This document shows positions 1-64,000 of a DNA stretch of 64,000 nt, in pieces. A program made the translations under genes and the position numbers. Origin of the DNA: Roseococcus suduntuyensis. GTDB taxonomy: Bacteria; Pseudomonadota; Alphaproteobacteria; Acetobacterales; Acetobacteraceae. Where the stretch lies: contig NZ_JACIDJ010000005.1 in the NCBI RefSeq assembly GCF_014196305.1, positions 62,001 through 126,000 of the forward strand. The letters run 5' to 3'. Numbering within the stretch: position 1 is the first letter of the stretch; the number at the start of each line of letters is the position of its first letter. The notes under the pieces are model-generated. The model ran no database searches. It saw only the letters and a program-made list of their open reading frames with translations, and was not told the DNA's origin.

Positions 1-1
1 G

Positions 2-466
2 CGCATCGGCTTCGTGTTCCAGTCCTTCCATCTGCTGCCGCGCCTCGATGCCCTGGCGAACGTGGCGATGCCCATGCTGTATCGCGGTGTGTCGCGCGCG
101 GTGCGCGAGGCGCGCGCGGCCGAGGCGCTGGCGCGGGTCGGCCTCGCGGGGCGGATGCGGCACCGGCCCAACCAGCTCTCGGGCGGGCAGCAACAGCGCG
201 TGGCCATCGCGCGCGCCCTGGTGAACGGCCCGGAATTGCTGCTGGCGGACGAGCCCACGGGCGCGCTGGACAGCCGCACGGGCATCGAGATCATGGCGCT
301 GTTCCAGGCGCTGAACGCGGCGGGGGTGGCGGTGCTCTGCGTCACGCATGATGCGAGCGTGGCGGCCTATGCGGCGCGCACCCTGCGCTTCAAGGATGGC
401 AAGATGGTCGAGGACAGGCGCCACACGCCGGTGGATGCGGCCGCGCTGCTGAGGGAATTGGCATGA
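2..466 (+). CDS. ABC transporter ATP-binding protein (MacB/LolD type), 5' end outside window
   Basis: The frame is open from base 2, so the N-terminus and Walker A lie upstream of the window. The visible 154 residues carry a Q-loop region ([10 protein letters not shown]), the ABC signature [14 protein letters not shown], Walker [13 protein letters not shown] and the H-loop CVTHD. This is the small cytoplasmic ATPase of the MacB/LolD/FtsE group, which powers an FtsX-fold permease rather than a classical importer. Its TGA overlaps the ATG of the following permease (ATGA), so the two are translationally coupled and almost certainly form one transporter. In MacB itself ATPase and permease are fused; here they are separate genes, as in YknYZ-type systems. 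A membrane-fusion partner, if any, would lie upstream and cannot be seen. Confidence 0.93.
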
Positions 467-1773
467 ACGCGCCGCATCTGGCCCCCGTGGCGCCGCCCGC
501 GGTCAGCGCGCTGGCACCCCTGCCGCGCGGGCGGGGCGGGCTGTCCTTCACCGAGGCGCTGTCGGCCGCGCTGGGCGCGCTGAACGCGAACAAGCTGCGC
601 GCGGCGCTGACGGCACTCGGCATCTTCATCGGCGTGGCCGCCGTGATGGTGACGGTGGCCGTGGGGGCGGGCGCGCGCCAGCAGGTGCTGTCGCAGATCC
701 AGTCGTTGGGTGCGAACCTGCTGCTGGTCTGGGGCGGCAATGTGCGGATGGGCGGCGTCTCGCTCGGCGCCGGGCAGCGGGCGAACATGAGCTGGGACGA
801 CGCCCAGGCCATTCCGCGCGAAATCTATGCCGTGCAGGTGGCCGCCGGCGCCATTCGCCAGCAGCAGCAGGTGGTGGCGGGCAACCAGAACTGGGCCACG
901 ACGGTCACGGCCACGGACCCGGACTGGTTCGTGGCGCATGACTGGACCCTGGCGGAAGGCCGCTTCTTCACGGTCGAGGAGAACATGGCCGGCCGCAAGG
1001 TCGTGCTGTTGGGCGCCACCGTGGCCGAGGCGCTGTTCGGCGAGGAAAATCCCGTGGGCCGCGAGGTCCGCATCGGCGCGACACCCTTCGAGGTGATCGG
1101 CGTGCTGGGCCGCAAGGGCCAGAACCCCATGGGCCAGGACCAGGACGACGCGGTGGTCATGCCCTACTGGACCGCGCGGCGCAGCGTGATGGGGTCCTCG
1201 CGTGCCTTCGCCCGCGCCGTCAGCACCATCAGCGTGAAGGTGCATGAGGGCGAGGACATGGCCCTGGTCGAGGATGAGCTTCGCGCCCTGTTCCGCCAGC
1301 GCCACCGCGTGGCGGCGAACGAGCCCGACACGGTGCAGATCAGGAACCTCAGCGAGATCGCGGCGACGCGCGACGCCTCGGCGCGCACGCTGTCCATGCT
1401 GCTGGCCTCGGTGGCGGCGGTGTCGCTGCTGGTGGGCGGTATCGGGGTGATGAACATCATGCTGGTGAGTGTCACCGAACGCACGAAGGAGATCGGGCTG
1501 CGCCTGGCCGTGGGCGCCCGCCCCGCCGACATCCTGAAGCAGTTCCTGCTGGAGGCGGTGCTGCTGGCACTCATCGGCGGCGCGGCGGGCGTGGCCGCGG
1601 GCTTCGCGCTGGCGCATCTGCTGGGCGGGCTCGCGGGGTGGCCCGTGCTGGTGCAATGGGATGCGGTGGCGCTGGCCGTGGCCGTCTCGGGGCTGACGGG
1701 GCTGTTCTTCGGCTATTGGCCGGCACGGCGGGCGGCGCGGCTCGACCCCATCGCGGCGCTGCGTTCCGAGTAG
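463..1773 (+). CDS. MacB/FtsX-family ABC transporter permease
   Basis: A 436-residue inner-membrane permease of the MacB/FtsX fold. It shows one membrane segment near residues 45-68 ([16 protein letters not shown]), a large periplasmic MacB-PCD-like domain up to about residue 300, then three C-terminal segments including the family motif [20 protein letters not shown] and a terminal [15 protein letters not shown] stretch, typical of this fold. The start ATG overlaps the stop of the ATPase gene. MacB-like pairs drive mechanotransmission for efflux of peptides, lipoproteins or toxic compounds; the substrate cannot be told from sequence. The next gene, 63 bp downstream, has its own ribosome-binding site and an unrelated function. 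Confidence 0.92.
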
Positions 1774-1836
1774 CGGGCTCGGAGTGACAGGCGGCCTCCG
1801 GCGCGGCACCATGCGTGCCACCTCGGAGGAACCGCC

Positions 1837-2766
1837 ATGGCCAAGAAAGTCATCATCACCTGCGCCGTCACGGGGGCCATCCACACCCCCTCCATGTCGC
1901 CGCACCTGCCCATCACGCCCGCCGAGATCGCGGAGCAATCCATCGCGGCGGCGGAGGCCGGCGCCTCCATCATCCATCTGCACGCGCGCGACCCGAATGA
2001 CGGCCGGCCCTCGCCCGATCCCAAGCTGTTCATGCAGTTCCTGCCGGTGATCAAGCAGTCCAGCGATGCCGTGATCAACATCACGACCGGTGGCGGTCTC
2101 GGCATGACCATTGACGAGCGTCTGGCGGCACCGCTGATCGCGAGCCCCGAGATGTGCAGCCTCAACATGGGCTCGATGAACTTCAACATCGCGCCCAGCG
2201 CCGCCCGGGTGAAGTCCTTCAAGCATGAGTGGGAGAAGCCCTATCTGGAGGGCACCACCAACTACATCTTCCGCAACACCTTCCAGGACATCGAGCAGAT
2301 CGTGGAACGCCTGGGCAAGGGCCACGGCACGCGCTTCGAGTTCGAGTGCTACGATGTGGGCCACCTCTACAACCTGGCGCACATGCTGGACCGCGGCGTG
2401 GTGGAGGGGCCGCTCTTCGTGCAGACCATCTTCGGTATTCTGGGCGGCATCGGCGCCGAGCACCGGAACCTGATGTTCATGCGCGAGACGGCCGACCGCC
2501 TCTTCGGCGACCAGTATGTGTGGTCCGTGCTGGCGGCGGGGCGGCACCAGATGGGCTTCACCACCATGGCCGGGATTCTCGGCGGCAATGTGCGCGTGGG
2601 GCTGGAAGACAGCCTCTGGATCGGCCCCGGCAAGCAGGCCACCTCCAACGCGGAGCAGGTGGCGAAGATCCGCCGCATCCTGGAGGATGTGGGCATGGAG
2701 ATCGCCTCGCCCAAGGAAGCGCGGGAGATGCTGAAGCTGAAGGGCGGCGACCGCGTCGCCTTCTGA
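1837..2766 (+). CDS. Beta-keto acid cleavage enzyme (BKACE, formerly DUF849)
   Basis: A 309-residue TIM-barrel enzyme of the BKACE/3-keto-5-aminohexanoate cleavage family. Family members condense a beta-keto acid with acetyl-CoA and split it into acetoacetate and a CoA ester. The N-terminal strand VIITCAVTGAIHTPSMSPHL and the metal-binding IHLHARDP motif (histidines 47 and 49) are diagnostic; the later FECYDVGHLYNL and GGNVRVGLED segments also match the family. A GGAGG ribosome-binding site sits about 8 bases before the ATG at 1837. The gene stands alone, so the specific substrate (for example a carnitine- or lysine-derived keto acid) cannot be deduced from context. Confidence 0.9.
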   Translation: MAKKVIITCAVTGAIHTPSMSPHLPITPAEIAEQSIAAAEAGASIIHLHARDPNDGRPSPDPKLFMQFLPVIKQSSDAVINITTGGGLGMTIDERLAAPLIASPEMCSLNMGSMNFNIAPSAARVKSFKHEWEKPYLEGTTNYIFRNTFQDIEQIVERLGKGHGTRFEFECYDVGHLYNLAHMLDRGVVEGPLFVQTIFGILGGIGAEHRNLMFMRETADRLFGDQYVWSVLAAGRHQMGFTTMAGILGGNVRVGLEDSLWIGPGKQATSNAEQVAKIRRILEDVGMEIASPKEAREMLKLKGGDRVAF

Positions 2767-2791
2767 AGCGGAAACCACCGCCCCCTTGCAT

Positions 2792-2844
2792 CTGATCCGC
2801 GACGGCAGACCCGTCGGCGCGGCCAATCAGCCGCTCGGCAGCGC
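2792..2844. repeat. REP-like palindrome, single diverged copy
   Basis: Begins CTGATC and ends AATCAG followed by CCGCTCGGCAGCGC, the same frame and flank as the four tandem copies at 6642-6850. The stem differs (GACGG pairing with CCGTC), so only the ends and flank are conserved. It lies 25 bases after the stop of the BKACE gene and is probably transcribed as part of that gene's 3' tail. The rest of the 305-bp gap up to 3071 holds the tandem repeat at 2968-3071 and no credible gene. Confidence 0.6.
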
Positions 2845-2967
2845 GGGGTGCGGTGGCGCTTTCCCCCGCACCGCCCGCCCCAGGGAGGCGGAGTGGACGA
2901 GCGGCGCAGGGGCGCGCTTGGGGGCCGGGGGCATCATCCGCACGCGCGGATCATGCCCCTTTCCCGA

Positions 2968-3071
2968 GAGAATGATTCACTGCTCCGGCGTGCCGCCTTC
3001 GCGGATCATGCTCAGGCTTTGCCCCGAGAATGATTCACCGCTCCGGCGTGCCGCCTTCGCGGATCATGCTC
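2968..3071. repeat. Tandem 46-bp palindromic repeat, two copies
   Basis: Two copies of a 46-bp sequence (2968-3013 and 3026-3071) differ at one position and are separated by 12 bases. Each contains TGATTCAC followed by CCGC-GGCG and, after a short loop, CGCC-GCGGATCA, which pair into a hairpin. The TGATTCAC start relates it to the other REP-like palindromes in this window. The second copy ends immediately before the stop codon (3072-3074) of the minus-strand DUF4394 gene, between two convergent genes. It could act as a bidirectional terminator or a 3' mRNA stabiliser; that role is inferred. Confidence 0.75.
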
Positions 3072-3866
3072 TCAGCGCATTGCGGCCACATCGATCAGCG
3101 TCGCGGCGCCGAGCCCCGCGATGGGCCCCAGCGTCGTGACGGCGCCGGTCGTCAGGTCCAGCTCGTGCAGCGCGCCCTCCGCGACCAGGATGCCGCGATT
3201 GCCGCCTTGGCCATCCGCCAGGATGTCGAAGCCCGCGCTGGGCGGCAGGCTGGTGGACAGTGCCGCGCGCGGGGCCTGCACGCCGTCATTGGGCGGGCTT
3301 TGCAGATTGAGCTGGCCCAGCAGCGTGTCCAGCGTCAGCAGTTCCGTGGCGGTCGCGCCGGCCACGCTGTTCGTGTAGGCGCCGGCCGTCACGCGCGGCA
3401 TGGTGCCGGCCAGGTCGGGGCGCGCATATTTGAGCGACCCGTCCACGATGGTCTGCCCCGTCTCGACATTGATGCGCAGGCTGGTGCCGTTCACGCCCAG
3501 CACGCGCAGGCGGTCCGGCACCGGGTTGAAGTCCACCACCGCGCGCCCGCCGCTCTCGAAGGGGACCGACAGGCGCGCGACCTGGGTGGCCCGGCCCGTG
3601 GCGGGGTCCAGCGTCACGATCTGCCCCGTCGCGGTCAGCCCATAGAGCATGCCATTGGCGGGGCGCTGATCTATGCCGACCAGCGCACCGTCCGTGCCGG
3701 TGACGCGCAGGGGCGCGCTGGCGCGGCGGGTCTCGGCGTCGATGCGGACCAGCTGGTTCTCGGCGGTCAGCGCGACCAGGGTCTGGGCGCTGGCGGCACT
3801 GGCGAGGTTCGCGCCGAACAGCGCGACACCGGCCAGCAGGGACAGGCGGAAGCGGGAGGAGGTCAT
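3072..3866 (-). CDS. Secreted DUF4394 domain protein
   Basis: A 264-residue protein with a clear Sec signal peptide (FRLSLLAGVALFGANLASAASA). The mature part is a single DUF4394 domain, a beta-propeller-like fold of unknown function: TLVALTAENQLVRIDAETRR, VGIDQRPANGMLYGLTATG, DFNPVPDRLRVLG and AYTNS segments match the family. It probably resides in the periplasm or outside the cell. It is co-directional with, and 99 bp downstream of, the ECF sigma/anti-sigma pair, which suggests it may belong to that regulon, but there is no overlap to prove an operon. The stop abuts the tandem repeat at 2968-3071. Confidence 0.85.
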   Translation of the reverse strand: MTSSRFRLSLLAGVALFGANLASAASAQTLVALTAENQLVRIDAETRRASAPLRVTGTDGALVGIDQRPANGMLYGLTATGQIVTLDPATGRATQVARLSVPFESGGRAVVDFNPVPDRLRVLGVNGTSLRINVETGQTIVDGSLKYARPDLAGTMPRVTAGAYTNSVAGATATELLTLDTLLGQLNLQSPPNDGVQAPRAALSTSLPPSAGFDILADGQGGNRGILVAEGALHELDLTTGAVTTLGPIAGLGAATLIDVAAMR

Positions 3867-3965
3867 GCATAGGCTCCGTCTTGCAGGTGGGACGGGAAGC
3901 GCCCCACTGCCGGCGTTACGGAGCGGCCGCGCGGCCAGATGCAGCGCCGCGCGATTTTTTTCGGC

Positions 3966-4643
3966 TCAGCTTCCGGCCGCCGCCTGGAGCCGCCCGATGA
4001 ACAGGATGGGCCCAGTGGGCCGCCCGATGGGCGAGCCCCCCGGCGGTTCCAGCGTGATCTCGATGAGCATGCCGGGCTCGGGGCGGATGCTGCGCGGTGT
4101 CACCACCATGCGCCCGCCCTCCGGCACCAGGCCCAGCGAGGTGGGCGCCGTCGCCCCCTGCGGCAGGGCCCAGAGTTCCATCACCCGGTCCGGCGCCACG
4201 GGGGGCAGGTTCAGCGCGGCCAGGCGCAGCTCGCCGCGCGCCGATTCCACCAGCCAGGCCGGTTGGTCCTGGCTGGTCAGCAGCACCGTCATCAGCGCGG
4301 GCTCGGGGGCGGGGCGCAGCAGCAGCACGGCGGCCAGCCCGGCCGCGACCGCGCTGGCGCCGATGCCGAAGGCCGGCCAGGGGAAGCGCCAGCGGCGCGC
4401 GGCGGGCGTCGGGTCCAGGCTTTCGGCGATGCGCGTCCAGAGGCCGGGCGGCGGCGCCTCGGGCGGAGCCAGGGCTTGCAGGGGAGCGAGCCGTGCTTCC
4501 CAGGCCGCGACGGCGGCGGCCAGGTCGCGGTCGGTCTCCATCAGCGCCCGCACCCGCGCGGCCTCGCGCGCGTCCAGCGTGCCCAGGACGTATTCGCCCG
4601 CCAGTTCGTCGTAATTCTGGGCCTCGCGCTCTTCCGGGGTCAT
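3966..4643 (-). CDS. RskA-type membrane anti-sigma factor
   Basis: A 225-residue protein with an N-terminal cytoplasmic sigma-binding region (NYDELAGEYVLGTLDA, an anti-sigma signature), one transmembrane helix near residues 95-117 and a periplasmic C-terminal RskA domain (TVLLTSQDQPAWLVES, then DRVMELWALPQ and an IEITLEPPGG segment). It lacks the His-x3-Cys-x2-Cys zinc motif of ZAS anti-sigmas, as RskA proteins do. The start ATG overlaps the stop of the sigma gene, so the two are co-translated. It is expected to hold the adjacent ECF sigma at the membrane until a signal releases it; the signal is unknown. Confidence 0.9.
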   Translation of the reverse strand: MTPEEREAQNYDELAGEYVLGTLDAREAARVRALMETDRDLAAAVAAWEARLAPLQALAPPEAPPPGLWTRIAESLDPTPAARRWRFPWPAFGIGASAVAAGLAAVLLLRPAPEPALMTVLLTSQDQPAWLVESARGELRLAALNLPPVAPDRVMELWALPQGATAPTSLGLVPEGGRMVVTPRSIRPEPGMLIEITLEPPGGSPIGRPTGPILFIGRLQAAAGS

Positions 4644-5164
4644 GCCAGGCACTCCCTGAGGGCGAGCAGCCCGCGCCGGATCCAGGCCTTCACGGTGCCG
4701 AGCGGCGTGCCCAGCCGCGCCGAGATCTGCGGGTGGGAGAGGCCATGGACGAAGGCCAGCAGGATGCCGTCGCGGTTCTTGGGTTCCAGCCCGTCGAGGC
4801 AGGCGCGCAGCCGCGCCCCCTCGGCCGAGGCGGCGAGTGTCTCGAATTGTTCGGGCGGCACGGGGGCGTCGCCCAGCAGCGCGTCCTCGCTCGGCAATTC
4901 GCGGCCGCGGCGGCGGGCGATGTCGAGAGCCGCATGGCGCACCACGCCCCCCAGCCAATGCTCGGGCGCGCCGCGCGCCGGGTCGAACTGGTCCGCGCGC
5001 CGGGCGATATTGAGGAAGGCGTCATGCAGCGCATCGGCCGCCGCGTCGCGGTCGCGCAGGATGGCCATGGCGATGCCGAACAGCCGCACCGAATGGGCCT
5101 CGTAGAGGGCGCGCAGCGCGGCGCGGTCGCCGCGCGCCACGCGTGCCAGCAAAGACTCGCTCAC
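4640..5164 (-). CDS. ECF-family RNA polymerase sigma factor
   Basis: A 174-residue sigma factor with region 2 (ALYEAHSVRLFGIAMAILRD through DALHDAFLNIARR) and a C-terminal region 4 helix-turn-helix (SHPQISARLGTPLGTVKAWIRRGL). Only these two regions are present, as in ECF sigmas. It starts at GTG 5164, which overlaps the TGA of the upstream IalB-like gene, and its stop overlaps the start of the anti-sigma gene. The pairing with an RskA-like anti-sigma resembles SigK-RskA modules. Its regulon is not visible here; by analogy it may autoregulate the operon starting at 5772. Confidence 0.93.
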   Translation of the reverse strand: MSESLLARVARGDRAALRALYEAHSVRLFGIAMAILRDRDAAADALHDAFLNIARRADQFDPARGAPEHWLGGVVRHAALDIARRRGRELPSEDALLGDAPVPPEQFETLAASAEGARLRACLDGLEPKNRDGILLAFVHGLSHPQISARLGTPLGTVKAWIRRGLLALRECLA

Positions 5165-5772
5165 GGAATGAGGCGCTGCAGGCGGCCCAGCCAGTCGCGC
5201 AGGTCGAAGCCGGGCGGTTCGGGCGGGGGGGCGGTGCCGGCGGGCTGGCGGCGGCGCAGCGCCTCGGTCGCCTCGCGCGTGCGGGAGAGCGGCAGTTCGG
5301 CGGGCTCGGTGCCCGCGCTGGTGTTGCTGCCCAGCCCCGACATCCGCACCAGGGCGCGGCGGGAGGTCAGCAACTCAGCCGCCGCGCGCTCGGCCTCGCC
5401 GCGGCGGGGGGTGCAGATGAGGTTCCGCCCCTCCAGCCCGCAGGGCAGTTCCAGCATGGTGTGGCTGTCGAAGCGCAGCTGCGCGGTGCCGGTGAAGGCC
5501 AGCACGCCGCGCATGGCGCTGTCGAAGGAGAGGTCCCGCGCGGTCACGGCCGGCACCAGCATGCCCTGCCGGTCCATGATTTCCAGCGTGAGGCCGGGGC
5601 CGACCGCCGAACGCTCCACCGGCTCGGCATGGCGCAGGATGCAGGTGGTGCGGTCCGTCATCCGGTCGGTGACGCAGGCGAGGCGCCATGGCCCCACCTC
5701 CTCGGCGGGCTGGCCCCAGGCGGCGGGACTGGCGAGGAGCAGGGGCAGCAGGGCAAGAAACCGGAAGCGCAT
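5161..5772 (-). CDS. Secreted IalB-like (invasion-associated locus B family) protein
   Basis: A 203-residue protein with a signal peptide (FRFLALLPLLLASPAAWG) and a segment, WRLACVTDRMTDRTTCILRH, that resembles the start of IalB-family periplasmic proteins; later cysteines (LPCGLEGRNLICTPRR) fit the family's disulfide pattern. The C-terminus is proline-rich and charged. It is the first gene of a three-gene operon with the ECF sigma and anti-sigma, with a GTGA overlap. A periplasmic protein co-encoded with a membrane anti-sigma could act as sensor or target, but this is inference. IalB assignment is by pattern only. Confidence 0.65.
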   Translation of the reverse strand: MRFRFLALLPLLLASPAAWGQPAEEVGPWRLACVTDRMTDRTTCILRHAEPVERSAVGPGLTLEIMDRQGMLVPAVTARDLSFDSAMRGVLAFTGTAQLRFDSHTMLELPCGLEGRNLICTPRRGEAERAAAELLTSRRALVRMSGLGSNTSAGTEPAELPLSRTREATEALRRRQPAGTAPPPEPPGFDLRDWLGRLQRLIP

Positions 5773-5807
5773 CGTGGCATTGTATCACAGACAAGGAGGG
5801 CGATGGC

Positions 5808-6638
5808 ATGACCCCATTGCGGCTGCGGGATGGAACCGCGTTCCCCCGCCTCGGCCAGGGCACCTGGCGCATGGGCGAGGACGGCACGCGCCGCAAGGAG
5901 GAGGTGGCGGCGCTGCGGGCGGGGCTCGACCTCGGCCTCACCCTGATCGACACGGCGGAGATGTATGGGGAGGGCGGGGCCGAGAAGGTCGTGGCGGAGG
6001 CCATCGCCGGCCGGCGGGAGGAGGTGTTCCTCGTCTCCAAGGTCTATCCGCACAATGCCTCGCGCCGAGGCCTGCCACAGGCGCTGGAACGCAGCCTGAA
6101 GCGCCTGAAGGTGGACCGGCTGGACCTCTATCTGCTGCATTGGCGTGGATCGGTGCCTCTGGCCGAAACGGTGGAGGCGATGGAGCGCGCGCGGGAGGCG
6201 GGGAAGATCGCCCGCTGGGGTGTGTCCAACCTCGACGTGGACGACCTTCTGGAGCTGGAGGCCGCGCTGCCCGATTGCGCGACCGACCAGGTGCTGCTGA
6301 ACCTGGAGCATCGCGGCCCGGAATTCGACCTGCTGCCCTTCTGCGCCACGCAGGAAATGCCGGTGATGGCCTATTCGCCGGTGGGGCAGGGGGGTGCGCT
6401 GCTGCGCCACCCCGTGCTGGTGAAGCTGGCCGCCGCGCGGGGTGCCACGCCGGGGCAGATGGCGCTGGCCTGGACGCTGTCGCTTCCGGGCGTGGTCAGC
6501 ATCCCCAAGGCCAGCGGCCTCGCGCATGTGCGGGAGAATGCTGCGGCGGGGGAGATGGTGCTCTCCCCCGAGGAACTGGCCGCGCTGGACGCGGCCTTCC
6601 CGCCGCCGCGCCGCAAGCAGGAACTGGCGATGCTGTAG
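5808..6638 (+). CDS. Aldo/keto reductase
   Basis: A 276-residue NADPH-dependent oxidoreductase with a TIM barrel. The catalytic tetrad is visible: Asp48 and Tyr53 in LIDTAEMYGEGG, Lys78 in LVSKVYPHN and His111 in LYLLHW. The cofactor-binding end (VVSIPKASGLAHVRENAAA) is also present. The start at 5808 has an AAGGAGG ribosome-binding site at 5793-5799; an earlier ATG at 5803 is out of frame. It is divergent from the IalB-like operon with only 35 bp between start codons, so promoters overlap. The closest functional group is the small AKRs annotated as YeaE/2,5-diketogluconate reductase-like; the substrate is unknown. Confidence 0.9.
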   Translation: MTPLRLRDGTAFPRLGQGTWRMGEDGTRRKEEVAALRAGLDLGLTLIDTAEMYGEGGAEKVVAEAIAGRREEVFLVSKVYPHNASRRGLPQALERSLKRLKVDRLDLYLLHWRGSVPLAETVEAMERAREAGKIARWGVSNLDVDDLLELEAALPDCATDQVLLNLEHRGPEFDLLPFCATQEMPVMAYSPVGQGGALLRHPVLVKLAAARGATPGQMALAWTLSLPGVVSIPKASGLAHVRENAAAGEMVLSPEELAALDAAFPPPRRKQELAML

Positions 6639-6641
6639 CGC

Positions 6642-6850
6642 CTGATCGCCTTTGGTGGGATCACCAAAGGCGTGAATCAGACGCTCGGCAGCGCCTGATC
6701 GCCTTGGTGGGATCACCAAAGGCGTGAATCAGCCGCTCGGCAGCGTCTGATCGCCTTGGTGGGATCACCAAAGGCGTGAATCAGCCGCTCGGCAGCGCCT
6801 GATCGCCTTTGGTGGGATCACCAAAGGCGTGAGTCAGCCGCTTAGCAAGG
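6642..6850. repeat. Four tandem copies of a REP-like palindrome
   Basis: Units of about 52 bases start at 6642, 6695, 6747 and 6799. Each has the form CTGATC, then a 9-base stem arm GCC(T)TTGGTG, a short GGATC loop, the complementary CACCAAAGG arm and GTGAATCAG, followed by the conserved spacer CCGCTCGGCAGCG. The last copy is slightly decayed. The array fills the 226-bp gap between convergent genes (stops at 6638 and 6865). Related single copies occur at 2792, 16608 and 22083. There are no variable spacers, so this is not a CRISPR array. A bidirectional terminator or BIME-like role is likely but inferred. Confidence 0.85.
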
Positions 6851-6864
6851 CTCCGGCCCCGCCC

Positions 6865-8277
6865 CTACCGGAAGATCGGCATCGCGTCGTCATCGGAGGG
6901 CGGGGCGGGCGGCGGCACGTCGATCGTGACGCTCGCCGGGTCCACCCCCGTTCCGCCCTGGATCAGGAAGGTGACGGCCTCGGGCCAGATCATCACGATG
7001 GCCACCAGAAGCAATTGCAGGCAGATCCAGGGAATGGCGCCGCGGTAGATCGCCTGGGTCGACACGAATTTCGGCGCGATGGAGCGGATGTAGAACAGCG
7101 CGAAGCCGAAGGGCGGCGTCATGAAGCTGCTTTGCAGGTTGATGCACAGCAGCACCCCGAACCACACCAGGTCGATGTCGAGCTTGGTGGCCACCGGCGC
7201 CAGCAGCGGCACCACGATGAAGGCGATTTCGAAGAAGTCGAGGAAGAAGCCCAGCACGAAGATGAAGGCGTTGACGAAGAGCAGGAAGCCGATCTGCCCG
7301 CCCGGCAAATTGGCCAGCAGCCCCTCCACCCAATGCGAGCCGTCCACGCCCTGGAACACCAGGCTGAACACCGTGGCGCCGATCAGGATGTAGATGACCA
7401 TGGCCGTGATGCGCATGGCGTTGCCCATGGCCTCGCGCAGCAGCTTCCAGCTGAAGCGGCCGTTCAGGATGGCGAGTGCCACCGCCCCTGCCGTGCCCAT
7501 GGCGCCCGCTTCCGTGGGCGTGGCCAGCCCCATCAGGATGGTGCCCAGCACCAGGAACAGCAGCAGCAGCGGCGGCACCATGCCGCGCAGCACCCGCAGG
7601 TAGAGCGGCCAGCCACGCGCCATCAGCGCCTCGGGCGGCAGGGCCGGCACGCGGTGCGGGGCCACGATCGCCACGCCCGCCACGAAGGCCAGGAACAGCA
7701 GGATCTGCAAAAGGGCGGGCCCGATGGCGCCCGCATACATGTCGCCCACCGAGCGGCCCAGCTGGTCGCTCAGCACGATCAGCACGAGCGAGGGCGGGAT
7801 GAGCTGCGTGATGGTCCCCGAGGCCGCGACCACGCCCGTCGCCAGCCGCTGGTCATAGCCGTAGCGCAGCATGATGGGCAGCGCGATGACGCCCATGGCC
7901 AGCACGCTGGCCGCCACCGTGCCCGTCACCGCGCCCAGCAGCGCGCCCACCAGCACCACGGCGAAGGCGAGCCCGCCCGGAATCTTGCCGAAGAGCTGCG
8001 CCGTGCTTTCCAGCAATTCCTCGGCGAGGCCGCAGCGTTCCAGGATGGCGCCCATCAGGGTGAAGAAGGGAATGGCCAGCAGCAGGTCGTTCGACAGGAT
8101 GCCGAAGACGCGCGGCGGCAGGTTGCCCAGATAGGCGGGCGTGAAGAAGCCCAGCTCGATGAAGAACAGGCCGAAGCCCAGCCCCACCGCGCAGAGGCTG
8201 AACGCGACGGGGAAGCCCATCAGCAGGAAGACGACCAGCCCCGCGAACATCAGGGGCGGCATGATCTCGACGCTCAT
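6865..8277 (-). CDS. TRAP transporter large permease subunit (DctM)
   Basis: A 470-residue, roughly 12-helix membrane protein of the DctM family, the ion-coupled transport subunit of TRAP importers. Typical segments include GFPVAFSLCAVGLGFGL, LAIPFFTLMGAILERCGLAEELL, GTVAASVLAMGVIALPIML and ASGTITQLIPPSLVLIVLSD. The C-terminal tail is short, acidic and proline-rich. It follows the small permease gene by 13 bp. No DctP-type solute-binding protein lies beside it, so the substrate (usually a carboxylate or related anion) cannot be assigned. The sequence style is closest to the mannitol/chloroaromatic TRAP subgroup. Confidence 0.93.
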   Translation of the reverse strand: MSVEIMPPLMFAGLVVFLLMGFPVAFSLCAVGLGFGLFFIELGFFTPAYLGNLPPRVFGILSNDLLLAIPFFTLMGAILERCGLAEELLESTAQLFGKIPGGLAFAVVLVGALLGAVTGTVAASVLAMGVIALPIMLRYGYDQRLATGVVAASGTITQLIPPSLVLIVLSDQLGRSVGDMYAGAIGPALLQILLFLAFVAGVAIVAPHRVPALPPEALMARGWPLYLRVLRGMVPPLLLLFLVLGTILMGLATPTEAGAMGTAGAVALAILNGRFSWKLLREAMGNAMRITAMVIYILIGATVFSLVFQGVDGSHWVEGLLANLPGGQIGFLLFVNAFIFVLGFFLDFFEIAFIVVPLLAPVATKLDIDLVWFGVLLCINLQSSFMTPPFGFALFYIRSIAPKFVSTQAIYRGAIPWICLQLLLVAIVMIWPEAVTFLIQGGTGVDPASVTIDVPPPAPPSDDDAMPIFR

Positions 8278-8290
8278 GACTGGCAGGGCC

Positions 8291-8839
8291 TCACTGCTCG
8301 GGGCGTTCGTAGCCGGTGGCGACCTCGACGGGCTGGATGTCTCCGCGCAGCAGGGCCACGCGCTTCACCAGCTCCGACAGGCCTTGCAGGGCCAGCAGGG
8401 CGAAGCCCAGCGGCATCAGCAGCTTGACCGGCCAGCGCACCAGCCCGCCCGGGGCGGGCGAGATCTCATGGCGCATCCAGCTGTCCAGGAAGAAGGGCCA
8501 GGTCATCCAGGCCAGCAGGAAGATGGCGGGCAGCATGAAGAACAGCAGACCGAAGACATCCACCCACAGCCGCCCCCGCTCGCCCAGCATGGCGTACAGG
8601 ATGTCCACCCGCACATGCTGGTTGCGCTGCAGGGTGTAGCTGGCGCCCAGCATCACCACGCCGGCGAAGAGATACCATTGCACCTCCAGCCAGCCATTGT
8701 GGGAGAAGTTGAAGCCATAGCGCAGCACGGCGTTGGTGGCGCTGATGGCGCAGGCCAGCAGGATGCACCAGTCGGCCAGGCGGCCGCAGCGCTCATTCAC
8801 CCAATCCACCCCCCGGCTGAAGCCGAGCAGCACCCACAT
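8291..8839 (-). CDS. TRAP transporter small permease subunit (DctQ)
   Basis: A 182-residue protein with four predicted helices: RLADWCILLACAISATNAVLRY, the central WLEVQWYLFAGVVMLGAS motif typical of DctQ, FGLLFFMLPAIFLLAWMTWPF and a C-terminal LLMPLGFALLALQGLSE. DctQ stabilises and partners DctM in TRAP transporters. The start at 8839 has a GGAGGG site upstream; the longer frame beyond it is arginine/proline-rich and not credible. It heads the two-gene operon and diverges from the hydrogenase-like operon across about 130 bp. Confidence 0.9.
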   Translation of the reverse strand: MWVLLGFSRGVDWVNERCGRLADWCILLACAISATNAVLRYGFNFSHNGWLEVQWYLFAGVVMLGASYTLQRNQHVRVDILYAMLGERGRLWVDVFGLLFFMLPAIFLLAWMTWPFFLDSWMRHEISPAPGGLVRWPVKLLMPLGFALLALQGLSELVKRVALLRGDIQPVEVATGYERPEQ

Positions 8840-8932
8840 GACCTGATCCCTCCGCGCGGACAGCAGCGCGTTAAACAAAAGAGGCGGCTTGTCCAGCCTC
8901 GCCTTGGGCGCCGTGGTGGATACAATGGAGGA

Positions 8933-8980
8933 ATGATGGGGCGACTCGGGCAATCGGCGGGGGTTTCGGGGGCGTGCTGA
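8933..8980 (+). CDS. 15-codon upstream reading frame overlapping the hyfB-like start
   Basis: The frame MMGRLGQSAGVSGAC has an excellent ribosome-binding site (TGGAGGA) just before ATG 8933, and its TGA at 8978-8980 overlaps the start region of the next gene, whose GTG is at 8974. The hyfB-like GTG itself has only weak Shine-Dalgarno sequence. The likely role is translational coupling: ribosomes loaded at 8933 terminate next to GTG 8974 and reinitiate. Nothing shows that the peptide itself is functional, and the product resembles no known leader. Confidence 0.4.
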   Translation: MMGRLGQSAGVSGAC

Positions 8981-10971
8981 CGCTTCTCGGCCTCGGCTTG
9001 CTCGCGCTGGCGGTGCTGGCGGGGCTGGGGGCCGCGGGGCTGGGACGGCGGTTGGTGCCGCTGGGTGCCGCGGCGGTCGCGGCCGTGCTGGGCGCCGTGG
9101 CCGTGGCCACGCTGGCGCTGGGGCCGGTCGAGGAGGCCGTTCTCGCCCTCGGCCCGCCCTGGGGGCCGGCGCGCGTGGCGCTGGATGCGCTCTCGGCCTG
9201 GTTCCTGCTGGTGCTGGCGGTGGTGGCGCTGCCCGCTGCCCTCTTCGCTGCCGCAACGGGGCCGTCCAGCCGGGCGGAGGCCGCGGCCTTCCCGCTCTTT
9301 CTCGCCGCCATGGTGCTGGTGCTGCTGGCGGCCGACGCCTTCACCCTGCTGCTGGGCTTCGAGGTCATGTCTCTCGCCTCCTGGGCCCTGGTGGCGGCGC
9401 GGCACCCGGCCGGGCGCGGACGGCGCGCGGCGCGGCTCTATTTCGGCTTCGCGGCCTTCTCAGGCCTCTGCCTCATCGCGGGCTTCGCTTTGCTCTCGGC
9501 GCCCGGCATGGGCTTTTCCGAGATGCGCGCGGCCCCGCCCGAGGGCTGGCGCGGCACGCTGGCCCTGGTGCTGATCCTGCTGGGGGCGGGGTCCAAGGCG
9601 GGGCTGCTGCCCTTCCACCTCTGGCTGCCGCTGGCCCACCCGGCCGCCGCCACGCCCGTCTCGGCGCTGATGTCGGGCGCCATGGTGAAGATCGCGCTCT
9701 ATGTGCTGGTGCGCGCCCTGTTCGACCTGGCGGGCGTGGCGCAGCCGGGCTGGTGGGGCGCGCCATTGGTGGTGCTGGGGGCCGCCACGGCGCTGTGGGG
9801 CGCCATCCGCGCCAATGTCGAGACCGACATCAAGGCCATCCTGGCCTGCTCCACGCTGGAGAATGTGGGGCTGATCACGCTGGCGCTGGGGCTTGCCCTG
9901 GTGTTCCGGGGGGCGGACCTGGCGCCGCTGGCCGCCCTGGCGCTGTCCGCCGCGCTGCTGCACACGCTGGTGCATGCGGGGTTCAAGGGGCTGCTGTTCC
10001 TCGTGGCGGGCGCGGTGGCCGAGCAGGCGGGCAGCCGCGACCCCGACCGGCTGGGCGGGCTGATCCACCGCATGCCCTGGGTGGCGGGGCTGGCCATGCT
10101 GGGCGCGGCCTCCGCCGCCGCGCTGCCGCCCTTCTCGGGCTTCGCCAGCGAATGGCTGGTGTTGCAGGCGCTGATCCAGAGCTGGCGGGTGGCGGAATTG
10201 CCGGTGCAACTGCTCTCGGCGGCGGCGCTGGTCACGGCGGGGATGGCGCTGGCCCTGGCGGCGGCGGCCATGCTGCGCTTCGTGGGGCTTGTTTTCCTGG
10301 GCCGGCCGCGCACCCCGCGCGCGGCGGGCGCGCTGGATGCCTCGGGGCTGATGCGCGCAGCGCTGGTGGTGGCGGGGGCGGTCTGTGCCGCGCTGGCGTT
10401 GCTGGCCGCGCCGGCGTTGGGCCTCGCGGGCGGCATCGTGACCGGGTTGCTGGGCGAGGGCGCGGCCCCGCCCATCTCCGGGCTGGACCTCATTCTGGGC
10501 GAGGCGGGCGCCCGCTACGCCCCCTGGGCCGTCACGGCGCTGCTGGCGGGGCTGACCCTGGCGCTGTGGTATGGGCTGCACCGCAAGGGCGCGCCCGAAC
10601 CTCGGCGCGGCCCCGCCTGGGATTGCGGCTTCATGCCCCCGCCGGCCGACCTGCCCTTCGGCGACCCGCTGACTCAGCCCAGCGCCGCCGGTGCGGCCCA
10701 GCCCATCCGCCGCGCCTTGGGCAGGCTGGCGCTGGCGCAGCGCGAGACGCACCACCCCGCCACCCCCGGCAGCACCGTCCCAGCGCGGCTGCGCGTCGAG
10801 GCGCGGGATCATGGCTTTGTCGCCTTGCTCTGGCCGCTGGGCCGGCTGCGGCGCCTGGCCGGGCACCAGGCGGAGCGGCTGCGTGGGCTTCCGCTCTCGG
10901 CCTATCTGGCGCTGGCGCTGGGCACACTGGTGCTGCTGCTGGCGCTGCTGGCCTGGGGAGCGGTGGCATGA
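8974..10971 (+). CDS. HyfB-like antiporter subunit of a hydrogenase-4/complex-I-like complex
   Basis: A 665-residue multi-helix membrane protein of the NuoL/M/N-HyfB proton-conducting family. It contains the channel helices with key lysines and glutamates (LLLGFEVMSLASWALVAARH, GAGSKAGLLPFHLWLPLAHP, VSALMSGAMVKIALYVLVR, TDIKAILACSTLENVGLI) and a hydrophilic C-terminal extension with PRRGPAWDCGF, a stretch characteristic of HyfB/HycC. It would form a proton channel in the membrane arm. The start is GTG 8974. It is followed by five further subunit genes, all overlapping or nearly so, through 16056. Confidence 0.9.
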   Translation: MLTLLGLGLLALAVLAGLGAAGLGRRLVPLGAAAVAAVLGAVAVATLALGPVEEAVLALGPPWGPARVALDALSAWFLLVLAVVALPAALFAAATGPSSRAEAAAFPLFLAAMVLVLLAADAFTLLLGFEVMSLASWALVAARHPAGRGRRAARLYFGFAAFSGLCLIAGFALLSAPGMGFSEMRAAPPEGWRGTLALVLILLGAGSKAGLLPFHLWLPLAHPAAATPVSALMSGAMVKIALYVLVRALFDLAGVAQPGWWGAPLVVLGAATALWGAIRANVETDIKAILACSTLENVGLITLALGLALVFRGADLAPLAALALSAALLHTLVHAGFKGLLFLVAGAVAEQAGSRDPDRLGGLIHRMPWVAGLAMLGAASAAALPPFSGFASEWLVLQALIQSWRVAELPVQLLSAAALVTAGMALALAAAAMLRFVGLVFLGRPRTPRAAGALDASGLMRAALVVAGAVCAALALLAAPALGLAGGIVTGLLGEGAAPPISGLDLILGEAGARYAPWAVTALLAGLTLALWYGLHRKGAPEPRRGPAWDCGFMPPPADLPFGDPLTQPSAAGAAQPIRRALGRLALAQRETHHPATPGSTVPARLRVEARDHGFVALLWPLGRLRRLAGHQAERLRGLPLSAYLALALGTLVLLLALLAWGAVA

Positions 10972-11930
10972 TGGCCACCTTCCTCGCGCTGCTGACGCAG
11001 ATCCTGCACGCCGCCCTCATCCTTGCCGCGGCGCCGCTGGTGGTGGGCGGGGTGCGCTGGGTGAAGGCGCGGCTGCTGGGCCGGCGCGGACCGCACCCCC
11101 TCCAGCCCCTGCGCGACCTGTTGAAGCTGCTGCGCAAGCGCCCGGTGCTGGCCGATGGATCGAGCGTCGTCACCCGCGCCACCCCCTATGTGGCCCTGGC
11201 GGCGACGCTGCTGGCCGCGCTGCTGGTGCCGGGCTTCGCGCAGGGCATGGCGCTGGCGCCGGTCGCGGACCTCATCCTCATCGCGGGGCTGCTGGCGCTG
11301 GCGCGGATGGCGCTGGCGCTGGCTGGGCATGACGCGGGAACCGCCTTCGGGGGCCTGGGTGCCGCGCGCGAGATGACCTTCGCCGCCTTCGCCGAACCCG
11401 CCCTGCTGGCCTCCGTGCTGGTGCTGGCGGTGCTGGCGGGCAGTTCCAACCTCGACGCCATCGCCGCCTTGTTCCGCGAGGGCAGCCTGGGCATCCGTGT
11501 CTCCCTGCTGTTCGTGTTGATGGCGCTGATGGCCGTGGCGCTGGCCGAGAATGCCCGTGTGCCGGTGGACAACCCGGCCACCCACCTGGAACTGACCATG
11601 GTCCATGAGGCCATGCTGCTGGAGGCCTCGGGCCGGCACCTCGCCCTGTGGGAGGCGCAGGCGGCGTTGAAGCTGACGGTCTGGCTCGCGCTGCTGGCGG
11701 CGATCTTCCTGCCCTTCGGCGCGGCGCCGGCCGGCGCGGGGCCGATTGGCTGGGTGGTGGGGCTGGTGCTGTGGGGCGCGAAGATGGCGCTGCTGGCCGT
11801 GGCGCTGGCGGTCTTCGAGACGGCCATCGCCAAGATGCGCGTCTTCCGCGTACCGGAATTCCTGGGGGCCGCGCTGCTGCTGGCGCTGCTGGCGGCGGCC
11901 CTTGTCTTTATCACGACAGGACTTGCGTGA
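10968..11930 (+). CDS. HyfC-like (NuoH/HycD family) membrane subunit
   Basis: A 320-residue, roughly 8-helix homologue of NuoH/HycD, the subunit that connects the peripheral and membrane arms. Features include GGVRWVKARLLGRRGPHPLQ, LRDLLKLLRKRPV, and the acidic loop AENARVPVDNPATHLELTMVHE, which in NuoH carries charged residues of the quinone/proton pathway. ATG 10968 overlaps the upstream stop (ATGATG, so translation could also start one codon later). The last codons ITTGLA are duplicated just downstream in a tiny frame that bridges to the next gene. Confidence 0.9.
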   Translation: MMATFLALLTQILHAALILAAAPLVVGGVRWVKARLLGRRGPHPLQPLRDLLKLLRKRPVLADGSSVVTRATPYVALAATLLAALLVPGFAQGMALAPVADLILIAGLLALARMALALAGHDAGTAFGGLGAAREMTFAAFAEPALLASVLVLAVLAGSSNLDAIAALFREGSLGIRVSLLFVLMALMAVALAENARVPVDNPATHLELTMVHEAMLLEASGRHLALWEAQAALKLTVWLALLAAIFLPFGAAPAGAGPIGWVVGLVLWGAKMALLAVALAVFETAIAKMRVFRVPEFLGAALLLALLAAALVFITTGLA

Positions 11931-11956
11931 TGCTTATCACGACGGGCCTCGCATGA
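11930..11956 (+). CDS. 8-codon mini-frame duplicating the HyfC C-terminus
   Basis: ATG 11930 overlaps the TGA of the hyfC-like gene (TGATG), and the mini-frame's own TGA (11954-11956) overlaps the ATG of the hyfE-like gene (ATGA). It encodes MLITTGLA. The 23-base stretch 11934-11956 is a diverged copy of 11908-11930. All four differences are third-position synonymous changes, so ITTGLA is kept. It most simply acts as a stepping stone for coupled translation from hyfC to hyfE. Whether the peptide has any role is unknown. Confidence 0.45.
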   Translation: MLITTGLA

Positions 11957-12624
11957 CCGGCCCCGGGGACATCGCCTATGACGTGGCGCATCTGTTGGGC
12001 GGGGCCATGCTGCTGGTCGGCTTCGTCATGCTGGGCCAGCGGCGAATCGGCGCGCTGATTGCCGCACTCGCCGCGCAGGGTGTGTTGCTGGCGCTGGCGG
12101 CCTTTTGGCAGGGCCATGTCCAGGCGGCGCCGCAACTCTATCTGACGGGGCTGATCGCGCTGCTGGCCAAGGGCATCGCCATCCCTCTGGTGCTGCACCG
12201 CCTGGCGGGCGAACTGCCGCCGCCGCTCCGCACCGAGGCGCCGGGCCGGATGGGCGCGGGGCTGGTGCTGGGGGTGGGGCTGGTGGGGCTGGCCATGTTG
12301 GTCGTCGTGCCGGCCACCACGGGGGCAGGCGCCTTGGCGCGGGTGGACCTCTCCATGGCGCTGTCCATCCTGCTGCTGGGGGCGCTGATGATGGTGACGC
12401 GGCGCAGTGCCCTGGCCCATGTGGCGGGGCTTCTGACCATCGAGAACGGGCTGATCCTGGCCGCGGTGGGCGTGGCCGGCATGCCGCTGGTGGTGGAGCT
12501 TTCGGCGGGCGGCCTGGTGCTGGTGGTGGCGCTGATCGCGGGTGTTTTCGCGCGGCAGATGCGCGAACGCTTCGCCAGCCTCGATCCGGGCGTGCTGGAC
12601 CGCCACCGGGGGGAAGGGCGATGA
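11953..12624 (+). CDS. HyfE-like membrane subunit
   Basis: A 223-residue membrane protein of the HyfE family, whose helices resemble NuoK (LLTIENGLILAAVG with the conserved glutamate, then GGLVLVVALIAGVFARQMRERF). It would sit in the membrane arm next to the antiporter subunits. The start ATG at 11953 overlaps the stop of the 8-codon mini-frame, and its TGA overlaps the next ATG. HyfE occurs in hydrogenase-4 and Ehr-type complexes but not in hydrogenase-3, which supports the assignment of the cluster. Confidence 0.88.
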   Translation: MTGPGDIAYDVAHLLGGAMLLVGFVMLGQRRIGALIAALAAQGVLLALAAFWQGHVQAAPQLYLTGLIALLAKGIAIPLVLHRLAGELPPPLRTEAPGRMGAGLVLGVGLVGLAMLVVVPATTGAGALARVDLSMALSILLLGALMMVTRRSALAHVAGLLTIENGLILAAVGVAGMPLVVELSAGGLVLVVALIAGVFARQMRERFASLDPGVLDRHRGEGR

Positions 12625-14048
12625 GCCTCGCCACCGCCCTGATTCTGTTGCCGCTGCTGGGGGCCGCGCTGCTGGCCGCGCTGCCGCGCGTGGCGCCGCT
12701 GCTGAATATCGCCATCTCAGCCGGTTCGCTGGTGCTGGCGCTGCTGCTGCTGGCCGGGCCCCTGCCGCAGGGCGAGGGCTGGCTGCGGGCCGATGCGCTC
12801 TCGGTCTCGCTGGTGGTGCTGGCGGGAATCGTGGGGCTCGGCACCGCCGTCTTCTCCTGGCAGGACATCCGGGACGAGGGCTTCGACACCGCGCGCACCC
12901 GCTTCTACCACGCGGCCTTCCAGGGCTTCATGGCCACGCATTTCCTGGCGCTGCTGTCCGACAATCTCGGCATCATGTGGGTGGCGATCGAGGCGGGCAC
13001 GCTCGCCTGTGTGCTGATGGTGGGGCTGCACCGCACGCCCGCCGCCATCGAGGCCGCGTGGAAGTTCTTCATCCTCTGCGGTTTCGGCATCGCGCTCGCC
13101 TTGTTCGGCATCATCGTGCTGGCGCTGGCGGCCGCCCCGCATTTGCCCCATGGCGACCTGCGGCTTTCGGCCACGGCGCTGCGCGAAATCGCGCCGCTGG
13201 CCGAACCCGGTCTGCTCAACCTCGCCTTCGTCTTCCTGCTGGTGGGCTTCGGCACCAAGGCGGGGTTGGTGCCGCTGCATTCCTGGCTGCCCGACGCCCA
13301 TGCCGAGGGCCCCACCCCCATCGCCGCCGTGCTGTCGGGGCTGCTGCTGAACAGCGCCATGCTGGGCATCCTGCGCGGCGAGGCCATCGTGGCGGCGCAC
13401 CCGGGCTCCTGGGCGCCGGGCGGTTTCCTGATCGGCATGGGGCTGGCTTCGCTGCTGCTGGCGGGCGTCACGCTTTGGCGGCGGCGCGACGCCAAGCGCC
13501 TCTTCGGCTGGAGCAGCATCGAGCATATGGGCATCGCGGCCATCGCCTTCGGTGTGGGCGGGCCGGCCGGGAACATGGCGGGCATCCTGCACCTCTGGGG
13601 CCATTCCCTGCTGAAATCGGCGGCCTTCTTCGCCATCGGGCGTGCGGCAAGGCTCAAGGGCGGGCAGCGCATGGACCAGATCGGCGGGCTGGCGCGCAGC
13701 CACCCCGCACTGGGCTGGGGGCTGGTGCTGGTGATGGCGGGGCTGGCGGGGCTGCCGCCGGCCAGCCTCTTCGCGTCGGAATGGATGCTGGCGGCGGCCC
13801 TGGGCCGTGAGGCGCCCTGGCTGCTGCTGCCCTATGTGGCGGGGCTGCTGGTGGCCGCACTCGCCCTGCTGCACGCCATGCAGCGTCTTTGCCTGGGCCC
13901 AGCCACGCCGGATGTGGCGCCCGGCCCCGCGGGCTGGGCCACGCTGGGGCCCATCTGGTGCAACCTGGTGCTGGCCGTGATCCTCGCCATCGCCCTGCCG
14001 GCCCCCCTGCGCGCCCTGCTGCGCGACGCCGCACAGGTGCTGGGATGA
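12621..14048 (+). CDS. HyfF-like antiporter subunit (NuoL/M/N family)
   Basis: A 475-residue antiporter-like subunit. The conserved transport motifs are present: MWVAIEAGTLACVLMVGLHR (acidic residue in the first channel half), GFGTKAGLVPLHSWLPDAHAE with the key lysine, PTPIAAVLSGLLLNSAM, and FGWSSIEHMGIAAIAFGVG. It would form a second proton channel beside the HyfB-like subunit. The ATG overlaps the HyfE stop and the stop overlaps the large-subunit ATG. E. coli hydrogenase-4 has three such subunits (HyfB, D, F); only two are encoded here. Confidence 0.9.
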   Translation: MSLATALILLPLLGAALLAALPRVAPLLNIAISAGSLVLALLLLAGPLPQGEGWLRADALSVSLVVLAGIVGLGTAVFSWQDIRDEGFDTARTRFYHAAFQGFMATHFLALLSDNLGIMWVAIEAGTLACVLMVGLHRTPAAIEAAWKFFILCGFGIALALFGIIVLALAAAPHLPHGDLRLSATALREIAPLAEPGLLNLAFVFLLVGFGTKAGLVPLHSWLPDAHAEGPTPIAAVLSGLLLNSAMLGILRGEAIVAAHPGSWAPGGFLIGMGLASLLLAGVTLWRRRDAKRLFGWSSIEHMGIAAIAFGVGGPAGNMAGILHLWGHSLLKSAAFFAIGRAARLKGGQRMDQIGGLARSHPALGWGLVLVMAGLAGLPPASLFASEWMLAAALGREAPWLLLPYVAGLLVAALALLHAMQRLCLGPATPDVAPGPAGWATLGPIWCNLVLAVILAIALPAPLRALLRDAAQVLG

Positions 14049-15538
14049 GGGCGGCCAAGGTGCTGGAATCGGGCGTCATCGCCCCCTGCATGCCCTGGCC
14101 GCGCACGGTGCTGGACGCCGCCGCCTGGCTGCGCCTGCGCGAGGCATTGGCAAGCGACCCGAGCCTCGACCTGCTGGCGCTGTGGGGCGAGCCCGGCTTC
14201 GTCCATGCCGCCTTCCTCGACATCGCGGCCCCCCGCCTGTGGCTGGCCAGCACGGCGGTGGAGGGCGGCCGCGTGCCGGCGCTCTCGCCCGTGCGGCCCG
14301 GGGCCGCGCTGTTCGAACGCGCCCTGCATGATCTCTGGGGCATCACGGCCGAGGGCGCGGTGGACGCCCGCCCCTGGCTCGACCATGGCCGCTGGCCGGT
14401 GCGCGCGCCGCTCTCGCCCCGCCCGCTCAGCCACAGCCCCGCCGCCGACCCCATGGAATTCCTGCCCGCCGAGGGCGCGGGCGTGCACCAGATCCCGGTC
14501 GGCCCCATCCATGCCGGGATCATCGAGCCCGGGCATTTCCGCTTCCATGTCCAGGGCGAGACCATCGTGAGGCTGGAGGCGCGGCTGGGCTGGACGCACA
14601 AGGGCACGCTGTCGCTGCTGCAGGGCAAGTCGCCGCGCGTGGCGGCACGCTTCGCGGCGCGCCTTTCGGGCGACAGCACCGTGGCGCATTCGCTGGCTTT
14701 CGCCCGTGCCGCCGAGGCCGCTTCGGGCGCCGAGGCCCCGCCCCGCGCCACGGCTCTGCGCGCCGTGATGCTGGAGCTGGAGCGGCTGCACAACCACCTG
14801 AACGACATGGGCTTCATCGCCAATGACGCCGCCTTCGCGCCGCTGCACGCCGAGGCCGGGCTGCTGCGCGAGGCCCTGCTGCGCGCCCAGCACCAGGCCT
14901 TCGGCCACCGGCTGATGATGGACCGCGTGGTGCCGGGCGGTGTGGCCATGGACCTTTCGCCCGAGGGCCAGGCCGCCATCGAGGCCGCGCTGGCGGGTGC
15001 CGCCGCCGGCCTGCCGCGCCTGCTGCGGATGTATGAAGGCCATGCCAGCCTGCAGGACCGCGTGCTGGCGACCGGCCTCCTCCCGCCCGCGCTGGTCGCC
15101 GCTTTCGCGCCGGGGGGCGTGGTGGGCCGCGCCGCCGGCCGCGCCTTCGACGCGCGGATGCTGACGGGCGAGATGGCGGACTGCCCCACCCAGCCCGGCG
15201 CCGACGTGGATGCCCGCTGGCGCCAGCGCCATGCCGAGGCGCTGGCCGCCATCGCGCGCGTGCGGACCCTGCTGGCCGGCCTGCCGCCCGGCCCGCTGAC
15301 CGTTTCGCTGGGCCATGGCGAGGCGCGCGAAGGGGTGGCGCTGGTCGAGGGCTTCCGCGGCGAATGCCTGGCCTGGCTCGCGCTGGATGAGGGCGGGCTG
15401 ATCCGCGCGGCCTTCCTGCGCGACCCCTCCTGGCTGCACTGGCCGCTGCTGGAGGCGGCCGTCATCGGCAACATCGTGGCCGACTTCCCCCTCATCAACA
15501 AAAGCTTCAACGCGAGCTACAGCGGGGTGGATCTCTGA
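14045..15538 (+). CDS. HyfG-like fused NuoC/NuoD-type large subunit lacking nickel ligands
   Basis: A 497-residue protein with an N-terminal NuoC-like domain (to about residue 125, ALHDLWGITAEG) and a C-terminal NuoD/[NiFe]-hydrogenase large-subunit domain (VGPIHAGIIEPGHFRF, ARLGWTHKG, LELERLHNHLNDMG, DRVVPGGVA). The N-terminal CxxC that binds nickel in hydrogenases is replaced by Ser208-Gly-Asp-Ser211 (ARLSGDSTVAHS). The C-terminal DPCxxC is replaced by a terminal NKSFNASYSGVDL stretch. It therefore cannot bind a NiFe centre and is not a hydrogenase; it fits the Ehr (energy-converting hydrogenase-related) group, for which no reaction is established to my knowledge. Confidence 0.9.
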   Translation: MRAAKVLESGVIAPCMPWPRTVLDAAAWLRLREALASDPSLDLLALWGEPGFVHAAFLDIAAPRLWLASTAVEGGRVPALSPVRPGAALFERALHDLWGITAEGAVDARPWLDHGRWPVRAPLSPRPLSHSPAADPMEFLPAEGAGVHQIPVGPIHAGIIEPGHFRFHVQGETIVRLEARLGWTHKGTLSLLQGKSPRVAARFAARLSGDSTVAHSLAFARAAEAASGAEAPPRATALRAVMLELERLHNHLNDMGFIANDAAFAPLHAEAGLLREALLRAQHQAFGHRLMMDRVVPGGVAMDLSPEGQAAIEAALAGAAAGLPRLLRMYEGHASLQDRVLATGLLPPALVAAFAPGGVVGRAAGRAFDARMLTGEMADCPTQPGADVDARWRQRHAEALAAIARVRTLLAGLPPGPLTVSLGHGEAREGVALVEGFRGECLAWLALDEGGLIRAAFLRDPSWLHWPLLEAAVIGNIVADFPLINKSFNASYSGVDL

Positions 15539-16056
15539 TGCTCTGGCCCCGCCTTGCCCGGAACCTGCTGCGTCCGCCCGTGACCGACGCGCCCGTGGTG
15601 CCGCTGCCCGAGGTGGTGGCCGCGCTGCGCGAGCGCATGGAGGCGGCCTCCATGCGGCGGCTCGGCCGTTCGCTCGCCATCCGCCAGGTGGATGCGGGCA
15701 GCTGCAATGGCTGCGAGCTGGAGATCAACGCGCTCCAGAACGTGGCGCATGACCTGGAGCGCTTCGGGTTGCGTTTCGTGGCCTCGCCCCGCCATGCCGA
15801 TGTGCTGCTGGTGACCGGCCCGCTCACGCGCAACATGGCCGAGGCCCTGCTGCGCGCCCGCGCCGCCACGCCGGAGCCGGTGTGGATCGTGGCGGCCGGC
15901 GATTGCGCGGTGGATGGCGGTGTCTTCAAGGGCAGCTATGCGGTGCTGGGCGGCGTCGAGGCGGTGCTGATGCCCGACCTCATCATCCCCGGCTGCCCTC
16001 CGAGCCCGACCGAGCTGCTGGAAGGCCTGGTCGCCCTGGTCGAAGCGAACGCCTGA
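15538..16056 (+). CDS. HyfI/NuoB-like [4Fe-4S] small subunit
   Basis: A 172-residue soluble subunit of the NuoB/HyfI family. All four ligands of the proximal [4Fe-4S] cluster are present: Cys56 and Cys59 in GSCNGCELE, Cys123 in AGDCAVDGG and Cys153 in PGCPPSP. So electron transfer to the large subunit is retained even though that subunit lacks nickel ligands. It is the last gene of the operon; ATG 15538 overlaps the upstream TGA. No NuoI/HyfH or HyfA ferredoxin-like gene follows, so the electron donor or acceptor is not encoded here. Confidence 0.93.
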   Translation: MLWPRLARNLLRPPVTDAPVVPLPEVVAALRERMEAASMRRLGRSLAIRQVDAGSCNGCELEINALQNVAHDLERFGLRFVASPRHADVLLVTGPLTRNMAEALLRARAATPEPVWIVAAGDCAVDGGVFKGSYAVLGGVEAVLMPDLIIPGCPPSPTELLEGLVALVEANA

Positions 16057-16197
16057 ACCTTCTTGCCTGCTCCGCCCCCCCTCGTTTCCGCATACCCCCT
16101 GCACGAAGCCTTGGAATGGGCCGGGACGGGGGGCGGGCGCATCTTCCTTCCATCAGCGGAGGCCATCGCCGCCGCACAGATCGGAAGGAACTTGAAG

Positions 16198-16536
16198 ATG
16201 AACACCCCCCGCAACCTGATCGCCGCCGCCCTGCTGCTGGGCGCCCCCGTCCTGGCCCAGGCCGCCGACTATCCGCGCCAGGTGGGCAGCGGCGAGGACA
16301 TGACGATCGAATACGGCCCCGGCGTGCAGGGCAACATCGTGGGCGGCGGTGGCACCGTCGTGACCTTCAGCGGCCCCTCGCCCAGCATCCGCTACACGGA
16401 TGACGCCCAGGTGCAGCGGCGCACCGATGGCCTCGTGCCGGTGATGGTGGACCAGGGCGAGACGCGGACGATCACCTTCGTCGCCCCCGAGGCCGCTCCG
16501 TCCCCGCGTCTGGCGGGCCTGCAGAACCGGAATTGA
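16198..16536 (+). CDS. Small secreted protein of unknown function
   Basis: A 112-residue protein with a signal peptide (NLIAAALLLGAPVLAQA, cleavage before ADYPRQ). The mature part is about 90 residues, glycine-rich around GPGVQGNIVGGGGTVV, with a beta-strand pattern and no cysteines or recognised domain. An AAGGA ribosome-binding site precedes ATG 16198. It begins 141 bp after the hydrogenase-like operon and could be transcribed with it or separately. It is followed by a hairpin at 16561-16590, a plausible terminator. Confidence 0.65.
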   Translation: MNTPRNLIAAALLLGAPVLAQAADYPRQVGSGEDMTIEYGPGVQGNIVGGGGTVVTFSGPSPSIRYTDDAQVQRRTDGLVPVMVDQGETRTITFVAPEAAPSPRLAGLQNRN

Positions 16537-16551
16537 GATTTCCGGCGGCCG

Positions 16552-16646
16552 GTGTGGCTACAGCGTGATCGACCCTCCTTGATCACGCTGTGGCTCAGCC
16601 CCGGCGGCTGCTTCACGACTTCGGCGATTTCGCCCAAGCCGAACAG
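16552..16646. repeat. Two-hairpin intergenic element, decayed REP copy
   Basis: First hairpin: CAGCGTGATC (16561-16570) pairs exactly with GATCACGCTG (16581-16590), a possible terminator for the gene ending at 16536. Second: CTGCTTCACGACTTCGGCGA through CCAAGCCGAACAG (16608-16646) is a degraded copy of the REP-like palindrome. The same order, preceded by GGCTACAGC, recurs at 22030-22121, so the pair behaves as one composite element. Confidence 0.6.
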
Positions 16647-16653
16647 GCGCGAA

Positions 16654-16753
16654 AGCATGCTGCGTTCACATGCGTTCACGCCGCCTGCTCCAGCCTTTGT
16701 CGAGGGCGGGATTCTACGTTTTAGGTGCTTCCACCTCCACGCATCCCGCTCTA
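16654..16753. repeat. 100-bp repeat, left copy (inverted relative to 17835-17934)
   Basis: This stretch matches the reverse complement of 17835-17934 at about 89 of 100 positions by direct comparison. It starts AGCATGCTGCGTTCAC and ends CGCATCCCGCTCTA. The final CTA is the stop codon (TAG) of the minus-strand LysR gene, so the repeat supplies the end of that gene. Internally it folds into two hairpins, one from each end. Confidence 0.85.
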
Positions 16754-17686
16754 AGCCCCCGCCAGCTGCGCCCCCACCGCCTGCAACCCCTCATGCAGCG
16801 CATCCGCCACCACGCGGATGCGCGGCGTGTGGCGGGTGTCCTCGTGCAGGCCGATCCAGATGCCCACCCGCGGCGCGGCGGAGGGTGTCTCCAGCCGCAC
16901 CAGGGTTGGCCCCACCTGCGCCTCGCTCCGCGCCATGGCGCCATCGCCCATGCCGCGCGGCAGGGCCGCGACACCCATGCCCCCCAGCGCCGCCTGCAAC
17001 AGCGCCTCGTGCGAGTTGGAGGTGAAACCCACCGCCGCGGCGTGCATCAGACCCGCGAGCCAATCCTGCCCGGGCCGCGACATGTCGGACCGGGCATCCT
17101 CAGGAGGGGCGAAGACCAGGCGGGCGTGCCCCGGCGCGCCGGTGGCGAAATCGGGCAGGCCGCGCGCCTCCAGGTAGGAGGTGGCGGCATAGGCGCACAG
17201 CTCGATCTCCCCGGCACGGCGCGCCACCACATCGGGCTCGGTGAAGGCGCCGATGCGCACCGCGATGTCGGTCTCCCGCCGCGCCAGGCTGACGGGCCGG
17301 CTCTGCGCGCTGAGCTCCACCAGGATCTCGGGGTAGCGGACATGGAGCTGCGCGAGGATGGGCGTGAGCACGCGGCTGCCCAGCGCCTCCACCGCCGTCA
17401 CCCGCACCAGCCCTTCGAGGCGGTTGTCCTGTCCGGTGATGCGCCGCTCCACGCGCAGCGCCTCCTCCTCCATGCGCTCGACCGCGCCCATCACCTCCTC
17501 GCCGGCCTGGGTCAGGACGAAGCCCTGCGGCGTGCGTTGCAGCAGCCGCGCGCCCGACCGCTCATGCAGGCCTTCGAGGCGCCGGCCCATGGTTGTCTGC
17601 GTCACCTTCAGCGCCCGTGCGGCGGCGGAGAGGCTGCCGTGGCGGGCCACGGCAAGGAAGGTCCGCAGGTCATCCCATTCCAGCAT
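16751..17686 (-). CDS. LysR-family transcriptional regulator
   Basis: A 311-residue LysR regulator. The N-terminal winged helix-turn-helix is clear (WDDLRTFLAVARHGSLSAAA, VTQTTMGRRLEGLHE), followed by the substrate-binding domain (GLVRVTAVEALGSRVLTPIL, RRETDIAVRIG, GMGVAALPRGMGD). It is unusual in context: no divergent gene lies upstream, where LysR targets usually sit, and the gene is bracketed by inverted copies of a 100-bp repeat. The left copy provides its TAG stop. The 148 bp between its start and the right repeat hold no recognisable gene. Its target and inducer are unknown. Confidence 0.92.
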   Translation of the reverse strand: MLEWDDLRTFLAVARHGSLSAAARALKVTQTTMGRRLEGLHERSGARLLQRTPQGFVLTQAGEEVMGAVERMEEEALRVERRITGQDNRLEGLVRVTAVEALGSRVLTPILAQLHVRYPEILVELSAQSRPVSLARRETDIAVRIGAFTEPDVVARRAGEIELCAYAATSYLEARGLPDFATGAPGHARLVFAPPEDARSDMSRPGQDWLAGLMHAAAVGFTSNSHEALLQAALGGMGVAALPRGMGDGAMARSEAQVGPTLVRLETPSAAPRVGIWIGLHEDTRHTPRIRVVADALHEGLQAVGAQLAGA

Positions 17687-17834
17687 GATGTTCCATCGGT
17701 TCGAGGCCAGGGCGAATGGTGCCGGCCTGTGTCACAGCCCTCCATGTAAGGTTTGGTGAACCCCACCGCGAGATGTGACAGGCGCGCGACGGCCGGGGGG
17801 CTGGGGTGCCCCCACGGCAACCCGGCCCGGGCCA

Positions 17835-17937
17835 TAGAGCGGGATGCGTTGAGGTGGAATCACCGAGAACGCTGAATCCCGCTCTCAACAAAGGTTAGAG
17901 CAGGCTGCGTGAACGCATGTGAACGCAGCATGCTCTA
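17835..17937. repeat. 100-bp repeat, right copy, with terminal inverted repeats
   Basis: The element reads from TAGAGCGGGATGCGTT to AACGCAGCATGCTCTA, so its own ends are inverted repeats of each other. It folds as two successive hairpins: AGAGCGGGAT pairs with ATCCCGCTCT across 17836-17883, and TAGAGCA-CTGCGT pairs with ACGCAG-TGCTCTA across 17896-17937. The last three bases form the stop codon of the minus-strand transglycosylase gene. Its partner at 16654-16753 lies in the opposite orientation on the other side of the LysR gene. Confidence 0.85.
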
Positions 17938-18891
17938 GGCGGCGCGGGCCTCGCCCTCCAGCAGCGCCCAGAGGCTGGGTGTCTCGGCCCCCGGCGCGTC
18001 TCCGGCCGCGAAGGCCGCATGGGCGTCGCCCAGGAAGGCGCAGAAGGCATCCGCGTGCCAGCCATCGCCCCGGCGCGTCTGCACCAGGCCCCAGTTCGGG
18101 TCCGAGGAGGCCGGCCGCAGGCTGCCGGCATTGTAGGCGATGGCGACCAGCGGCGGGTCGTAGCCCGTGGGAAGCCGCCCGCGCGTGGCCTGGCGCTGGA
18201 TATAGGCGGCACCCGCCAGGGCGGAGGTGGCGGGGTCCAGCAGGCGCGCGCGGTCCAGCGTGGGGTCGGCCAGGGCCTCGCGCGCCGTCGAGATCAGCGT
18301 CTGCATCAGGCCGGGCGAAACGCGGTGCGGCGTGGCGGCGTCCGAGACGAAGCCCGGCTCCTCCCGCACCGCCTCGGCCCTGCCGCCCGATTCGACCAGC
18401 GCGGTCGCCAGCAGCAGGTCCACCGGCGTGCCGATGCGCCGTGCCGCGGCCTCCAGCGCGGCCCGGTGCCGCGCCCAGGCGGTGGCGGCGGCGCGGGGGT
18501 TGGCGTTGCGGCGCGGGCTCGGCTCGCCCTCGACCTGCACACCGCCGCGGACCAGCCGCCAGCGCCGCTGCCCCGCGCCCACCGGTGGGCCGTGAAAGGT
18601 GGTGAGCGCCGGCAGGAAGGGCCGCAGCGCGTTCTGCCAGGCATGGTCGCGCCGCAGGGCGGGCGCCTGCATCAGCCGCGCCCAGGCGGGACCCGTCAGC
18701 ACGCCATCCACCGGCAGGCCCTCGCGGCGCTGGAAGCGGCGCACCGCCTCGGCCGTCATGGGGCCATAGACGCCATCGGGCTCGCCCGGGTTCAGTCCGG
18801 TTCGCAGCAGGGCGAGCTGCGCCTCGCGCACCACCTCGCCGCGCATCATGGGCAGGGTGAAGACGAGCGGCTGGATCAGCATGACGTTCAT
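17935..18891 (-). CDS. Peptidoglycan-binding lytic transglycosylase-like protein without signal peptide
   Basis: A 318-residue protein. Residues about 20-75 form a PG_binding_1 domain (EAQLALLRTGLNPG, DGVYGPMTAEAVRRFQRREG, DGVLTGPAWARL). Residues about 135-290 match an SLT/goose-lysozyme-like transglycosylase: the presumed catalytic glutamate in ATALVESGGR, then SPGLMQTLISTA and AIAYNAGS. Such enzymes cut the MurNAc-GlcNAc bond. The N-terminus (MNVMLIQPLVFTLP) does not look like a Sec signal, so export must rely on another route. ATG 18891 overlaps the stop of the lipoprotein gene, and the stop codon lies in the 100-bp repeat. A binding domain ahead of a transglycosylase is also the design of some phage endolysins. 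Confidence 0.8.
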   Translation of the reverse strand: MNVMLIQPLVFTLPMMRGEVVREAQLALLRTGLNPGEPDGVYGPMTAEAVRRFQRREGLPVDGVLTGPAWARLMQAPALRRDHAWQNALRPFLPALTTFHGPPVGAGQRRWRLVRGGVQVEGEPSPRRNANPRAAATAWARHRAALEAAARRIGTPVDLLLATALVESGGRAEAVREEPGFVSDAATPHRVSPGLMQTLISTAREALADPTLDRARLLDPATSALAGAAYIQRQATRGRLPTGYDPPLVAIAYNAGSLRPASSDPNWGLVQTRRGDGWHADAFCAFLGDAHAAFAAGDAPGAETPSLWALLEGEARAA

Positions 18892-19490
18892 GGCGCATCT
18901 CCGCAGCCGGGCAGGGTGGTGATCCGGGTGGCGAGGTCGCGTGCCTCCGGGCTTCCGGGCGGGGCCTCGGCGAGGCCTGCGCGGGCGACGGCGCAGTTCG
19001 CGGACAAAATTCCTATCGCCGGATGTGACAAGACCAGCGCGGCGCGGGCGCGCAGCAATCCGCGGGATTCGGGCGGGGCGGCGGTGGCGGCATCGCGCGC
19101 GCGGGCGGCCTCGGCGGCGGCTTGTGCGCGGGGCAGGAAGGCCACGTGGCAGAGGCGCGCCTGGGCCTCGCCCTGGGCCAGCGCCGGATGGGGCGCCAGC
19201 GCGCGCGCGGCGGCATAGCCCTGGGCCGCGCAGTCCAGATGCGCGACGGAACCCGGGCAGGCGGCGCCGGGCGCGCGGCTTTCCATGGCGAGGCGCATGC
19301 AGGCCTCGGCGCGGCGGGCGTGCAGCCGGGCGCAAGCGGCATGGCCGGGCGGGCAGGCGACGGGTTCGGCGGCGATGGCCGCGTCAGTCGCACCCTCCCA
19401 GCGGGCGAGCTGGCCCAGCGGCGGGTCCACCACCGCGGCGATCGGCGCGCAGCCGGCCAGCAGCGCGAGCAGGGGGAGAAGTCGGCTCAT
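18888..19490 (-). CDS. Cysteine-rich lipoprotein of unknown function
   Basis: A 200-residue protein with a lipoprotein signal (LLPLLALLAGCAP, lipobox LAGC, lipidated Cys14). The mature part is alanine-rich and helical with several further cysteines (VACPPGHAACARLHARR, GAACPGSVAHLDCAAQGYA, LPGCGDAP), suggesting disulfide-bonded helical hairpins or TPR-like repeats. Its ATG overlaps the stop of the membrane-protein gene and its TGA overlaps the ATG of the transglycosylase gene, so all three are made together. It would be anchored in the inner or outer membrane facing the periplasm. I recognise no family. Confidence 0.7.
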   Translation of the reverse strand: MSRLLPLLALLAGCAPIAAVVDPPLGQLARWEGATDAAIAAEPVACPPGHAACARLHARRAEACMRLAMESRAPGAACPGSVAHLDCAAQGYAAARALAPHPALAQGEAQARLCHVAFLPRAQAAAEAARARDAATAAPPESRGLLRARAALVLSHPAIGILSANCAVARAGLAEAPPGSPEARDLATRITTLPGCGDAP

Positions 19491-20851
19491 GGGGTGATCT
19501 CCGCGAGCAGGGGCAGGGGGTCGGTGTCCGTCTCGCGCAGTTGGGCGAGCAGAAGGGTGAGGCCTTCCAGCGCGGCGCGCGCCTCGGGCGGGGCCGCGAC
19601 GGGCGTCAGCAGCGTGGCGTCGGGGGCGGCGCGCAGGGCGGGGGTGGCCGCGCTCAGCCCCGACGCGGCACGGGCGAGGGTCTCGGGCGTGACATCGCGC
19701 GCCAGCGCTTCCTCCAGCAGGGCGGCGCGGAATTCCGCCAGGCCCTGGGCGGCCTCCTCCGGGCTCGCGAAGCCCGGATGGCGGGCCCAGAGCAGGGCGG
19801 CCGCATCGGGGCGCAGGCAATGGTCGAGCAGGGTGGCGAGGAAGCCCGGTTCCTCCAGCCTGGGCGTAAAGAGGCGCGCGAAGATCGGCGCCTGGGCGAG
19901 GCGCAGCTCGGCCGAGGCGGGGGTGATGGTGCCGGCGTCGAACAGGGCGGGGTCGAGCGGCGCTTCCAGCAGCCTGGCGCGGAAGCGGCGCCAGGCGCCG
20001 GCGCCCAGGTTCCAGCCCACGCCCAGCACCAGTGCCGCGGCTCCGAGCGGCCCGCCGGCGGCGAGCGGCAGGGCGGGGGCGGCGGCGCGCAGCAGGGCGG
20101 CGAAGGGCCCGCCGGCGCCGGTCAGCGCGCCGAGCGCGGCCTGGAGCGGCGCCTCCGTGGCGCTGCCGCCCAGCGTCCGGGCGGCGCCCAGGGCGCGCTC
20201 GGCGGCCTCGACCAGCGTGGCGGCCTGGGGAGGGAGGATGCCGGGCGGGAGTGCGGGGCCAAGCTGCGTCAGGATGGTCCGCGCCACGCCCAGATGGCGT
20301 TCGAGCTGGGCGGCCATGCCTTCGACCCGCGCCGGGTCGGGCGCGTCGCGCAGGGCCTGGTTCTGGCGCTGCTCCGACGCCAATACTTCGGTGAGGCGGC
20401 GGGTCACCTGGGCTTCGGGCGTGGTGGAGCGGGCGCCGAAGTAATAGCCGAACACGCCGGCGATGATGCCGTTCACATAGCCCGCCACCGCGTCATTCAG
20501 CGCCAGCGCCTGGCTGAACAGCAGCAGCGGCAGGCCGATGATGCCGACGATGAGCGCCAGCAGCGCCCGCACCGTGCCCTCCGGCAGGCCCATCGGCAGG
20601 TCGCGCAGGGCGGCGATCTGCCCGGGCGTGGTCGCGGGGTCGCGCAGCAGGGCGAAGGAGCGGGAGGCGAGCCACCAGAGGAAGGCGGCGAAGCCGATGC
20701 CGACCGCGAAGACCAGCAGCGCGACGAGGTTGGCCGGCGCGGCCAGCGCGCCCTCCAGCCGCAGCCCGGCCGCACGGGCCAGCAGCAGCGGCAGCAGGAG
20801 GGCGAGGGCGCCAAGGAGAAGGGTGAGGGGGGTGGCGAGGAAGGGGGGCAC
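19487..20851 (-). CDS. Multi-helix membrane protein with long helical C-terminal region
   Basis: A 454-residue protein, first gene of a three-gene operon. About four membrane helices occupy residues 5-140 (TPLTLLLGALALLLPLLL, LVALLVFAVGIGFAAFLWWL, VRALLALIVGIIGLPLLLF, and VNGIIAGVFGYYFGARS). The EGTVRALLALIVG...YYFGAR pattern recurs in uncharacterised prokaryotic membrane proteins. The remaining 300 residues are alanine-rich helices with no recognised domain. Coupled to a lipoprotein and a leaderless peptidoglycan-cutting enzyme, it is a candidate for holding or releasing that enzyme, but that is inference from context. Confidence 0.75.
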   Translation of the reverse strand: MPPFLATPLTLLLGALALLLPLLLARAAGLRLEGALAAPANLVALLVFAVGIGFAAFLWWLASRSFALLRDPATTPGQIAALRDLPMGLPEGTVRALLALIVGIIGLPLLLFSQALALNDAVAGYVNGIIAGVFGYYFGARSTTPEAQVTRRLTEVLASEQRQNQALRDAPDPARVEGMAAQLERHLGVARTILTQLGPALPPGILPPQAATLVEAAERALGAARTLGGSATEAPLQAALGALTGAGGPFAALLRAAAPALPLAAGGPLGAAALVLGVGWNLGAGAWRRFRARLLEAPLDPALFDAGTITPASAELRLAQAPIFARLFTPRLEEPGFLATLLDHCLRPDAAALLWARHPGFASPEEAAQGLAEFRAALLEEALARDVTPETLARAASGLSAATPALRAAPDATLLTPVAAPPEARAALEGLTLLLAQLRETDTDPLPLLAEITP

Positions 20852-20930
20852 GCGGGGACCTCCTGCTTGGGTCCCAGGTGTGCCAGTATTTCTTCCTCAG
20901 ATCAAGGAAATTTATCCTATAACGCGGTCG

Positions 20931-21962
20931 TCAGCGGATGGCCTTCGCCAACAGGCCCAGCTCCGCCATCTCCTCCGCGATCTGCACGGCGTTCAGGCCG
21001 CTGCCCTTCCGCAGGTTGTCCCCCACCACCCAGAGCGACAGCCCATGCGCCACCGACCCATCCCGCCGCAGGCGCGAGACGCTGACCTCGTCCTCACCGG
21101 CCGCGTCCATGGGGGTGGGGTAGCCACCCTCCTCACGTGTGTCGAAGAAGGAGAGGCCGGGCGCCTGGCGCAGGGCCGCACGGGCTTCGGCGATGCCCAC
21201 GGCTTCGGCGAATTCCAGTTGCAGCGCCAGCGCCTCGCCCACGAAGACCGGCACGCGCAGGCAGGTCGCCATCGCCTTCAGGTCCGGGTCCAGCAGCTTG
21301 CGCAGTTCCAGCGGCAGCAGCGCCTCGTCGCGCGTGGCGCCATCCTCGGCGAAGGCGCTGGTCTGGGGCACCAGGTTGAAGGCGATGGGCTTGGGGAAAT
21401 GCTGCGGCGCCGGGATGTCGTTCACGAAGCTGGCCCGCGTCTGGGCGAACAGCTCGTCCATGCCATCCTTGCCTATGCCCGAGGCGGGCTGGAGGCTCAC
21501 GACATTCACCCGCAGCAAGGGCGCCAGCGCCCGCAGCGGCGCGGCCACGAGGGCGGCGAACACCGCCGTGGGCGAAGGGCTGGCGATGATGCGCTTCTTC
21601 CGCTGGCGCGCCAGCGCCTCCCCGTTCACCTCCGGCACCACCAGTGCCACGCCGGGCTCCATGCGGAAGGCGGGGCTGAGGTCCACCACCCAGGCGCCGG
21701 CGGCCACCGCGCGGGGGATGTGCAGGCGCGCATCGGCCTCGCCCACCGCGAAGATCACAAGGTCCAGCCCCGCGAAGTCGAAAGCCTCCAGCGCGCGCAT
21801 CTTGAGCACCTGGCGCTCGCCGAAGCTGATCTCCTGGCCCGCGCTGCGCCCGGTGCCCAGCGCCGTGATCTCGGCCACGGGGAAATCGCGCTCGGCCAAG
21901 GCCTTGAGCGCCTCGCGCCCCGCCAGCGTGTTCGTGCCGGCCACCGCCACCCGGAATGCCAT
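20931..21962 (-). CDS. Aspartate-semialdehyde dehydrogenase-like (USG-1 type) protein lacking the catalytic cysteine
   Basis: A 343-residue homologue of Asd with the N-terminal NADP fold (FRVAVAGTNTLAGREALKAL) and the dimerisation/catalytic domain (SLQPASGIGKDGMDELFAQT, FNLVPQTSAF). The catalytic site ANPNCTT is changed to ASPSPTA (Pro131 at the cysteine position), and the usual catalytic histidine region reads VGEALALQLE without histidine. So it cannot do the Asd reaction. E. coli Usg is a comparable cysteine-less paralogue. A bona fide asd with Cys125 lies at 33849-34856. A GGAGGAGG-like site upstream fits the start at 21962; longer starts are not supported. Confidence 0.85.
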   Translation of the reverse strand: MAFRVAVAGTNTLAGREALKALAERDFPVAEITALGTGRSAGQEISFGERQVLKMRALEAFDFAGLDLVIFAVGEADARLHIPRAVAAGAWVVDLSPAFRMEPGVALVVPEVNGEALARQRKKRIIASPSPTAVFAALVAAPLRALAPLLRVNVVSLQPASGIGKDGMDELFAQTRASFVNDIPAPQHFPKPIAFNLVPQTSAFAEDGATRDEALLPLELRKLLDPDLKAMATCLRVPVFVGEALALQLEFAEAVGIAEARAALRQAPGLSFFDTREEGGYPTPMDAAGEDEVSVSRLRRDGSVAHGLSLWVVGDNLRKGSGLNAVQIAEEMAELGLLAKAIR

Positions 21963-22029
21963 GTCGCGCCTCCTCCTTGCTGCCGCGAGTTGCATACACG
22001 CCCGGGCCACGTTGAGCGATGGCGCATCC

Positions 22030-22121
22030 GGGGCTACAGCCTGAGCAACTGTCGTCGCTCAGGCTTTGTCTTTGCTGCGCGGCTGATTCACGGCTTCGGC
22101 GATTCCACCGAAGCCGATCAG
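22030..22121. repeat. Two-hairpin intergenic element with intact REP-like palindrome
   Basis: AGCCTGAGC (22038-22046) pairs exactly with GCTCAGGCT (22057-22065), followed by a TTGTCTTTG stretch. Then CTGATTCACGGCTTCGGCGA and the complementary half ending GATCAG (22083-22121) form a REP-like palindrome with a 9-base stem. It is the intact counterpart of the element at 16552-16646 and lies in the gap between two divergent genes, only 18 bases before the next ATG. Confidence 0.7.
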
Positions 22122-22139
22122 ACGCTAGGAACGGGCCAA

Positions 22140-23309
22140 ATGGATGGTGTCACAAGGTTGAACGAAGGTCCCTTGCCCGCCTATCGCGCCCGCGTGGCCG
22201 AAGGCGTGCTCCGCCCTGATCCGGCGCAGGCCCGTGCGGCCGAGGTGCTGCAAGGGCTCTGGCAGCGCATGCGCGGCTATGACCCCGCGCCCAACGCCCC
22301 GCGCCCCGCGCCCCGCGGCCTGCTGGGCAAGCTGTTCGGCGCGCGAAAGGGCTCGGGCGACCTCGCCGCGCCATCGGGCACGCCGGAGGGGCTCTACCTG
22401 GTGGGCCAGGTGGGGCGCGGGAAGTCCATGCTGATGGACCTCTTCTTCGAGACGGCCGAGGTTCGCCGCAAGCAACGCATCCATTTCCACGACTTCATGC
22501 AGCAGGCGCACCAGCGCATCCATGCCTGGAAACGCGCCAACCCCGATGGCAACGACCCCATCCCGCCGCTGGCCGACAGCATCGCGGCCGAGGCGGCGCT
22601 GCTCTGCTTCGACGAATTCCAGGTGCATGACGTCACCGACGCCATGATCCTGGGCCGGCTCTTCGAGGCGCTGTTCGCGCGCGGCGTGGTGGTGGTCGCC
22701 ACTTCCAACACCGCGCCGAAAGACCTGTTCAAGGGCAAGCCCGGCCGTGACGCCTTCCTGCCCTTCATCGCGCTGATCGAGCAGCGGGTGGAGGTGCTGG
22801 AGCTCGAATCCCTGCAGGATTACCGCCGGGAACGGATGCGGGGCCTGCCCTCCTGGCACCACCCGGCCGATGGGAGGGCCGAGCGCGCGCTGGACACGGC
22901 CTTCCGCGACCTGACGGGCCAGGCGCAGGGCGCGCCCCTGACGCTGACGGTGCTGGGCCACACGCTGGAGGTGCCGGAGGCCGCGGGAGGTGTCGCGCGT
23001 TCGAATTTCGATGCGCTGTGCGGCAAGCCGCTGGGGCCGGCGGACTACCTCTGCCTCGCGCGGCATTTCCACACCCTGGTGCTGGACGAGGTGCCGCGTC
23101 TCGGCCCCGACAATTTCGACCGGGCGCGGCGTTTCATCACGCTGATCGACGCGCTGTATGAACACCGCTGCAAGCTTTTGGCCTCGGCGGCGGCGGGGCC
23201 GGACCATCTGTATGAAAAAGGCGAAAATGCGGCAATGTTCGAGCGCACCGCGTCGCGCCTGATGGAGATGCAGAGCCCCGAGTATTTGGCCTTGCCACAC
23301 CTGCCTTGA
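22140..23309 (+). CDS. zapE: Cell division ATPase ZapE (AFG1-like)
   Basis: A 389-residue AAA+ ATPase of the AFG1/ZapE family. Walker A is GQVGRGKSM (residues 89-97), Walker B LLCFDEF, sensor-1 region VVVVATSNTAPKDLF; C-terminal family motifs include DYLCLARHFHTLVLDEVPRL and RRFITLIDALYEH. In E. coli ZapE binds FtsZ and affects its polymers under low oxygen; in mitochondria AFG1 acts in protein quality control. ATG 22140 lacks a strong ribosome-binding site and lies just after a REP-like element, but the next residues (LPAYRARVAEGVL) match the family start. Confidence 0.92.
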   Translation: MDGVTRLNEGPLPAYRARVAEGVLRPDPAQARAAEVLQGLWQRMRGYDPAPNAPRPAPRGLLGKLFGARKGSGDLAAPSGTPEGLYLVGQVGRGKSMLMDLFFETAEVRRKQRIHFHDFMQQAHQRIHAWKRANPDGNDPIPPLADSIAAEAALLCFDEFQVHDVTDAMILGRLFEALFARGVVVVATSNTAPKDLFKGKPGRDAFLPFIALIEQRVEVLELESLQDYRRERMRGLPSWHHPADGRAERALDTAFRDLTGQAQGAPLTLTVLGHTLEVPEAAGGVARSNFDALCGKPLGPADYLCLARHFHTLVLDEVPRLGPDNFDRARRFITLIDALYEHRCKLLASAAAGPDHLYEKGENAAMFERTASRLMEMQSPEYLALPHLP

Positions 23310-23356
23310 GTGGCCTACGCCTTCGCCAAGGGATAATTCCGGGGATCGGGGGATTT

Positions 23357-24965
<1,609 letters not shown>

Positions 24966-24974
24966 GGAGGACGG

Positions 24975-25712
24975 ATGCGGCTCGCCGTCATCGCGGATGT
25001 GCACGGAAACCGCCTCGCCTTGGCGGCCGTGCTGGAGGCGATCGCGGCGGCCGCGCCGGATCTGGTGATCGAACTGGGCGACGCCGTCAGCGGCCCGCTC
25101 TGGCCCGCCGAATGCTTTGACATGCTGGCGGGCCTGGATGCCGTGGCGCTGCGCGGCAACCATGACCGCTGGGTGGCGGCGGACAGCGCCCAAGGCATGG
25201 GCGCCACAGACGCCTTCGCCCATGCGCGACTTACAGCGGCCCAGCGTGCGGCGTTGCTGGCGCGACCGATGGTGTGGCGCGATGGCGGCATCCTTGCCAT
25301 GCACGCCCTGCCCGAGGACGACCTGACCTATGTGCTGCACGAGGTCACGGAAGCCGGCGTGCGCGAGCGTGCCCCCTCGGGTGTCGCCGCCCTGCTGCCC
25401 CCGCCGGCCGGCGAGACGCTGGTGCTGACCGCCCACACCCACCGCGCCCGCATGCTGGCCCTGCCCGATGGGCGGCTGGTGGTGAACCCGGGCAGCGTGG
25501 GCCTGCCGGGCTATACGGACACCAAGCCCCATCCGCACCGCATGGAGGCCGGCAGCCCGCATGCCCGCTTCGCCCTGCTGGAGCAGGTGCGCGGCGAATG
25601 GCGGGTGGAATTCCACGCGATCCCCTATGATTGGCACGCGGCGGCGGCGGAAGCCGCGCGCCATGGCCGCGACGATTGGGCCCAGGCCCTCACCCATGGC
25701 AATCTGAGCTGA
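24975..25712 (+). CDS. Metallophosphoesterase (calcineurin-like)
   Basis: A 245-residue protein with all metal-binding motifs of the calcineurin-like superfamily: [24 protein letters not shown], a central histidine ([10 protein letters not shown]) and TAHTHRARM, with NPGSVGLP following. This subgroup includes YfcE-like and cyclic-nucleotide phosphodiesterases. The gene lies 9 bp after mdh and 16 bp before sucC, so it is embedded in the TCA operon, though its substrate and link with the pathway are unknown. A GAGGAGGA site overlaps the mdh stop region. Confidence 0.9.
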
Positions 25713-25728
25713 GGTTGGAACAAAGCAG

Positions 25729-26922
25729 ATGAACATCCACGAATACCAGGCGAAGGAACTGCTCCGCCGCTACGGCGTCGCCGTGCTGGACGGCCATGTG
25801 GCCTGGACGCCGGAGGAGGCCGAGGCCGCCGCCGGCAAGCTGCCCGGCCCCATCTATGTGGTGAAGAGCCAGATCCATGCGGGCGGCCGCGGCGCCGGCC
25901 GCTTCACCAACGACCCCGACGGCAAGGGCGGCGTGCGCCTCGCCAAGTCGGTGGCCGAGGCGAAGGCGGCGGCGGCGGCCATGATCGGCTCCACGCTGGT
26001 GACGAAGCAGACCGGGCCCGAGGGCAAGCTGGTCAGCCGCGTCTATGTCGAGGCCGGCTGTGACATCGCGCGGGAGCTGTATCTCTCGCTGCTGGTGGAC
26101 CGCGACTGCTCGCGCATCGTCATCATGGCGAGCACCGAGGGCGGCATCGAGATCGAGGAAGTGGCGGCCCACAACCCCGAGAAGATCCTGAAGGTGGATG
26201 TGGACCCCGCGACCGGCGTCTCCGGCTGGCATGGCCGCAAGCTGGCCTTCGGCCTGGGCCTCGAGGGCAAGCAGGTCGGCAGCTTCGTGAAGTTCGTGGA
26301 GGCCATGTACAAGGCCTTCGTCGAGCTCGATTGCGCCATCGTCGAGATCAACCCGCTGGTGGTGACCAAGGCCGGCGACGTGGTGGCGCTCGACGCGAAG
26401 GTGTCCTTCGACGACAGCGCGCTGTACCGCCACAAGGACCTGGAGGCGCTGCGCGACGACACGGAGATGGACCCGAAGGAACTCGACGCGGTCCAGAACG
26501 ACCTGAACTACGTGGCGCTCGATGGCGAGATCGGCTGCATGGTGAACGGCGCGGGCCTCGCGATGGCCACGATGGACATCATCAAGCTCTATGGCTCCAG
26601 CCCCGCGAACTTCCTCGACGTGGGCGGCACGGCCGACAGCGCGCGCGTGACGCAGGCCTTCCGCATCATCACCTCCGACACGAATGTGAAGGCCATCCTG
26701 GTCAACATCTTCGGCGGCATCGCGAAGTGCGACATGATCGCGACGGGCATCGTGGAGGCGTCGAAGAACCTCAAGCTCTCGGTGCCGCTGGTGGTGCGGC
26801 TGGAGGGCACCAACGTCGAACTGGGCAAGAAGATCCTGGCGGAGAGCGGGCTCGCGATCATCGCCGCCGACAACCTCGCCGACGCCGCCCAGAAGGCCGT
26901 CGCTGCCGTGAAGGGCGCCTGA
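25729..26922 (+). CDS. sucC: Succinyl-CoA synthetase beta subunit (ADP-forming)
   Basis: A 397-residue subunit with the typical start [17 protein letters not shown], an ATP-grasp domain ([25 protein letters not shown]) and the CoA-ligase domain ([26 protein letters not shown]). With SucD it converts succinyl-CoA, ADP and phosphate to succinate, ATP and CoA. Three bases separate its stop from the sucD start, so the two are co-translated. Length matches the family (about 390). Confidence 0.97.
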
Positions 26923-26925
26923 ACC

Positions 26926-27822
26926 ATGGCCATTCTCGTTGACAAGAACACGCGCGTGATGACGCAGGGCTTCACCGGCGCGCAGGGCACCTTCCACGCC
27001 AGCCAGGGCATCGCCTATGGCAGCACCTATGTGGGCGGCGTGACCCCCGGCAAGGGCGGCACCATGCACCCCACGCTGAACCTGCCGGTGTTCAACACGG
27101 TCGCCGAGTGCAAGGAAGCGACCGGCGCCACCGCCAGCGTGATCTATGTGCCCGCGCCCTTCGCGGCGGACAGCATCCTGGAGGCGCTGGACGCCGAGAT
27201 TCCCCTCGTGATCTGCATCACCGAGGGCATCCCGGTGCTGGACATGGTGCGGGTGAAGCGCGCCCTGCAAAGCAGCAAGTCGCTGCTGGTGGGCCCGAAC
27301 TGCCCCGGCGTCATCACGCCCGACGCCTGCAAGATCGGCATCATGCCGGGCCACATCCACCGGCGCGGCTCGGTGGGCATCGTCTCCCGCTCGGGCACGC
27401 TGACCTATGAGGCGGTGGCGCAGACCACGGCGGCCGGCCTTGGCCAGTCCTCCTGCGTGGGCATCGGCGGCGACCCGGTGAAGGGCATGGACTTCATTGA
27501 CGTCCTGGAGCTGTTCCTGAAGGACGACGAGACCAAGTCCATCATCATGATCGGCGAGATCGGCGGGCAGTCCGAAATCCAGGCCGCCGAATTCCTGGCG
27601 CGCGAGAATTTCGGCCCCGGCAAGCCCAACAAGCCGGTGGTGGGCTTCATCGCCGGCGCCACGGCCCCTCCGGGCCGGCGCATGGGCCATGCGGGTGCGG
27701 TGATCTCGGGCGGCAAGGACACGGCCGCCGCGAAGATGGAGGCCATGGCGGCGGTGGGCATCCACATCGCCGACAGCCCGGCCTCGCTCGGCTCCACCAT
27801 GGTCAAGGCGCTGGGGCGCTGA
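26926..27822 (+). CDS. sucD: Succinyl-CoA synthetase alpha subunit
   Basis: A 298-residue subunit with the CoA-binding domain ([43 protein letters not shown]) and the phosphorylated histidine in [14 protein letters not shown]. Length and motifs fit ADP-forming SucD. It forms a unit with sucC just upstream. Its stop overlaps a CTG that probably starts the next gene. Confidence 0.97.
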
Positions 27823-28643
27823 GGCCGCTCCGCCGCCCGCGCTGGTGGCCGCTGCTGGCGGCGCTGGTTCTGGCGGCGGGCCCATCGGCGTGGGCCGACA
27901 GCCCCGCCGAACTCATGGCGCGCGCGCCAGCCATCGCGCTGGACGGCGCGCTCACCCCGCTCACCGCCCCTGTGGCGGTGGGGGGCGCGGGCTGGGGGCC
28001 CTTCACCCGGCTGTGTGTGCGCCGAATGCTGGTGGCGCCCGATGGCCGCGAATTTCCCGCGAGCGACCCCACTTGCCTCCAGGTGACGGAGGCGCGCGAG
28101 CAGGGTGGGGTCTGGCACCTCACCCTCTCGACCGGCCCCTTGCAGAATGGCATCGGCGTCACCTTCACCCTGACGCGCGATGCCGCGGGCCAGGTCGGCC
28201 CCGCGGATTTCACCGTGCCCGAGGGCCTGCCCGCCCCGCCGCCCGAGATGGTGGGCCGCCTACGCGCCCTGTTCCGCGCCATGGTCCGCGCGCATGCGGT
28301 GGAAGCGCTGCGTGTCATGCCGGGCGAGGGCTTTGTGATGGACCTTCCACTCGGCGACGTGATGGAAGGGCTGCAGGTGGAGGGGGGCGGCTTCGCCTGC
28401 CGGCCCGAGGGCACCGGCACCATCGCCGGCCGCCCGGTGGTGCAGGCCGCCTGCACCCTGCGCGCCGCGGGCGAATTGCGGCCGGGCCGCCCCATGGAAC
28501 TCGCGGCCGCGGGGCGCTTCGCGCTGGATGTCGCGACCGGCCTGGTGCTGCGGCACGGCTATTCCAGCCTCACCACCGCGATGCCGGAGCCCGGGGCACA
28601 GGCCTTGGTCATGCGCGGCCATTCCACGCAGTCGCTGGATTAG
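27819..28643 (+). CDS. Secreted/periplasmic protein of unknown function, probable CTG start
   Basis: Starting at the first ATG (27915) gives 242 residues without a signal peptide, but the in-frame codons before it read [21 protein letters not shown] then PSAWADS, an excellent signal peptide. No ATG, GTG or TTG lies upstream in frame after the sucD stop; the only plausible start is CTG 27819, in a 4-base CTGA overlap with the sucD stop like the ATGA overlaps elsewhere here. The mature protein of about 245 residues has two cysteine pairs (FTRLCVRRM...[14 protein letters not shown]...VQAACTLR) and no recognised domain. ATG 27915 remains the alternative. Confidence 0.6.
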
Positions 28644-28647
28644 GCTC

Positions 28648-28932
28648 TCAGCGGATGATGGCGGCGTGCCACAGGCGCAGCACGCGCACGCCCTGGCCCT
28701 CCTCCACGCGATAGACCAGCACATAGGGCCGGTCTGTCAGCATCTCGCGGGTGCCGGGCACCCGGCCCGGCTTGCCGCGATGGGCGAGGGTGGCGAGGCT
28801 GTCGCTCGCGTCCAGGATTTCCTCCACCAGGCGCTCGGCGGCCAGCGGGTTTTGGGCGGTGAGGTATGCCAGAACCCCATCCAGGTCGCGCAGGGCGGCG
28901 GGGGACCAATGGACGGGCAACTCGCCGCTCAT
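28648..28932 (-). CDS. RelE/ParE-family toxin
   Basis: A 94-residue protein matching ParE: VHWSPAALRDLDGVLAYLT at the N-terminus, a helical AAERLVEEILDASDSLATLAHRG centre and YVLVYRVEEGQGVRVLRLWHA at the C-terminus, the standard beta-strand end of the fold. ParE toxins poison DNA gyrase; RelE relatives cut mRNA. Its ATG overlaps the stop of a 55-codon gene upstream, the expected place of an antitoxin. The pair is convergent with the gene ending at 28643 (4-bp gap), within the TCA block. Confidence 0.85.
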   Translation of the reverse strand: MSGELPVHWSPAALRDLDGVLAYLTAQNPLAAERLVEEILDASDSLATLAHRGKPGRVPGTREMLTDRPYVLVYRVEEGQGVRVLRLWHAAIIR

Positions 28933-29096
28933 GGCGCCCCCGGCCGGCCAAGTTGCGCCTGCAGCCTGTCGCGGATGAGGATCAGGCGTTCGCGCACCAG
29001 GGCCTGCGGCGTGTCGGCGCTGGCGGGCGTGGCTTCCGCCTGTGCCACCGCCACGGCCAGCAGGCGGCGTTCCAGCGTGTCATCCGTCTCGTCCAT
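28929..29096 (-). CDS. Putative antitoxin partner of the ParE-like toxin
   Basis: A 55-residue protein (MDETDDTLERRLLAVAVAQAE...) whose TGA overlaps the toxin ATG. Size, position and overlap are those of an antitoxin, but I do not see a clear ribbon-helix-helix of ParD; it is mainly one or two amphipathic helices. It may be a reduced or atypical antitoxin without a DNA-binding domain. A longer frame from 29213 exists, but that extension is low-quality sequence. Confidence 0.5.
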   Translation of the reverse strand: MDETDDTLERRLLAVAVAQAEATPASADTPQALVRERLILIRDRLQAQLGRPGAP

Positions 29097-29313
29097 CAAC
29101 CGAGCATAGCGCGGGCGGGCAAAGGGCGTCACGCCTGCTGTGTTTTGCGGCGCAGCATGGCGGTTTTCCGCCATCTGCCCTGTCCAAGGGGGGTGCCGCA
29201 ATGGCGCCATCATCGGTATGTTAACACCACGCGCCGCAGGATGAGTTTCCGGCGGCGCAGCCGCAGAAATTCAGGAAGGGCGGACCGCCGGAAGGTGCGT
29301 TCGTGAAACAAGA

Positions 29314-32190
29314 ATGGCCGGTGTGGATATCCTCGCCAGCGCGATGAATGGGGCGAATGCCGCCTTCCTCGCTGATCTCTATGCCCGCTGGGTCGAGAAC
29401 CCCGCCAGCGTGGACCCCTCCTTCGCCGAGCTTTTCGCCACGCTGAATGATGACGCGCGGGCGGTGCTGGGCGATGCGCAGGGCGCGTCCTGGGCGCCAC
29501 GGCCGCGCGGCGGCTTCGCTCCGGCCGAGGAGGCTCCGCCCGCGAAGAAGGGCGCCGCCCCCGCCGCGCGCGCGACCGACCCCGAGGAGACGCGCCGCGC
29601 CGTGCTGGACAGCATCCGCGCGCTGATGCTGATCCGCTCCTACCGGGTGCGCGGGCATCTCGAAGCCAAGCTCGACCCGCTGGGCCTGCAAACGCCGCCG
29701 GCCCACCCCGAGCTGTCGCCCGCCTTCTGGGGCTTCACCGACGCCGACATGGACCGGCGCATCTTCATCGACCGCGTGCTGGGTCTTGAGACGGCCACCA
29801 TCCGCGAGATCATGGAGCGCGTGCGGGCCACCTATTGCGGCCCCATCGGCGTCGAGTTCATGCACATCCAGGATCCGGACCAGAAGTCCTGGATCCAGCA
29901 GCGCGTCGAGGGCGCGCCCTGGGTGAAGAGCTTCGACGCGGCCGCGAAGCGCAAGATCCTGACCCAGCTGACCGAGGCCGAGGGCTTCGAGGCCTTCTGC
30001 GCCAAGAAGTACGTGGGCACCAAGCGCTTCGGCCTGGAGGGGGGCGAGAGCACCATCCCCGCCGTGCAGGCCGTGATCGAGACCGCGGCGGGCCAGGGCT
30101 GCAACGAGATCGCCATCGGCATGGCGCATCGCGGCCGGCTGAACATGCTCGTGAACGTGGTGAAGAAGCCCTACACGCAGGTCTTCGCCGAGTTCAAGGG
30201 CTCCAGCTTCAAGCCCGATGACGTGCAGGGCTCGGGCGATGTGAAGTATCACCTCGGCACTTCGACCGACATCGAGATCAATGGGCGGATGGTGCACCTC
30301 TCGCTCCAGCCCAACCCCTCGCATCTGGAAGCCGTGAACCCCGTCGTCGCCGGCAAGGTCCGCGCGCGGCAGGACATGTCGGGCGATGTGAAGACCCGCA
30401 CCTCGGTCATGGGCATCCTGCTGCATGGCGACGCGGCCTTCGCGGGCCAGGGGCTGGTGTATGAGACGCTGGCGATGAGCCAGCTCATCGGCTACCGCAC
30501 CGGTGGCACGGTCCATATCGTGACCAACAACCAGATCGGCTTCACCACCGTGCCGGCCCATGCCTATTCGGGCCTCTACTGCACCGACGTGGCCAAGGCG
30601 ATCCAGGCGCCCATCCTCCACGTGAACGGCGACGACCCCGAGGCCGTGGTCTGGTGCGCCCAGATGTGCGCCGAGTTCCGCATGCGCTTCCAGGCGGACA
30701 TCGTGCTGGACATCGTCTGCTACCGCCGCCACGGGCACAATGAGAGCGACGAGCCCGCCTTCACCCAGCCCACGATGTACAAGCGCATCCGCGAGATGAA
30801 GACGACGCGGACCCTCTATGCCGAGCGTCTGGCGACCGAGGGCAGCGTCCCGGCCGAGGAGGCGAAGTCCATCCAGGACGCCTTCAACGCCGAGCTGGAA
30901 AAGGCCTTCGAGGCCGCGTCCAGCTTCAAGCCCAACAAGGCGGACTGGCTGGAGGGGCATTGGGCCGGCCTCAAGCCCGTGGCTTCGGGTGCCGAGACGG
31001 AGCAGCTGCACGAGACGGCCGTCGGCCTTGACACGCTGCGCGAGGTGGGCGGCGCGCTGTGCCGCGCGCCCGGGGATTTCAATCTCAACCCCAAGATCGC
31101 CCGCCAGCTCGATGCCAAGAAGCAGTCCATCGAAAGCGGCGAGGGCATTGACTGGGCGACCGGCGAGGCGCTGGCCTTCGGCACCCTGCTGCTGGAAGGC
31201 CACCGGGTGCGCCTCTCGGGCGAGGATGTGCAGCGCGGCACCTTCAGCCACCGCCATTGCGTGCTGGTGGACCAGGCGAACCAGCAGGAATACGCGCCGC
31301 TGAACAACATCCGCGAGGGGCAGCCCAAGTTCGAGGCCTTCAACTCCCTGCTGTCGGAAGCGGGCGTGCTGGGTTTCGACTACGGCTATTCACTCGCGGA
31401 CCCGCGCACCCTGGTGCTGTGGGAGGCGCAGTTCGGTGACTTCGCGAACGGCGCGCAGGTCATCATCGACCAGTTCATCGCCTCGGGCGAGACGAAGTGG
31501 CTGCGGATGTCGGGCCTCGTGATGCTGCTGCCGCATGGTTATGAGGGGCAGGGGCCGGAACACTCCTCCGCGCGCCTGGAACGCTACCTGCAGCTCTGCG
31601 CCGAGCGGAACATGCGGGTGTGCAACTTCACCACGCCCGCCAACTACTTCCATGCGCTGCGTCGCCAACTCAAGGCCAACTACCGCAAGCCGCTGGTGGT
31701 GATGACGCCGAAGTCGCTGCTGCGGCACAAGCTGGCCGTCAGCAGCCTGGCCGAGTTCGGGCCTGGCAGCGCCTTCCGCTACGTCATCCCCGAGACCGAG
31801 GCGATCGCGCCCGAGGAGAAGGTGAAGCGCGTCGTGCTCTGCACCGGCAAGGTCTATTACGATTTGCTGGAAGCCCGGCGCGAGCAGGGCCGCAACGATG
31901 TGGCCCTGGTGCGGCTGGAACAGGTCTACCCCTTCCCGGAGCGCAGCCTGGCCTCCGCCATCGGCGCCTATCGCAATGCCGAGGTGGTGTGGTGCCAGGA
32001 GGAGCCGGAGAACATGGGCGCCTGGTCCTTTGTGGACCGGCGGATCGAGGGCGTGCTGGCCGGGCTCGACATCGCCGCGAAGCGCCCCCGCTTCGTGGGC
32101 CGGACCGGAGCGGCGAGCCCCGCCACGGGCCTGGCCAAGGTGCATGCGGCCGAGCAGGAGACGCTCGTTCGCACGGCATTGGCGGTCTGA
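29314..32190 (+). CDS. sucA: 2-oxoglutarate dehydrogenase E1 component
   Basis: A 958-residue thiamine diphosphate enzyme (also called OdhA). It has the N-terminal E2-binding stretch (FLADLYARWVENPASVDPSF), the substrate histidines region (IGMAHRGRLNMLVNV), the cofactor site (VTNNQIGFTT, VCYRRHGHNESDEP) and the transketolase C-terminal domain (LLPHGYEGQGPEHSSAR). It decarboxylates 2-oxoglutarate and passes succinyl to the lipoyl arm of SucB. Length is close to the usual 930-990. It follows the toxin module with a 98-bp upstream region in which I see no clear promoter. sucB follows after about 90 bp. Confidence 0.97.
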   Translation: MAGVDILASAMNGANAAFLADLYARWVENPASVDPSFAELFATLNDDARAVLGDAQGASWAPRPRGGFAPAEEAPPAKKGAAPAARATDPEETRRAVLDSIRALMLIRSYRVRGHLEAKLDPLGLQTPPAHPELSPAFWGFTDADMDRRIFIDRVLGLETATIREIMERVRATYCGPIGVEFMHIQDPDQKSWIQQRVEGAPWVKSFDAAAKRKILTQLTEAEGFEAFCAKKYVGTKRFGLEGGESTIPAVQAVIETAAGQGCNEIAIGMAHRGRLNMLVNVVKKPYTQVFAEFKGSSFKPDDVQGSGDVKYHLGTSTDIEINGRMVHLSLQPNPSHLEAVNPVVAGKVRARQDMSGDVKTRTSVMGILLHGDAAFAGQGLVYETLAMSQLIGYRTGGTVHIVTNNQIGFTTVPAHAYSGLYCTDVAKAIQAPILHVNGDDPEAVVWCAQMCAEFRMRFQADIVLDIVCYRRHGHNESDEPAFTQPTMYKRIREMKTTRTLYAERLATEGSVPAEEAKSIQDAFNAELEKAFEAASSFKPNKADWLEGHWAGLKPVASGAETEQLHETAVGLDTLREVGGALCRAPGDFNLNPKIARQLDAKKQSIESGEGIDWATGEALAFGTLLLEGHRVRLSGEDVQRGTFSHRHCVLVDQANQQEYAPLNNIREGQPKFEAFNSLLSEAGVLGFDYGYSLADPRTLVLWEAQFGDFANGAQVIIDQFIASGETKWLRMSGLVMLLPHGYEGQGPEHSSARLERYLQLCAERNMRVCNFTTPANYFHALRRQLKANYRKPLVVMTPKSLLRHKLAVSSLAEFGPGSAFRYVIPETEAIAPEEKVKRVVLCTGKVYYDLLEARREQGRNDVALVRLEQVYPFPERSLASAIGAYRNAEVVWCQEEPENMGAWSFVDRRIEGVLAGLDIAAKRPRFVGRTGAASPATGLAKVHAAEQETLVRTALAV

Positions 32191-32218
32191 CACCGCGGAT
32201 TTCGACACAGTGAAGCAA

Positions 32219-32241
32219 GGGGCCGGATGACACCCGGCCCC
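32219..32241 (+). other. Hairpin between sucA and sucB
   Basis: GGGGCCGG (32219-32226) pairs exactly with CCGGCCCC (32234-32241). No T-run follows, so it is unlikely to be a full terminator; in the sucA-sucB gap it may set relative transcript levels or act as a processing or stability element. Confidence 0.45.
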
Positions 32242-32279
32242 CCGATGCCCTAGATCAGGGGCAAAGAAGGCAGAGACCA

Positions 32280-33533
32280 ATGGCGACGGACATCGTTGTG
32301 CCCACCCTGGGCGAAAGCGTGAGCACGGCCACCGTGGCGCGCTGGATGAAGCAGGCCGGAGAGGCCGTGGCGGCGGATGAGCCGCTGGTGGAGCTGGAGA
32401 CCGACAAGGTCACGGTGGAGGTCAACGCCCCCGCCGCCGGCGTTCTGGAGGCCATCACCGCCCAGGAGGGCGCCGAGGTGGAGCCGGGCGCCGTGCTGGG
32501 CTCCATCGCCGTCGGTGCCAGTGCCAGTGCCGGTGCCGCGGCCAAGCCCGCCGCAGCCCCTGCCGCCGCGCCGACCGCCGCCGCCAAGCCCGTCGGCACG
32601 GGCGGCGGTTCGGTGAAGCAGGCCGAGGCGCACGGGACCGCCCCGGGCGGCCACGCGCCCCTTCCCGCGGCCGCCAAGCTGATGGCCGAGAGCAACGTGA
32701 CGCAGGCGCAGATCGGCCAGGGTTCCGCCAAGGATGGCCGCATCGCCAAGGGCGATGTGCTCGACTTCCTGAACCGCCCGGCCGGCGCCAGCGCGCCCGC
32801 CGCCGCCGCCGCGAAGCCGGCCCGCAAGCTGGAAGGCGGCGAGGAGCGGGTGAAGATGACGCGCCTGCGCGCCACCATCGCCCGCCGCCTCAAGGAGGCG
32901 CAGAACACCGCCGCCATGCTGACCACCTTCAACGAGGTGGACATGGGCGCGGTCATGGCGTTGCGCTCCGAATACAAGGACCATTTCGAGAAGCGCCACG
33001 GCGTGAAGCTCGGCTTCATGTCCTTCTTCGTGAAGGCCTGCGTGGCCGCGCTGAAGGAATACCCGGCCGTCAACGCCGAGATCGAGGGCGACGAGGTCAT
33101 CTACAAGAACTTCGTCCATATGGGCATCGCGGTGGGCGGGCCCTCGGGCCTCGTGGTGCCCGTGCTGCGCAATGCCGATGAGATGGACTTCGCCAAGATC
33201 GAGAAGACCATCGCCGACTTCGGCAAGCGCGTGCGCGACGGCCAGCTCAAGCTGGAGGAGATGGCGGGCGGCAGCTTCACCATCACCAATGGCGGCATCT
33301 ATGGCTCGCTCATGTCCACGCCCATCCTGAACCCGCCGCAGTCCGGCATCCTGGGCATGCACAAGATCCAGGACCGGCCGATGGCGGTTGGCGGGAAGGT
33401 GGAGGTGCGGCCCATGATGTACCTGGCCCTGTCCTATGACCACCGGATCGTGGACGGGAAGGAGGCGGTGAGCTTCCTGGTCCGCGTCAAGGAAGCCATC
33501 GAGGACCCGCGCCGCCTCATGCTGGGCGTCTGA
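32280..33533 (+). CDS. sucB: 2-oxoglutarate dehydrogenase E2 (dihydrolipoyl succinyltransferase)
   Basis: A 417-residue protein with one lipoyl domain (residues 1-76, lipoylated Lys43 in [10 protein letters not shown]), an Ala/Pro linker, an E1/E3-binding domain ([20 protein letters not shown], about residues 125-165) and the catalytic acyltransferase core ([29 protein letters not shown] with the active histidine). It carries succinyl from E1 to CoA. An AAGAAGGCAGAG site precedes ATG 32280. No lpd (E3) gene follows; E3 must be encoded elsewhere. Confidence 0.97.
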
Positions 33534-33535
33534 CC

Positions 33536-33763
33536 ATGCGTTCGCGCGAAGGCCAGCTCAGCGACAACCGGCCCATCTCCCGCTCACGCCCCGAGAAGGA
33601 GAAGCAGCTCCGCGAGTTGCGCGAGGTGCTGGCCGGCATGAAGCCCCACGCCACCCCCGCCTTGCGGGACAGCGTGAAGGCCAAGATCAAGGAGCTGGAG
33701 GCGGACCTCGCCGCCCCCGCCCCGCCGCCGCGGGACCGCCGCCCACCCCGCCGGGAATTCTGA
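33536..33763 (+). CDS. Small basic coiled-coil protein of unknown function
   Basis: A 75-residue highly charged protein starting 2 bp after sucB. The centre (SRPEKEKQLRELREVLAGMK, LRDSVKAKIKELEADLA) is predicted helical with heptad spacing; the C-terminus is proline/arginine-rich. No signal peptide or membrane segment. The tight spacing implies co-expression with sucB, but no function can be assigned. A strong hairpin lies 18 bp downstream. Confidence 0.6.
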   Translation: MRSREGQLSDNRPISRSRPEKEKQLRELREVLAGMKPHATPALRDSVKAKIKELEADLAAPAPPPRDRRPPRREF

Positions 33764-33780
33764 CGGCGCGGGTCTGCCGC

Positions 33781-33814
33781 CGCGAATCCGGCCTTGTTGG
33801 GCCGGGTTTCGCGC
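33781..33814 (+). terminator. Probable transcription terminator hairpin before asd
   Basis: CGCGAA-CCGGCC (33781-33793) pairs with GGCCGG-TTTCGCG (33800-33813) around a TTGTTG loop, giving a stem of about 13 pairs with a small bulge. It closes the sucAB transcript and separates it from asd. The downstream T content is low, so termination may be partial or Rho-assisted. Confidence 0.55.
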
Positions 33815-33848
33815 GGTAACCCCTCAGGCTTCGAAAGGAGCCTGACCA

Positions 33849-34856
33849 ATGCGTGTGGGTGTGATTGGCGCGACCGGCGCCGTCGGCAAGGAATTGGTGG
33901 ATGTTCTGGCGCGTCGCCGCTTTCCGGTGACGCAGCTCAGCCTCTTCGCCTCGGCACGCAGCGCCGGCACCACGCAGAAAACGCCCTTCGGCGACGTCAC
34001 TATCGAGGAATTCTCGATGGAGCGCGCCCGCAAGCTGGATCTCGCGCTGCTGGCCGTCTCCGGCGATTTCGCCAAGGCGCATGCGCGGGCGTTGGCGGCC
34101 GAGGGTGTGGCCGTGGTGGACAATTCCTCCGCCCTGCGCCTGGAGGCCGATGTGCCCCTGGTGGTGCCGGAGGTGAACGGCCACGCCATCGGCGCGCATC
34201 GCCTCATCGCGAACCCCAACTGCACCACGGCCATCCTGGTGGTGGCGCTTGAGCCGCTGCGCCAGGCCTTCGGGCTGAAGCGGGTCATCGTCTCCACCTA
34301 CCAGGCGGCCTCCGGCGCCGGGGCCGAGGGCATGGTGGAGCTGGAGCGGGAGACCCGCCGCGTGCTGGTGGAGGGCCAGCCCGCCCAGGCGGAGGTCTTC
34401 GCCCACCCCCTCGCCTTCAACGTCATCCCGCACATCGACACCTTCCAGGCCAATGGCTACACGCGGGAGGAGATGAAGGTGGCCTGGGAAAGCCGGAAGA
34501 TCATGGGCATGCCGGAACTGCTGATCTCCTGCACCGCCGTCCGCATCCCGACCATGCGCGTCCATGCCGAGGCCGTGACCATCGAGACCGAGCGCCCCGT
34601 GACGCCCGAGGCCGCGCGTGCGGTGCTGGCCAAGGCGCCTGGCGTGCGGCTGATGGATGATGTGGGCGCCAAGCTCTACCCCATGCCGCTGACGGCCACC
34701 GGCGCCGATGATGTGGAGGCCGGCCGCATCCGCGCCAATGACGTGTTCGGCAATTGCGGCCTGGACCTCTTCCTCTGCGGCGACCAGCTGCTGAAGGGTG
34801 CGGCGCTCAATGCCGTGCAGATCGCCGAGCAGATGAAGCTGCCCGTGCCAGCGTGA
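33849..34856 (+). CDS. asd: Aspartate-semialdehyde dehydrogenase
   Basis: A 335-residue enzyme with the NADP-binding start [18 protein letters not shown], the catalytic cysteine in ANPNCTT (Cys125), the glutamine motif [13 protein letters not shown] and the histidine in [13 protein letters not shown]. It reduces aspartyl phosphate to the semialdehyde, feeding lysine/DAP, threonine and methionine synthesis. An AAGGAG site precedes ATG 33849. A second Asd-like gene at 20931-21962 lacks these catalytic residues, so this is the working copy. Confidence 0.97.
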
Positions 34857-34887
34857 TGGGAGGAGGGTGGGGGCCGGATGACGGCCC

Positions 34888-36051
34888 TCACCCCGCCATC
34901 TTCCGGGCGGCATGGCGTGTCAGCAGCGGGCCGAGCAGGCAGGTCAGGAAGATCACGATGATGATGGCGTCGGCGGTGACGGCCTCGATCAGGTCCATCT
35001 CCATGCCGATCACGACCACGGCGAGCGTGGCCGCCGCCTGCGGGAAGGAGAGGCTCGCCATGGCCAGTCCTTCGGTCCGCGAATAGCCGAAGAGACGCGC
35101 GGCGATCGCGGCCGCCAGGGATTTCGACACCACGATCACCGCGACCAGCGCCAGCGCGAAGAGCCAGGTCGTGGCCGACTCCAGCGCGTCCAGCCGCAGC
35201 CGCATGCCCGTCTCCACGAAGAAGAAGGGGACGAAGAGCATGCGGCCCACGAATTCGAGGTTTTCCTTCAGCTCCTCGCGCCGGTGCAGGGCGCGGTTCA
35301 GGCAGAGGCCGGCCAGGAAGGCGCCCAGGATGTCCTCCGTGCCGATCGCCTCCGCCGCCACGGCCAGCAGCAGCAGGACGGCCAGCAGGAACAGCGCCTT
35401 CTCGGCCGCGGTGTGCTTCTCCGCCGCCAGTATCAGCCGCGCCAGGCGCGGGATCAGCAGCAGGGCCGCAGCCGACAGCGCGGCGAGCGCCGCGACCGGT
35501 ACCAGCCAGCTCCAGCCGCCCTCGCCCCCCGCGATGCGGATGACGGCGACCAGCACGAGCAGGGAGAACGTGTCGGTCAGCAGGGTGCCGCCGGTTGCGG
35601 CCACGATGGGGCGGCGGCCCGCCAGCCCCATCCGGCTGATCATCGGGTAGGCGACCAGGGTATGGGAGGCGAGGGCCGCGCCCAGCAGCAGCGCGCCCGG
35701 CAGCCCCAGGCCGAAGACCAGCCCCGCGCCGAAGGCGGGCGCGAAGGAGAGCACGAAGGCCAGCGTTCCGAAGCCCAGCGCCTCCCGCTTGCGTTCCCGC
35801 ACCAGGTCGAGGTCGATCTCCACCCCGGCCAGGAACATGATGTAAAGCAGGCCGATGGAGCCAAACAGCTCCACCACCGGCCCTTCCGGCAGCACGCCCG
35901 CCCCGCCCGGCCCGATGGCCATGCCCAGGAGGATCAACCCGATCAGGCCCGGAACGCGCGTGCGTTCGAAGAGCAACTGCACCACCAGCGCCGCGGTGAT
36001 CACCACGGCGAACTGGAGAATGACATCCTCGATCGGAAGCTCAGCCAGCAT
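34888..36051 (-). CDS. CPA2-family Na+/H+ (or K+/H+) antiporter, no RCK domain
   Basis: A 387-residue membrane protein with about 12 helices of the KefB/NapA-type fold. Typical segments: PGLIGLILLGMAIGPGG, IGLLYIMFLAGVEIDL, the ion-binding helix region GGTLLTDTFSLLVLV, and FFFVETGMRLRL. It ends after the last helix, with no C-terminal TrkA-N/RCK domain, so it is the short form. The start at 36051 (MLAELPIEDVIL) is preferred over a longer, basic 5' extension that does not resemble the family. It is convergent with asd. Confidence 0.9.
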   Translation of the reverse strand: MLAELPIEDVILQFAVVITAALVVQLLFERTRVPGLIGLILLGMAIGPGGAGVLPEGPVVELFGSIGLLYIMFLAGVEIDLDLVRERKREALGFGTLAFVLSFAPAFGAGLVFGLGLPGALLLGAALASHTLVAYPMISRMGLAGRRPIVAATGGTLLTDTFSLLVLVAVIRIAGGEGGWSWLVPVAALAALSAAALLLIPRLARLILAAEKHTAAEKALFLLAVLLLLAVAAEAIGTEDILGAFLAGLCLNRALHRREELKENLEFVGRMLFVPFFFVETGMRLRLDALESATTWLFALALVAVIVVSKSLAAAIAARLFGYSRTEGLAMASLSFPQAAATLAVVVIGMEMDLIEAVTADAIIIVIFLTCLLGPLLTRHAARKMAG

Positions 36052-36139
36052 GGCGCTGACCTGACTGGAACCTGCGCATGCACCCCTCCTGGACTGGCGG
36101 GAAGGCAACGCGCCAGCGGCGCGCGGGGTTACAGCCGCG

Positions 36140-36556
36140 TCAGATCAGGCAGGCCTCGCGCAGGGCCGCCTTCAGGGCGGGCGGCAGGTCGTCGGAGATG
36201 GCAGCGGCCTCGGTGATGTCCGCGGGCGCGGCCTCGGCGTCGAGGTAGCGCCAGCCCTGGAAGGGCTTCATCGGCCTTGCGGCGACGGGGATCAGTTCCG
36301 GGTGCAGCACCAGCCCCGCGCAGGCGGTGCCGTCATCCCACCGGTCCTCGATGATGTCGAGAAGGCGCTGCCGCACCTGGATGTAGCCACCGATGACCCA
36401 GTAGATGCTGCCGCCGTCGAGCAGCTCGTCGCGGCGCTTGGGCGCCATGCGCGTCTGGTGGCGCAGCGGCGGGGCGGCGGTGGCGCGCAGGGCTTGGATG
36501 GCGCGCAGATGCGCCACGTCCCGCACGCCGACCGAAAGTTTCAGGAGGTGCACCAT
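36140..36556 (-). CDS. DUF1489 family protein
   Basis: A 138-residue protein with the conserved start MVHLLKLSVGVRDVAHL, the central TRMAPKRRDELLDGGSIYWVIGGYIQVRQ and the C-terminal PFQGWRYLDAEAAPADI. DUF1489 is restricted mostly to alphaproteobacteria and its function is unknown. An AGGAGGG site immediately upstream supports ATG 36556 rather than a longer frame. It follows sdhB on the same strand with a 45-bp gap and may be transcribed with it. Confidence 0.88.
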   Translation of the reverse strand: MVHLLKLSVGVRDVAHLRAIQALRATAAPPLRHQTRMAPKRRDELLDGGSIYWVIGGYIQVRQRLLDIIEDRWDDGTACAGLVLHPELIPVAARPMKPFQGWRYLDAEAAPADITEAAAISDDLPPALKAALREACLI

Positions 36557-36601
36557 CCCTCCTGAATGTGGCGCCCGACCGGAGTCGGGCAAGCCCTTAG
36601 C

Positions 36602-37384
36602 TCAGCCCTGGCGCTCCACCATCAACTGCTTGATCTTGCCGATCGCCTCGGCCGGGTTCAGCCCCTTCGGGCAGGTCCGGGTGCAGTTCATGATGGTGTG
36701 GCAGCGGTAGAGGCGGAACGGGTCTTCCAGGTTGTCCAGGCGCTCGCCCGTCGCTTCGTCGCGGCTGTCGCTGATCCAGCGATAGGCGGCCAGCAGGATG
36801 GCCGGGCCCAGGAAGCGGTCGCCATTCCACCAGTAGGAGGGGCAGGCGGTGGAGCAGCAGAAGCACAGGATGCACTCCCACATCCCGTCCATCTTGGCGC
36901 GCTCCTCCTTGGACTGGCGGCGCTCCTCGTCGGGCGGGGGCGGGGTGGCCGACTTCAGCCAGGGCTCGACGCTGCGATACTGCGCGTAGAGCTGCGTCAG
37001 GTCCGGCACCAGGTCCTTGACCACCGGCAAATGGGGCAGGGGGTTGATGCGGACATCGCCCTTCACCTCGTCGATGGGCTTCAGGCAGGCCAGGGTGTTC
37101 AGCCCGTCGATGTTCATCGAGCAGGAGCCGCAGATGCCCTCCCGGCAGGAGCGCCGGAAGGTCAGCGTGCTGTCCACCTCGTTCTTGATCTTGATGAGCG
37201 CGTCCAGGACCATCGGGCCGCACTTGTCGAGATCGAGCTCAAAGGTGTCGGTGCGCGGGTTGGCCCCGTCATCCGGATCCCAGCGGTAGATCTTGAAGGC
37301 CTTGACGTTGGTCGCGCCCGGCTCGGCCTTGAAGGTCTTGCCCCCCTGGATGGTCGAGTTCTTGGGCAGGGTGAAGGTGGCCAT
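36602..37384 (-). CDS. sdhB: Succinate dehydrogenase iron-sulfur subunit
   Basis: A 260-residue subunit carrying the three clusters: [2Fe-2S] in [10 protein letters not shown] with a further cysteine in NTLAC, [4Fe-4S] in [12 protein letters not shown] and [3Fe-4S] in [19 protein letters not shown]. It passes electrons from the SdhA flavin to quinone at SdhCD. It lies 12 bp after sdhA in the operon sdhC-sdhD-sdhA-sdhB (minus strand). Confidence 0.97.
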
Positions 37385-37396
37385 GATCTGGGGTCC

Positions 37397-39208
37397 TTAG
37401 TAGACGCGGGCCTTGGGGGGGAACACCTGCACCTCGTTGGTGAGGGTGCGCATCTTCACGCCGCGATAGTCGAGGCTCACCTCGCCCTTCTCGTTCATCG
37501 AGGCGAGCGTGTGCTTCATCCAGTTGTCGTCGTCACGGTCCGGGAAATCCTCCTGGGCGTGCGCGCCGCGGCTTTCCTTGCGGGCCTCGGCGCTGACGAT
37601 GGTGGTCATCGCGTTGCCGACCAGGTTGTCGAGTTCCAGCGCCTCCACCAGGTCGGTGTTCCACACCAGGCTGCGGTCGGACACCCGCAGGTCGCCGAAG
37701 CCGGAATGGACCTTCTTCATCTTGTCCACGCCCTCGCGCAGCAGCTCCGAGTTGCGGAAGACCGCGGCATGGGCCTGCATGGTGCGCTGCATCTCAAGGC
37801 GCAGCTCCGCCGTGCCGGTGTTGCCCTTGGCATGGCGGATGCGGTCGAAGCGGTCGAGGCTGCCCTCGCCCGCGCGGGGCGGCAGGGGCGGCTGGCTGGT
37901 GCCGGGCTTCACCGTCTCGGCGGCGCGGTGGGCGGCGGCGCGGCCGAACACCACGAGGTCGAGCAGGGAGTTGGTGCCCAGCCGGTTCGCGCCATGGACC
38001 GAGACGCAGGCCGCCTCGCCCACCGCCATCAGGCCGGGGACGGTGGCGTCCTCGTCGTCGCGGGTGGGGCGCAGCACCTCGGTGTGGATGTTCGTGGGGA
38101 TGCCGCCCATGTTGTAGTGGACAGTCGGGAGCATCGGGATGGGCTCCTTCGTCACGTCCACGCCGGCGAAGATGCGCGCCGTCTCGGAAATGCCCGGCAG
38201 GCGCTCATGCAGGATGTCGGCGCCCAGATGCTCCAGGTGGAGCATGATGTGGTCCTTCATCGGGCCACAGCCGCGCCCCTCGCGGATTTCGAGCGACATG
38301 GCGCGCGAGACGACGTCGCGCGAGGCGAGGTCCTTCGCCGTGGGCGCATAACGCTCCATGAAGCGCTCGCCCTCGGAGTTGGTGAGGTAGCCGCCCTCGC
38401 CACGCGCGCCCTCGGTGACGAGGCAGCCCGCGCCGTAGATGCCGGTGGGGTGGAACTGCACGAATTCCTGGTCCTGCAGGGGCAGGCCGGCGCGCAGCAC
38501 CATGCCGCCGCCATCGCCGGTGCAGGTGTGGGCGGAGGTGGCGGAGAACCAGGCGCGGCCATAACCGCCGGTGGCCAGCACCACCTTCTGCGCCCGGAAG
38601 CGGTGCATGGAGCCGTCTTCCAGGTTCCACGCGATCACGCCGCGGCACACGCCCTCGTCATCCATGATGAGGTCGAGCGCGAAGTACTCCACGAAGAACT
38701 CGCAGCCATGCTTGAGCGACTGCTGGTAGAGCGTGTGCAGGATGGCATGGCCCGTGCGGTCGGCCGCGGCGCAGGCGCGCATCGCCGGCTCCTTGCCATA
38801 TTCCTTCATGTGACCGCCGAAGGGGCGCTGGTAGATGCGGCCATCCTCGGTGCGGCTGAAGGGCACGCCATAGTGCTCCAGCTCGATGATCGCGGGCACG
38901 GCCTCACGGCACATGTATTCGATGGCGTCCTGGTCACCCAGCCAGTCCGACCCCTTCACGGTGTCGTACATGTGCCAGCGCCAGTCATCCTCGCCCATGT
39001 TGCCGAGCGCGGCACCCACGCCGCCCTGCGCCGCCACGGTGTGGCTGCGCGTGGGAAAGACCTTGGTGATGCAGGCGGTTTTCAGGCCCGAGGCGCCCAT
39101 GCCGAAGGTGGCGCGCAGCCCCGCGCCACCGGCGCCGACCACCACCACGTCATAGGTGTGGTCCACCACACGATAGGCCCCTGAAGACGGCTTGCTGATC
39201 GCGTTCAT
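37397..39208 (-). CDS. sdhA: Succinate dehydrogenase flavoprotein subunit
   Basis: A 603-residue subunit with the FAD motif [13 protein letters not shown], the covalent flavin histidine in [11 protein letters not shown], the substrate motif [11 protein letters not shown] and [11 protein letters not shown]. It oxidises succinate to fumarate. The chosen start (39208, [20 protein letters not shown]) matches the family; an upstream in-frame extension to 39259 does not. A 99-bp gap separates it from sdhD. Confidence 0.97.
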
Positions 39209-39307
39209 CGTTCCCGATCCATCCTTTGCGGGGCGCGAGACGCCGCGCCACCACCCCAACCTGTTTTGGGCGGCCCGGAAGGGGTCGCCAATCCCGTTAC
39301 GCGATCG

Positions 39308-39715
39308 CTACGAACCGAGGGCGATCCGCAGCACTGCCAGCGCCGAGGCCAGCGCCATCAGCAGGCACACGCCCTTGATGACCAGGATCGTGGCCATCCG
39401 CGCGAATTCGCCGCGCGTGTAGTCCTCGACCACAACCTGCAGGCCGGCGGCCATGTGGTGAAAGGTCAGGCCGATCAATGCCAGCAGCAGCACCGCATTG
39501 AGCGGCGCGCCGATGAAGGCCCGCGTCTCGGCATAGCCCGCGCCGGCCAGCCCCACCGCGCTGAACACGAACCAGAGGGTCAGCGGCAGCAGGGCGATGG
39601 AGGTGACGCGCTGCATCCACCAGTGATGGGTGCCGCCACGCGCCGAGCCCAGGCCGCGCACGCGGCCGAGGGGGGTGCGAAGGGCGCTTTGGCTCACGCT
39701 ATCCTTGACGGCCAT
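39308..39715 (-). CDS. sdhD: Succinate dehydrogenase membrane anchor subunit D
   Basis: A 135-residue, three-helix anchor. The start MAVKDSVSQSALRTPLGRVRGLGSA precedes the conserved HHWWMQRVTSIALLPL, and the heme/quinone region FHHMAAGLQVVVEDY carries the expected histidines and tyrosine. With SdhC it binds heme b and ubiquinone in the inner membrane. It starts 2 bases after the sdhC stop. Confidence 0.93.
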   Translation of the reverse strand: MAVKDSVSQSALRTPLGRVRGLGSARGGTHHWWMQRVTSIALLPLTLWFVFSAVGLAGAGYAETRAFIGAPLNAVLLLALIGLTFHHMAAGLQVVVEDYTRGEFARMATILVIKGVCLLMALASALAVLRIALGS

Positions 39716-39717
39716 CT

Positions 39718-40155
39718 TCAACCCCGAAACACGAAGACGAGAACCCAGGTCAGCACCGTCAGAACGGCGGTGCCGACCAGCACCATGCGGCCGCTGCGAT
39801 AGGCTTGCGCCAGTTCGAAGCCATGCCCCGCATCCCAGGCCAGATGCCGGATGCCGGCCAGCGTGTGATACCAGGCCGCGGCCGTCAGGCCGAACAGCAC
39901 CAGCATGCCGAGGATGGAGGAGAGAAACCATTCCACCCGGGAGAAGGCCTCGGGCCCGGCCGCGGCGGCCACCAGCCACCAGACCAGCAGCACGGTCCCC
40001 ACCGACCATGCGGCGCCCGTGGCGCGGTGCATGATGGAGAGCGCGCTCGTCATCTGCATCATGTCATAGACTTGCAGATGCGGCGACAATGGACGGCGGA
40101 TCAGCGTGCCGTCGGTGCGCCGGCCGACCATGCCGGCCTCGCGGGGGTCCTTCAT
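39718..40155 (-). CDS. sdhC: Succinate dehydrogenase cytochrome b556 subunit C
   Basis: A 145-residue, three-helix subunit with the signature RPLSPHLQVYD, the SIMHRATGAAW motif (quinone/heme region) and HTLAGIRHLAWDAGHGFEL near the C-terminus with the heme-ligand histidine. It is the first gene of the sdh operon. The start at 40155 is chosen for length; an internal ATG (MVGRRTDG) is possible. The operon promoter should lie in the gene-free region from 40156 on. Confidence 0.93.
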   Translation of the reverse strand: MKDPREAGMVGRRTDGTLIRRPLSPHLQVYDMMQMTSALSIMHRATGAAWSVGTVLLVWWLVAAAAGPEAFSRVEWFLSSILGMLVLFGLTAAAWYHTLAGIRHLAWDAGHGFELAQAYRSGRMVLVGTAVLTVLTWVLVFVFRG

Positions 40156-40786
40156 GCCGCCAATTCCCGGTTGCGGACCGTCATCGCAGGGATGCGGCCT
40201 GTGTTATCGCGCGGCGTCATCGCCTTCGCTCCAGCTTTGCGTCCTCGGGCGGTCTTGTAGGCGTCCAGGCGTTGCGGCGTCAATCCAACCGAACCCCGTC
40301 AAAGCGAAAGATACGAAGAAGCAACGGTTGGCGCCGCCGCGCGAAGCCTGGATTTCCGCCGCCCAGGCGATTCCGTATAACGTCAGAATCGGACATGGTT
40401 GCATCGCCCCCGGGGCGGGCGCCTTCGCGTGGCCCTCCCCGTCGCGTGGCGCAACCGTCACCTGCGTGCAGCGGGTGGCACGCGTGCAGTTCCAGAATTG
40501 ATCCGGACACCCATACGGGGGTATGTCCCCAGGGCTGTCACTTGTTTGCCATCGGCGTTCGACGACCTTCGGTTTGGCCGGTCCACCTGACTTGCGCTTG
40601 GCGCGTTGGTGGCCGGTGGGCCTTGAAGGCTCCGGGAGGAGAAACGGCGGAAAGAGGGCTCTGGCCCCGGCTTCCCCGCGACCCACCCGCCCCGCGGGCA
40701 TGAAGTGGCGGCGACCTCCGCGGCGGCGCGTGCGCCTTCGGAGGTCGAGAGGCCGCGTGCTTCCGTCATCGCACCCTGGGTCCAGG
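40156..40786. other. Gene-free, hairpin-rich region upstream of sdhC and DUF3052
   Basis: About 700 bp (40156-40853) lie between divergent sdhC and the DUF3052 gene. No frame here shows a convincing start, ribosome-binding site or protein-like composition. I see several inverted repeats: CATAC/GTATG (40512-40525), GGTCCACC/GGTGGCC around 40580-40615, CGACCTCCG/CGGAGGTCG (40712-40747) and ACCCTGG/CCAGGGT (40773-40788). With a terminator-like hairpin and T-run at 40787-40826, the right half could encode a plus-strand structured RNA of about 200-250 nt. It lacks recognisable RNase P, tmRNA or SRP signatures. The left half should contain the sdh promoter. Confidence 0.3.
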
Positions 40787-40826
40787 GTCGTTCGGAGTTC
40801 CGGTCATCATCCGCGCGACGTTTTTT
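40787..40826 (+). terminator. Rho-independent terminator-like hairpin with T6
   Basis: GTCGTTCGG (40787-40795) pairs with CCGCGCGAC (40811-40819) at eight of nine positions, and TTTTTT follows at 40821-40826, one of the few T-runs in this GC-rich window. It would end a plus-strand transcript that starts within the gene-free region, since no gene precedes it on that strand. Confidence 0.55.
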
Positions 40827-40853
40827 ATTGGGGCCGGTGGCCTGGCCGCCGGG

Positions 40854-41258
40854 GTGACGTTGATTGACACTGCCCTAGAAGCTCCGATCCCTCGGAAGCT
40901 CGGATTCAAGCCCGGGATGGTCTGCGCCGTCATTGACCCGCCCGCAGGCTTCAAGCACGGCCTGCCGGCCACCAATGCGTCCGAGCCCGAACTGATCCTC
41001 GCTTTCGCGAGCGACCGCGCCACCCTGGCGCGGGTCGCGGCGCGGGCGCTGGACCTCTATGGGGTGGGCGGGCGTCTGTGGTTCGCCTATCCCAAGAAGA
41101 CGGGGCCGGTGCGTTCCGACCTTGACCGCGACCATGGCTGGGAACCGCTGACCCAGGCCGGGCTGCTGCCGGTGACGCAGGTGGCCCTCGATCACATCTG
41201 GTCCGCGCTGCGCTTCCGCCTGCGCGAGGAAATTCCGACCCTCACCCGCAAGGCCTGA
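40854..41258 (+). CDS. DUF3052 family protein
   Basis: A 134-residue protein with the family pattern: PRKLGFKPGMVCAVIDPPAGF at the start, LAFASDRATLARVAARALDL, GGRLWFAYPKKTGPVRSDLDRD and a C-terminal DHIWSALRFRLREE. The fold resembles a small Rossmann-like domain; function is unknown. The frame begins at GTG 40854; TTG 40860 is an alternative. It stands alone between the gene-free region and a convergent small membrane-protein gene. Confidence 0.82.
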   Translation: MTLIDTALEAPIPRKLGFKPGMVCAVIDPPAGFKHGLPATNASEPELILAFASDRATLARVAARALDLYGVGGRLWFAYPKKTGPVRSDLDRDHGWEPLTQAGLLPVTQVALDHIWSALRFRLREEIPTLTRKA

Positions 41259-41320
41259 AGGTCCGGTCAAGGCGCCATGGGGTTTGAGCCCGTGGCGCCT
41301 CAGGAATGTTCAGCGGCGTT

Positions 41321-41467
41321 TCAGAAACGCAGCCCGGCGGTGAAGAACAGGCCGAGCATGACGGTGAGCCACACCGCGCCCTGCAGGATATAGCTGCGGA
41401 GCGACACGGGCGCCTCCTGGTTCTTGCGCACATAGGTGGTGGCGAGGTCGCTGTTCGGATTAGCCAT
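41321..41467 (-). CDS. Small single-helix membrane protein
   Basis: A 48-residue protein: a hydrophilic N-terminus (ANPNSDLATTYVRKNQEAP) and one C-terminal transmembrane helix (SYILQGAVWLTVMLGLFFTAG). A GGAGA site lies just upstream of ATG 41467; a longer frame to 41566 starts with unlikely sequence. Small proteins of this layout often attach to respiratory complexes, but no family can be named with confidence. Confidence 0.6.
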   Translation of the reverse strand: MANPNSDLATTYVRKNQEAPVSLRSYILQGAVWLTVMLGLFFTAGLRF

Positions 41468-41674
41468 TTTCGGTCTCCACGGATCGGTTCGATCTGCCCG
41501 TGAGGTCAGCAAGGCCTGTGCCAGGAGAAGCTTTCCAGCAGCCGGCCAGCCTGTGGAATAAGACATCCGAATGTTAACAGGGGCTTAAACGCAGCCTGCC
41601 GGGGCAGAGGCCGTGGCGGGAAGACGATCATGGCGCGGCGCCACGCCTGGCCTCTCCCGCTTGCGAAGCGCGAG

Positions 41675-41693
41675 GCCTCGCATTTTGCGAGGC
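41675..41693 (-). other. Hairpin downstream of pdxJ
   Basis: GCCTCGC and GCGAGGC pair exactly around a five-base AT-rich loop, 20 bases after the pdxJ stop. No T-run follows on the minus strand, so it is a possible 3' stabiliser or weak terminator. The remainder of 41468-41712 shows nothing else recognisable. Confidence 0.4.
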
Positions 41694-41712
41694 GGCTTGC
41701 GCGTGGCCGGGT

Positions 41713-42450
41713 TCAGACGCCCCTTGCGGCCCGCATCAGCCCGCGCATGCGCGCGATGACCGATGGCAGCCCCTCGAACACCGCGGCGCCGATGAGGAAA
41801 TGCCCGATCGAGACCTCGCTGATCTCGGGGATGGCGGCGATGGGCGTGATGGTCTCGAAGGAGAGCCCATGCCCCGCATGGCAATGCAGGCCGAGGCCGG
41901 CCGCCACCCGCGCGCCCTCCGCCAGACGGGCGGCCAGGGCCGGGCGGGCGTCGGGCGCCGCATCGGCATAGGTGCCGGTGTGCAGCTCGACGGCCTGGGC
42001 CCCAAGGGCGCGCGCGGCCTCGATCTGCACGGGATCAGGTTCCACGAAAAGCGAAACCTCCACCCCCCGGGTGGCGAGGCGCGCAATGGCCTCGCCCAGG
42101 AAGGGGCCGGCGCGGGTGACGTCGAGCCCGCCCTCGGTGGTCAGCTCCTCGCGCTTCTCCGGCACGAAGCAGCAGGCGGCCAGGCCCTGGCCGGAGCCCG
42201 CCAGTTCCTCGGCCAGCGCCACCATCTCGGGCGTGGCGGCCATTTCGAAGTTCAGGCGCGTGGTGACCTCGGCATGCAGGCGGCGCACATCCTGGTCGCG
42301 GATGTGCCGCCGGTCCTCGCGCATATGGAAGGTGATGCCATCGGCGCCGGCCGCCACGCAGAGCTGCGCGGCCGCGACCGGGCAGGGGAGATGTCCGCCC
42401 CGCGCATTCCGCAGCGTGGCCACATGGTCAATGTTGACGGAAAGCCTCAT
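41713..42450 (-). CDS. pdxJ: Pyridoxine 5'-phosphate synthase
   Basis: A 245-residue TIM-barrel enzyme with the signature start [41 protein letters not shown] and ELHTGTYAD. It condenses 1-deoxyxylulose 5-phosphate with the aminoacetone phosphate made by PdxA to give pyridoxine 5'-phosphate. Its ATG overlaps the pdxA stop, so the two consecutive pathway enzymes are co-translated. Confidence 0.97.
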
Positions 42451-43418
42451 GCGGCGTGGGTCCTGCGGTGGTGTGCGAGTTGCGCGGCGAGGCGCAGCGC
42501 GGCGATCAGGCTGTCCGGGCTGGCGATCCCGCGCCCCGCGATGTCGAGCGCGGTGCCATGGTCCGGGCTGGTGCGGATGATGGAAAGCCCGAGCGTCACG
42601 TTCACCCCTCCATCCATGTCCAGCGTCTTGATCGGGATCAGCGCCTGGTCGTGGTAGAGGCAGATCGCCGCGTCATAGCTGGGGCGGGACTTGGCGGTGA
42701 ACAGGGTGTCGGGCGGGTGGGGGCCGGTGGCCTCGATGCCCTCGGCGCGGAGCAGGGCGACGGCCGGCGCCACGATGGCATGGTCCTCATGGCCGAGCGT
42801 GCCGGCCTCGCCCGCATGGGGGTTGAGCCCCGCCACGGCGAGGCGGGGGGACGCGATCCCGAAATCCCTCCGCAGCCCGGCATGGGCGATCCGCGCATGT
42901 TCCACGATGAGTTCGGGGGTGAGGCGCGCGATGGCCCGTGCCAGCGGCTCATGCACCGTTACCGGCACCACGCGCAGCTGTGGGCAGGCCAGCATCATGA
43001 CGGGGGGCACGCCGGTGCCGGCCAATTCGCCCAGGAACTCGGTGTGGCCGGGATGTGGGAAGCCGGCCGCCGTCAGCACGGATTTCTGGATGGGGTTGGT
43101 CACCACGCCGCCGACCCGGCCCGCGCGGGCCAGCGCCACCGCCTCCTCGATCGCGGCCAGCACGGCCGGCGCGGTCGCGGCCTGGGGGTGGCCCGGCGTG
43201 GCGGGGACGGGCAGGGGGCGGTGCAGCACGGGCAGGGCCTGGGGAAAGGCCGCGCGCGCCGATTCGGGGCTGTCCACGCGCGCCACCGGTACACCCCGGA
43301 TCAGGTCGGCATCGCCCAGGAAGAGGAATTCCGGCCCACCCTGCCGCAGCGCCGCCCAGGCGCGGGCGGTGATCTCGGGGCCGATCCCGGCCGGTTCGCC
43401 CATGGTAAGTGCCAGCAT
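42447..43418 (-). CDS. pdxA: 4-hydroxythreonine-4-phosphate dehydrogenase
   Basis: A 323-residue NAD-dependent, metal-binding enzyme with [38 protein letters not shown] (substrate lysine and histidine), [29 protein letters not shown] and [14 protein letters not shown]. It supplies 3-amino-2-oxopropyl phosphate to PdxJ. The stop TGA overlaps the pdxJ ATG. It diverges from the peptide-transport operon with about 90 bp between starts. Confidence 0.97.
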
Positions 43419-43508
43419 GGCGCCGGTTTACCGCAGATTGGAGGGCGCCGGTATCCGGGGCGCGAACAGGCGGTTGTTCTGCGCGGCCCGCGCCCCCATC
43501 CTGTGGGC

Positions 43509-45335
43509 ATGAAGCGCCGTGACCTCTTCGCCGCCGGCTTTGGCCTCGTCGCCTTCTCCGGGCGGGCGATGGCCCAGCAGGGGCCCATCCGCACCCATGC
43601 CCTCTCGCTCCTGGGAGAGCCCGCCTTGCCGGCGGATTTCCCGCATTGGCCCTGGGTGAACCCGGACGCGCCCAAGGGCGGGCAGGTGACACTGACGGCG
43701 CTGGGCAGCTTCGACAGCCTGAACCCCTTCATCCTGCGCGGCACGCCGGCGGTGGGGCTGATCAACCTCTACGACCAGCTGCTTGCCACCTCCTCGGACG
43801 AGGCCAGCACGGAATACGCCCACCTGGCCGAGACCATCGAAATCCCGGCCGACCGCATGGGCGTCTCCTTCGAGCTGCGCGAGGGCGCGCGTTGGCATGA
43901 CGGCCGCCCCATCACGGCCGAGGACGTGGTGTTCAGCTTCCAGACGCTGCGTGCCCAGGGCCGCCCCTTCTTCCGCTCCTATTGGGGCGATGTGGCGGAG
44001 GCGGTGGCCGAAAGCCCGCGCCGCGTCACCTTCCGCTTCCGCAGCAACGAGAACCGGGAACTGGCCCTCATCCTCGGCCAGATCTACGTGCTGCCGAAGC
44101 ATTTCTGGGAAGGGCGGGATTTCGCGCGGCCCTTGCAGGAGGCGCCGCTCGGCTCCGGTAGCTATCGTGTGGAGAGCTTCGATTCAGGCCGCAGCATCAC
44201 CTATGCGCGCGTGCCCGATGCGTGGTCCGCGAACCTCAACACCAAGCGCGGCACCGAGAATTTCGACGTGATGCGCTATGAATACTTCCGCGACGCCACG
44301 GTGGCCTTCGAGGCCTTCAAGGCGGGCCAGATCGACTTCCGCACCGAGAACATCGCGCGCAACTGGGCCACGGGCTACGACTTCCCGGCCATGCGGCGCG
44401 GCCTCGTGATCCGCGACGAGATCCGGCACGAGCTGCCCACCGGCATGCAGGCCTTCGTGATGAACCTCCGCCGCCCGCTCTTCCAGGACGCGCGGGTGCG
44501 CGAGGCGCTGATGACCGTGTTCGACTATGAATGGCTGAACGCGAACATCTTCAACGGGCTCTACGCGCGGACCACCAGCTTCTTCTCCAATTCCGAACTC
44601 GCCTCCTCCGGCCTGCCCGAGGGGCGGGAGCTGGAAATCCTGGAACGCTACCGCGGCCGCGTGCCGGAGAGCGTCTTCACCACAGAGTATCGCCTGCCCG
44701 TCACCGATGGCAGCGGCAACAACCGCGACGGGCTGCGCCGCGCGCTGACCCTGATGCGCGAGGCCGGGTGGGAGGTGCGCAACCGCCGCATGGTGAATCC
44801 CCAGGGCCAGGGCTTCAGCTTCGAGATCCTGCTGAACGGGGCTTCCTTCGAGCGCGTGGCCCTGCCCTATGTGCAATGGCTGCAGCGCCTGGGCATCGAG
44901 GCGCGGGTCCGCACCGTGGACCCCGCGCAATACCAGGTCCGCACCGACGCCTTCGACTTCGACATGACGGTGGACGTGATGGGCCAGAGCCTCAGCCCCG
45001 GCAACGAACAGCGCGACTACTGGACCTGCGAGAAGGCGCGCGAGAACGGCAGCCAGAACGTCGCCGGCATCTGCGACCCCGTGGTGGATGAGCTGGTGGA
45101 ACTGCTCATCAACGCGCCCGACCGCGAGGAGCTGATCCATCGCACCCGGGCGCTCGACCGCGTGCTGCTGCACCACCACTTCGTCATCCCGCAATGGCAC
45201 AACCGCCGCTTCTGGGTGGCCTTCTGGGACCGCTTCGGCCGGCCGGAGCGCAACCCGCGCTACGGGCTCGGCTTCGACAGCTGGTGGATTGACCCGGCGC
45301 GCGACGCCGCGCTGACCGCCGCACGGCGGGGCTGA
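43509..45335 (+). CDS. Peptide/microcin C-type ABC transporter substrate-binding protein (YejA-like)
   Basis: A 608-residue family-5 solute-binding protein. The start [21 protein letters not shown] looks like a twin-arginine or Sec signal, with cleavage near AMAQQ. Mature motifs: [24 protein letters not shown] (typical of YejA), [25 protein letters not shown] and [17 protein letters not shown] near the C-terminus. It delivers oligopeptides to the YejBEF permease encoded next. In E. coli YejABEF takes up microcin C; the natural cargo here is probably peptides. Confidence 0.92.
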
Positions 45336-45336
45336 G

Positions 45337-46455
45337 TTGGGCGCCTATCTCCTTCGCCGCCTGTTGCTGGTGGTGCCGACGCTGTTCGGCATCATCCTCA
45401 TCAACTTCGCCGTGGTGCAGTTCGCCCCCGGCGGCCCCGTGGAGCAGATGCTGGCGGAGCTGCGCGGCGAGGGGCAGACGCTCGGCCGCCTGACGGGCGA
45501 GGGCGGCGGCGAGGTCCGCACCGCCCAGCCCAGCGCCTTCGGCACGGGCGGTGGTGGCGAGGGCGGGCCGGTCGGCACCTATCGCGGCGCGCGCGGGCTG
45601 GACCCCGCGGTGGTGGCCGAGATCGAGCGCGCCTTCGGCTTCGACAAGCCCGCGCATGAGCGCTTCCTCACCATGCTGGGGGGCTATCTGCGCTTCGACC
45701 TGGGGCGATCCCTGTTCCAGGACCGCTCGGTCTGGGACCTCGTGATCGAGAAGCTGCCAGTCTCCATCTCGCTCGGGCTATGGTCCACGCTGATCATCTA
45801 CCTGGTGTCTATCCCGCTCGGCATCCGAAAGGCGGTGCGGGACGGGACGCGCTTCGACCTCTGGACCTCGGGCGTGGTGCTGGTGGGCTACGCCATCCCG
45901 GGCTTCCTGTTCGCGGTCATGCTGGTGGTGCTCTTCGCGGGCGGCAGCTTCTTCCAGTGGTTCCCGCTGCGTGGCCTGGCCTCGCCGGGTGCCGCCGACT
46001 GGCCCTTCTGGCAGCGGGGGCTGGACTATGCCTGGCACATCTTCCTGCCCACGCTGACGCTGGTGATCGGCGGCTTCGCGGGGCTGACCATGCTGACCAA
46101 GAACTCCTTCCTGGAGGAGATCAACAAGCAATATGTGCTGACCGCGCGCGCCAAGGGGGCGGAGGAAAGCCGCGTGCTCTACGGGCACGTGTTCCGCAAC
46201 GCCATGCTCATCATCATCGCGGGCTTCCCGGCGGCCTTCATCGGCATCCTGTTCACGGGGGCGCTGCTGGTCGAGATCATCTTCTCGCTGGACGGGCTTG
46301 GCCTGCTGGGCTTCGAGGCGGCGTTGCGGCGCGACTACCCGGTGATGTTCGGCACCCTCTACATCTTCACCCTGCTGGGGCTGATCCTGCAGATCGTGAG
46401 CGATTTCACCTACACGCTGGTGGACCCGCGCATCGACTTCGAGGCGAGGAGATAG
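45337..46455 (+). CDS. yejB: ABC transporter permease (YejB-like)
   Basis: A 372-residue inner-membrane permease of the DppB/YejB group: [19 protein letters not shown] at the N-terminus, an extended hydrophilic loop ([13 protein letters not shown]...) characteristic of YejB, and the coupling motif [23 protein letters not shown]. It begins at TTG 45337, one base after the binding-protein stop. It pairs with the YejE-like permease at 47187. Confidence 0.93.
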
Positions 46456-46458
46456 CGC

Positions 46459-47190
46459 GTGATCCTCTGGACCCAGCCCGATGGCAGCGTGATCGCCACG
46501 CCGCAGCCGGCCCATGCGCTGCTCTCCGGCCAATTGGCCCGCGCCCTGGCCGAGCCGCCCGAGCCTTTCGAGGCGGTGTGCCTCGCCGCCGCCCAGCATG
46601 ACTGCCCCTGGATGCCCTGGGAGGCCGCGCCCGAATTCGACGAGGCGACCGGCCTGCCGCGCCAGTTCAACGCCCTCGCGGGCGACGAGCATGTGCCGAT
46701 GTGGGAGGCGGGCGTGCGCGCCGCATTGGCCAACTGGGGCGGCTGGGTGGGCTTGCTGGTGCTGCTGCACGGGCGGCACATCTACGGCATGAACATCCTG
46801 CACAACCGCATGGCGCCGACGCCGGCCGGCCTCGCCGCCATGGAGGGCTATGTGGCGCGCACCCCCGCCTGGGCCGCGCAGATCATGGCGGAGCTGGGCG
46901 TCACCGAGGAACAGGTGCGGCCGCAGCAACAGAAGGTGGCCTTCGCCGATGCCGTGGCGCTGGGCCTCTGCTGGGGGCAGGACCGCTTCGATTGCGCGGG
47001 CGTGCAGATGACCCGCACCGGCCCCTTCACCGCCACACTCGACCCTTGGCCGCTCAAGCCCGCCGAGATCACGCTGACCACCGAGGCGCGCCGCCTGCCC
47101 GCCCGCTTCGCCAATGCGGCCGCCATGCAGGCGGGGCTGGCTTCGGCGCCGCGCGTGGCACTCTCCTTCCGTCTCACGCCCGCCGCATGA
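46459..47190 (+). CDS. DUF3891 family protein inside the yej operon
   Basis: A 243-residue soluble protein starting at GTG 46459, 3 bases after yejB, whose stop overlaps the yejE ATG. It matches DUF3891: HALLSGQLARALAEP, VCLAAAQHDCPWMPWEAAPEFDEATG and LHGRHIYGMN, with conserved His/Asp residues (AAQHD, LHGRH) that could bind metal in an HD-like helical fold. Function is unknown. Its tight insertion between two permease genes implies co-regulation and possibly a role in processing imported peptides, which is inference. Confidence 0.75.
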   Translation: MILWTQPDGSVIATPQPAHALLSGQLARALAEPPEPFEAVCLAAAQHDCPWMPWEAAPEFDEATGLPRQFNALAGDEHVPMWEAGVRAALANWGGWVGLLVLLHGRHIYGMNILHNRMAPTPAGLAAMEGYVARTPAWAAQIMAELGVTEEQVRPQQQKVAFADAVALGLCWGQDRFDCAGVQMTRTGPFTATLDPWPLKPAEITLTTEARRLPARFANAAAMQAGLASAPRVALSFRLTPAA

Positions 47191-48221
47191 CGCCCATCAC
47201 CCGCCGCCGCCTGGCCAATTTCCGCGCGAACCGGCGCGGCATGATCTCGCTGTGGATCTTCGGCATCCTCTTCATCGTGACGCTCTTCGCCGAGGTCATC
47301 GCCAATGACCGGCCGCTCTTCGTGCGGATGGAAGGCAACAACTTCTTCCCCGTCCTGGTGGAATACGCGGAGAGCGACATCATCCCCGACGGCTTCCCCA
47401 CCGCGGCCGACTGGCAGGACCCGGTGCTGACCGACGACATCCGCGAGCGGGGCGGCTGGGTGATCTGGCCGCCCATCCCCTACAGCCACGCGACGCTGGT
47501 GCGGAACCTGCCCACCCCTGCGCCCTCGCCGCCCAGCGCCTCCAACTGGCTCGGCACGGACGACCAGGCGCGGGATGTGGTGGCACGGGTGATCTACGGC
47601 TTTCGCATCTCGGTGCTGTTCGGCTTCACGCTGACCATCGCGGCCTCCATCATCGGCATCGCGGCGGGGGCGGTGCAGGGCTATTACGGCGGCTGGACGG
47701 ATCTGCTGTTCCAACGCTTCATCGAGATCTGGTCGGGCATGCCGCAGCTTTTCCTGCTCATCATCCTGGCCAGCGTGATCGAACCTTCCTTCTGGTCGCT
47801 GCTGATCTTCCTGCTGGTGTTTTCCTGGATGGGGCTCGTGGGCGTGGTGCGCGCGGAATTCCTGCGCGGGCGCAACCTCGACTATGTGCGCGCGGCGCGG
47901 GCCTTGGGCGTTTCGGACGGGCGGCTCATGTTCCAGCACATCCTGCCCAACGCGATGGTGGCCACGCTGACCTTCCTGCCCTTCATCCTGTCCGGCAGCG
48001 TCACCGTGCTGGCGAGCCTCGACTTCCTGGGCTTCGGCCTTCCGCCCGGCTCGCCCTCGCTGGGCGAATTGCTGCAACAGGGGAAGAACAATTTGCAGGC
48101 GCCATGGCTCGCCTTCACGGGCTTCTTCGTGCTGGGCGGCGTGCTGACGCTGCTGATCTTCATCGGCGAGGCGGTGCGGGACGCCTTCGATCCGCGCAAG
48201 CTGCCGGGTGGCGGAAGATGA
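47187..48221 (+). CDS. yejE: ABC transporter permease (YejE-like)
   Basis: A 344-residue permease of the DppC/YejE group: ANFRANRRGMISLWIFGILFIVTLFAEVIANDRPL, the periplasmic segment NWLGTDDQARDVVARVIYGFRISVLFG, and the coupling motif VRAARALGVSDGRLMFQHILPNAM. The ATG overlaps the DUF3891 stop. It forms the second half of the transmembrane pathway with YejB. Confidence 0.93.
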   Translation: MTPITRRRLANFRANRRGMISLWIFGILFIVTLFAEVIANDRPLFVRMEGNNFFPVLVEYAESDIIPDGFPTAADWQDPVLTDDIRERGGWVIWPPIPYSHATLVRNLPTPAPSPPSASNWLGTDDQARDVVARVIYGFRISVLFGFTLTIAASIIGIAAGAVQGYYGGWTDLLFQRFIEIWSGMPQLFLLIILASVIEPSFWSLLIFLLVFSWMGLVGVVRAEFLRGRNLDYVRAARALGVSDGRLMFQHILPNAMVATLTFLPFILSGSVTVLASLDFLGFGLPPGSPSLGELLQQGKNNLQAPWLAFTGFFVLGGVLTLLIFIGEAVRDAFDPRKLPGGGR

Positions 48222-48245
48222 TTTATGTTCGCCTTCAGACGGGCA

Positions 48246-48269
48246 CCCATCGCGGCGTGCCGCGATGGG
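48246..48269 (+). other. Perfect 10-bp hairpin between yejE and yejF
   Basis: CCCATCGCGG (48246-48255), a CGTG loop and CCGCGATGGG (48260-48269) form a perfect stem-loop in the 168-bp gap before yejF. Further GC-rich inverted repeats follow (GCGCGCG/CGCGCGC, GGCCG/CGGCC). No T-run is present; it may tune expression of the ATPase relative to the permeases. No gene is evident in the gap. Confidence 0.55.
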
Positions 48270-48389
48270 ACCCGGCGCCGGGCGCGCGCTCCGCGCGCTT
48301 GGCTTTCGCCACGCGGCTGTTGCGCCAGCCGCATGGTCGGTCGGGCGGCGCCGGCCGTCTTGCGGCCGGATTCTTGGAAGGCGTGTCCG

Positions 48390-50006
48390 GTGGCTGAAGC
48401 CCCTCTCCTCTCCGTCGAGAACCTCTCCGTCGCCTTTCGCGGCAAGCGGGTGGTGGAGGGTGTCTCCTTCGCGTTGCATGCGGGCGAGACGCTCGCCATC
48501 GTCGGCGAATCCGGCAGCGGCAAGTCGGTGACGGCATTGTCCATCCTGCGGCTGCTGGCGGCCACCGGCTCCAACCCCGAGGGCCGCATCACGCTGGATG
48601 GCACCGACGTGACGGCCGCCACGGAAGCCCAGATGCAGCGGCTGCGCGGCGGGGTGGCCGGCATGGTGTTCCAGGAGCCGATGACCTCGCTCAATCCGCT
48701 GCACAGCATCGGCCGGCAGGTGAGCGAGGCCATCACGCTCCATCGCCCCCTGCGCGGCGACGCCCTGCGCGCGGAGGTCATCGCGAAGCTCCAGCGCGCG
48801 GGCCTCCCCCAGGCCGAGGAACGCATCGCGGCCTATCCGCACCAGCTCTCGGGCGGGCAGCGCCAGCGCGTGATGATCGCGGCGGCGCTGGCCAACGACC
48901 CGCGGCTGCTGATCGCGGACGAACCCACCACCGCGCTCGACGTCACGATCCAGGCGCAGATCCTGGAACTGCTGGCCAAGCTGAAGCGCGAGATGCGGAT
49001 GGCCCTGCTGCTCATCACGCATGACCTCACCATCGTGAAGCGCCACGCCGACCGCGTGGTGGTGATGAAGGATGGCCGGGTGGTGGAGCAGGGTCTTGTG
49101 GCCGAGGTCTTCGCCAACCCGCAGCACCCCTACACGCAGATGCTGCTGGCAACCGAACCGCGCGGCCGGCCTGCTCCCGTGGCGGAGGGCGCCGCGGAAA
49201 TCCTGCACGGCGAGGATGTGCGCGTCCACTTCCCCATCAGGCGCGGCTTCCTGCACCGCACCGTGGCCCATGTGAAGGCGGTGGACGGCGTGGACATGGC
49301 CGTGCGCGAGGGGGAGACGCTGGGCCTGGTGGGCGAGAGCGGCTCGGGCAAGACCACGCTCGGCCTCGCGCTGCTGCGGCTCGAAGCCAGCGAGGGCGTC
49401 ATCCGCTTCCAGGGACGCGAGATCCAGAACCTCTCGCGCGGGGAGTTGCGGCCCTTGCGCGCGCGCATGCAGATCGTCTTCCAGGACCCCTATGGCTCGC
49501 TCTCGCCGCGCATGAGTGCCGCGGAGATCGTGGGCGAGGGGCTTTCCGTCCATGAACCCGGCATGACGGCCGCCGAACGTGCGTCCCGCGTGGCGGCCGC
49601 GCTGGAGGAGGTGGGCCTCGACCCCGCCAGCGCCGAACGCTACCCGCACGAGTTCAGCGGCGGCCAGCGCCAGCGCATCGCCATCGCGCGCGCGCTGGTG
49701 CTGAAGCCACGGCTGCTCGTGCTGGACGAGCCGACCTCCGCGCTGGATGTCAGCGTGCAGGCGCAGGTGGTGGAGCTGCTGCGCGGGCTGCAGGCGAAGC
49801 ACCGCCTGGCCTACCTGTTCATCAGCCACGACCTGCGCGTGGTGCGTGCCATGGCGCATCGGATCATCGTCATGCGGAACGGCAAGATCGTGGAGACGGG
49901 CGAGGCCGAGGCGCTGACCCAGAACCCGCAACAGCCCTACACACGGGCCTTGATGGCCGCCGCCTTCGAACTTCGGGCCGAAGCCACCGCCGATGTCCGG
50001 GGCTGA
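48390..50006 (+). CDS. yejF: ABC transporter ATP-binding protein with two nucleotide-binding domains (YejF-like)
   Basis: A 538-residue fused ATPase. Domain 1 has Walker [14 protein letters not shown], signature [12 protein letters not shown] and Walker [13 protein letters not shown]; domain 2 has [25 protein letters not shown] and [12 protein letters not shown], followed by the oligopeptide-transporter C-terminal extension ([13 protein letters not shown]). It energises the YejB-YejE permease. GTG 48390 with a GGAAGG site is chosen; the frame extends upstream, but that part is unlike the family. Confidence 0.93.
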
Positions 50007-50442
50007 CCCGCATCCGTGGGAGGGGCGGGAACTCCAGGAACTCCGCCGCCTGCTGGATGAGAAGAAGGTCACGCTCGGCGTGCTCATCCGCAAGATGAAC
50101 ACGCCCGGCACCCCGGTCTATTCGCATTCGGAGAACATCCTGCCCGCCGCCGCCATCCTGCTCACCTCCTTCGCGGCGGCGGTGGTGATCCATCGCTGGC
50201 TGGGCGGCGCGCTGCTGCTGGCGGGCTGCGCCTGGTGGTGGTTCCGCGTGCGGCCCGCGATCCGCGACGCGGTGATGGACCGCACCACGGCACATGTCCT
50301 GGCGGACCCACGCAACTTCGACGCGCAATGGGCGCGCGGCACCATCACCTTGTTCGCGCGCATGCCCGATGGCACAGAGCGCCTTGCCCGCAAGCGTGAC
50401 GACTGGCGGGGTTATGTGCGCTCTTTCCATGAGGGGTCCTGA
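49993..50442 (+). CDS. Membrane protein of unknown function
   Basis: A 149-residue protein whose ATG lies inside the end of yejF (14-base overlap). It has a charged N-terminal helix ([25 protein letters not shown]), two closely spaced membrane helices ([38 protein letters not shown]) and a soluble C-terminal half. No family recognised. The overlap suggests it is made with the peptide transporter. Confidence 0.65.
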
Positions 50443-51375
50443 ATGGCCATCCTGCTCTCCACCAAAGCCGCGACCATGGAGGATTGGCGCGACGCGCTGC
50501 TGGCCGTGGACCCCAGCCTCGACATCCGCCTCTTTCCCGATGTGGGCGACCCGGCAGGAATCGAGGCCGCCGTCTGCTGGACGCAGCACGACATGGCGGA
50601 GCTGCGGCGCTATCCGAACCTGAAGCTCATCGTCTCGATGGGTGCGGGCGTGGACCACCTGCTGCGCCCGCCGGGGCCGCCGCCGGGCATTCCCGTGGCG
50701 CGGCTGAAAGATGCGCGGCTGACCCAGGGCATGGCCGAGTGGGTGCTGCTGAACGTGCTGCGCTTCCACCGGCAGGACCTGGAATACCGCGAACAGCAGG
50801 CCGCCCGCGTCTGGAACGAGCTGCCCGCGCCCGACACGCACAAGCGCCGCGTCGGCATCCTGGGACTGGGCGAGCTGGGCGGGGCCACGGCGCGGATCCT
50901 CCGCGCGCTGGAATTCCCGGTGATGGGCTGGACGCGCAGCCCGCGCAGCCTGGACGGCATCGAGACCTTCCATGGCGCCGACGGGCTGGACGCCATGCTG
51001 GCCAAGACGGACATCCTGGTCTGCCTGCTGCCGCTGACGCCCGACACACGTGGCGTGATCAATGCGCGCACCCTTGCCCTTCTGCCCAAGGGCGCCTTCC
51101 TCATCAACGCCGCGCGCGGCGGGCATGTGGTCGCGGAGGACCTTCTGGCGGCGCTGGATTCGGGCCATGTCGCCGGCGCCGCGCTCGATGTGTTCGAGCC
51201 CGAGCCCCTGCCGGCCGATCACCGCTTCTGGACCCACCCCAAGGTGCTGGTCTGGCCGCATGCCGCCAGCATCACCATCCCGTCGAGCGCCGCGCCGCAG
51301 GTGGTGGAGAATTTGCAGCGGGCGCGCGAGGGGCGCCCGCTGATCAACCTGGTGGACTTTACCGCGGGTTACTAA
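50443..51375 (+). CDS. D-2-hydroxyacid dehydrogenase (GhrA-like glyoxylate/hydroxypyruvate reductase)
   Basis: A 310-residue NAD(P)-dependent oxidoreductase. The dinucleotide motif VGILGLGELGGATARIL is present, as are the conserved arginine/aspartate of the second motif (INAARGGHVVAEDLLAALDSGHVAGAALDVFEPEPLP) and the catalytic histidine region (VWPHAASIT). Overall it is closest to GhrA/YcdW. It starts directly after the preceding stop (TGA-ATG), within the operon that begins at yejA or separately promoted. Confidence 0.9.
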   Translation: MAILLSTKAATMEDWRDALLAVDPSLDIRLFPDVGDPAGIEAAVCWTQHDMAELRRYPNLKLIVSMGAGVDHLLRPPGPPPGIPVARLKDARLTQGMAEWVLLNVLRFHRQDLEYREQQAARVWNELPAPDTHKRRVGILGLGELGGATARILRALEFPVMGWTRSPRSLDGIETFHGADGLDAMLAKTDILVCLLPLTPDTRGVINARTLALLPKGAFLINAARGGHVVAEDLLAALDSGHVAGAALDVFEPEPLPADHRFWTHPKVLVWPHAASITIPSSAAPQVVENLQRAREGRPLINLVDFTAGY

Positions 51376-51399
51376 GCGCGTACGGGGCCGGGCGGCCGC

Positions 51400-51915
51400 T
51401 TACCGTCGCCCGTCGTCGATCCGCACCTCCACGCGCCGGCTTTCCAGGCTCTCGAAGCCCGGAATGGGCCCGCGCGAGAGGATGCGAATACGCGAGGCCG
51501 CGATTCCCTTCTCGATCAGCGCATCCGCCACCTGGCGGGCGCGCAGCCGGGCCAGCAGGGCATTGGCTTCCTCGCTGCCGCGCGGGCCGGTATAGCCCAG
51601 CACCAGCACGCCCACGCCCGGTTCGGCCAGCGCCATCTGGGCCACGCGGTTCAGCCCCGCCTGGGCGGGTTCCGAGAGCGCCGCGGACCATTCCTCGAAG
51701 AACACCACGAAGGCGCGCTCGCTGCCATGTGGCGCGTTGGGGGCGGGCGTGGCGGCGGGCGCCGGGGCCGGGCTAGCCGCGGTGGGGGCCGCCGCGGTGG
51801 GCGCGGCCTGGCCCGACAGGGTGGGTGCCGGGAAGCGCGTGTTGCTGGACGGCTCGGCGCAGGCGGCCAGCAGGCCTAGCAGGGCGGCGGTGCCGGCGAA
51901 CCTCAGATGGGCCAT
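51400..51915 (-). CDS. OmpA-family lipoprotein
   Basis: A 171-residue lipoprotein (lipobox LLAAC in AALLGLLAACAEPSS), a Pro/Ala linker of about 45 residues and a C-terminal OmpA-like peptidoglycan-binding domain (VLVLGYTGPRGSEEANALLARLRARQVADALIEKG, SRRVEVRIDD). Such proteins tether the outer membrane to the cell wall. The usual DxxG/R pairs are partly divergent (TGPRGSEEAN). An AGGAGAG site supports ATG 51915. Confidence 0.85.
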   Translation of the reverse strand: MAHLRFAGTAALLGLLAACAEPSSNTRFPAPTLSGQAAPTAAAPTAASPAPAPAATPAPNAPHGSERAFVVFFEEWSAALSEPAQAGLNRVAQMALAEPGVGVLVLGYTGPRGSEEANALLARLRARQVADALIEKGIAASRIRILSRGPIPGFESLESRRVEVRIDDGRR

Positions 51916-52024
51916 CGAATCTCTCCTGGACAGGGTGGCGCGCAGTCTTGCCGGCATCGCGCCGCGCTGTCACGGCACCCATTCCGCTTGACCGCGCCCA
52001 GTCCGGCCGGAAATCCTTGTGGGC

Positions 52025-52942
52025 ATGACGCAGATCCTCGACGACGGCACCGGCTCCCCGCGCGACTTCCTGGGCTATGGCCCCAACCCGCCCGACCCGA
52101 AATGGCCAGGAGGTGCCCGCCTCGCCCTCTCCTTCGTGCTGAATTACGAGGAGGGCGGCGAGAACACCGTGCTGAACGGCGATGCGGGCAGCGAGGCCTA
52201 TCTGCATGAGGTGCCCGGCGGCGCCCCCACGCTGGGCGCCCGCAACCGCGGCGTGGAGAGCCAGTTCGACTATGGGGCGCGCGCCGGCGTCTGGCGCATC
52301 CTGCGGCTTTTCGCGGCGCGCGGCCTGAAGTTGACGGTCTATGGCGTGGGCCGCGCCCTGGAACTCAACCCGACGGCCGCCCGCGCCTTCGCCGAGCAGG
52401 GCCATGAGGTGGCAAGCCACGCCTATCGCTGGATCGACTATCACGGCATGCCGGAGGCCGAGGAGCGCGCCGACATCGCCCGCTGCGTCGAGACGATCGA
52501 GCGCCTGACCGGCCGCCGCCCCGTGGGCTGGTACACGGGCCGCATGTCCCCCAACACGCGCCGCCTCGTGGCCGAGCATGGCGGCTTCCTCTACGACAGC
52601 GACGCCTATGACGACGACCTGCCGCATTATGTGCAGGTGGCGGACAAGCCGCATCTCGTCATGCCCTACACGCTCGACAACAACGACATGAAGTTCGCCG
52701 TGCCGCCGGGCTTCGGCGACCCGGACGGGTTCGAGCGCCACCTGCGCGATGCCTGCGACATGCTGCGCGCCGAGGGCGGGCGGATGATGAGCGTGGGGCT
52801 GCATTGCCGCCTGGTGGGGCGGCCAGGCCGCGCGGCCGCGCTGGCCCGCTTCCTCGATCATGTCGTGGCCTGCGGCGATGTCTGGGTGGCGCGCCGCGAG
52901 GACATCGCGCGCCACTGGTGGGCCACGCACCCGCCGGGCTGA
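52025..52942 (+). CDS. Polysaccharide deacetylase / PuuE-type allantoinase
   Basis: A 305-residue NodB-fold protein. The segments FLGYGPNPPDPKWPGGARLALSFVLNYEEGGE, RAGVWRILRLFAARGLKLTVYGVGRALE, EVASHAYRWIDYHGM and GWYTGRMSPNTRRLV match the PuuE allantoinase branch rather than chitin deacetylases. PuuE hydrolyses allantoin to allantoate without an amidohydrolase fold. GTG 52019 is a possible earlier start. No other purine-degradation gene is nearby, so the substrate stays provisional. Confidence 0.85.
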   Translation: MTQILDDGTGSPRDFLGYGPNPPDPKWPGGARLALSFVLNYEEGGENTVLNGDAGSEAYLHEVPGGAPTLGARNRGVESQFDYGARAGVWRILRLFAARGLKLTVYGVGRALELNPTAARAFAEQGHEVASHAYRWIDYHGMPEAEERADIARCVETIERLTGRRPVGWYTGRMSPNTRRLVAEHGGFLYDSDAYDDDLPHYVQVADKPHLVMPYTLDNNDMKFAVPPGFGDPDGFERHLRDACDMLRAEGGRMMSVGLHCRLVGRPGRAAALARFLDHVVACGDVWVARREDIARHWWATHPPG

Positions 52943-52952
52943 GGCGGGCGCC

Positions 52953-53846
52953 TCAGTCGGAGATGCGCTCGATCCGGTTCGCCTCGACCACCGTGCGCCA
53001 GCGGGCGACCTCACTCTGCACATGGGCGGCGAGGCGTTCGGGCGGGCCGCCCTCGGGGCGGGCGCCCAGGGTGCGCAGCCGCTCCTGCACGGCGGGGTCG
53101 GCATTGGCCTCGTTCAGCAAGGCGTTCAGCCGCGCCACGATATGCGCGGGCGTGCCGCGCGGGGCCATATAGCCGAATCAGGGCTCGGCCACCGCATCCG
53201 CCACGCCGACTTCCGCCAGCGTGGGCACGTCGGGCAGCTGCGGGTCGCGCTCGCGCCCGTTGATCACCAGGGGGCGCAGCTGTCCGCCGCGGATCGTGCC
53301 GATGAGGGTGGGGACATTCTCGAATTTCATCTGGGTGGCGCCCTGCATCACCGCCTGCATCCCTGGCGCGCCGCCGCGGAAGGGAACATGGGTCAGCTGC
53401 AGGCCGAGGCGGAAGTTCAGCAGCTCCGGCAACAGGTGGTTGGAGCTGCCGAAGCCGGAGGAGGAGAAGTTCACCGCCGTGCCCTGGTGCCGCGCCCAGG
53501 CCAGGAACTGGGGAAAATCCTGCGCCGGGTGGTCGGGCCGCACAACTAGCACGTTCATCACGCTGCCCGACCAGAAGACCGGCACAAGGTCGCACGAGAT
53601 GTCATAGGGCATGCGGGCATAGATGCTGGCGTTGATGGCGCAATTGCCGATCGTGCAGGCGCCGAGGGTATAGCCATCGGGCGCCGCGCGCGCCGCCAAG
53701 TCCATGCCGATATTGGCATTGGCGCCCCCGGGCGGGAAAGGCATGATAATGCGCACCGGCCGTTCGGGGTTCCAGTCCTGCGCGGCCGCGGGCACGGCCA
53801 GCAGCAGCGCGGCAAGCGCGAGAAAAGTGCGACGCCTGTGTTTTAT
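52953..53846 (-). pseudogene. Broken Bug/TctC-type tricarboxylate receptor
   Basis: One continuous minus-strand frame encodes a Bug-family periplasmic receptor, interrupted by a single TGA at 53178-53180, where VAEP-stop-FGYMAPRGTPA suggests a TGG tryptophan changed to TGA. Two more lesions are visible: the expected start (MKHRRRTFLAL...) reads ATA instead of ATG at 53844-53846, and about 30 residues normally between PFPPGGA and NIG are missing, so PPGGANANIGMDLAARAAPDGYT joins the two halves. The rest is typical (signal peptide, INASIYARMPYD, NFSSSGFGSSNHLLPELL, THVPFRGGAPGMQAVMQG). It is almost certainly non-functional. Confidence 0.85.
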
Positions 53847-53908
53847 CCGGATTTTCCGGAAGGCTATCCTGCGCGTCGCGGGGGCGGAAGCAGGACGGCG
53901 CGGAGCGC

Positions 53909-53938
53909 TTGATTTCCTGCGCCCGCCCGGGCTAGCCT
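53909..53938 (+). promoter_or_regulatory. Candidate sigma-70 promoter for leuA leader
   Basis: TTGATT (53909-53914) and TAGCCT (53933-53938) are spaced 18 bases apart. Transcription would then begin near 53945, the first base of the leader-peptide ATG, making the leader potentially leaderless. The -10 match is only moderate, and a TATACA at 53940-53945 is an alternative element. Confidence 0.35.
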
Positions 53939-53944
53939 TTATAC

Positions 53945-54046
53945 ATGCGCGCTGCGACGCCCTTCGCGAACTCCACCAGTCGGCCTCAGGTCGGCCCTTC
54001 ATTGCGCGCCCTTTCGCTCCTTCTCCTTCGACTTACGCGCCCCTGA
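53945..54046 (+). CDS. Leucine-rich leader peptide of leuA (leuL-like)
   Basis: A 33-codon frame from ATG 53945 to TGA 54044-54046. Its second half contains the run LRALSLLLLRL, seven leucines in eleven codons (54003-54035), followed by TRP and stop. A leucine-codon run immediately ahead of a strong hairpin and the leucine-biosynthesis gene leuA is the signature of ribosome-mediated attenuation. The stop codon lies inside the first arm of the hairpin at 54040-54083. It is too short for routine gene callers. Confidence 0.75.
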   Translation: MRAATPFANSTSRPQVGPSLRALSLLLLRLTRP

Positions 54047-54083
54047 GCGTGATGCCCGGCTGCGCGCCGGTGTCGCTCAGGGG
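54040..54083 (+). promoter_or_regulatory. Attenuator-like hairpin before leuA
   Basis: CCCCTGAGCG (54040-54049) pairs perfectly with CGCTCAGGGG (54074-54083); inside, CCGGC pairs with GCCGG. CCTGAG of the first arm can instead pair with CTCAGG at 53985-53990 inside the leader, giving mutually exclusive structures as in attenuators. No T-run follows, so control may act by Rho, by polymerase pausing or on leuA translation initiation, rather than by a classical intrinsic terminator. Confidence 0.65.
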
Positions 54084-54108
54084 GTAGCCCCGGCGGCGAA
54101 GATGCCGC

Positions 54109-55719
54109 ATGTCGGAACGAAACGAAGCGAGACGTCACATGGCCATCAACCACCCCTCCTTCGGCACCCTGGCCGAAGACCGCATCATCATCTTCGACAC
54201 GACCCTGCGCGATGGCGAGCAATCGCCCGGCTTTTCCATGAACCTGGATGAGAAGCTGCGTATGGCCGAGGCCCTGGCCGATCTCGGCGTGGATGTGATG
54301 GAGGCGGGCTTCCCCATCGCCTCCATGGGCGATTTCGAGAGCGTGGAGGCCATCGCCAAGCGCTTCGCCAAGGAGGGACCGGTGGTCTGCGGCCTGGCCC
54401 GCACCTCCTCGGCCGACATCCTGCGCGCGGCCGAGGCCATCAAGCCCGCCGCCCGCCGCCGCATCCACACCTTCGTCTCCACCTCGCCGCTGCATATGCG
54501 GGTGAAGCTGCGGATGGAGCCCGAGGCGGTGCTGGAACTGGTGACGGCCAGCGTGTCCCTGGCCCGCCAGCACACGGATGACGTGGAATGGTCCGCCGAG
54601 GACGGCACCCGCACCGAGCATGAATTCCTGTGCCGCTGCGTGGAGGCCGCCATCAAGGCGGGTGCGACCACCATCAACATCCCCGACACGGTGGGCTACG
54701 CCGTGCCGGAAGACATGGCCTTCATCTTCAACATGCTGCGCGAACGGGTGCCGGGCGCGGATGGGGTCATCTTCTCCACCCACAACCACAATGACCTGGG
54801 GCTGGCGGTCGCCAACACCCTGGCCGCCATCCGCGCGGGCGCGCGGCAGGTGGAATGCACCATCAACGGCATCGGCGAGCGGGCGGGCAATGCGTCCCTG
54901 GAGGAGGCCGTGATGGCGCTGCGGACGCGCCACGACGCCATTCCCACCACCAACAGCATCGTCACCACCAAGCTGCTGAAGGTGTCCAAGCTGCTGGCGG
55001 CCACCACGGGCTTCGACGTGCAGCCCAACAAGGCCATCGTGGGCCGCAACGCCTTCGCGCATGAGAGCGGCATCCACCAGGATGGCGTTCTGAAGGATGC
55101 CTCGACCTACGAGATCATGACGCCCGAATCCGTGGGCTGGACCACCAATTCCCTGGTGCTCGGCAAGCATTCCGGCCGCGCCGCCTTCCGCGACCGGCTG
55201 AAGAGCCTGGGCTATGAGATCGGCGACAACCAGCTGAACGACGCCTTCAAGCGCTTCAAGGACTTGGCGGACCGCAAGAAGGTCGTCTACGACGAGGACA
55301 TCGCCGCCCTGGTGGATGACGAGGTGGGCCGCACCAACGAGACCATCCGCCTGACCGGGCTGAACGTCTCCACCGGCATGGGCACCAAGCCCATGGCCAC
55401 CATCACTCTGGAGGTGGATGGCGAGCGGCGGGATGGCATGGCCATCGGCGATGGCGCGGTGGATGCCACCTTCAACGCGCTGCGCCAGGCCTACCCGCAC
55501 GAGGTCAACCTGAAGCTCTACGCCGTGCAGTCGGTCACCGGCGGCACCGACGCCCAGGCGCGCGTCACCGTGCGCTTCGAGGAGAAGGGCAAGCTGGTGG
55601 ACGGGCAGGGGGCGGACACCTGCACCATCGTGGCCTCCGCCCGCGCCTATGTGCATGCGCTGAACAAGCTGCTGGTGAAGCGCGAGCGGACGGAGCCGCC
55701 GGCAGTGTTGCGCGCATAG
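54109..55719 (+). CDS. leuA: 2-isopropylmalate synthase
   Basis: A 536-residue enzyme catalysing the first committed step of leucine synthesis (acetyl-CoA plus 2-oxoisovalerate). The HMGL-like TIM barrel has IIIFDTTLRDGEQSPGFSM, STHNHNDLGLAVANTLA and NAFAHESGIHQDGVLK, with metal-binding Asp and His residues; the C-terminal LeuA allosteric domain (from about residue 405, IRLTGLNVSTGMGTKPMATITL) mediates leucine feedback. Starts at 54109 or 54139 are both possible; neither has a strong ribosome-binding site. A leucine-rich leader and hairpin upstream suggest attenuation control. Confidence 0.96.
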   Translation: MSERNEARRHMAINHPSFGTLAEDRIIIFDTTLRDGEQSPGFSMNLDEKLRMAEALADLGVDVMEAGFPIASMGDFESVEAIAKRFAKEGPVVCGLARTSSADILRAAEAIKPAARRRIHTFVSTSPLHMRVKLRMEPEAVLELVTASVSLARQHTDDVEWSAEDGTRTEHEFLCRCVEAAIKAGATTINIPDTVGYAVPEDMAFIFNMLRERVPGADGVIFSTHNHNDLGLAVANTLAAIRAGARQVECTINGIGERAGNASLEEAVMALRTRHDAIPTTNSIVTTKLLKVSKLLAATTGFDVQPNKAIVGRNAFAHESGIHQDGVLKDASTYEIMTPESVGWTTNSLVLGKHSGRAAFRDRLKSLGYEIGDNQLNDAFKRFKDLADRKKVVYDEDIAALVDDEVGRTNETIRLTGLNVSTGMGTKPMATITLEVDGERRDGMAIGDGAVDATFNALRQAYPHEVNLKLYAVQSVTGGTDAQARVTVRFEEKGKLVDGQGADTCTIVASARAYVHALNKLLVKRERTEPPAVLRA

Positions 55720-57045
<1,326 letters not shown>

Positions 57046-57076
57046 AGTGGAGTGATGTGCGGAACCCGGGGGGGAC

Positions 57077-57940
57077 TTGATCCGTCTGAGCATCCCTTTG
57101 CGGCAGGCGCTGGCCCGGCTCTCCTTGCCGGTTCTCATCGCCGTCGCCTTCGGCACCATGCTGCTGGGCCGCGCCGACGCGCTGCTTGTGGAGCGCGCCC
57201 GCATGGTGCTGGCCGATGCGCTGACCCCCATCTGGGCCGCCGTGCAGGAGCCCGTCACGGCGGTGCGCCAGGGCGTCGAGGAGGTCCAGTCGCTCTGGTA
57301 TCTCCGCAGCGAGAACGCCCGCCTCACCGAGGAAAATGACCGGCTGCGCCGCTGGCAGGCCGCGGCCCTGGCGCTGGAGGCCGAGAACGCCCTGCTGCGC
57401 CGCCAGCTTTCCTGGATTCCGGACCCCACGCCGCAATTCCGCACCGCCCGCGTGGTGGCCGATGGCGGCGGCACCTATGCCCGCGCCGTGCTGCTGGCCA
57501 CCGGCCCGCAGCACGATATCCGCAAGGGCCAGGTGGCGCTGGACGAGCGTGGCTTCGTGGGGCGCGTCACGGAGGTCGGCGCGCGATCGGCCCGGGTGCT
57601 GTTGGCCACCGACATCAACAGCCGCGTGCCGGTCATCATCGAGGGCTCCCGCGCACGCGCCATGATGGTGGGCGGCAACACCGCCCGTCCGCGCCTGCAG
57701 CATTGGCCCGAGGGCGTGCAGCCCCGCGATGGCGACCGGGTGGTGACCTCGGCCGAGGCCGGCGCCTTCCCGGCCGGCCTGCCGGTGGGCGTGGTCCGCC
57801 GCACGGCGGGCGGGGCCGCGGAGGTGGAACTCTTCGCCCAGCTCGAACGGCTGGACGTGCTGCGCCTCTTCGACTTCGGCCTGGCCGGCATCCTCCCCCC
57901 CGAGGCGGTGGCCCGGCCCGAGCCGCGCGGTCGGCGCTGA
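57077..57940 (+). CDS. mreC: Rod shape-determining protein MreC
   Basis: A 287-residue bitopic protein: one N-terminal membrane helix (RLSLPVLIAVAFGTMLLG), a coiled coil (about residues 75-110, SENARLTEENDRLRRWQAAALALEAEN) and the periplasmic beta-domain (ARVVADGGGTYARAVLL, GLPVGVVRRTAGG). It starts at TTG 57077 behind a G-rich site, since no ATG is in frame. It links MreB to PBP2-RodA and can activate them. Confidence 0.93.
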   Translation: MIRLSIPLRQALARLSLPVLIAVAFGTMLLGRADALLVERARMVLADALTPIWAAVQEPVTAVRQGVEEVQSLWYLRSENARLTEENDRLRRWQAAALALEAENALLRRQLSWIPDPTPQFRTARVVADGGGTYARAVLLATGPQHDIRKGQVALDERGFVGRVTEVGARSARVLLATDINSRVPVIIEGSRARAMMVGGNTARPRLQHWPEGVQPRDGDRVVTSAEAGAFPAGLPVGVVRRTAGGAAEVELFAQLERLDVLRLFDFGLAGILPPEAVARPEPRGRR

Positions 57941-57945
57941 GGCCC

Positions 57946-58488
57946 ATGGCCAGGAAGGGGCGCCCCGCGCCACCTATGGGGCTGATGCGTCAGCTCGATT
58001 CCGGCGCGCGGGCGGTGTTTCCCGCGGCCTTCACCGTGTTCCTGCTCGTCATGGCGGCGGTGCCGGTGGGCGTGCCGGGCCTGGTGGTGGCGGTGGCGGT
58101 GCCCAGCGTCTTCTTCTGGACGGTGTTCCGCCCCGGCGCCATGCCGCCGCCCATCGTCTTCGCGCTGGGCCTGTTGCAGGACCTGCTGGGCTTCACCCCG
58201 TTGGGCAGCGGCGGGCTGATCCTGCTGCTGGTGCATGGGGTGGCGTTGCGGGGGCGCACATGGCTGGCGCGGGCCTCCTTCCTCTGGGGCTGGCTCGCCT
58301 TCTGCGCCGTGGCGGCGGGCGCGATGCTGCTGGGCTGGCTGTTCCAGGCGTTGCTGGGCTGGCAGCGGCCGCCCTTCGTGCCGGGGCTCGCGCTGTTCGG
58401 CATCATGGCGGGTGGTTACCCGGCGCTGGCCTTCGTGCTGTCGCGCATGCACATGGCCATGCAGCGGGCGGAGGACGCGCTGCGATGA
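57946..58488 (+). CDS. mreD: Rod shape-determining protein MreD
   Basis: A 180-residue membrane protein of about five helices (FPAAFTVFLLVMAAVPV, LVVAVAVPSVFFWTVFRPG, PIVFALGLLQDLLGFTPLGSGGLILLLVHG, WGWLAFCAVAAGAMLLGWL). The FALGLLQDLLGFTPLG segment is characteristic of MreD. ATG 57946 follows mreC closely, and its stop overlaps the mrdA ATG. Confidence 0.9.
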   Translation: MARKGRPAPPMGLMRQLDSGARAVFPAAFTVFLLVMAAVPVGVPGLVVAVAVPSVFFWTVFRPGAMPPPIVFALGLLQDLLGFTPLGSGGLILLLVHGVALRGRTWLARASFLWGWLAFCAVAAGAMLLGWLFQALLGWQRPPFVPGLALFGIMAGGYPALAFVLSRMHMAMQRAEDALR

Positions 58489-60404
58489 AATGGCCCCGCA
58501 TCCTGCGCCGGCGCGAGAAGGGCGGCATCGCCAATTTCTCCATGCGCGGCGTGAAGCGCGAGGAGGAGCTGCGCCGCACCGTCTTCACCCGCCGCGCCCT
58601 GCTGCTGGGGGGCGTGCAGCTCGGCGCCTTCGGCTTCCTGGGCTGGCGGCTGCACACGCTGCAGGTGGACCAGGGCGAGCGCTTCGCCACGTTGGCCGAG
58701 GAGAACCGACGCTCCGCCCGGCTGCTCTCGCCGCCCCGCGGCCGCATCTTCGACCGCAATGGCGAGGTGGTGGCGGGCAACCGCCTGAACTGGCGTGCCC
58801 TTCTGGTGGCCGAGCACACCACCGATGTCGCCGCCACGCTGGAAACCTTCAGCCGCATCGTGCCGCTGAGCGAGGCCGACCGCGCGCGCATCACCCGCGA
58901 CGTGCGCCGCCGCCGCCGCTTCGTGCCCGTCACCGTGCGCGAATTCCTGGAATGGGAGGAGATGGCGCGCATCGAGGTGAACGCGCCCGACCTGCCCGGC
59001 ATCGTGATCGATGTCGGCACCAGCCGTATCTACCCCGAGGCCGAGCACCTGGCCCATGTGGTGGGCTATGTCGCCCCCCCCAGCGAGGCCGACCTGGATG
59101 GCGACCCGCTGCTGCAACTGCCCGGCATCCGCGTGGGCCGCGCGGGCGTCGAGCGTTTCCACGACACCACCCTGCGCGGCCGCGCGGGGGCCGTGCAGCT
59201 TGAGGTCAATGCCGTCGGCCGCATCATCCGCGAGATGGACCGGCGCGAGGGCGTGCCCGGCTCCGACGTGGAGCTGACCATTGATGTGGAACTCCAGAAG
59301 GCCGTGCGCGGCAAGATCGAGGAGGGCACCTCGGTCGTCGTGCTGGACGCCACCAATGGCGAGGTGCTGGCCATGGCGAGCCAGCCCTCCTTCGACCCCA
59401 ACATCTTCAACTCCGGCGTCTCGGGCGCACAGTGGCGGCAATGGACCTCGGGCCGCTCCACGCCGCTCATCAACAAGACGACGAACGGGCTCTACGCGCC
59501 CGGCTCCACCTTCAAGATGATGGTGGCCCTGGCGGCGCTGGAGGCGCGGCTGGTGACGCCGGGCGAGCGCATCCATTGCCCGGGCCATCTCGACCTCGGC
59601 AACACGCGCTTCCATTGCTGGAACCGCAATGGCCACGGGGGCGTGGATTTGCGGACCTCGCTGAAGGTCTCCTGTGACGTCTATTACTACGAGATCGCGC
59701 GGCGCATCGGCATGGACCGCATCACGGCCATGGCCCGGCGCTTCGGCATGGGGGTGGACCTCGACATCGAGCTGCCGGGCGCGCGCCCGGGCCTCATGCC
59801 CAGCCGCGCCTGGCAGGAGGCGCGCGGCCGCGCCTGGTCGGTGGGCGACACGGTGGTGCACGGTATCGGCCAGGGCTTCTATCAGCTCACGCCGCTGTCG
59901 CTGGCCGTGATGACCGCGCGGCTGGCCTCCGGGCGCGCCATCCAGCCGCACCTGACGCGCGCCGTGGGTGGCCGGCCCATCCCTGGACGGCGGCCGGAGG
60001 ATTGGCCCAGCCTCGGCATCCAGGACCGCAACCTGCGCCTGATGCGCGATGCCATGTGGTCTGTGATGAACGAGCAGGGCGGCACCGCCTATGCCTCCCG
60101 CAACATGCAGGGCTTTGGCCAGATGTCGGGCAAGACCGGCACCACCCAGGTCCGCCGCGTGACGCGCGAGCAGCGGGAGCGCGGCTTCAACGTCCAGAAC
60201 GTGCCGCGCGAATGGCGCCCGCACGCGCTCTTCGTCGGCTACGCGCCGCATGACAACCCGCGCTATGCGGTCAGCGTGGTGGTGGAGCATGGCACCTCCG
60301 GCTCCGGCACCGCGGCCCCCTTGGCGCGCGATGTCCTGGTCGAGACCTTCAACCGCTTCCGCCAGCCCATCCCGCCCCGCGTGGCGCAGAGGCGCGAGCC
60401 ATGA
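58485..60404 (+). CDS. mrdA: Penicillin-binding protein 2
   Basis: A 639-residue class-B transpeptidase. It has an N-terminal membrane helix (about 38-56), the pedestal domain with [15 protein letters not shown] and [12 protein letters not shown], and the transpeptidase domain with SxxK (Ser341-Thr-Phe-Lys344), SxN-equivalent SCD in [11 protein letters not shown], and KTG in MSGKTGTTQ. It cross-links peptidoglycan during elongation with RodA, encoded next with an ATGA overlap. Confidence 0.97.
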
Positions 60405-61552
60405 GCGCGGTCTTCGAGCGCCGGCTTCTCACGCGCGACCGTGGCGTGGGCGTGTTCCAGAAGCTGTGGCGGATCCCCTGGCTGTTCGTCCTGCTGCTCT
60501 GCGCCGTGGCGGGGGTGGGGTATGTGGCGCTGTATTCGGCGGGCGGGGGCGACCCCGATCTCTACGCCAACCGCCACGGGCTGCGCTTCGGCTTCTGCCT
60601 GGTGATGGTGCTGTGCCTCGCGCTGGTGGATGTGCGGCTATTCGCGCGGCTGGCCTGGCTTGGCTATGCGGCGGCGCTGGGGCTGCTGGTGCTGGTGGCG
60701 CTGCATGGGCAGGTGGGAGGTGGGGCGCAGCGCTGGATCGCGATCGGCCCGCTGCAATTGCAGCCCTCCGAGCTGATGAAGATCATGCTGGTGCTGATGC
60801 TGGCCGCCTATTTCCACCGGGCGAGCTGGGAGCGCATGGGCAACCCCTTCTTCCTGCTGCCGCCACTGCTGCTTGTGCTCGTCCCGGTGGGGCTGATCTT
60901 CAAGCAGCCCAACCTCGGCACGTCATTGATCGTGCTGGCGCTGGGCGGCGTCATGTTCTGGGCGGCGGGCGTGCGCTGGTGGAAATTCGCGGGCGTGCTG
61001 GGGCTGATGGCGGCCGCGGCACCCATCCTCTACGCCAACCTTCGCGACTACCAGCGGGCGCGCATCACCACCTTCCTCGACCCGGAGAGCGACCCGCTGG
61101 GGGCGGGCTACAACATCATCCAGTCCAAGATCGCGCTGGGATCGGGCGGCATCTGGGGAAAAGGATTTCTCCAAGGCACGCAGGGCCACCTGAACTTCCT
61201 GCCCGAGAAGGAAACGGACTTCATCTTCACCATGATCGCCGAGGAATTCGGCCTGGTTGGCGCGCTGGTCACGCTGGCCCTGCTGCTGCTGGTGGTGGCC
61301 TTCTGCGTGCTGGTGGCGCTGCGCTGCAAGCACCAGTTCGGCCGGCTGCTGGCGCTGGGACTGGGCGCCAACTGGTTCCTTTATGTCTTCGTGAATGTGG
61401 CCATGGTGACGGGCGGCATCCCCGTGGGGGGCGTGCCGCTGCCGCTGATCAGCCATGGCGGGAGTGCCATGCTGACCACCATGCTGGGCTTCGGATTGTT
61501 GCTCAGTGTCTGGGTCCACCGGGACCTGGAGTTCGGCGTCGCGCGCGATTGA
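60401..61552 (+). CDS. rodA: Peptidoglycan glycosyltransferase RodA
   Basis: A 383-residue SEDS-family membrane protein with about ten helices. Conserved segments include RWIAIGPLQLQPSELMKIMLVL, FKQPNLGTSLIVLALG, the catalytic-loop region AGYNIIQSKIALGSGGIWGKGFLQGTQ, NFLPEKETDFIFTMIAEEFGL and GVPLPLISHGGSAM. It polymerises glycan strands in the elongasome with PBP2. It is the last gene of the operon; the next gene is convergent. Confidence 0.97.
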   Translation: MSAVFERRLLTRDRGVGVFQKLWRIPWLFVLLLCAVAGVGYVALYSAGGGDPDLYANRHGLRFGFCLVMVLCLALVDVRLFARLAWLGYAAALGLLVLVALHGQVGGGAQRWIAIGPLQLQPSELMKIMLVLMLAAYFHRASWERMGNPFFLLPPLLLVLVPVGLIFKQPNLGTSLIVLALGGVMFWAAGVRWWKFAGVLGLMAAAAPILYANLRDYQRARITTFLDPESDPLGAGYNIIQSKIALGSGGIWGKGFLQGTQGHLNFLPEKETDFIFTMIAEEFGLVGALVTLALLLLVVAFCVLVALRCKHQFGRLLALGLGANWFLYVFVNVAMVTGGIPVGGVPLPLISHGGSAMLTTMLGFGLLLSVWVHRDLEFGVARD

Positions 61553-61585
61553 CCCCCGGCGGCGCCGAGGGCCGTTTCGCGCGGA

Positions 61586-62530
61586 TCAAGCCGGGGGTTC
61601 GGCGCCAACCTGCTCCACGATGCGCTTGTAGTGCTCCGGGCGGCGATGGGCGGCGAAGTTGAACATCTTCTCCTTGCCCTGGAGGCAGGCCTCGAGGTCG
61701 CATTCGGCCACCACCACCTCGTCGCCCAGCGTCTTCGCCTGGGCCACCACCACCCCGTCCGGGTTCACGATGACGGACCCGCCGATGAGACCCGAGCCAT
61801 CCTCGTTGCCGGCCTTGGCGACGCTCACCGCCCAGGTCGCGTTCATGTAGGCGTTGGACTGCGCGGCCAGGGTGGAGTGGAAGGTGCGGATGTCCTCGTT
61901 CTCGGTGCTGCCGCCATTGGGGTCATAGGCCGCGGAGTTGTAGCCCATCACCATCAGTTCCACGCCCTGCAGGCCGTAGCAGCGCCAGGCCTCCGGCCAG
62001 CGGCGGTCATTGCAGATCAGCATGCCCATGACGGGGCGGTGCCATTCGGCGGGGCCGCGGAAGGCGGGGAAGCCCATGTCGCCATACTCGAAATAGCGCT
62101 TCTCCAGTTGCTGGAAGCGGCTGCCCTCGCGGGGCTCCACGCTGCCGGGCAGGTGGACCTTGCGGTACTTGCCCAGGATCTCGCCATCCGGGCCCACGGT
62201 GATGGCGGTGTTGAAGCGATGGCCGTCCTCGGTCAGCTCTGCGTAACCCAGGTAGAAGCCCACCCGCAGCTCCCGCGCGCGGTCGAACAGCGCCTGGCAG
62301 TTGGGGTTGGGCATGGCGCGCTCGAACCAGGTGTCGAGCTCCTGCGTGTTCGGGATGAACCAGCGCGGGAAGAAGGTGGTCAGCGCCAGTTCCGGGAAGA
62401 CGACCATTTGCGCGCCCTGGCGGGCGGCGTCCTCCAGCAGGGCGATGAGGCGGTCGAGCGTGTGACGGCGGCTGTCGGCGCGCTGGATGGGGCCGGTCTG
62501 CGCGCCGGCGAGCGTGAGGATACGGGGCAT
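61586..62530 (-). CDS. Nitrilase-superfamily hydrolase, N-carbamoyl-D-amino-acid amidohydrolase-like
   Basis: A 314-residue enzyme with the Glu-Lys-Cys triad: glutamate in VVFPELALTTFFPRW, lysine in KYRKVHLPGS and cysteine in GMLICNDRRWPE. The ICNDRRWPE context, NSAAYDPNGGSTENEDIRTFHSTL and the C-terminal FNFAAHRRPEHY segment match D-carbamoylase, which releases D-amino acids from their N-carbamoyl forms with loss of ammonia and carbon dioxide. Length agrees with the roughly 304 residues of that enzyme. No hydantoinase gene is adjacent. Confidence 0.88.
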   Translation of the reverse strand: MPRILTLAGAQTGPIQRADSRRHTLDRLIALLEDAARQGAQMVVFPELALTTFFPRWFIPNTQELDTWFERAMPNPNCQALFDRARELRVGFYLGYAELTEDGHRFNTAITVGPDGEILGKYRKVHLPGSVEPREGSRFQQLEKRYFEYGDMGFPAFRGPAEWHRPVMGMLICNDRRWPEAWRCYGLQGVELMVMGYNSAAYDPNGGSTENEDIRTFHSTLAAQSNAYMNATWAVSVAKAGNEDGSGLIGGSVIVNPDGVVVAQAKTLGDEVVVAECDLEACLQGKEKMFNFAAHRRPEHYKRIVEQVGAEPPA

Positions 62531-62566
62531 GGGCGCAACATCCCGCCGCGGGCGGTCCCTGGCAAG

Positions 62567-63820
62567 CTACCGCGCGAACACCGCAACGCTTTCCAGATGC
62601 GGCGACCACAGGAACTGGTCCACCGGCGTCGCTTCCCGCAGCGCGAAGCCCGCCGCGCGCAGCGTGGCGCCGTCCCGCGCCAGGGCGGCCGGGTTGCAGG
62701 AGACATAGATCACATGCGGCACCGTGCCGCGCGCGATCTGCGCCACCTGCTCGGGCGCGCCGTTGAAGGGCGGGTCCAGCACCACCACGGCGTAGGATTT
62801 CAGCTCGGCCGGCAGCAGCGGCTGGCGGGCGAGGTCGCGCCGTGTCGCTGTCACGCGCGGATGCGCGCCGGCGAGTGCGGTGACCGCCGCGCCATCGCCC
62901 TCATAGGCCTGCACCACCCCATGCGCGGCCAGCGGCAGGGAGAGCGTGCCGATGCCGGCGTAGAGATCCAGCAGCCGCGCCCGCTTGGACAGCTTGGCCG
63001 GCAGCCCGGCCAGGACGGCGGCAATGATGGCGGCCTCGCCCTCGCGGCTGGCCTGAAGGAAGGCCCCGGCCGGGGGCGTGATGGCCAGGCCCGAGAGGTG
63101 GTGCCGCACCGGCTCGTGCTGCGCCGCCACCTCGTTGGCGCCCTTGGTGGACCAGGCGATGCGCGGGATGCGGTGGGTGGCGGCGAAGGCGGCCAGGCGC
63201 TGCCGGTCGGGCATGGTCAGCGGCGCGTCGGTGCGCATCAGCAGGTCCGGCCCGCTGTCCAGCATGTTCACCACCACGGCCCCCAGCCGCTTCAGGGCGG
63301 AGAGGCTGCGCAGCGTCTCCGCCAGAGGTGGCAGCAGCGCCACCAGGGCGGGTTGCAGCACCGGGCATTCGGTCAGCGGGATCAGCTCGTGGCTGCCGCG
63401 GGTGTGGAAGCCGATGGTGACGCGCCCATCGGCCAGCCGCTCCAGCCCCAGATCGGCGCGGCGGCGGGCGCCCGGGGGCGTGCGCGCCAGGTCATGCACC
63501 AGGGGGGCCGCAAAGCCCGCGGACTCCAGCGCGGCGACCAGGCGCCCGCGCTTCCAGGCGGCATAGGGTGCATCGGCCCAGTGTTGCACGGCGCAGCTGC
63601 CGCAGCGGCCGAAATGCACGCAGGGTGCCGGAACGCGCTCCGGGCTGGCGGACAGGATGGAGAGGGCCGAGCCGGGCACCGCACCCTGGCGCGGCGTGCC
63701 GAGATAGGCCTCCACCCGCTCGCCGGGCAAGGTGTACGGGACGAAGGCATGGCCGCCCTCAGGCAGCGGCGCGATGCCGTCGCCCTGGGCGCCCATGGTG
63801 GTGATGGAAAGCTCGGTCAC
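62567..63820 (-). CDS. 23S rRNA (uracil-5)-methyltransferase-like (TrmA/RlmC/RlmD family)
   Basis: A 417-residue SAM-dependent methyltransferase with an N-terminal TRAM-like region (ITTMGAQGDGIAPLPEGG), [4Fe-4S] ligands Cys67, Cys73 and Cys76 (CVHFGRCGSC) plus the cysteine of LTECPVL, the SAM-binding motif LLDLYAGIGTLSLPLA, the DPPF motif VVLDPPFNG and the catalytic cysteine in YVSCNPAALARD. It modifies a uridine in rRNA or tRNA; which one cannot be told. It lies 36 bp upstream of the nitrilase gene on the same strand. Confidence 0.92.
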   Translation of the reverse strand: MTELSITTMGAQGDGIAPLPEGGHAFVPYTLPGERVEAYLGTPRQGAVPGSALSILSASPERVPAPCVHFGRCGSCAVQHWADAPYAAWKRGRLVAALESAGFAAPLVHDLARTPPGARRRADLGLERLADGRVTIGFHTRGSHELIPLTECPVLQPALVALLPPLAETLRSLSALKRLGAVVVNMLDSGPDLLMRTDAPLTMPDRQRLAAFAATHRIPRIAWSTKGANEVAAQHEPVRHHLSGLAITPPAGAFLQASREGEAAIIAAVLAGLPAKLSKRARLLDLYAGIGTLSLPLAAHGVVQAYEGDGAAVTALAGAHPRVTATRRDLARQPLLPAELKSYAVVVLDPPFNGAPEQVAQIARGTVPHVIYVSCNPAALARDGATLRAAGFALREATPVDQFLWSPHLESVAVFAR

Positions 63821-63876
63821 GGCGCCCTCCGGGCGAAACAGCCCTTAGGGCAGGTCGAAGCGGCGGGCGCAAGGGA

Positions 63877-64000
63877 CGCCCGCGATCTCATCCGCCCCCC
63901 GGTGTCCTGGCGAGGCTTTGCCTCGCCAGGCGGAACCCCGCTACCAGGACAAAGCGCCAAGCCGGGGCCCCCGGCACGGCGCGCAGCGACGTGTTGGGGT
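63877..64000. repeat. Dispersed ~124-bp intergenic repeat, minus-oriented copy (runs to window end)
   Basis: Reverse-complement partner of 55769-55892, and it may continue beyond the window. The internal hairpin here is CCTGGCGAGGC-AAA-GCCTCGCCAGG, versus CCTTGCGAGGC-AAA-GCCTCGCAAGG in the other copy: the stem pair T-A has become G-C on both sides, a compensatory change. No gene is seen in 63821-64000. Confidence 0.8.

Follow-up and report, generated by a model that had tools for sequence, protein, structure and literature searches.

Results

The 64-kb stretch of DNA analysed here, which we call the window, carries at positions 8974-16056 six intact, co-directional genes in the order hyfB-C-E-F-G-I. 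The membrane arm is encoded by hyfB (8974..10971, +), which has a GTG start and specifies a 665-aa antiporter-like (NuoL-type) proton-channel subunit, hyfC (10968..11930, +) for a NuoH-like membrane anchor of 320 aa, hyfE (11953..12624, +) for a small membrane subunit of 223 aa, and hyfF (12621..14048, +) for a 475-aa antiporter-like (NuoM/N-type) proton-channel subunit. These are followed by hyfG (14045..15538, +), whose 497-aa product is a fused 30-kDa plus 49-kDa-type large subunit without Ni ligands, and hyfI (15538..16056, +), encoding a NuoB-like small subunit of 172 aa. Pfam matches were obtained for HyfB and HyfF (Proton_antipo_M, 3e-45 and 1e-45), HyfC (NADHdh, 2e-31), HyfG (Complex1_49kDa, 6e-16, and Complex1_30kDa, 6e-6) and HyfI (Oxidored_q6, 5e-29). 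HyfE had no Pfam match and hit a hydrogenase-4 membrane-subunit model at 4e-15, under that model's cut-off; hydrogenase-4 models also matched HyfB (9e-155) and HyfF (6e-146), both under the equivalog cut-offs. An earlier sequence-only reading had described six consecutive homologues overlapping throughout. The gene calls and family matches, far above chance, bear out the six genes, and four junctions do overlap (by 4, 4, 4 and 1 nt), but hyfC and hyfE are separated by a gap of 22 nt.

The same reading had the complex lacking HyfD, HyfA, a NuoI/HyfH-type subunit and hyp maturation genes. Indeed, tblastn at 1e-5 found no match in the 64-kb window for the E. coli queries HyfA, HyfH, HyfJ, HycB and HycF, for E. 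coli NuoE, NuoF, NuoG and NuoI (first 150 aa) or for E. coli HypD and HypE, and the genome's own NuoI retrieved nothing further there. The absence of HyfD rests on gene order, which leaves no room for it, as tblastn cannot separate HyfD from HyfB or HyfF. We then checked the host genome, which is 100% complete, for the genes that the sequence-only reading had named as refuting it. HypD had no match above threshold and PF00374 a single one, namely HyfG of the window, so that no second, potentially nickel-ligating large subunit came to light and the reading is not refuted on this count. A formate dehydrogenase (FDH) had been reported as missing at the cluster; in its Mo-type form it is missing genome-wide, no alpha subunit being found at 1e-50. 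For 2-oxoacid:ferredoxin oxidoreductase (POR), the best POR_N score in the whole genome was 19.9 bits, short of the cut-off of 27. The only NuoI of the genome (C6:229149) is a complex I subunit, since it adjoins the NuoH of complex I (C6:228139).

Conservation was assessed on canonical sets of ORFs covering more than 85% of the window protein, which out of 81 rows comprised 78 for HyfG, 65 for HyfI, 63 for HyfB, 60 for HyfC, 69 for HyfE and 73 for HyfF; the class alignment A1 used 30 of 37 matching genomes. Aligned to HycE, the four Ni-ligand cysteines of hydrogenase (CxxC and DPCxxC) are replaced in HyfG by S208, S211, S491 and G494, in agreement with the earlier view of a non-hydrogenase large subunit. 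Where hydrogenase has its CxxC pair stands the L1 region, residues 206-211 (RLSGDS; 14660..14677, +), and in place of DPCxxC stands the L2 C-terminus, residues 485-497 (NKSFNASYSGVDL; 15497..15535, +), which together give HyfG its signature of R-x-SGD (206-210) and NKSxN (485-489). Among 25 positions picked after the alignment had been viewed, 17 are invariant in all 78 canonical rows, including E161, R206, D210, H251, R438, N485, K486, S487, N489 and G494. The four [4Fe-4S] cysteines of HyfI (C56, C59, C123 and C153), present as the sequence-only reading had stated, are each found in 65/65 canonical rows, and together with the invariant HyfG positions they indicate that the head is under constraint. 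The HyfG-HyfI head is thus predicted to be able to hold one [4Fe-4S] cluster. Where hydrogenases hold NiFe, the putative pocket of HyfG has no Cys ligands and is strictly conserved; that the pocket with replaced ligands is itself conserved is, as judged from these alignments, a new finding.

In an unrooted tree of 46 chosen rows, a 100/100 branch sets HyfG apart from NiFe hydrogenases and NuoD, which places it, as the earlier reading had expected, outside the functional NiFe hydrogenases. The best Foldseek match of HyfG was HycE of FHL (7z0s_E, TMq 0.85), followed by complex I NuoCD. Confidence in the AlphaFold model (for 41 named rows) is low at the pocket itself, residues 137-182 and 475-497, and we therefore took no pocket geometry from it. 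Y87 and H38 of Nqo4, which we take to be the quinone residues of the complex I 49-kDa subunit, align with G209 and I160 of HyfG.

The membrane arm keeps most of its conserved charged residues (those conserved in at least 80% of rows for HyfB). These are retained at 27/33 positions in HyfB (including E130, K208, H215, K239, H330, H334, K338 and E393), 32/32 in HyfC, 16/22 in HyfE (including K73, E164 and E182) and 27/32 in HyfF (including E124, K148, K213, H220, H227, E229, E301, H324, H328, K332 and E387). Because K254 of HyfF is replaced by E and six charges are lost in HyfB, the complex of the window reads as slightly off-consensus.

We further recognised a derived clade within the Acetobacteraceae, in which the HyfG pocket motifs occur in 0/18 loci, whereas the four cluster cysteines are kept in 15 of the 16 HyfI found; at the other two loci (L216 and L217), HyfI was not found in the stretch. 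Sets of membrane subunits were obtained from 16 of the 18 loci, L143 and L217 being without four clean hydrophobic ORFs. A lysine count redone on the 11 complex-I-less derived operons, leaving out L216, whose assignment is doubtful, found none conserved in at least 80% of rows of HyfB, HyfC, HyfE or HyfF, although conservation counts are lowered by the greater overall divergence of the clade alone (mean pairwise identity of membrane subunits 0.33-0.50 vs 0.57-0.66). By hhalign, derived and canonical subunits matched with probabilities of 97.8 (HyfC), 93.6 (HyfB), 100 (HyfG), 100 (HyfI), 14 (HyfF) and 4 (HyfE), the homology of the last two resting on gene order and size. Within two genera of the clade dN/dS is 0.05-0.19, which points to purifying selection. 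A form that has apparently lost pocket motifs and conserved membrane lysines, yet retained the cluster cysteines, is likewise new. As the pocket motifs have gone too, the derived form may have another acceptor and perhaps another role, and it speaks only indirectly to the complex of the window.

Relatives are numerous: one scan of species genomes gave at least 587 stretches, and 582 of those listed encode a HyfG relative. No HyfA-, HyfH-, HycB-, NuoI-, NuoE-, NuoF- or NuoG-like gene was found beside 80 named relatives, 44 of which are covered by at least 9 kb on each side, the one exception to the lack of donor-type genes being a weak HycF-like match at locus L049. The six-gene form without donor genes is therefore the rule among these relatives, a point added by the present comparison: the electron-donor module is missing here, as the sequence-only reading stated, but this is no special trait of the locus. 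Neighbouring genes were grouped by clustering against each other, and part of them were named. A gene-neighbour partner did not emerge, the sole strongly recurrent neighbour in the 80 named loci being a small XRE-type HTH gene, which lies directly upstream of hyfB in 30 of the 61 loci with enough upstream sequence and is absent from that place in the window. Two other neighbours recur too seldom to carry much weight, a SulP-like gene at 2 loci and a spermidine-synthase-like gene, named from annotation, whose single cluster spans 6 loci.

Co-occurrence was also examined at genome level. Ehr-like hyfG is present in 13/14 Acetobacteraceae genomes that are at least 97% complete and have no NuoI or NuoH-type gene, in the derived form in 11 and the canonical form in 2 (G465 and G528). 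The 0.9-Mb genome G170 has the whole six-gene set and no FDH, POR, HypD or NuoH, and its one NuoI match (4e-4) is not over the cut-off. This retention of Ehr-like genes by near-complete complex-I-less genomes and by G170 is, again, a new observation. Among alphaproteobacterial genomes, HypD was found in 8/32 Ehr-positive and 2/48 Ehr-negative genomes and the FDH model TIGR01591 (1e-50) in 28/32 and 29/48, counts from which we draw no positive inference since the Ehr-negatives include many small genomes.

Discussion

The term Ehr (energy-converting or Ech hydrogenase-related complexes) was reportedly defined in a comparative paper of 2013. By its subunit content we assign the complex to this group, the tree having covered its split from hydrogenases and Nuo. 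One operon combines a group 4 hydrogenase-like large subunit lacking the NiFe CxxC ligands, a small subunit with proximal [4Fe-4S] cysteines, and Mrp/NuoL-like, NuoH-like and HyfE-like membrane subunits. Gene order and subunit types are those of E. coli Hyf, and HycE of E. coli Hyc is the best structural and sequence match of HyfG; unlike Hyf and Hyc, the complex has no HyfA, HyfD, HyfH, HyfJ or NiFe ligands, and its host has no HypD or FDH alpha. With complex I it shares homologues of NuoB, NuoC/D, NuoH and the antiporter-like subunits, but NuoE, F, G and I are absent from the window, HyfG sits on a separate branch, and the quinone-binding Tyr/His are not conserved. In Mbx/Mbs of Pyrococcus a nickel-less large subunit is likewise joined to an antiporter arm, and Mbs has a NuoI-like ferredoxin subunit, for which the complex of the window has no counterpart. 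Mbx, with a proposed reaction, is counted among hydrogenase-related complexes in the text available of PMC6349859. The published descriptions of Ehr, as far as the available portions of PMC10284858, PMC10432482 and PMC7894505 go, likewise give a complex I/hydrogenase-4-like arm, a small [4Fe-4S] subunit, a large subunit without Ni ligands and no assigned reaction; the sequence-only reading, which had called the complex Ehr-type and without an assigned reaction, accords with PMC10284858 and PMC7894505. The published Geobacter cluster is GSU0739-45. In the literature covered, which included few subscription journals, we found neither a mutant nor a purification of a bacterial Ehr, nor a reaction assigned to one, and no publication linking Ehr with Acetobacteraceae.

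What, then, might this complex do? That it is a cryptic hydrogenase-4 could be argued from hydrogenase-4 models being the best for HyfB, HyfE and HyfF, but this is contradicted by the loss of both CxxC and DPCxxC, the absence of HypD from the genome and the separate phylogeny of HyfG, and we give it practically no credence. A soluble FDH feeding the complex is another proposal, made for Riflemargulisbacteria in the portion available of PMC6349859 and hinted at for Geobacter in that of PMC7894505, where Ehr proteins are higher on formate. The excess of TIGR01591 in Ehr-positive alphaproteobacteria goes the same way, an association that is weak because large genomes commonly have FDH in any case. 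Against it, FDH is missing from the host genome and two others of its genus, a third (G504) having sub-cut-off matches only, from G043 and G170, and from 10/12 complex-I-less, Ehr-bearing genomes of the family that are at least 99% complete. A homologous FDH as obligate partner is ruled out here, and the general proposal seems very improbable for this complex. Scarcely better placed is the borrowing of the NADH module or NuoI from complex I, which the host does possess, given that 13/14 near-complete NuoI-less genomes of the family and G170 carry Ehr-like genes.

Two further alternatives carry more weight, though both strike us as unlikely. The complex may run in reverse, the proton-motive force being spent on lifting electrons from quinol or NADPH to a low-potential ferredoxin in an aerobe with no other source of it. 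The mostly intact pump residues would suit this, and little low-potential reductant is expected in a genome without POR, FDH alpha or HypD over threshold. However, the derived clade keeps the cluster under purifying selection without conserved channel lysines, and an obligatory proton-motive drive is unlikely there. A shade less probable still, the complex may be no redox enzyme at all, its arm being an ion transporter and its head structural or sensory. No donor gene was found nearby, the pocket has no metal ligands and the XRE-type gene is the only recurrent neighbour in the named loci; yet the cluster cysteines persist in 65/65 canonical rows and in 15/16 HyfI of the derived clade, where nearly everything else has changed.

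We favour, at a probability of roughly 45%, the reading that the intact canonical Ehr is an ion pump driven by redox chemistry, free of nickel and working on its own, the pumping being suggested by the conserved residues. In our model a soluble carrier of single electrons (ferredoxin, flavodoxin or flavoprotein) would dock straight onto HyfI, on the side otherwise covered by NuoI/HyfH. From the HyfI cluster the electron would go on to a substrate bound in the pocket of HyfG (E161, R206-S208-G209-D210, R438 and N485-K486-S487-N489), and the resulting movement would drive proton pumping. The substrate would most likely be a quinone, which would have to bind differently than in complex I, since G209 and I160 stand where the latter has its Tyr/His. 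A downhill reaction is probable, for the derived clade, while keeping the cluster, shows no conserved lysines in its channels, as though coupling could be dispensed with. The complex appears to be independent of H2, FDH, POR-made ferredoxin and complex I.

To conclude, Ehr complexes are widespread, and no reaction is known for those of bacteria. Our comparison weighs against four obligate donors, namely H2, formate dehydrogenase, POR-derived ferredoxin and the complex I NADH module, and points to a conserved non-metal pocket in HyfG. In a broader and rather doubtful picture, Ehr would be an entry point to respiration that is sufficient in itself, is common in Acetobacteraceae, can outlive complex I and needs one surface-fed [4Fe-4S] cluster for catalysis; in acetic-acid-bacteria-like lineages an uncoupled form would have kept only the cluster and scaffold after losing the active-site pocket and proton channels. 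The complex-I-less genomes and the derived clade without conserved channel lysines provide natural experiments on the Ehr reaction.

Operon and large subunit

When re-called from the sequence, the six genes of the operon (hyfB-C-E-F-G-I, 8974-16056) were all open, co-directional and packed, with overlaps of 4, 4, 4 and 1 nt and one gap of 22 nt. Comparison of their products with Pfam and NCBIfam models bore out the sequence-only reading of an Ehr-type complex, which belongs to an already known kind. As that reading had also proposed, accessory and maturation genes are absent from the cluster, with no window match at 1e-5 to HyfA, HyfH, HyfJ, HycB, HycF, NuoE, NuoF, NuoG, NuoI, HypD or HypE. 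Upstream, in divergent orientation, is a TRAP transporter gene (identified as DctM with Pfam), separated from the operon by a gene that we read as DctQ-like; the small ORF downstream matches nothing in the named relatives' loci. A 15-codon ORF at 8933-8980, preceded by GGAGGA, ends within the hyfB start (GTGCTGA) and, by its position, could couple hyfB translation to that of a leader.

In HyfG, the four cysteines of E. coli HycE align with S208, S211, S491 and G494, confirming a non-hydrogenase large subunit, and G209 and I160 align with the complex I Tyr and His, which we take to be its quinone residues. Since both sets are replaced, neither known active site is present. Conservation was inspected at 25 HyfG positions in 78 canonical rows, i.e. 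window-like proteins of named relatives. Seventeen were invariant (78/78: H156, I160, E161, H185, R206, G209, D210, H251, D254, R438, G439, N485, K486, S487, N489, Y492 and G494), followed by S208 and H164 (77/78 each), S491 (76/78), N250 (73/78) and S211 (68/78, otherwise A in 6 and T in 4); positions 215, 436 and 490 were variable. The motifs replacing the nickel ligands are thus not drifting. Both parts of the signature R-x-SGD plus NKSxN occur in 74/78 canonical rows, and at least one part in all 78; among 20 rows from outside the Alphaproteobacteria (36.7-44.4% identity) the counts are 17/20 and 20/20. E. coli HycE, HyfG and NuoCD lack the signature, as do the hydrogenase-type rows L225-L231, L144 and L145. 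Cys is the usual residue in relatives where window HyfG has I484 and A490.

All four HyfI cysteines are present in 65/65 canonical rows, as expected of the [4Fe-4S] small subunit originally described, so the HyfG-HyfI head is predicted still to bear a cluster. Conserved charged residues are retained by the window's membrane arm in HyfC (32/32), HyfF (27/32), HyfB (27/33) and HyfE (16/22). Foldseek ranked HycE of FHL first for HyfG (TMq 0.85) and E. coli NuoCD second. The phylogeny called for earlier (46 rows, IQ-TREE, LG+C20, unrooted, long branches flagged, without the published Geobacter and Nitrospira Ehr) placed HyfG outside the functional [NiFe] hydrogenases, with 36/36 Ehr-type and derived rows set apart from eight hydrogenases and two NuoD (branch 100/100, length 1.65). 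The DPCxxC rows L144 and L145 grouped with NuoD, not Hyc/Hyf (97/86).

Candidate donors and distribution

The source genome (4.14 Mb, 17 contigs, 100% complete) was searched for the components on which H2, formate dehydrogenase (FDH), POR-derived ferredoxin or the complex I NADH module would depend. PF00374 matched only the operon's HyfG, leaving no second large subunit of this family; HypD was not found genome-wide, nor FDH alpha at 1e-50, nor POR over the cut-off. The single NuoI adjoins the single NuoH (HyfC aside).

HyfG was matched at 1e-20 in 37/385 genomes of the class, at 45% identity or more in 32 of the 37 (own included). Within the Acetobacteraceae, 184/200 genomes match at 1e-12, NuoD and divergent forms included, and 122/200 at 1e-80 or better by hand count. 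The named loci, the best 80 of at least 582 relatives, come from Roseomonas, Paracraurococcus, Siccirubricoccus, Bradyrhizobium, Mesorhizobium, Rhizobium, Azospirillum, Rhodopseudomonas, Acidocella, Thiobacillus and Gallionella, among others. All six genes passed an 85%-coverage test in 43 of the 60 loci of sufficient length, with one gene short in 16 and two in 1. In these 80 loci (44 with at least 9 kb each side), tblastn at 1e-5 found HyfA, HyfH, HycB, NuoI, NuoE, NuoF and NuoG in none, a weak HycF-like match in L049, and HypD with HypE at L087 and L092. Most plasmid copies viewed carry this six-gene set, whose members are annotated as subunits of hydrogenase 4, of formate hydrogenlyase or of NADH-quinone oxidoreductase; the A. 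thermophilum gene table lists no hyfE, and in the Rhodococcus copy a NuoB-like gene stands first.

A small XRE-type HTH gene lies immediately 5' of hyfB in 30 of the 61 named loci with enough sequence, again from the best 80 of at least 582 (e.g. L078 4545-4886), at times with a second copy downstream; none was found adjoining hyfB in the window. On a Variovorax plasmid (L114, 1-1233 and 4645-11829) two related clusters adjoin and may represent two distinct complex types; the 4Fe-4S small subunit is longer in one of them.

A stripped derivative and genomes without complex I

A derived clade is nested inside the family's canonical Ehr on a long branch (98/100; 46-row tree). Its loci (L205-L215, L223, L224 and L141-L143) have lost the pocket motifs and the conserved membrane lysines, and many have hosts lacking complex I. 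Many genomes of the family, 1.9-4 Mb in size, carry the operon; these hosts are probably acetic acid bacteria, given that size and the statement in PMC3751514 that G. oxydans has no complex I. The HyfG signature motifs occur in 0/18 derived rows. Charged residues conserved in at least 80% of rows fell from 32 to 4 in HyfF, 33 to 0 in HyfB, 32 to 3 in HyfC and 22 to 1 in HyfE (16 operons), due partly to lower identity (0.33-0.50 versus 0.57-0.66 in canonical rows). The 11 derived operons from complex-I-less genomes conserve 8, 7, 10 and 5 charged residues in F, B, C and E; conserved Lys is missing from all four subunits, and conserved Glu from B and F. The four HyfI cysteines are retained in 15 of the 16 found; the sole other case (L143 6317-7003) has GSPP for GCPP and lacks the fourth. 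HyfI lies some kilobases from hyfG in L205-L207. L216 and L217 have hyfG-like genes, but their 19-kb stretches yielded no match to HyfI. All six genes gave dN/dS of 0.05-0.19 (four pairs, two genera), and two more divergent, partly saturated pairs gave 0.08-0.22 where computable; within two genera, derived Ehr is under strong purifying selection. Our literature search found no account of this form.

NuoI (1e-20) is absent from 26/200 family genomes (20 listed, 6 inferred from absence in the positive list). Fourteen are at least 97% complete (G256, G416, G437, G443, G451, G465, G482, G499, G511, G516, G528, G538, G550 and G560); none has a NuoH-type gene and 13 have a hyfG-like gene, the remaining one being G256. 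Two of the 13, G465 and G528, have the canonical form; these genomes (L219 and L218, respectively) are of one genus and 4.6-5.1 Mb, with NuoI/NuoH-type complex I genes undetected. Outside the family, the alphaproteobacterial genome G170 (0.9 Mb, 100% complete, AT-rich, 33.5% G+C in the part read) has all six Ehr genes, divided between two contig ends (L125 12458-17388; L130 12568-14681), and NuoH, FDH, POR and HypD were not found, nor NuoI over the cut-off. A galactarate/altronate dehydratase gene (uronate degradation) lies near its Ehr genes. Ehr is kept in these genomes and thus appears to be independent of complex I.

Discussion

The most persistent trait of canonical and derived forms is a [4Fe-4S] site in a membrane-attached scaffold, to which the canonical form adds a constrained pocket and proton channels. 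In the simplest reading, a soluble carrier would pass an electron directly onto HyfI, the electron would leave via the HyfG pocket, probably to quinone, and ion pumping would be a coupled gain of this transfer. The redox step is likely downhill, since the derivative seemingly manages without the channels.

In excerpts of earlier work, the function of Nitrospira Ehr 'remains unknown' (PMC10284858), and the role of Geobacter Ehr, more abundant on formate, 'has never been investigated' (PMC7894505); ammonia-oxidising archaea have Ehr (PMC10432482), and an FDH-Ehr complex is proposed in PMC6349859, which also counts Mbx, for which a reaction has been proposed, among the related complexes. To this we add evidence against the four donors as obligate partners, a conserved non-metal pocket, the survival of Ehr without complex I, and a stripped clade in the Acetobacteraceae.
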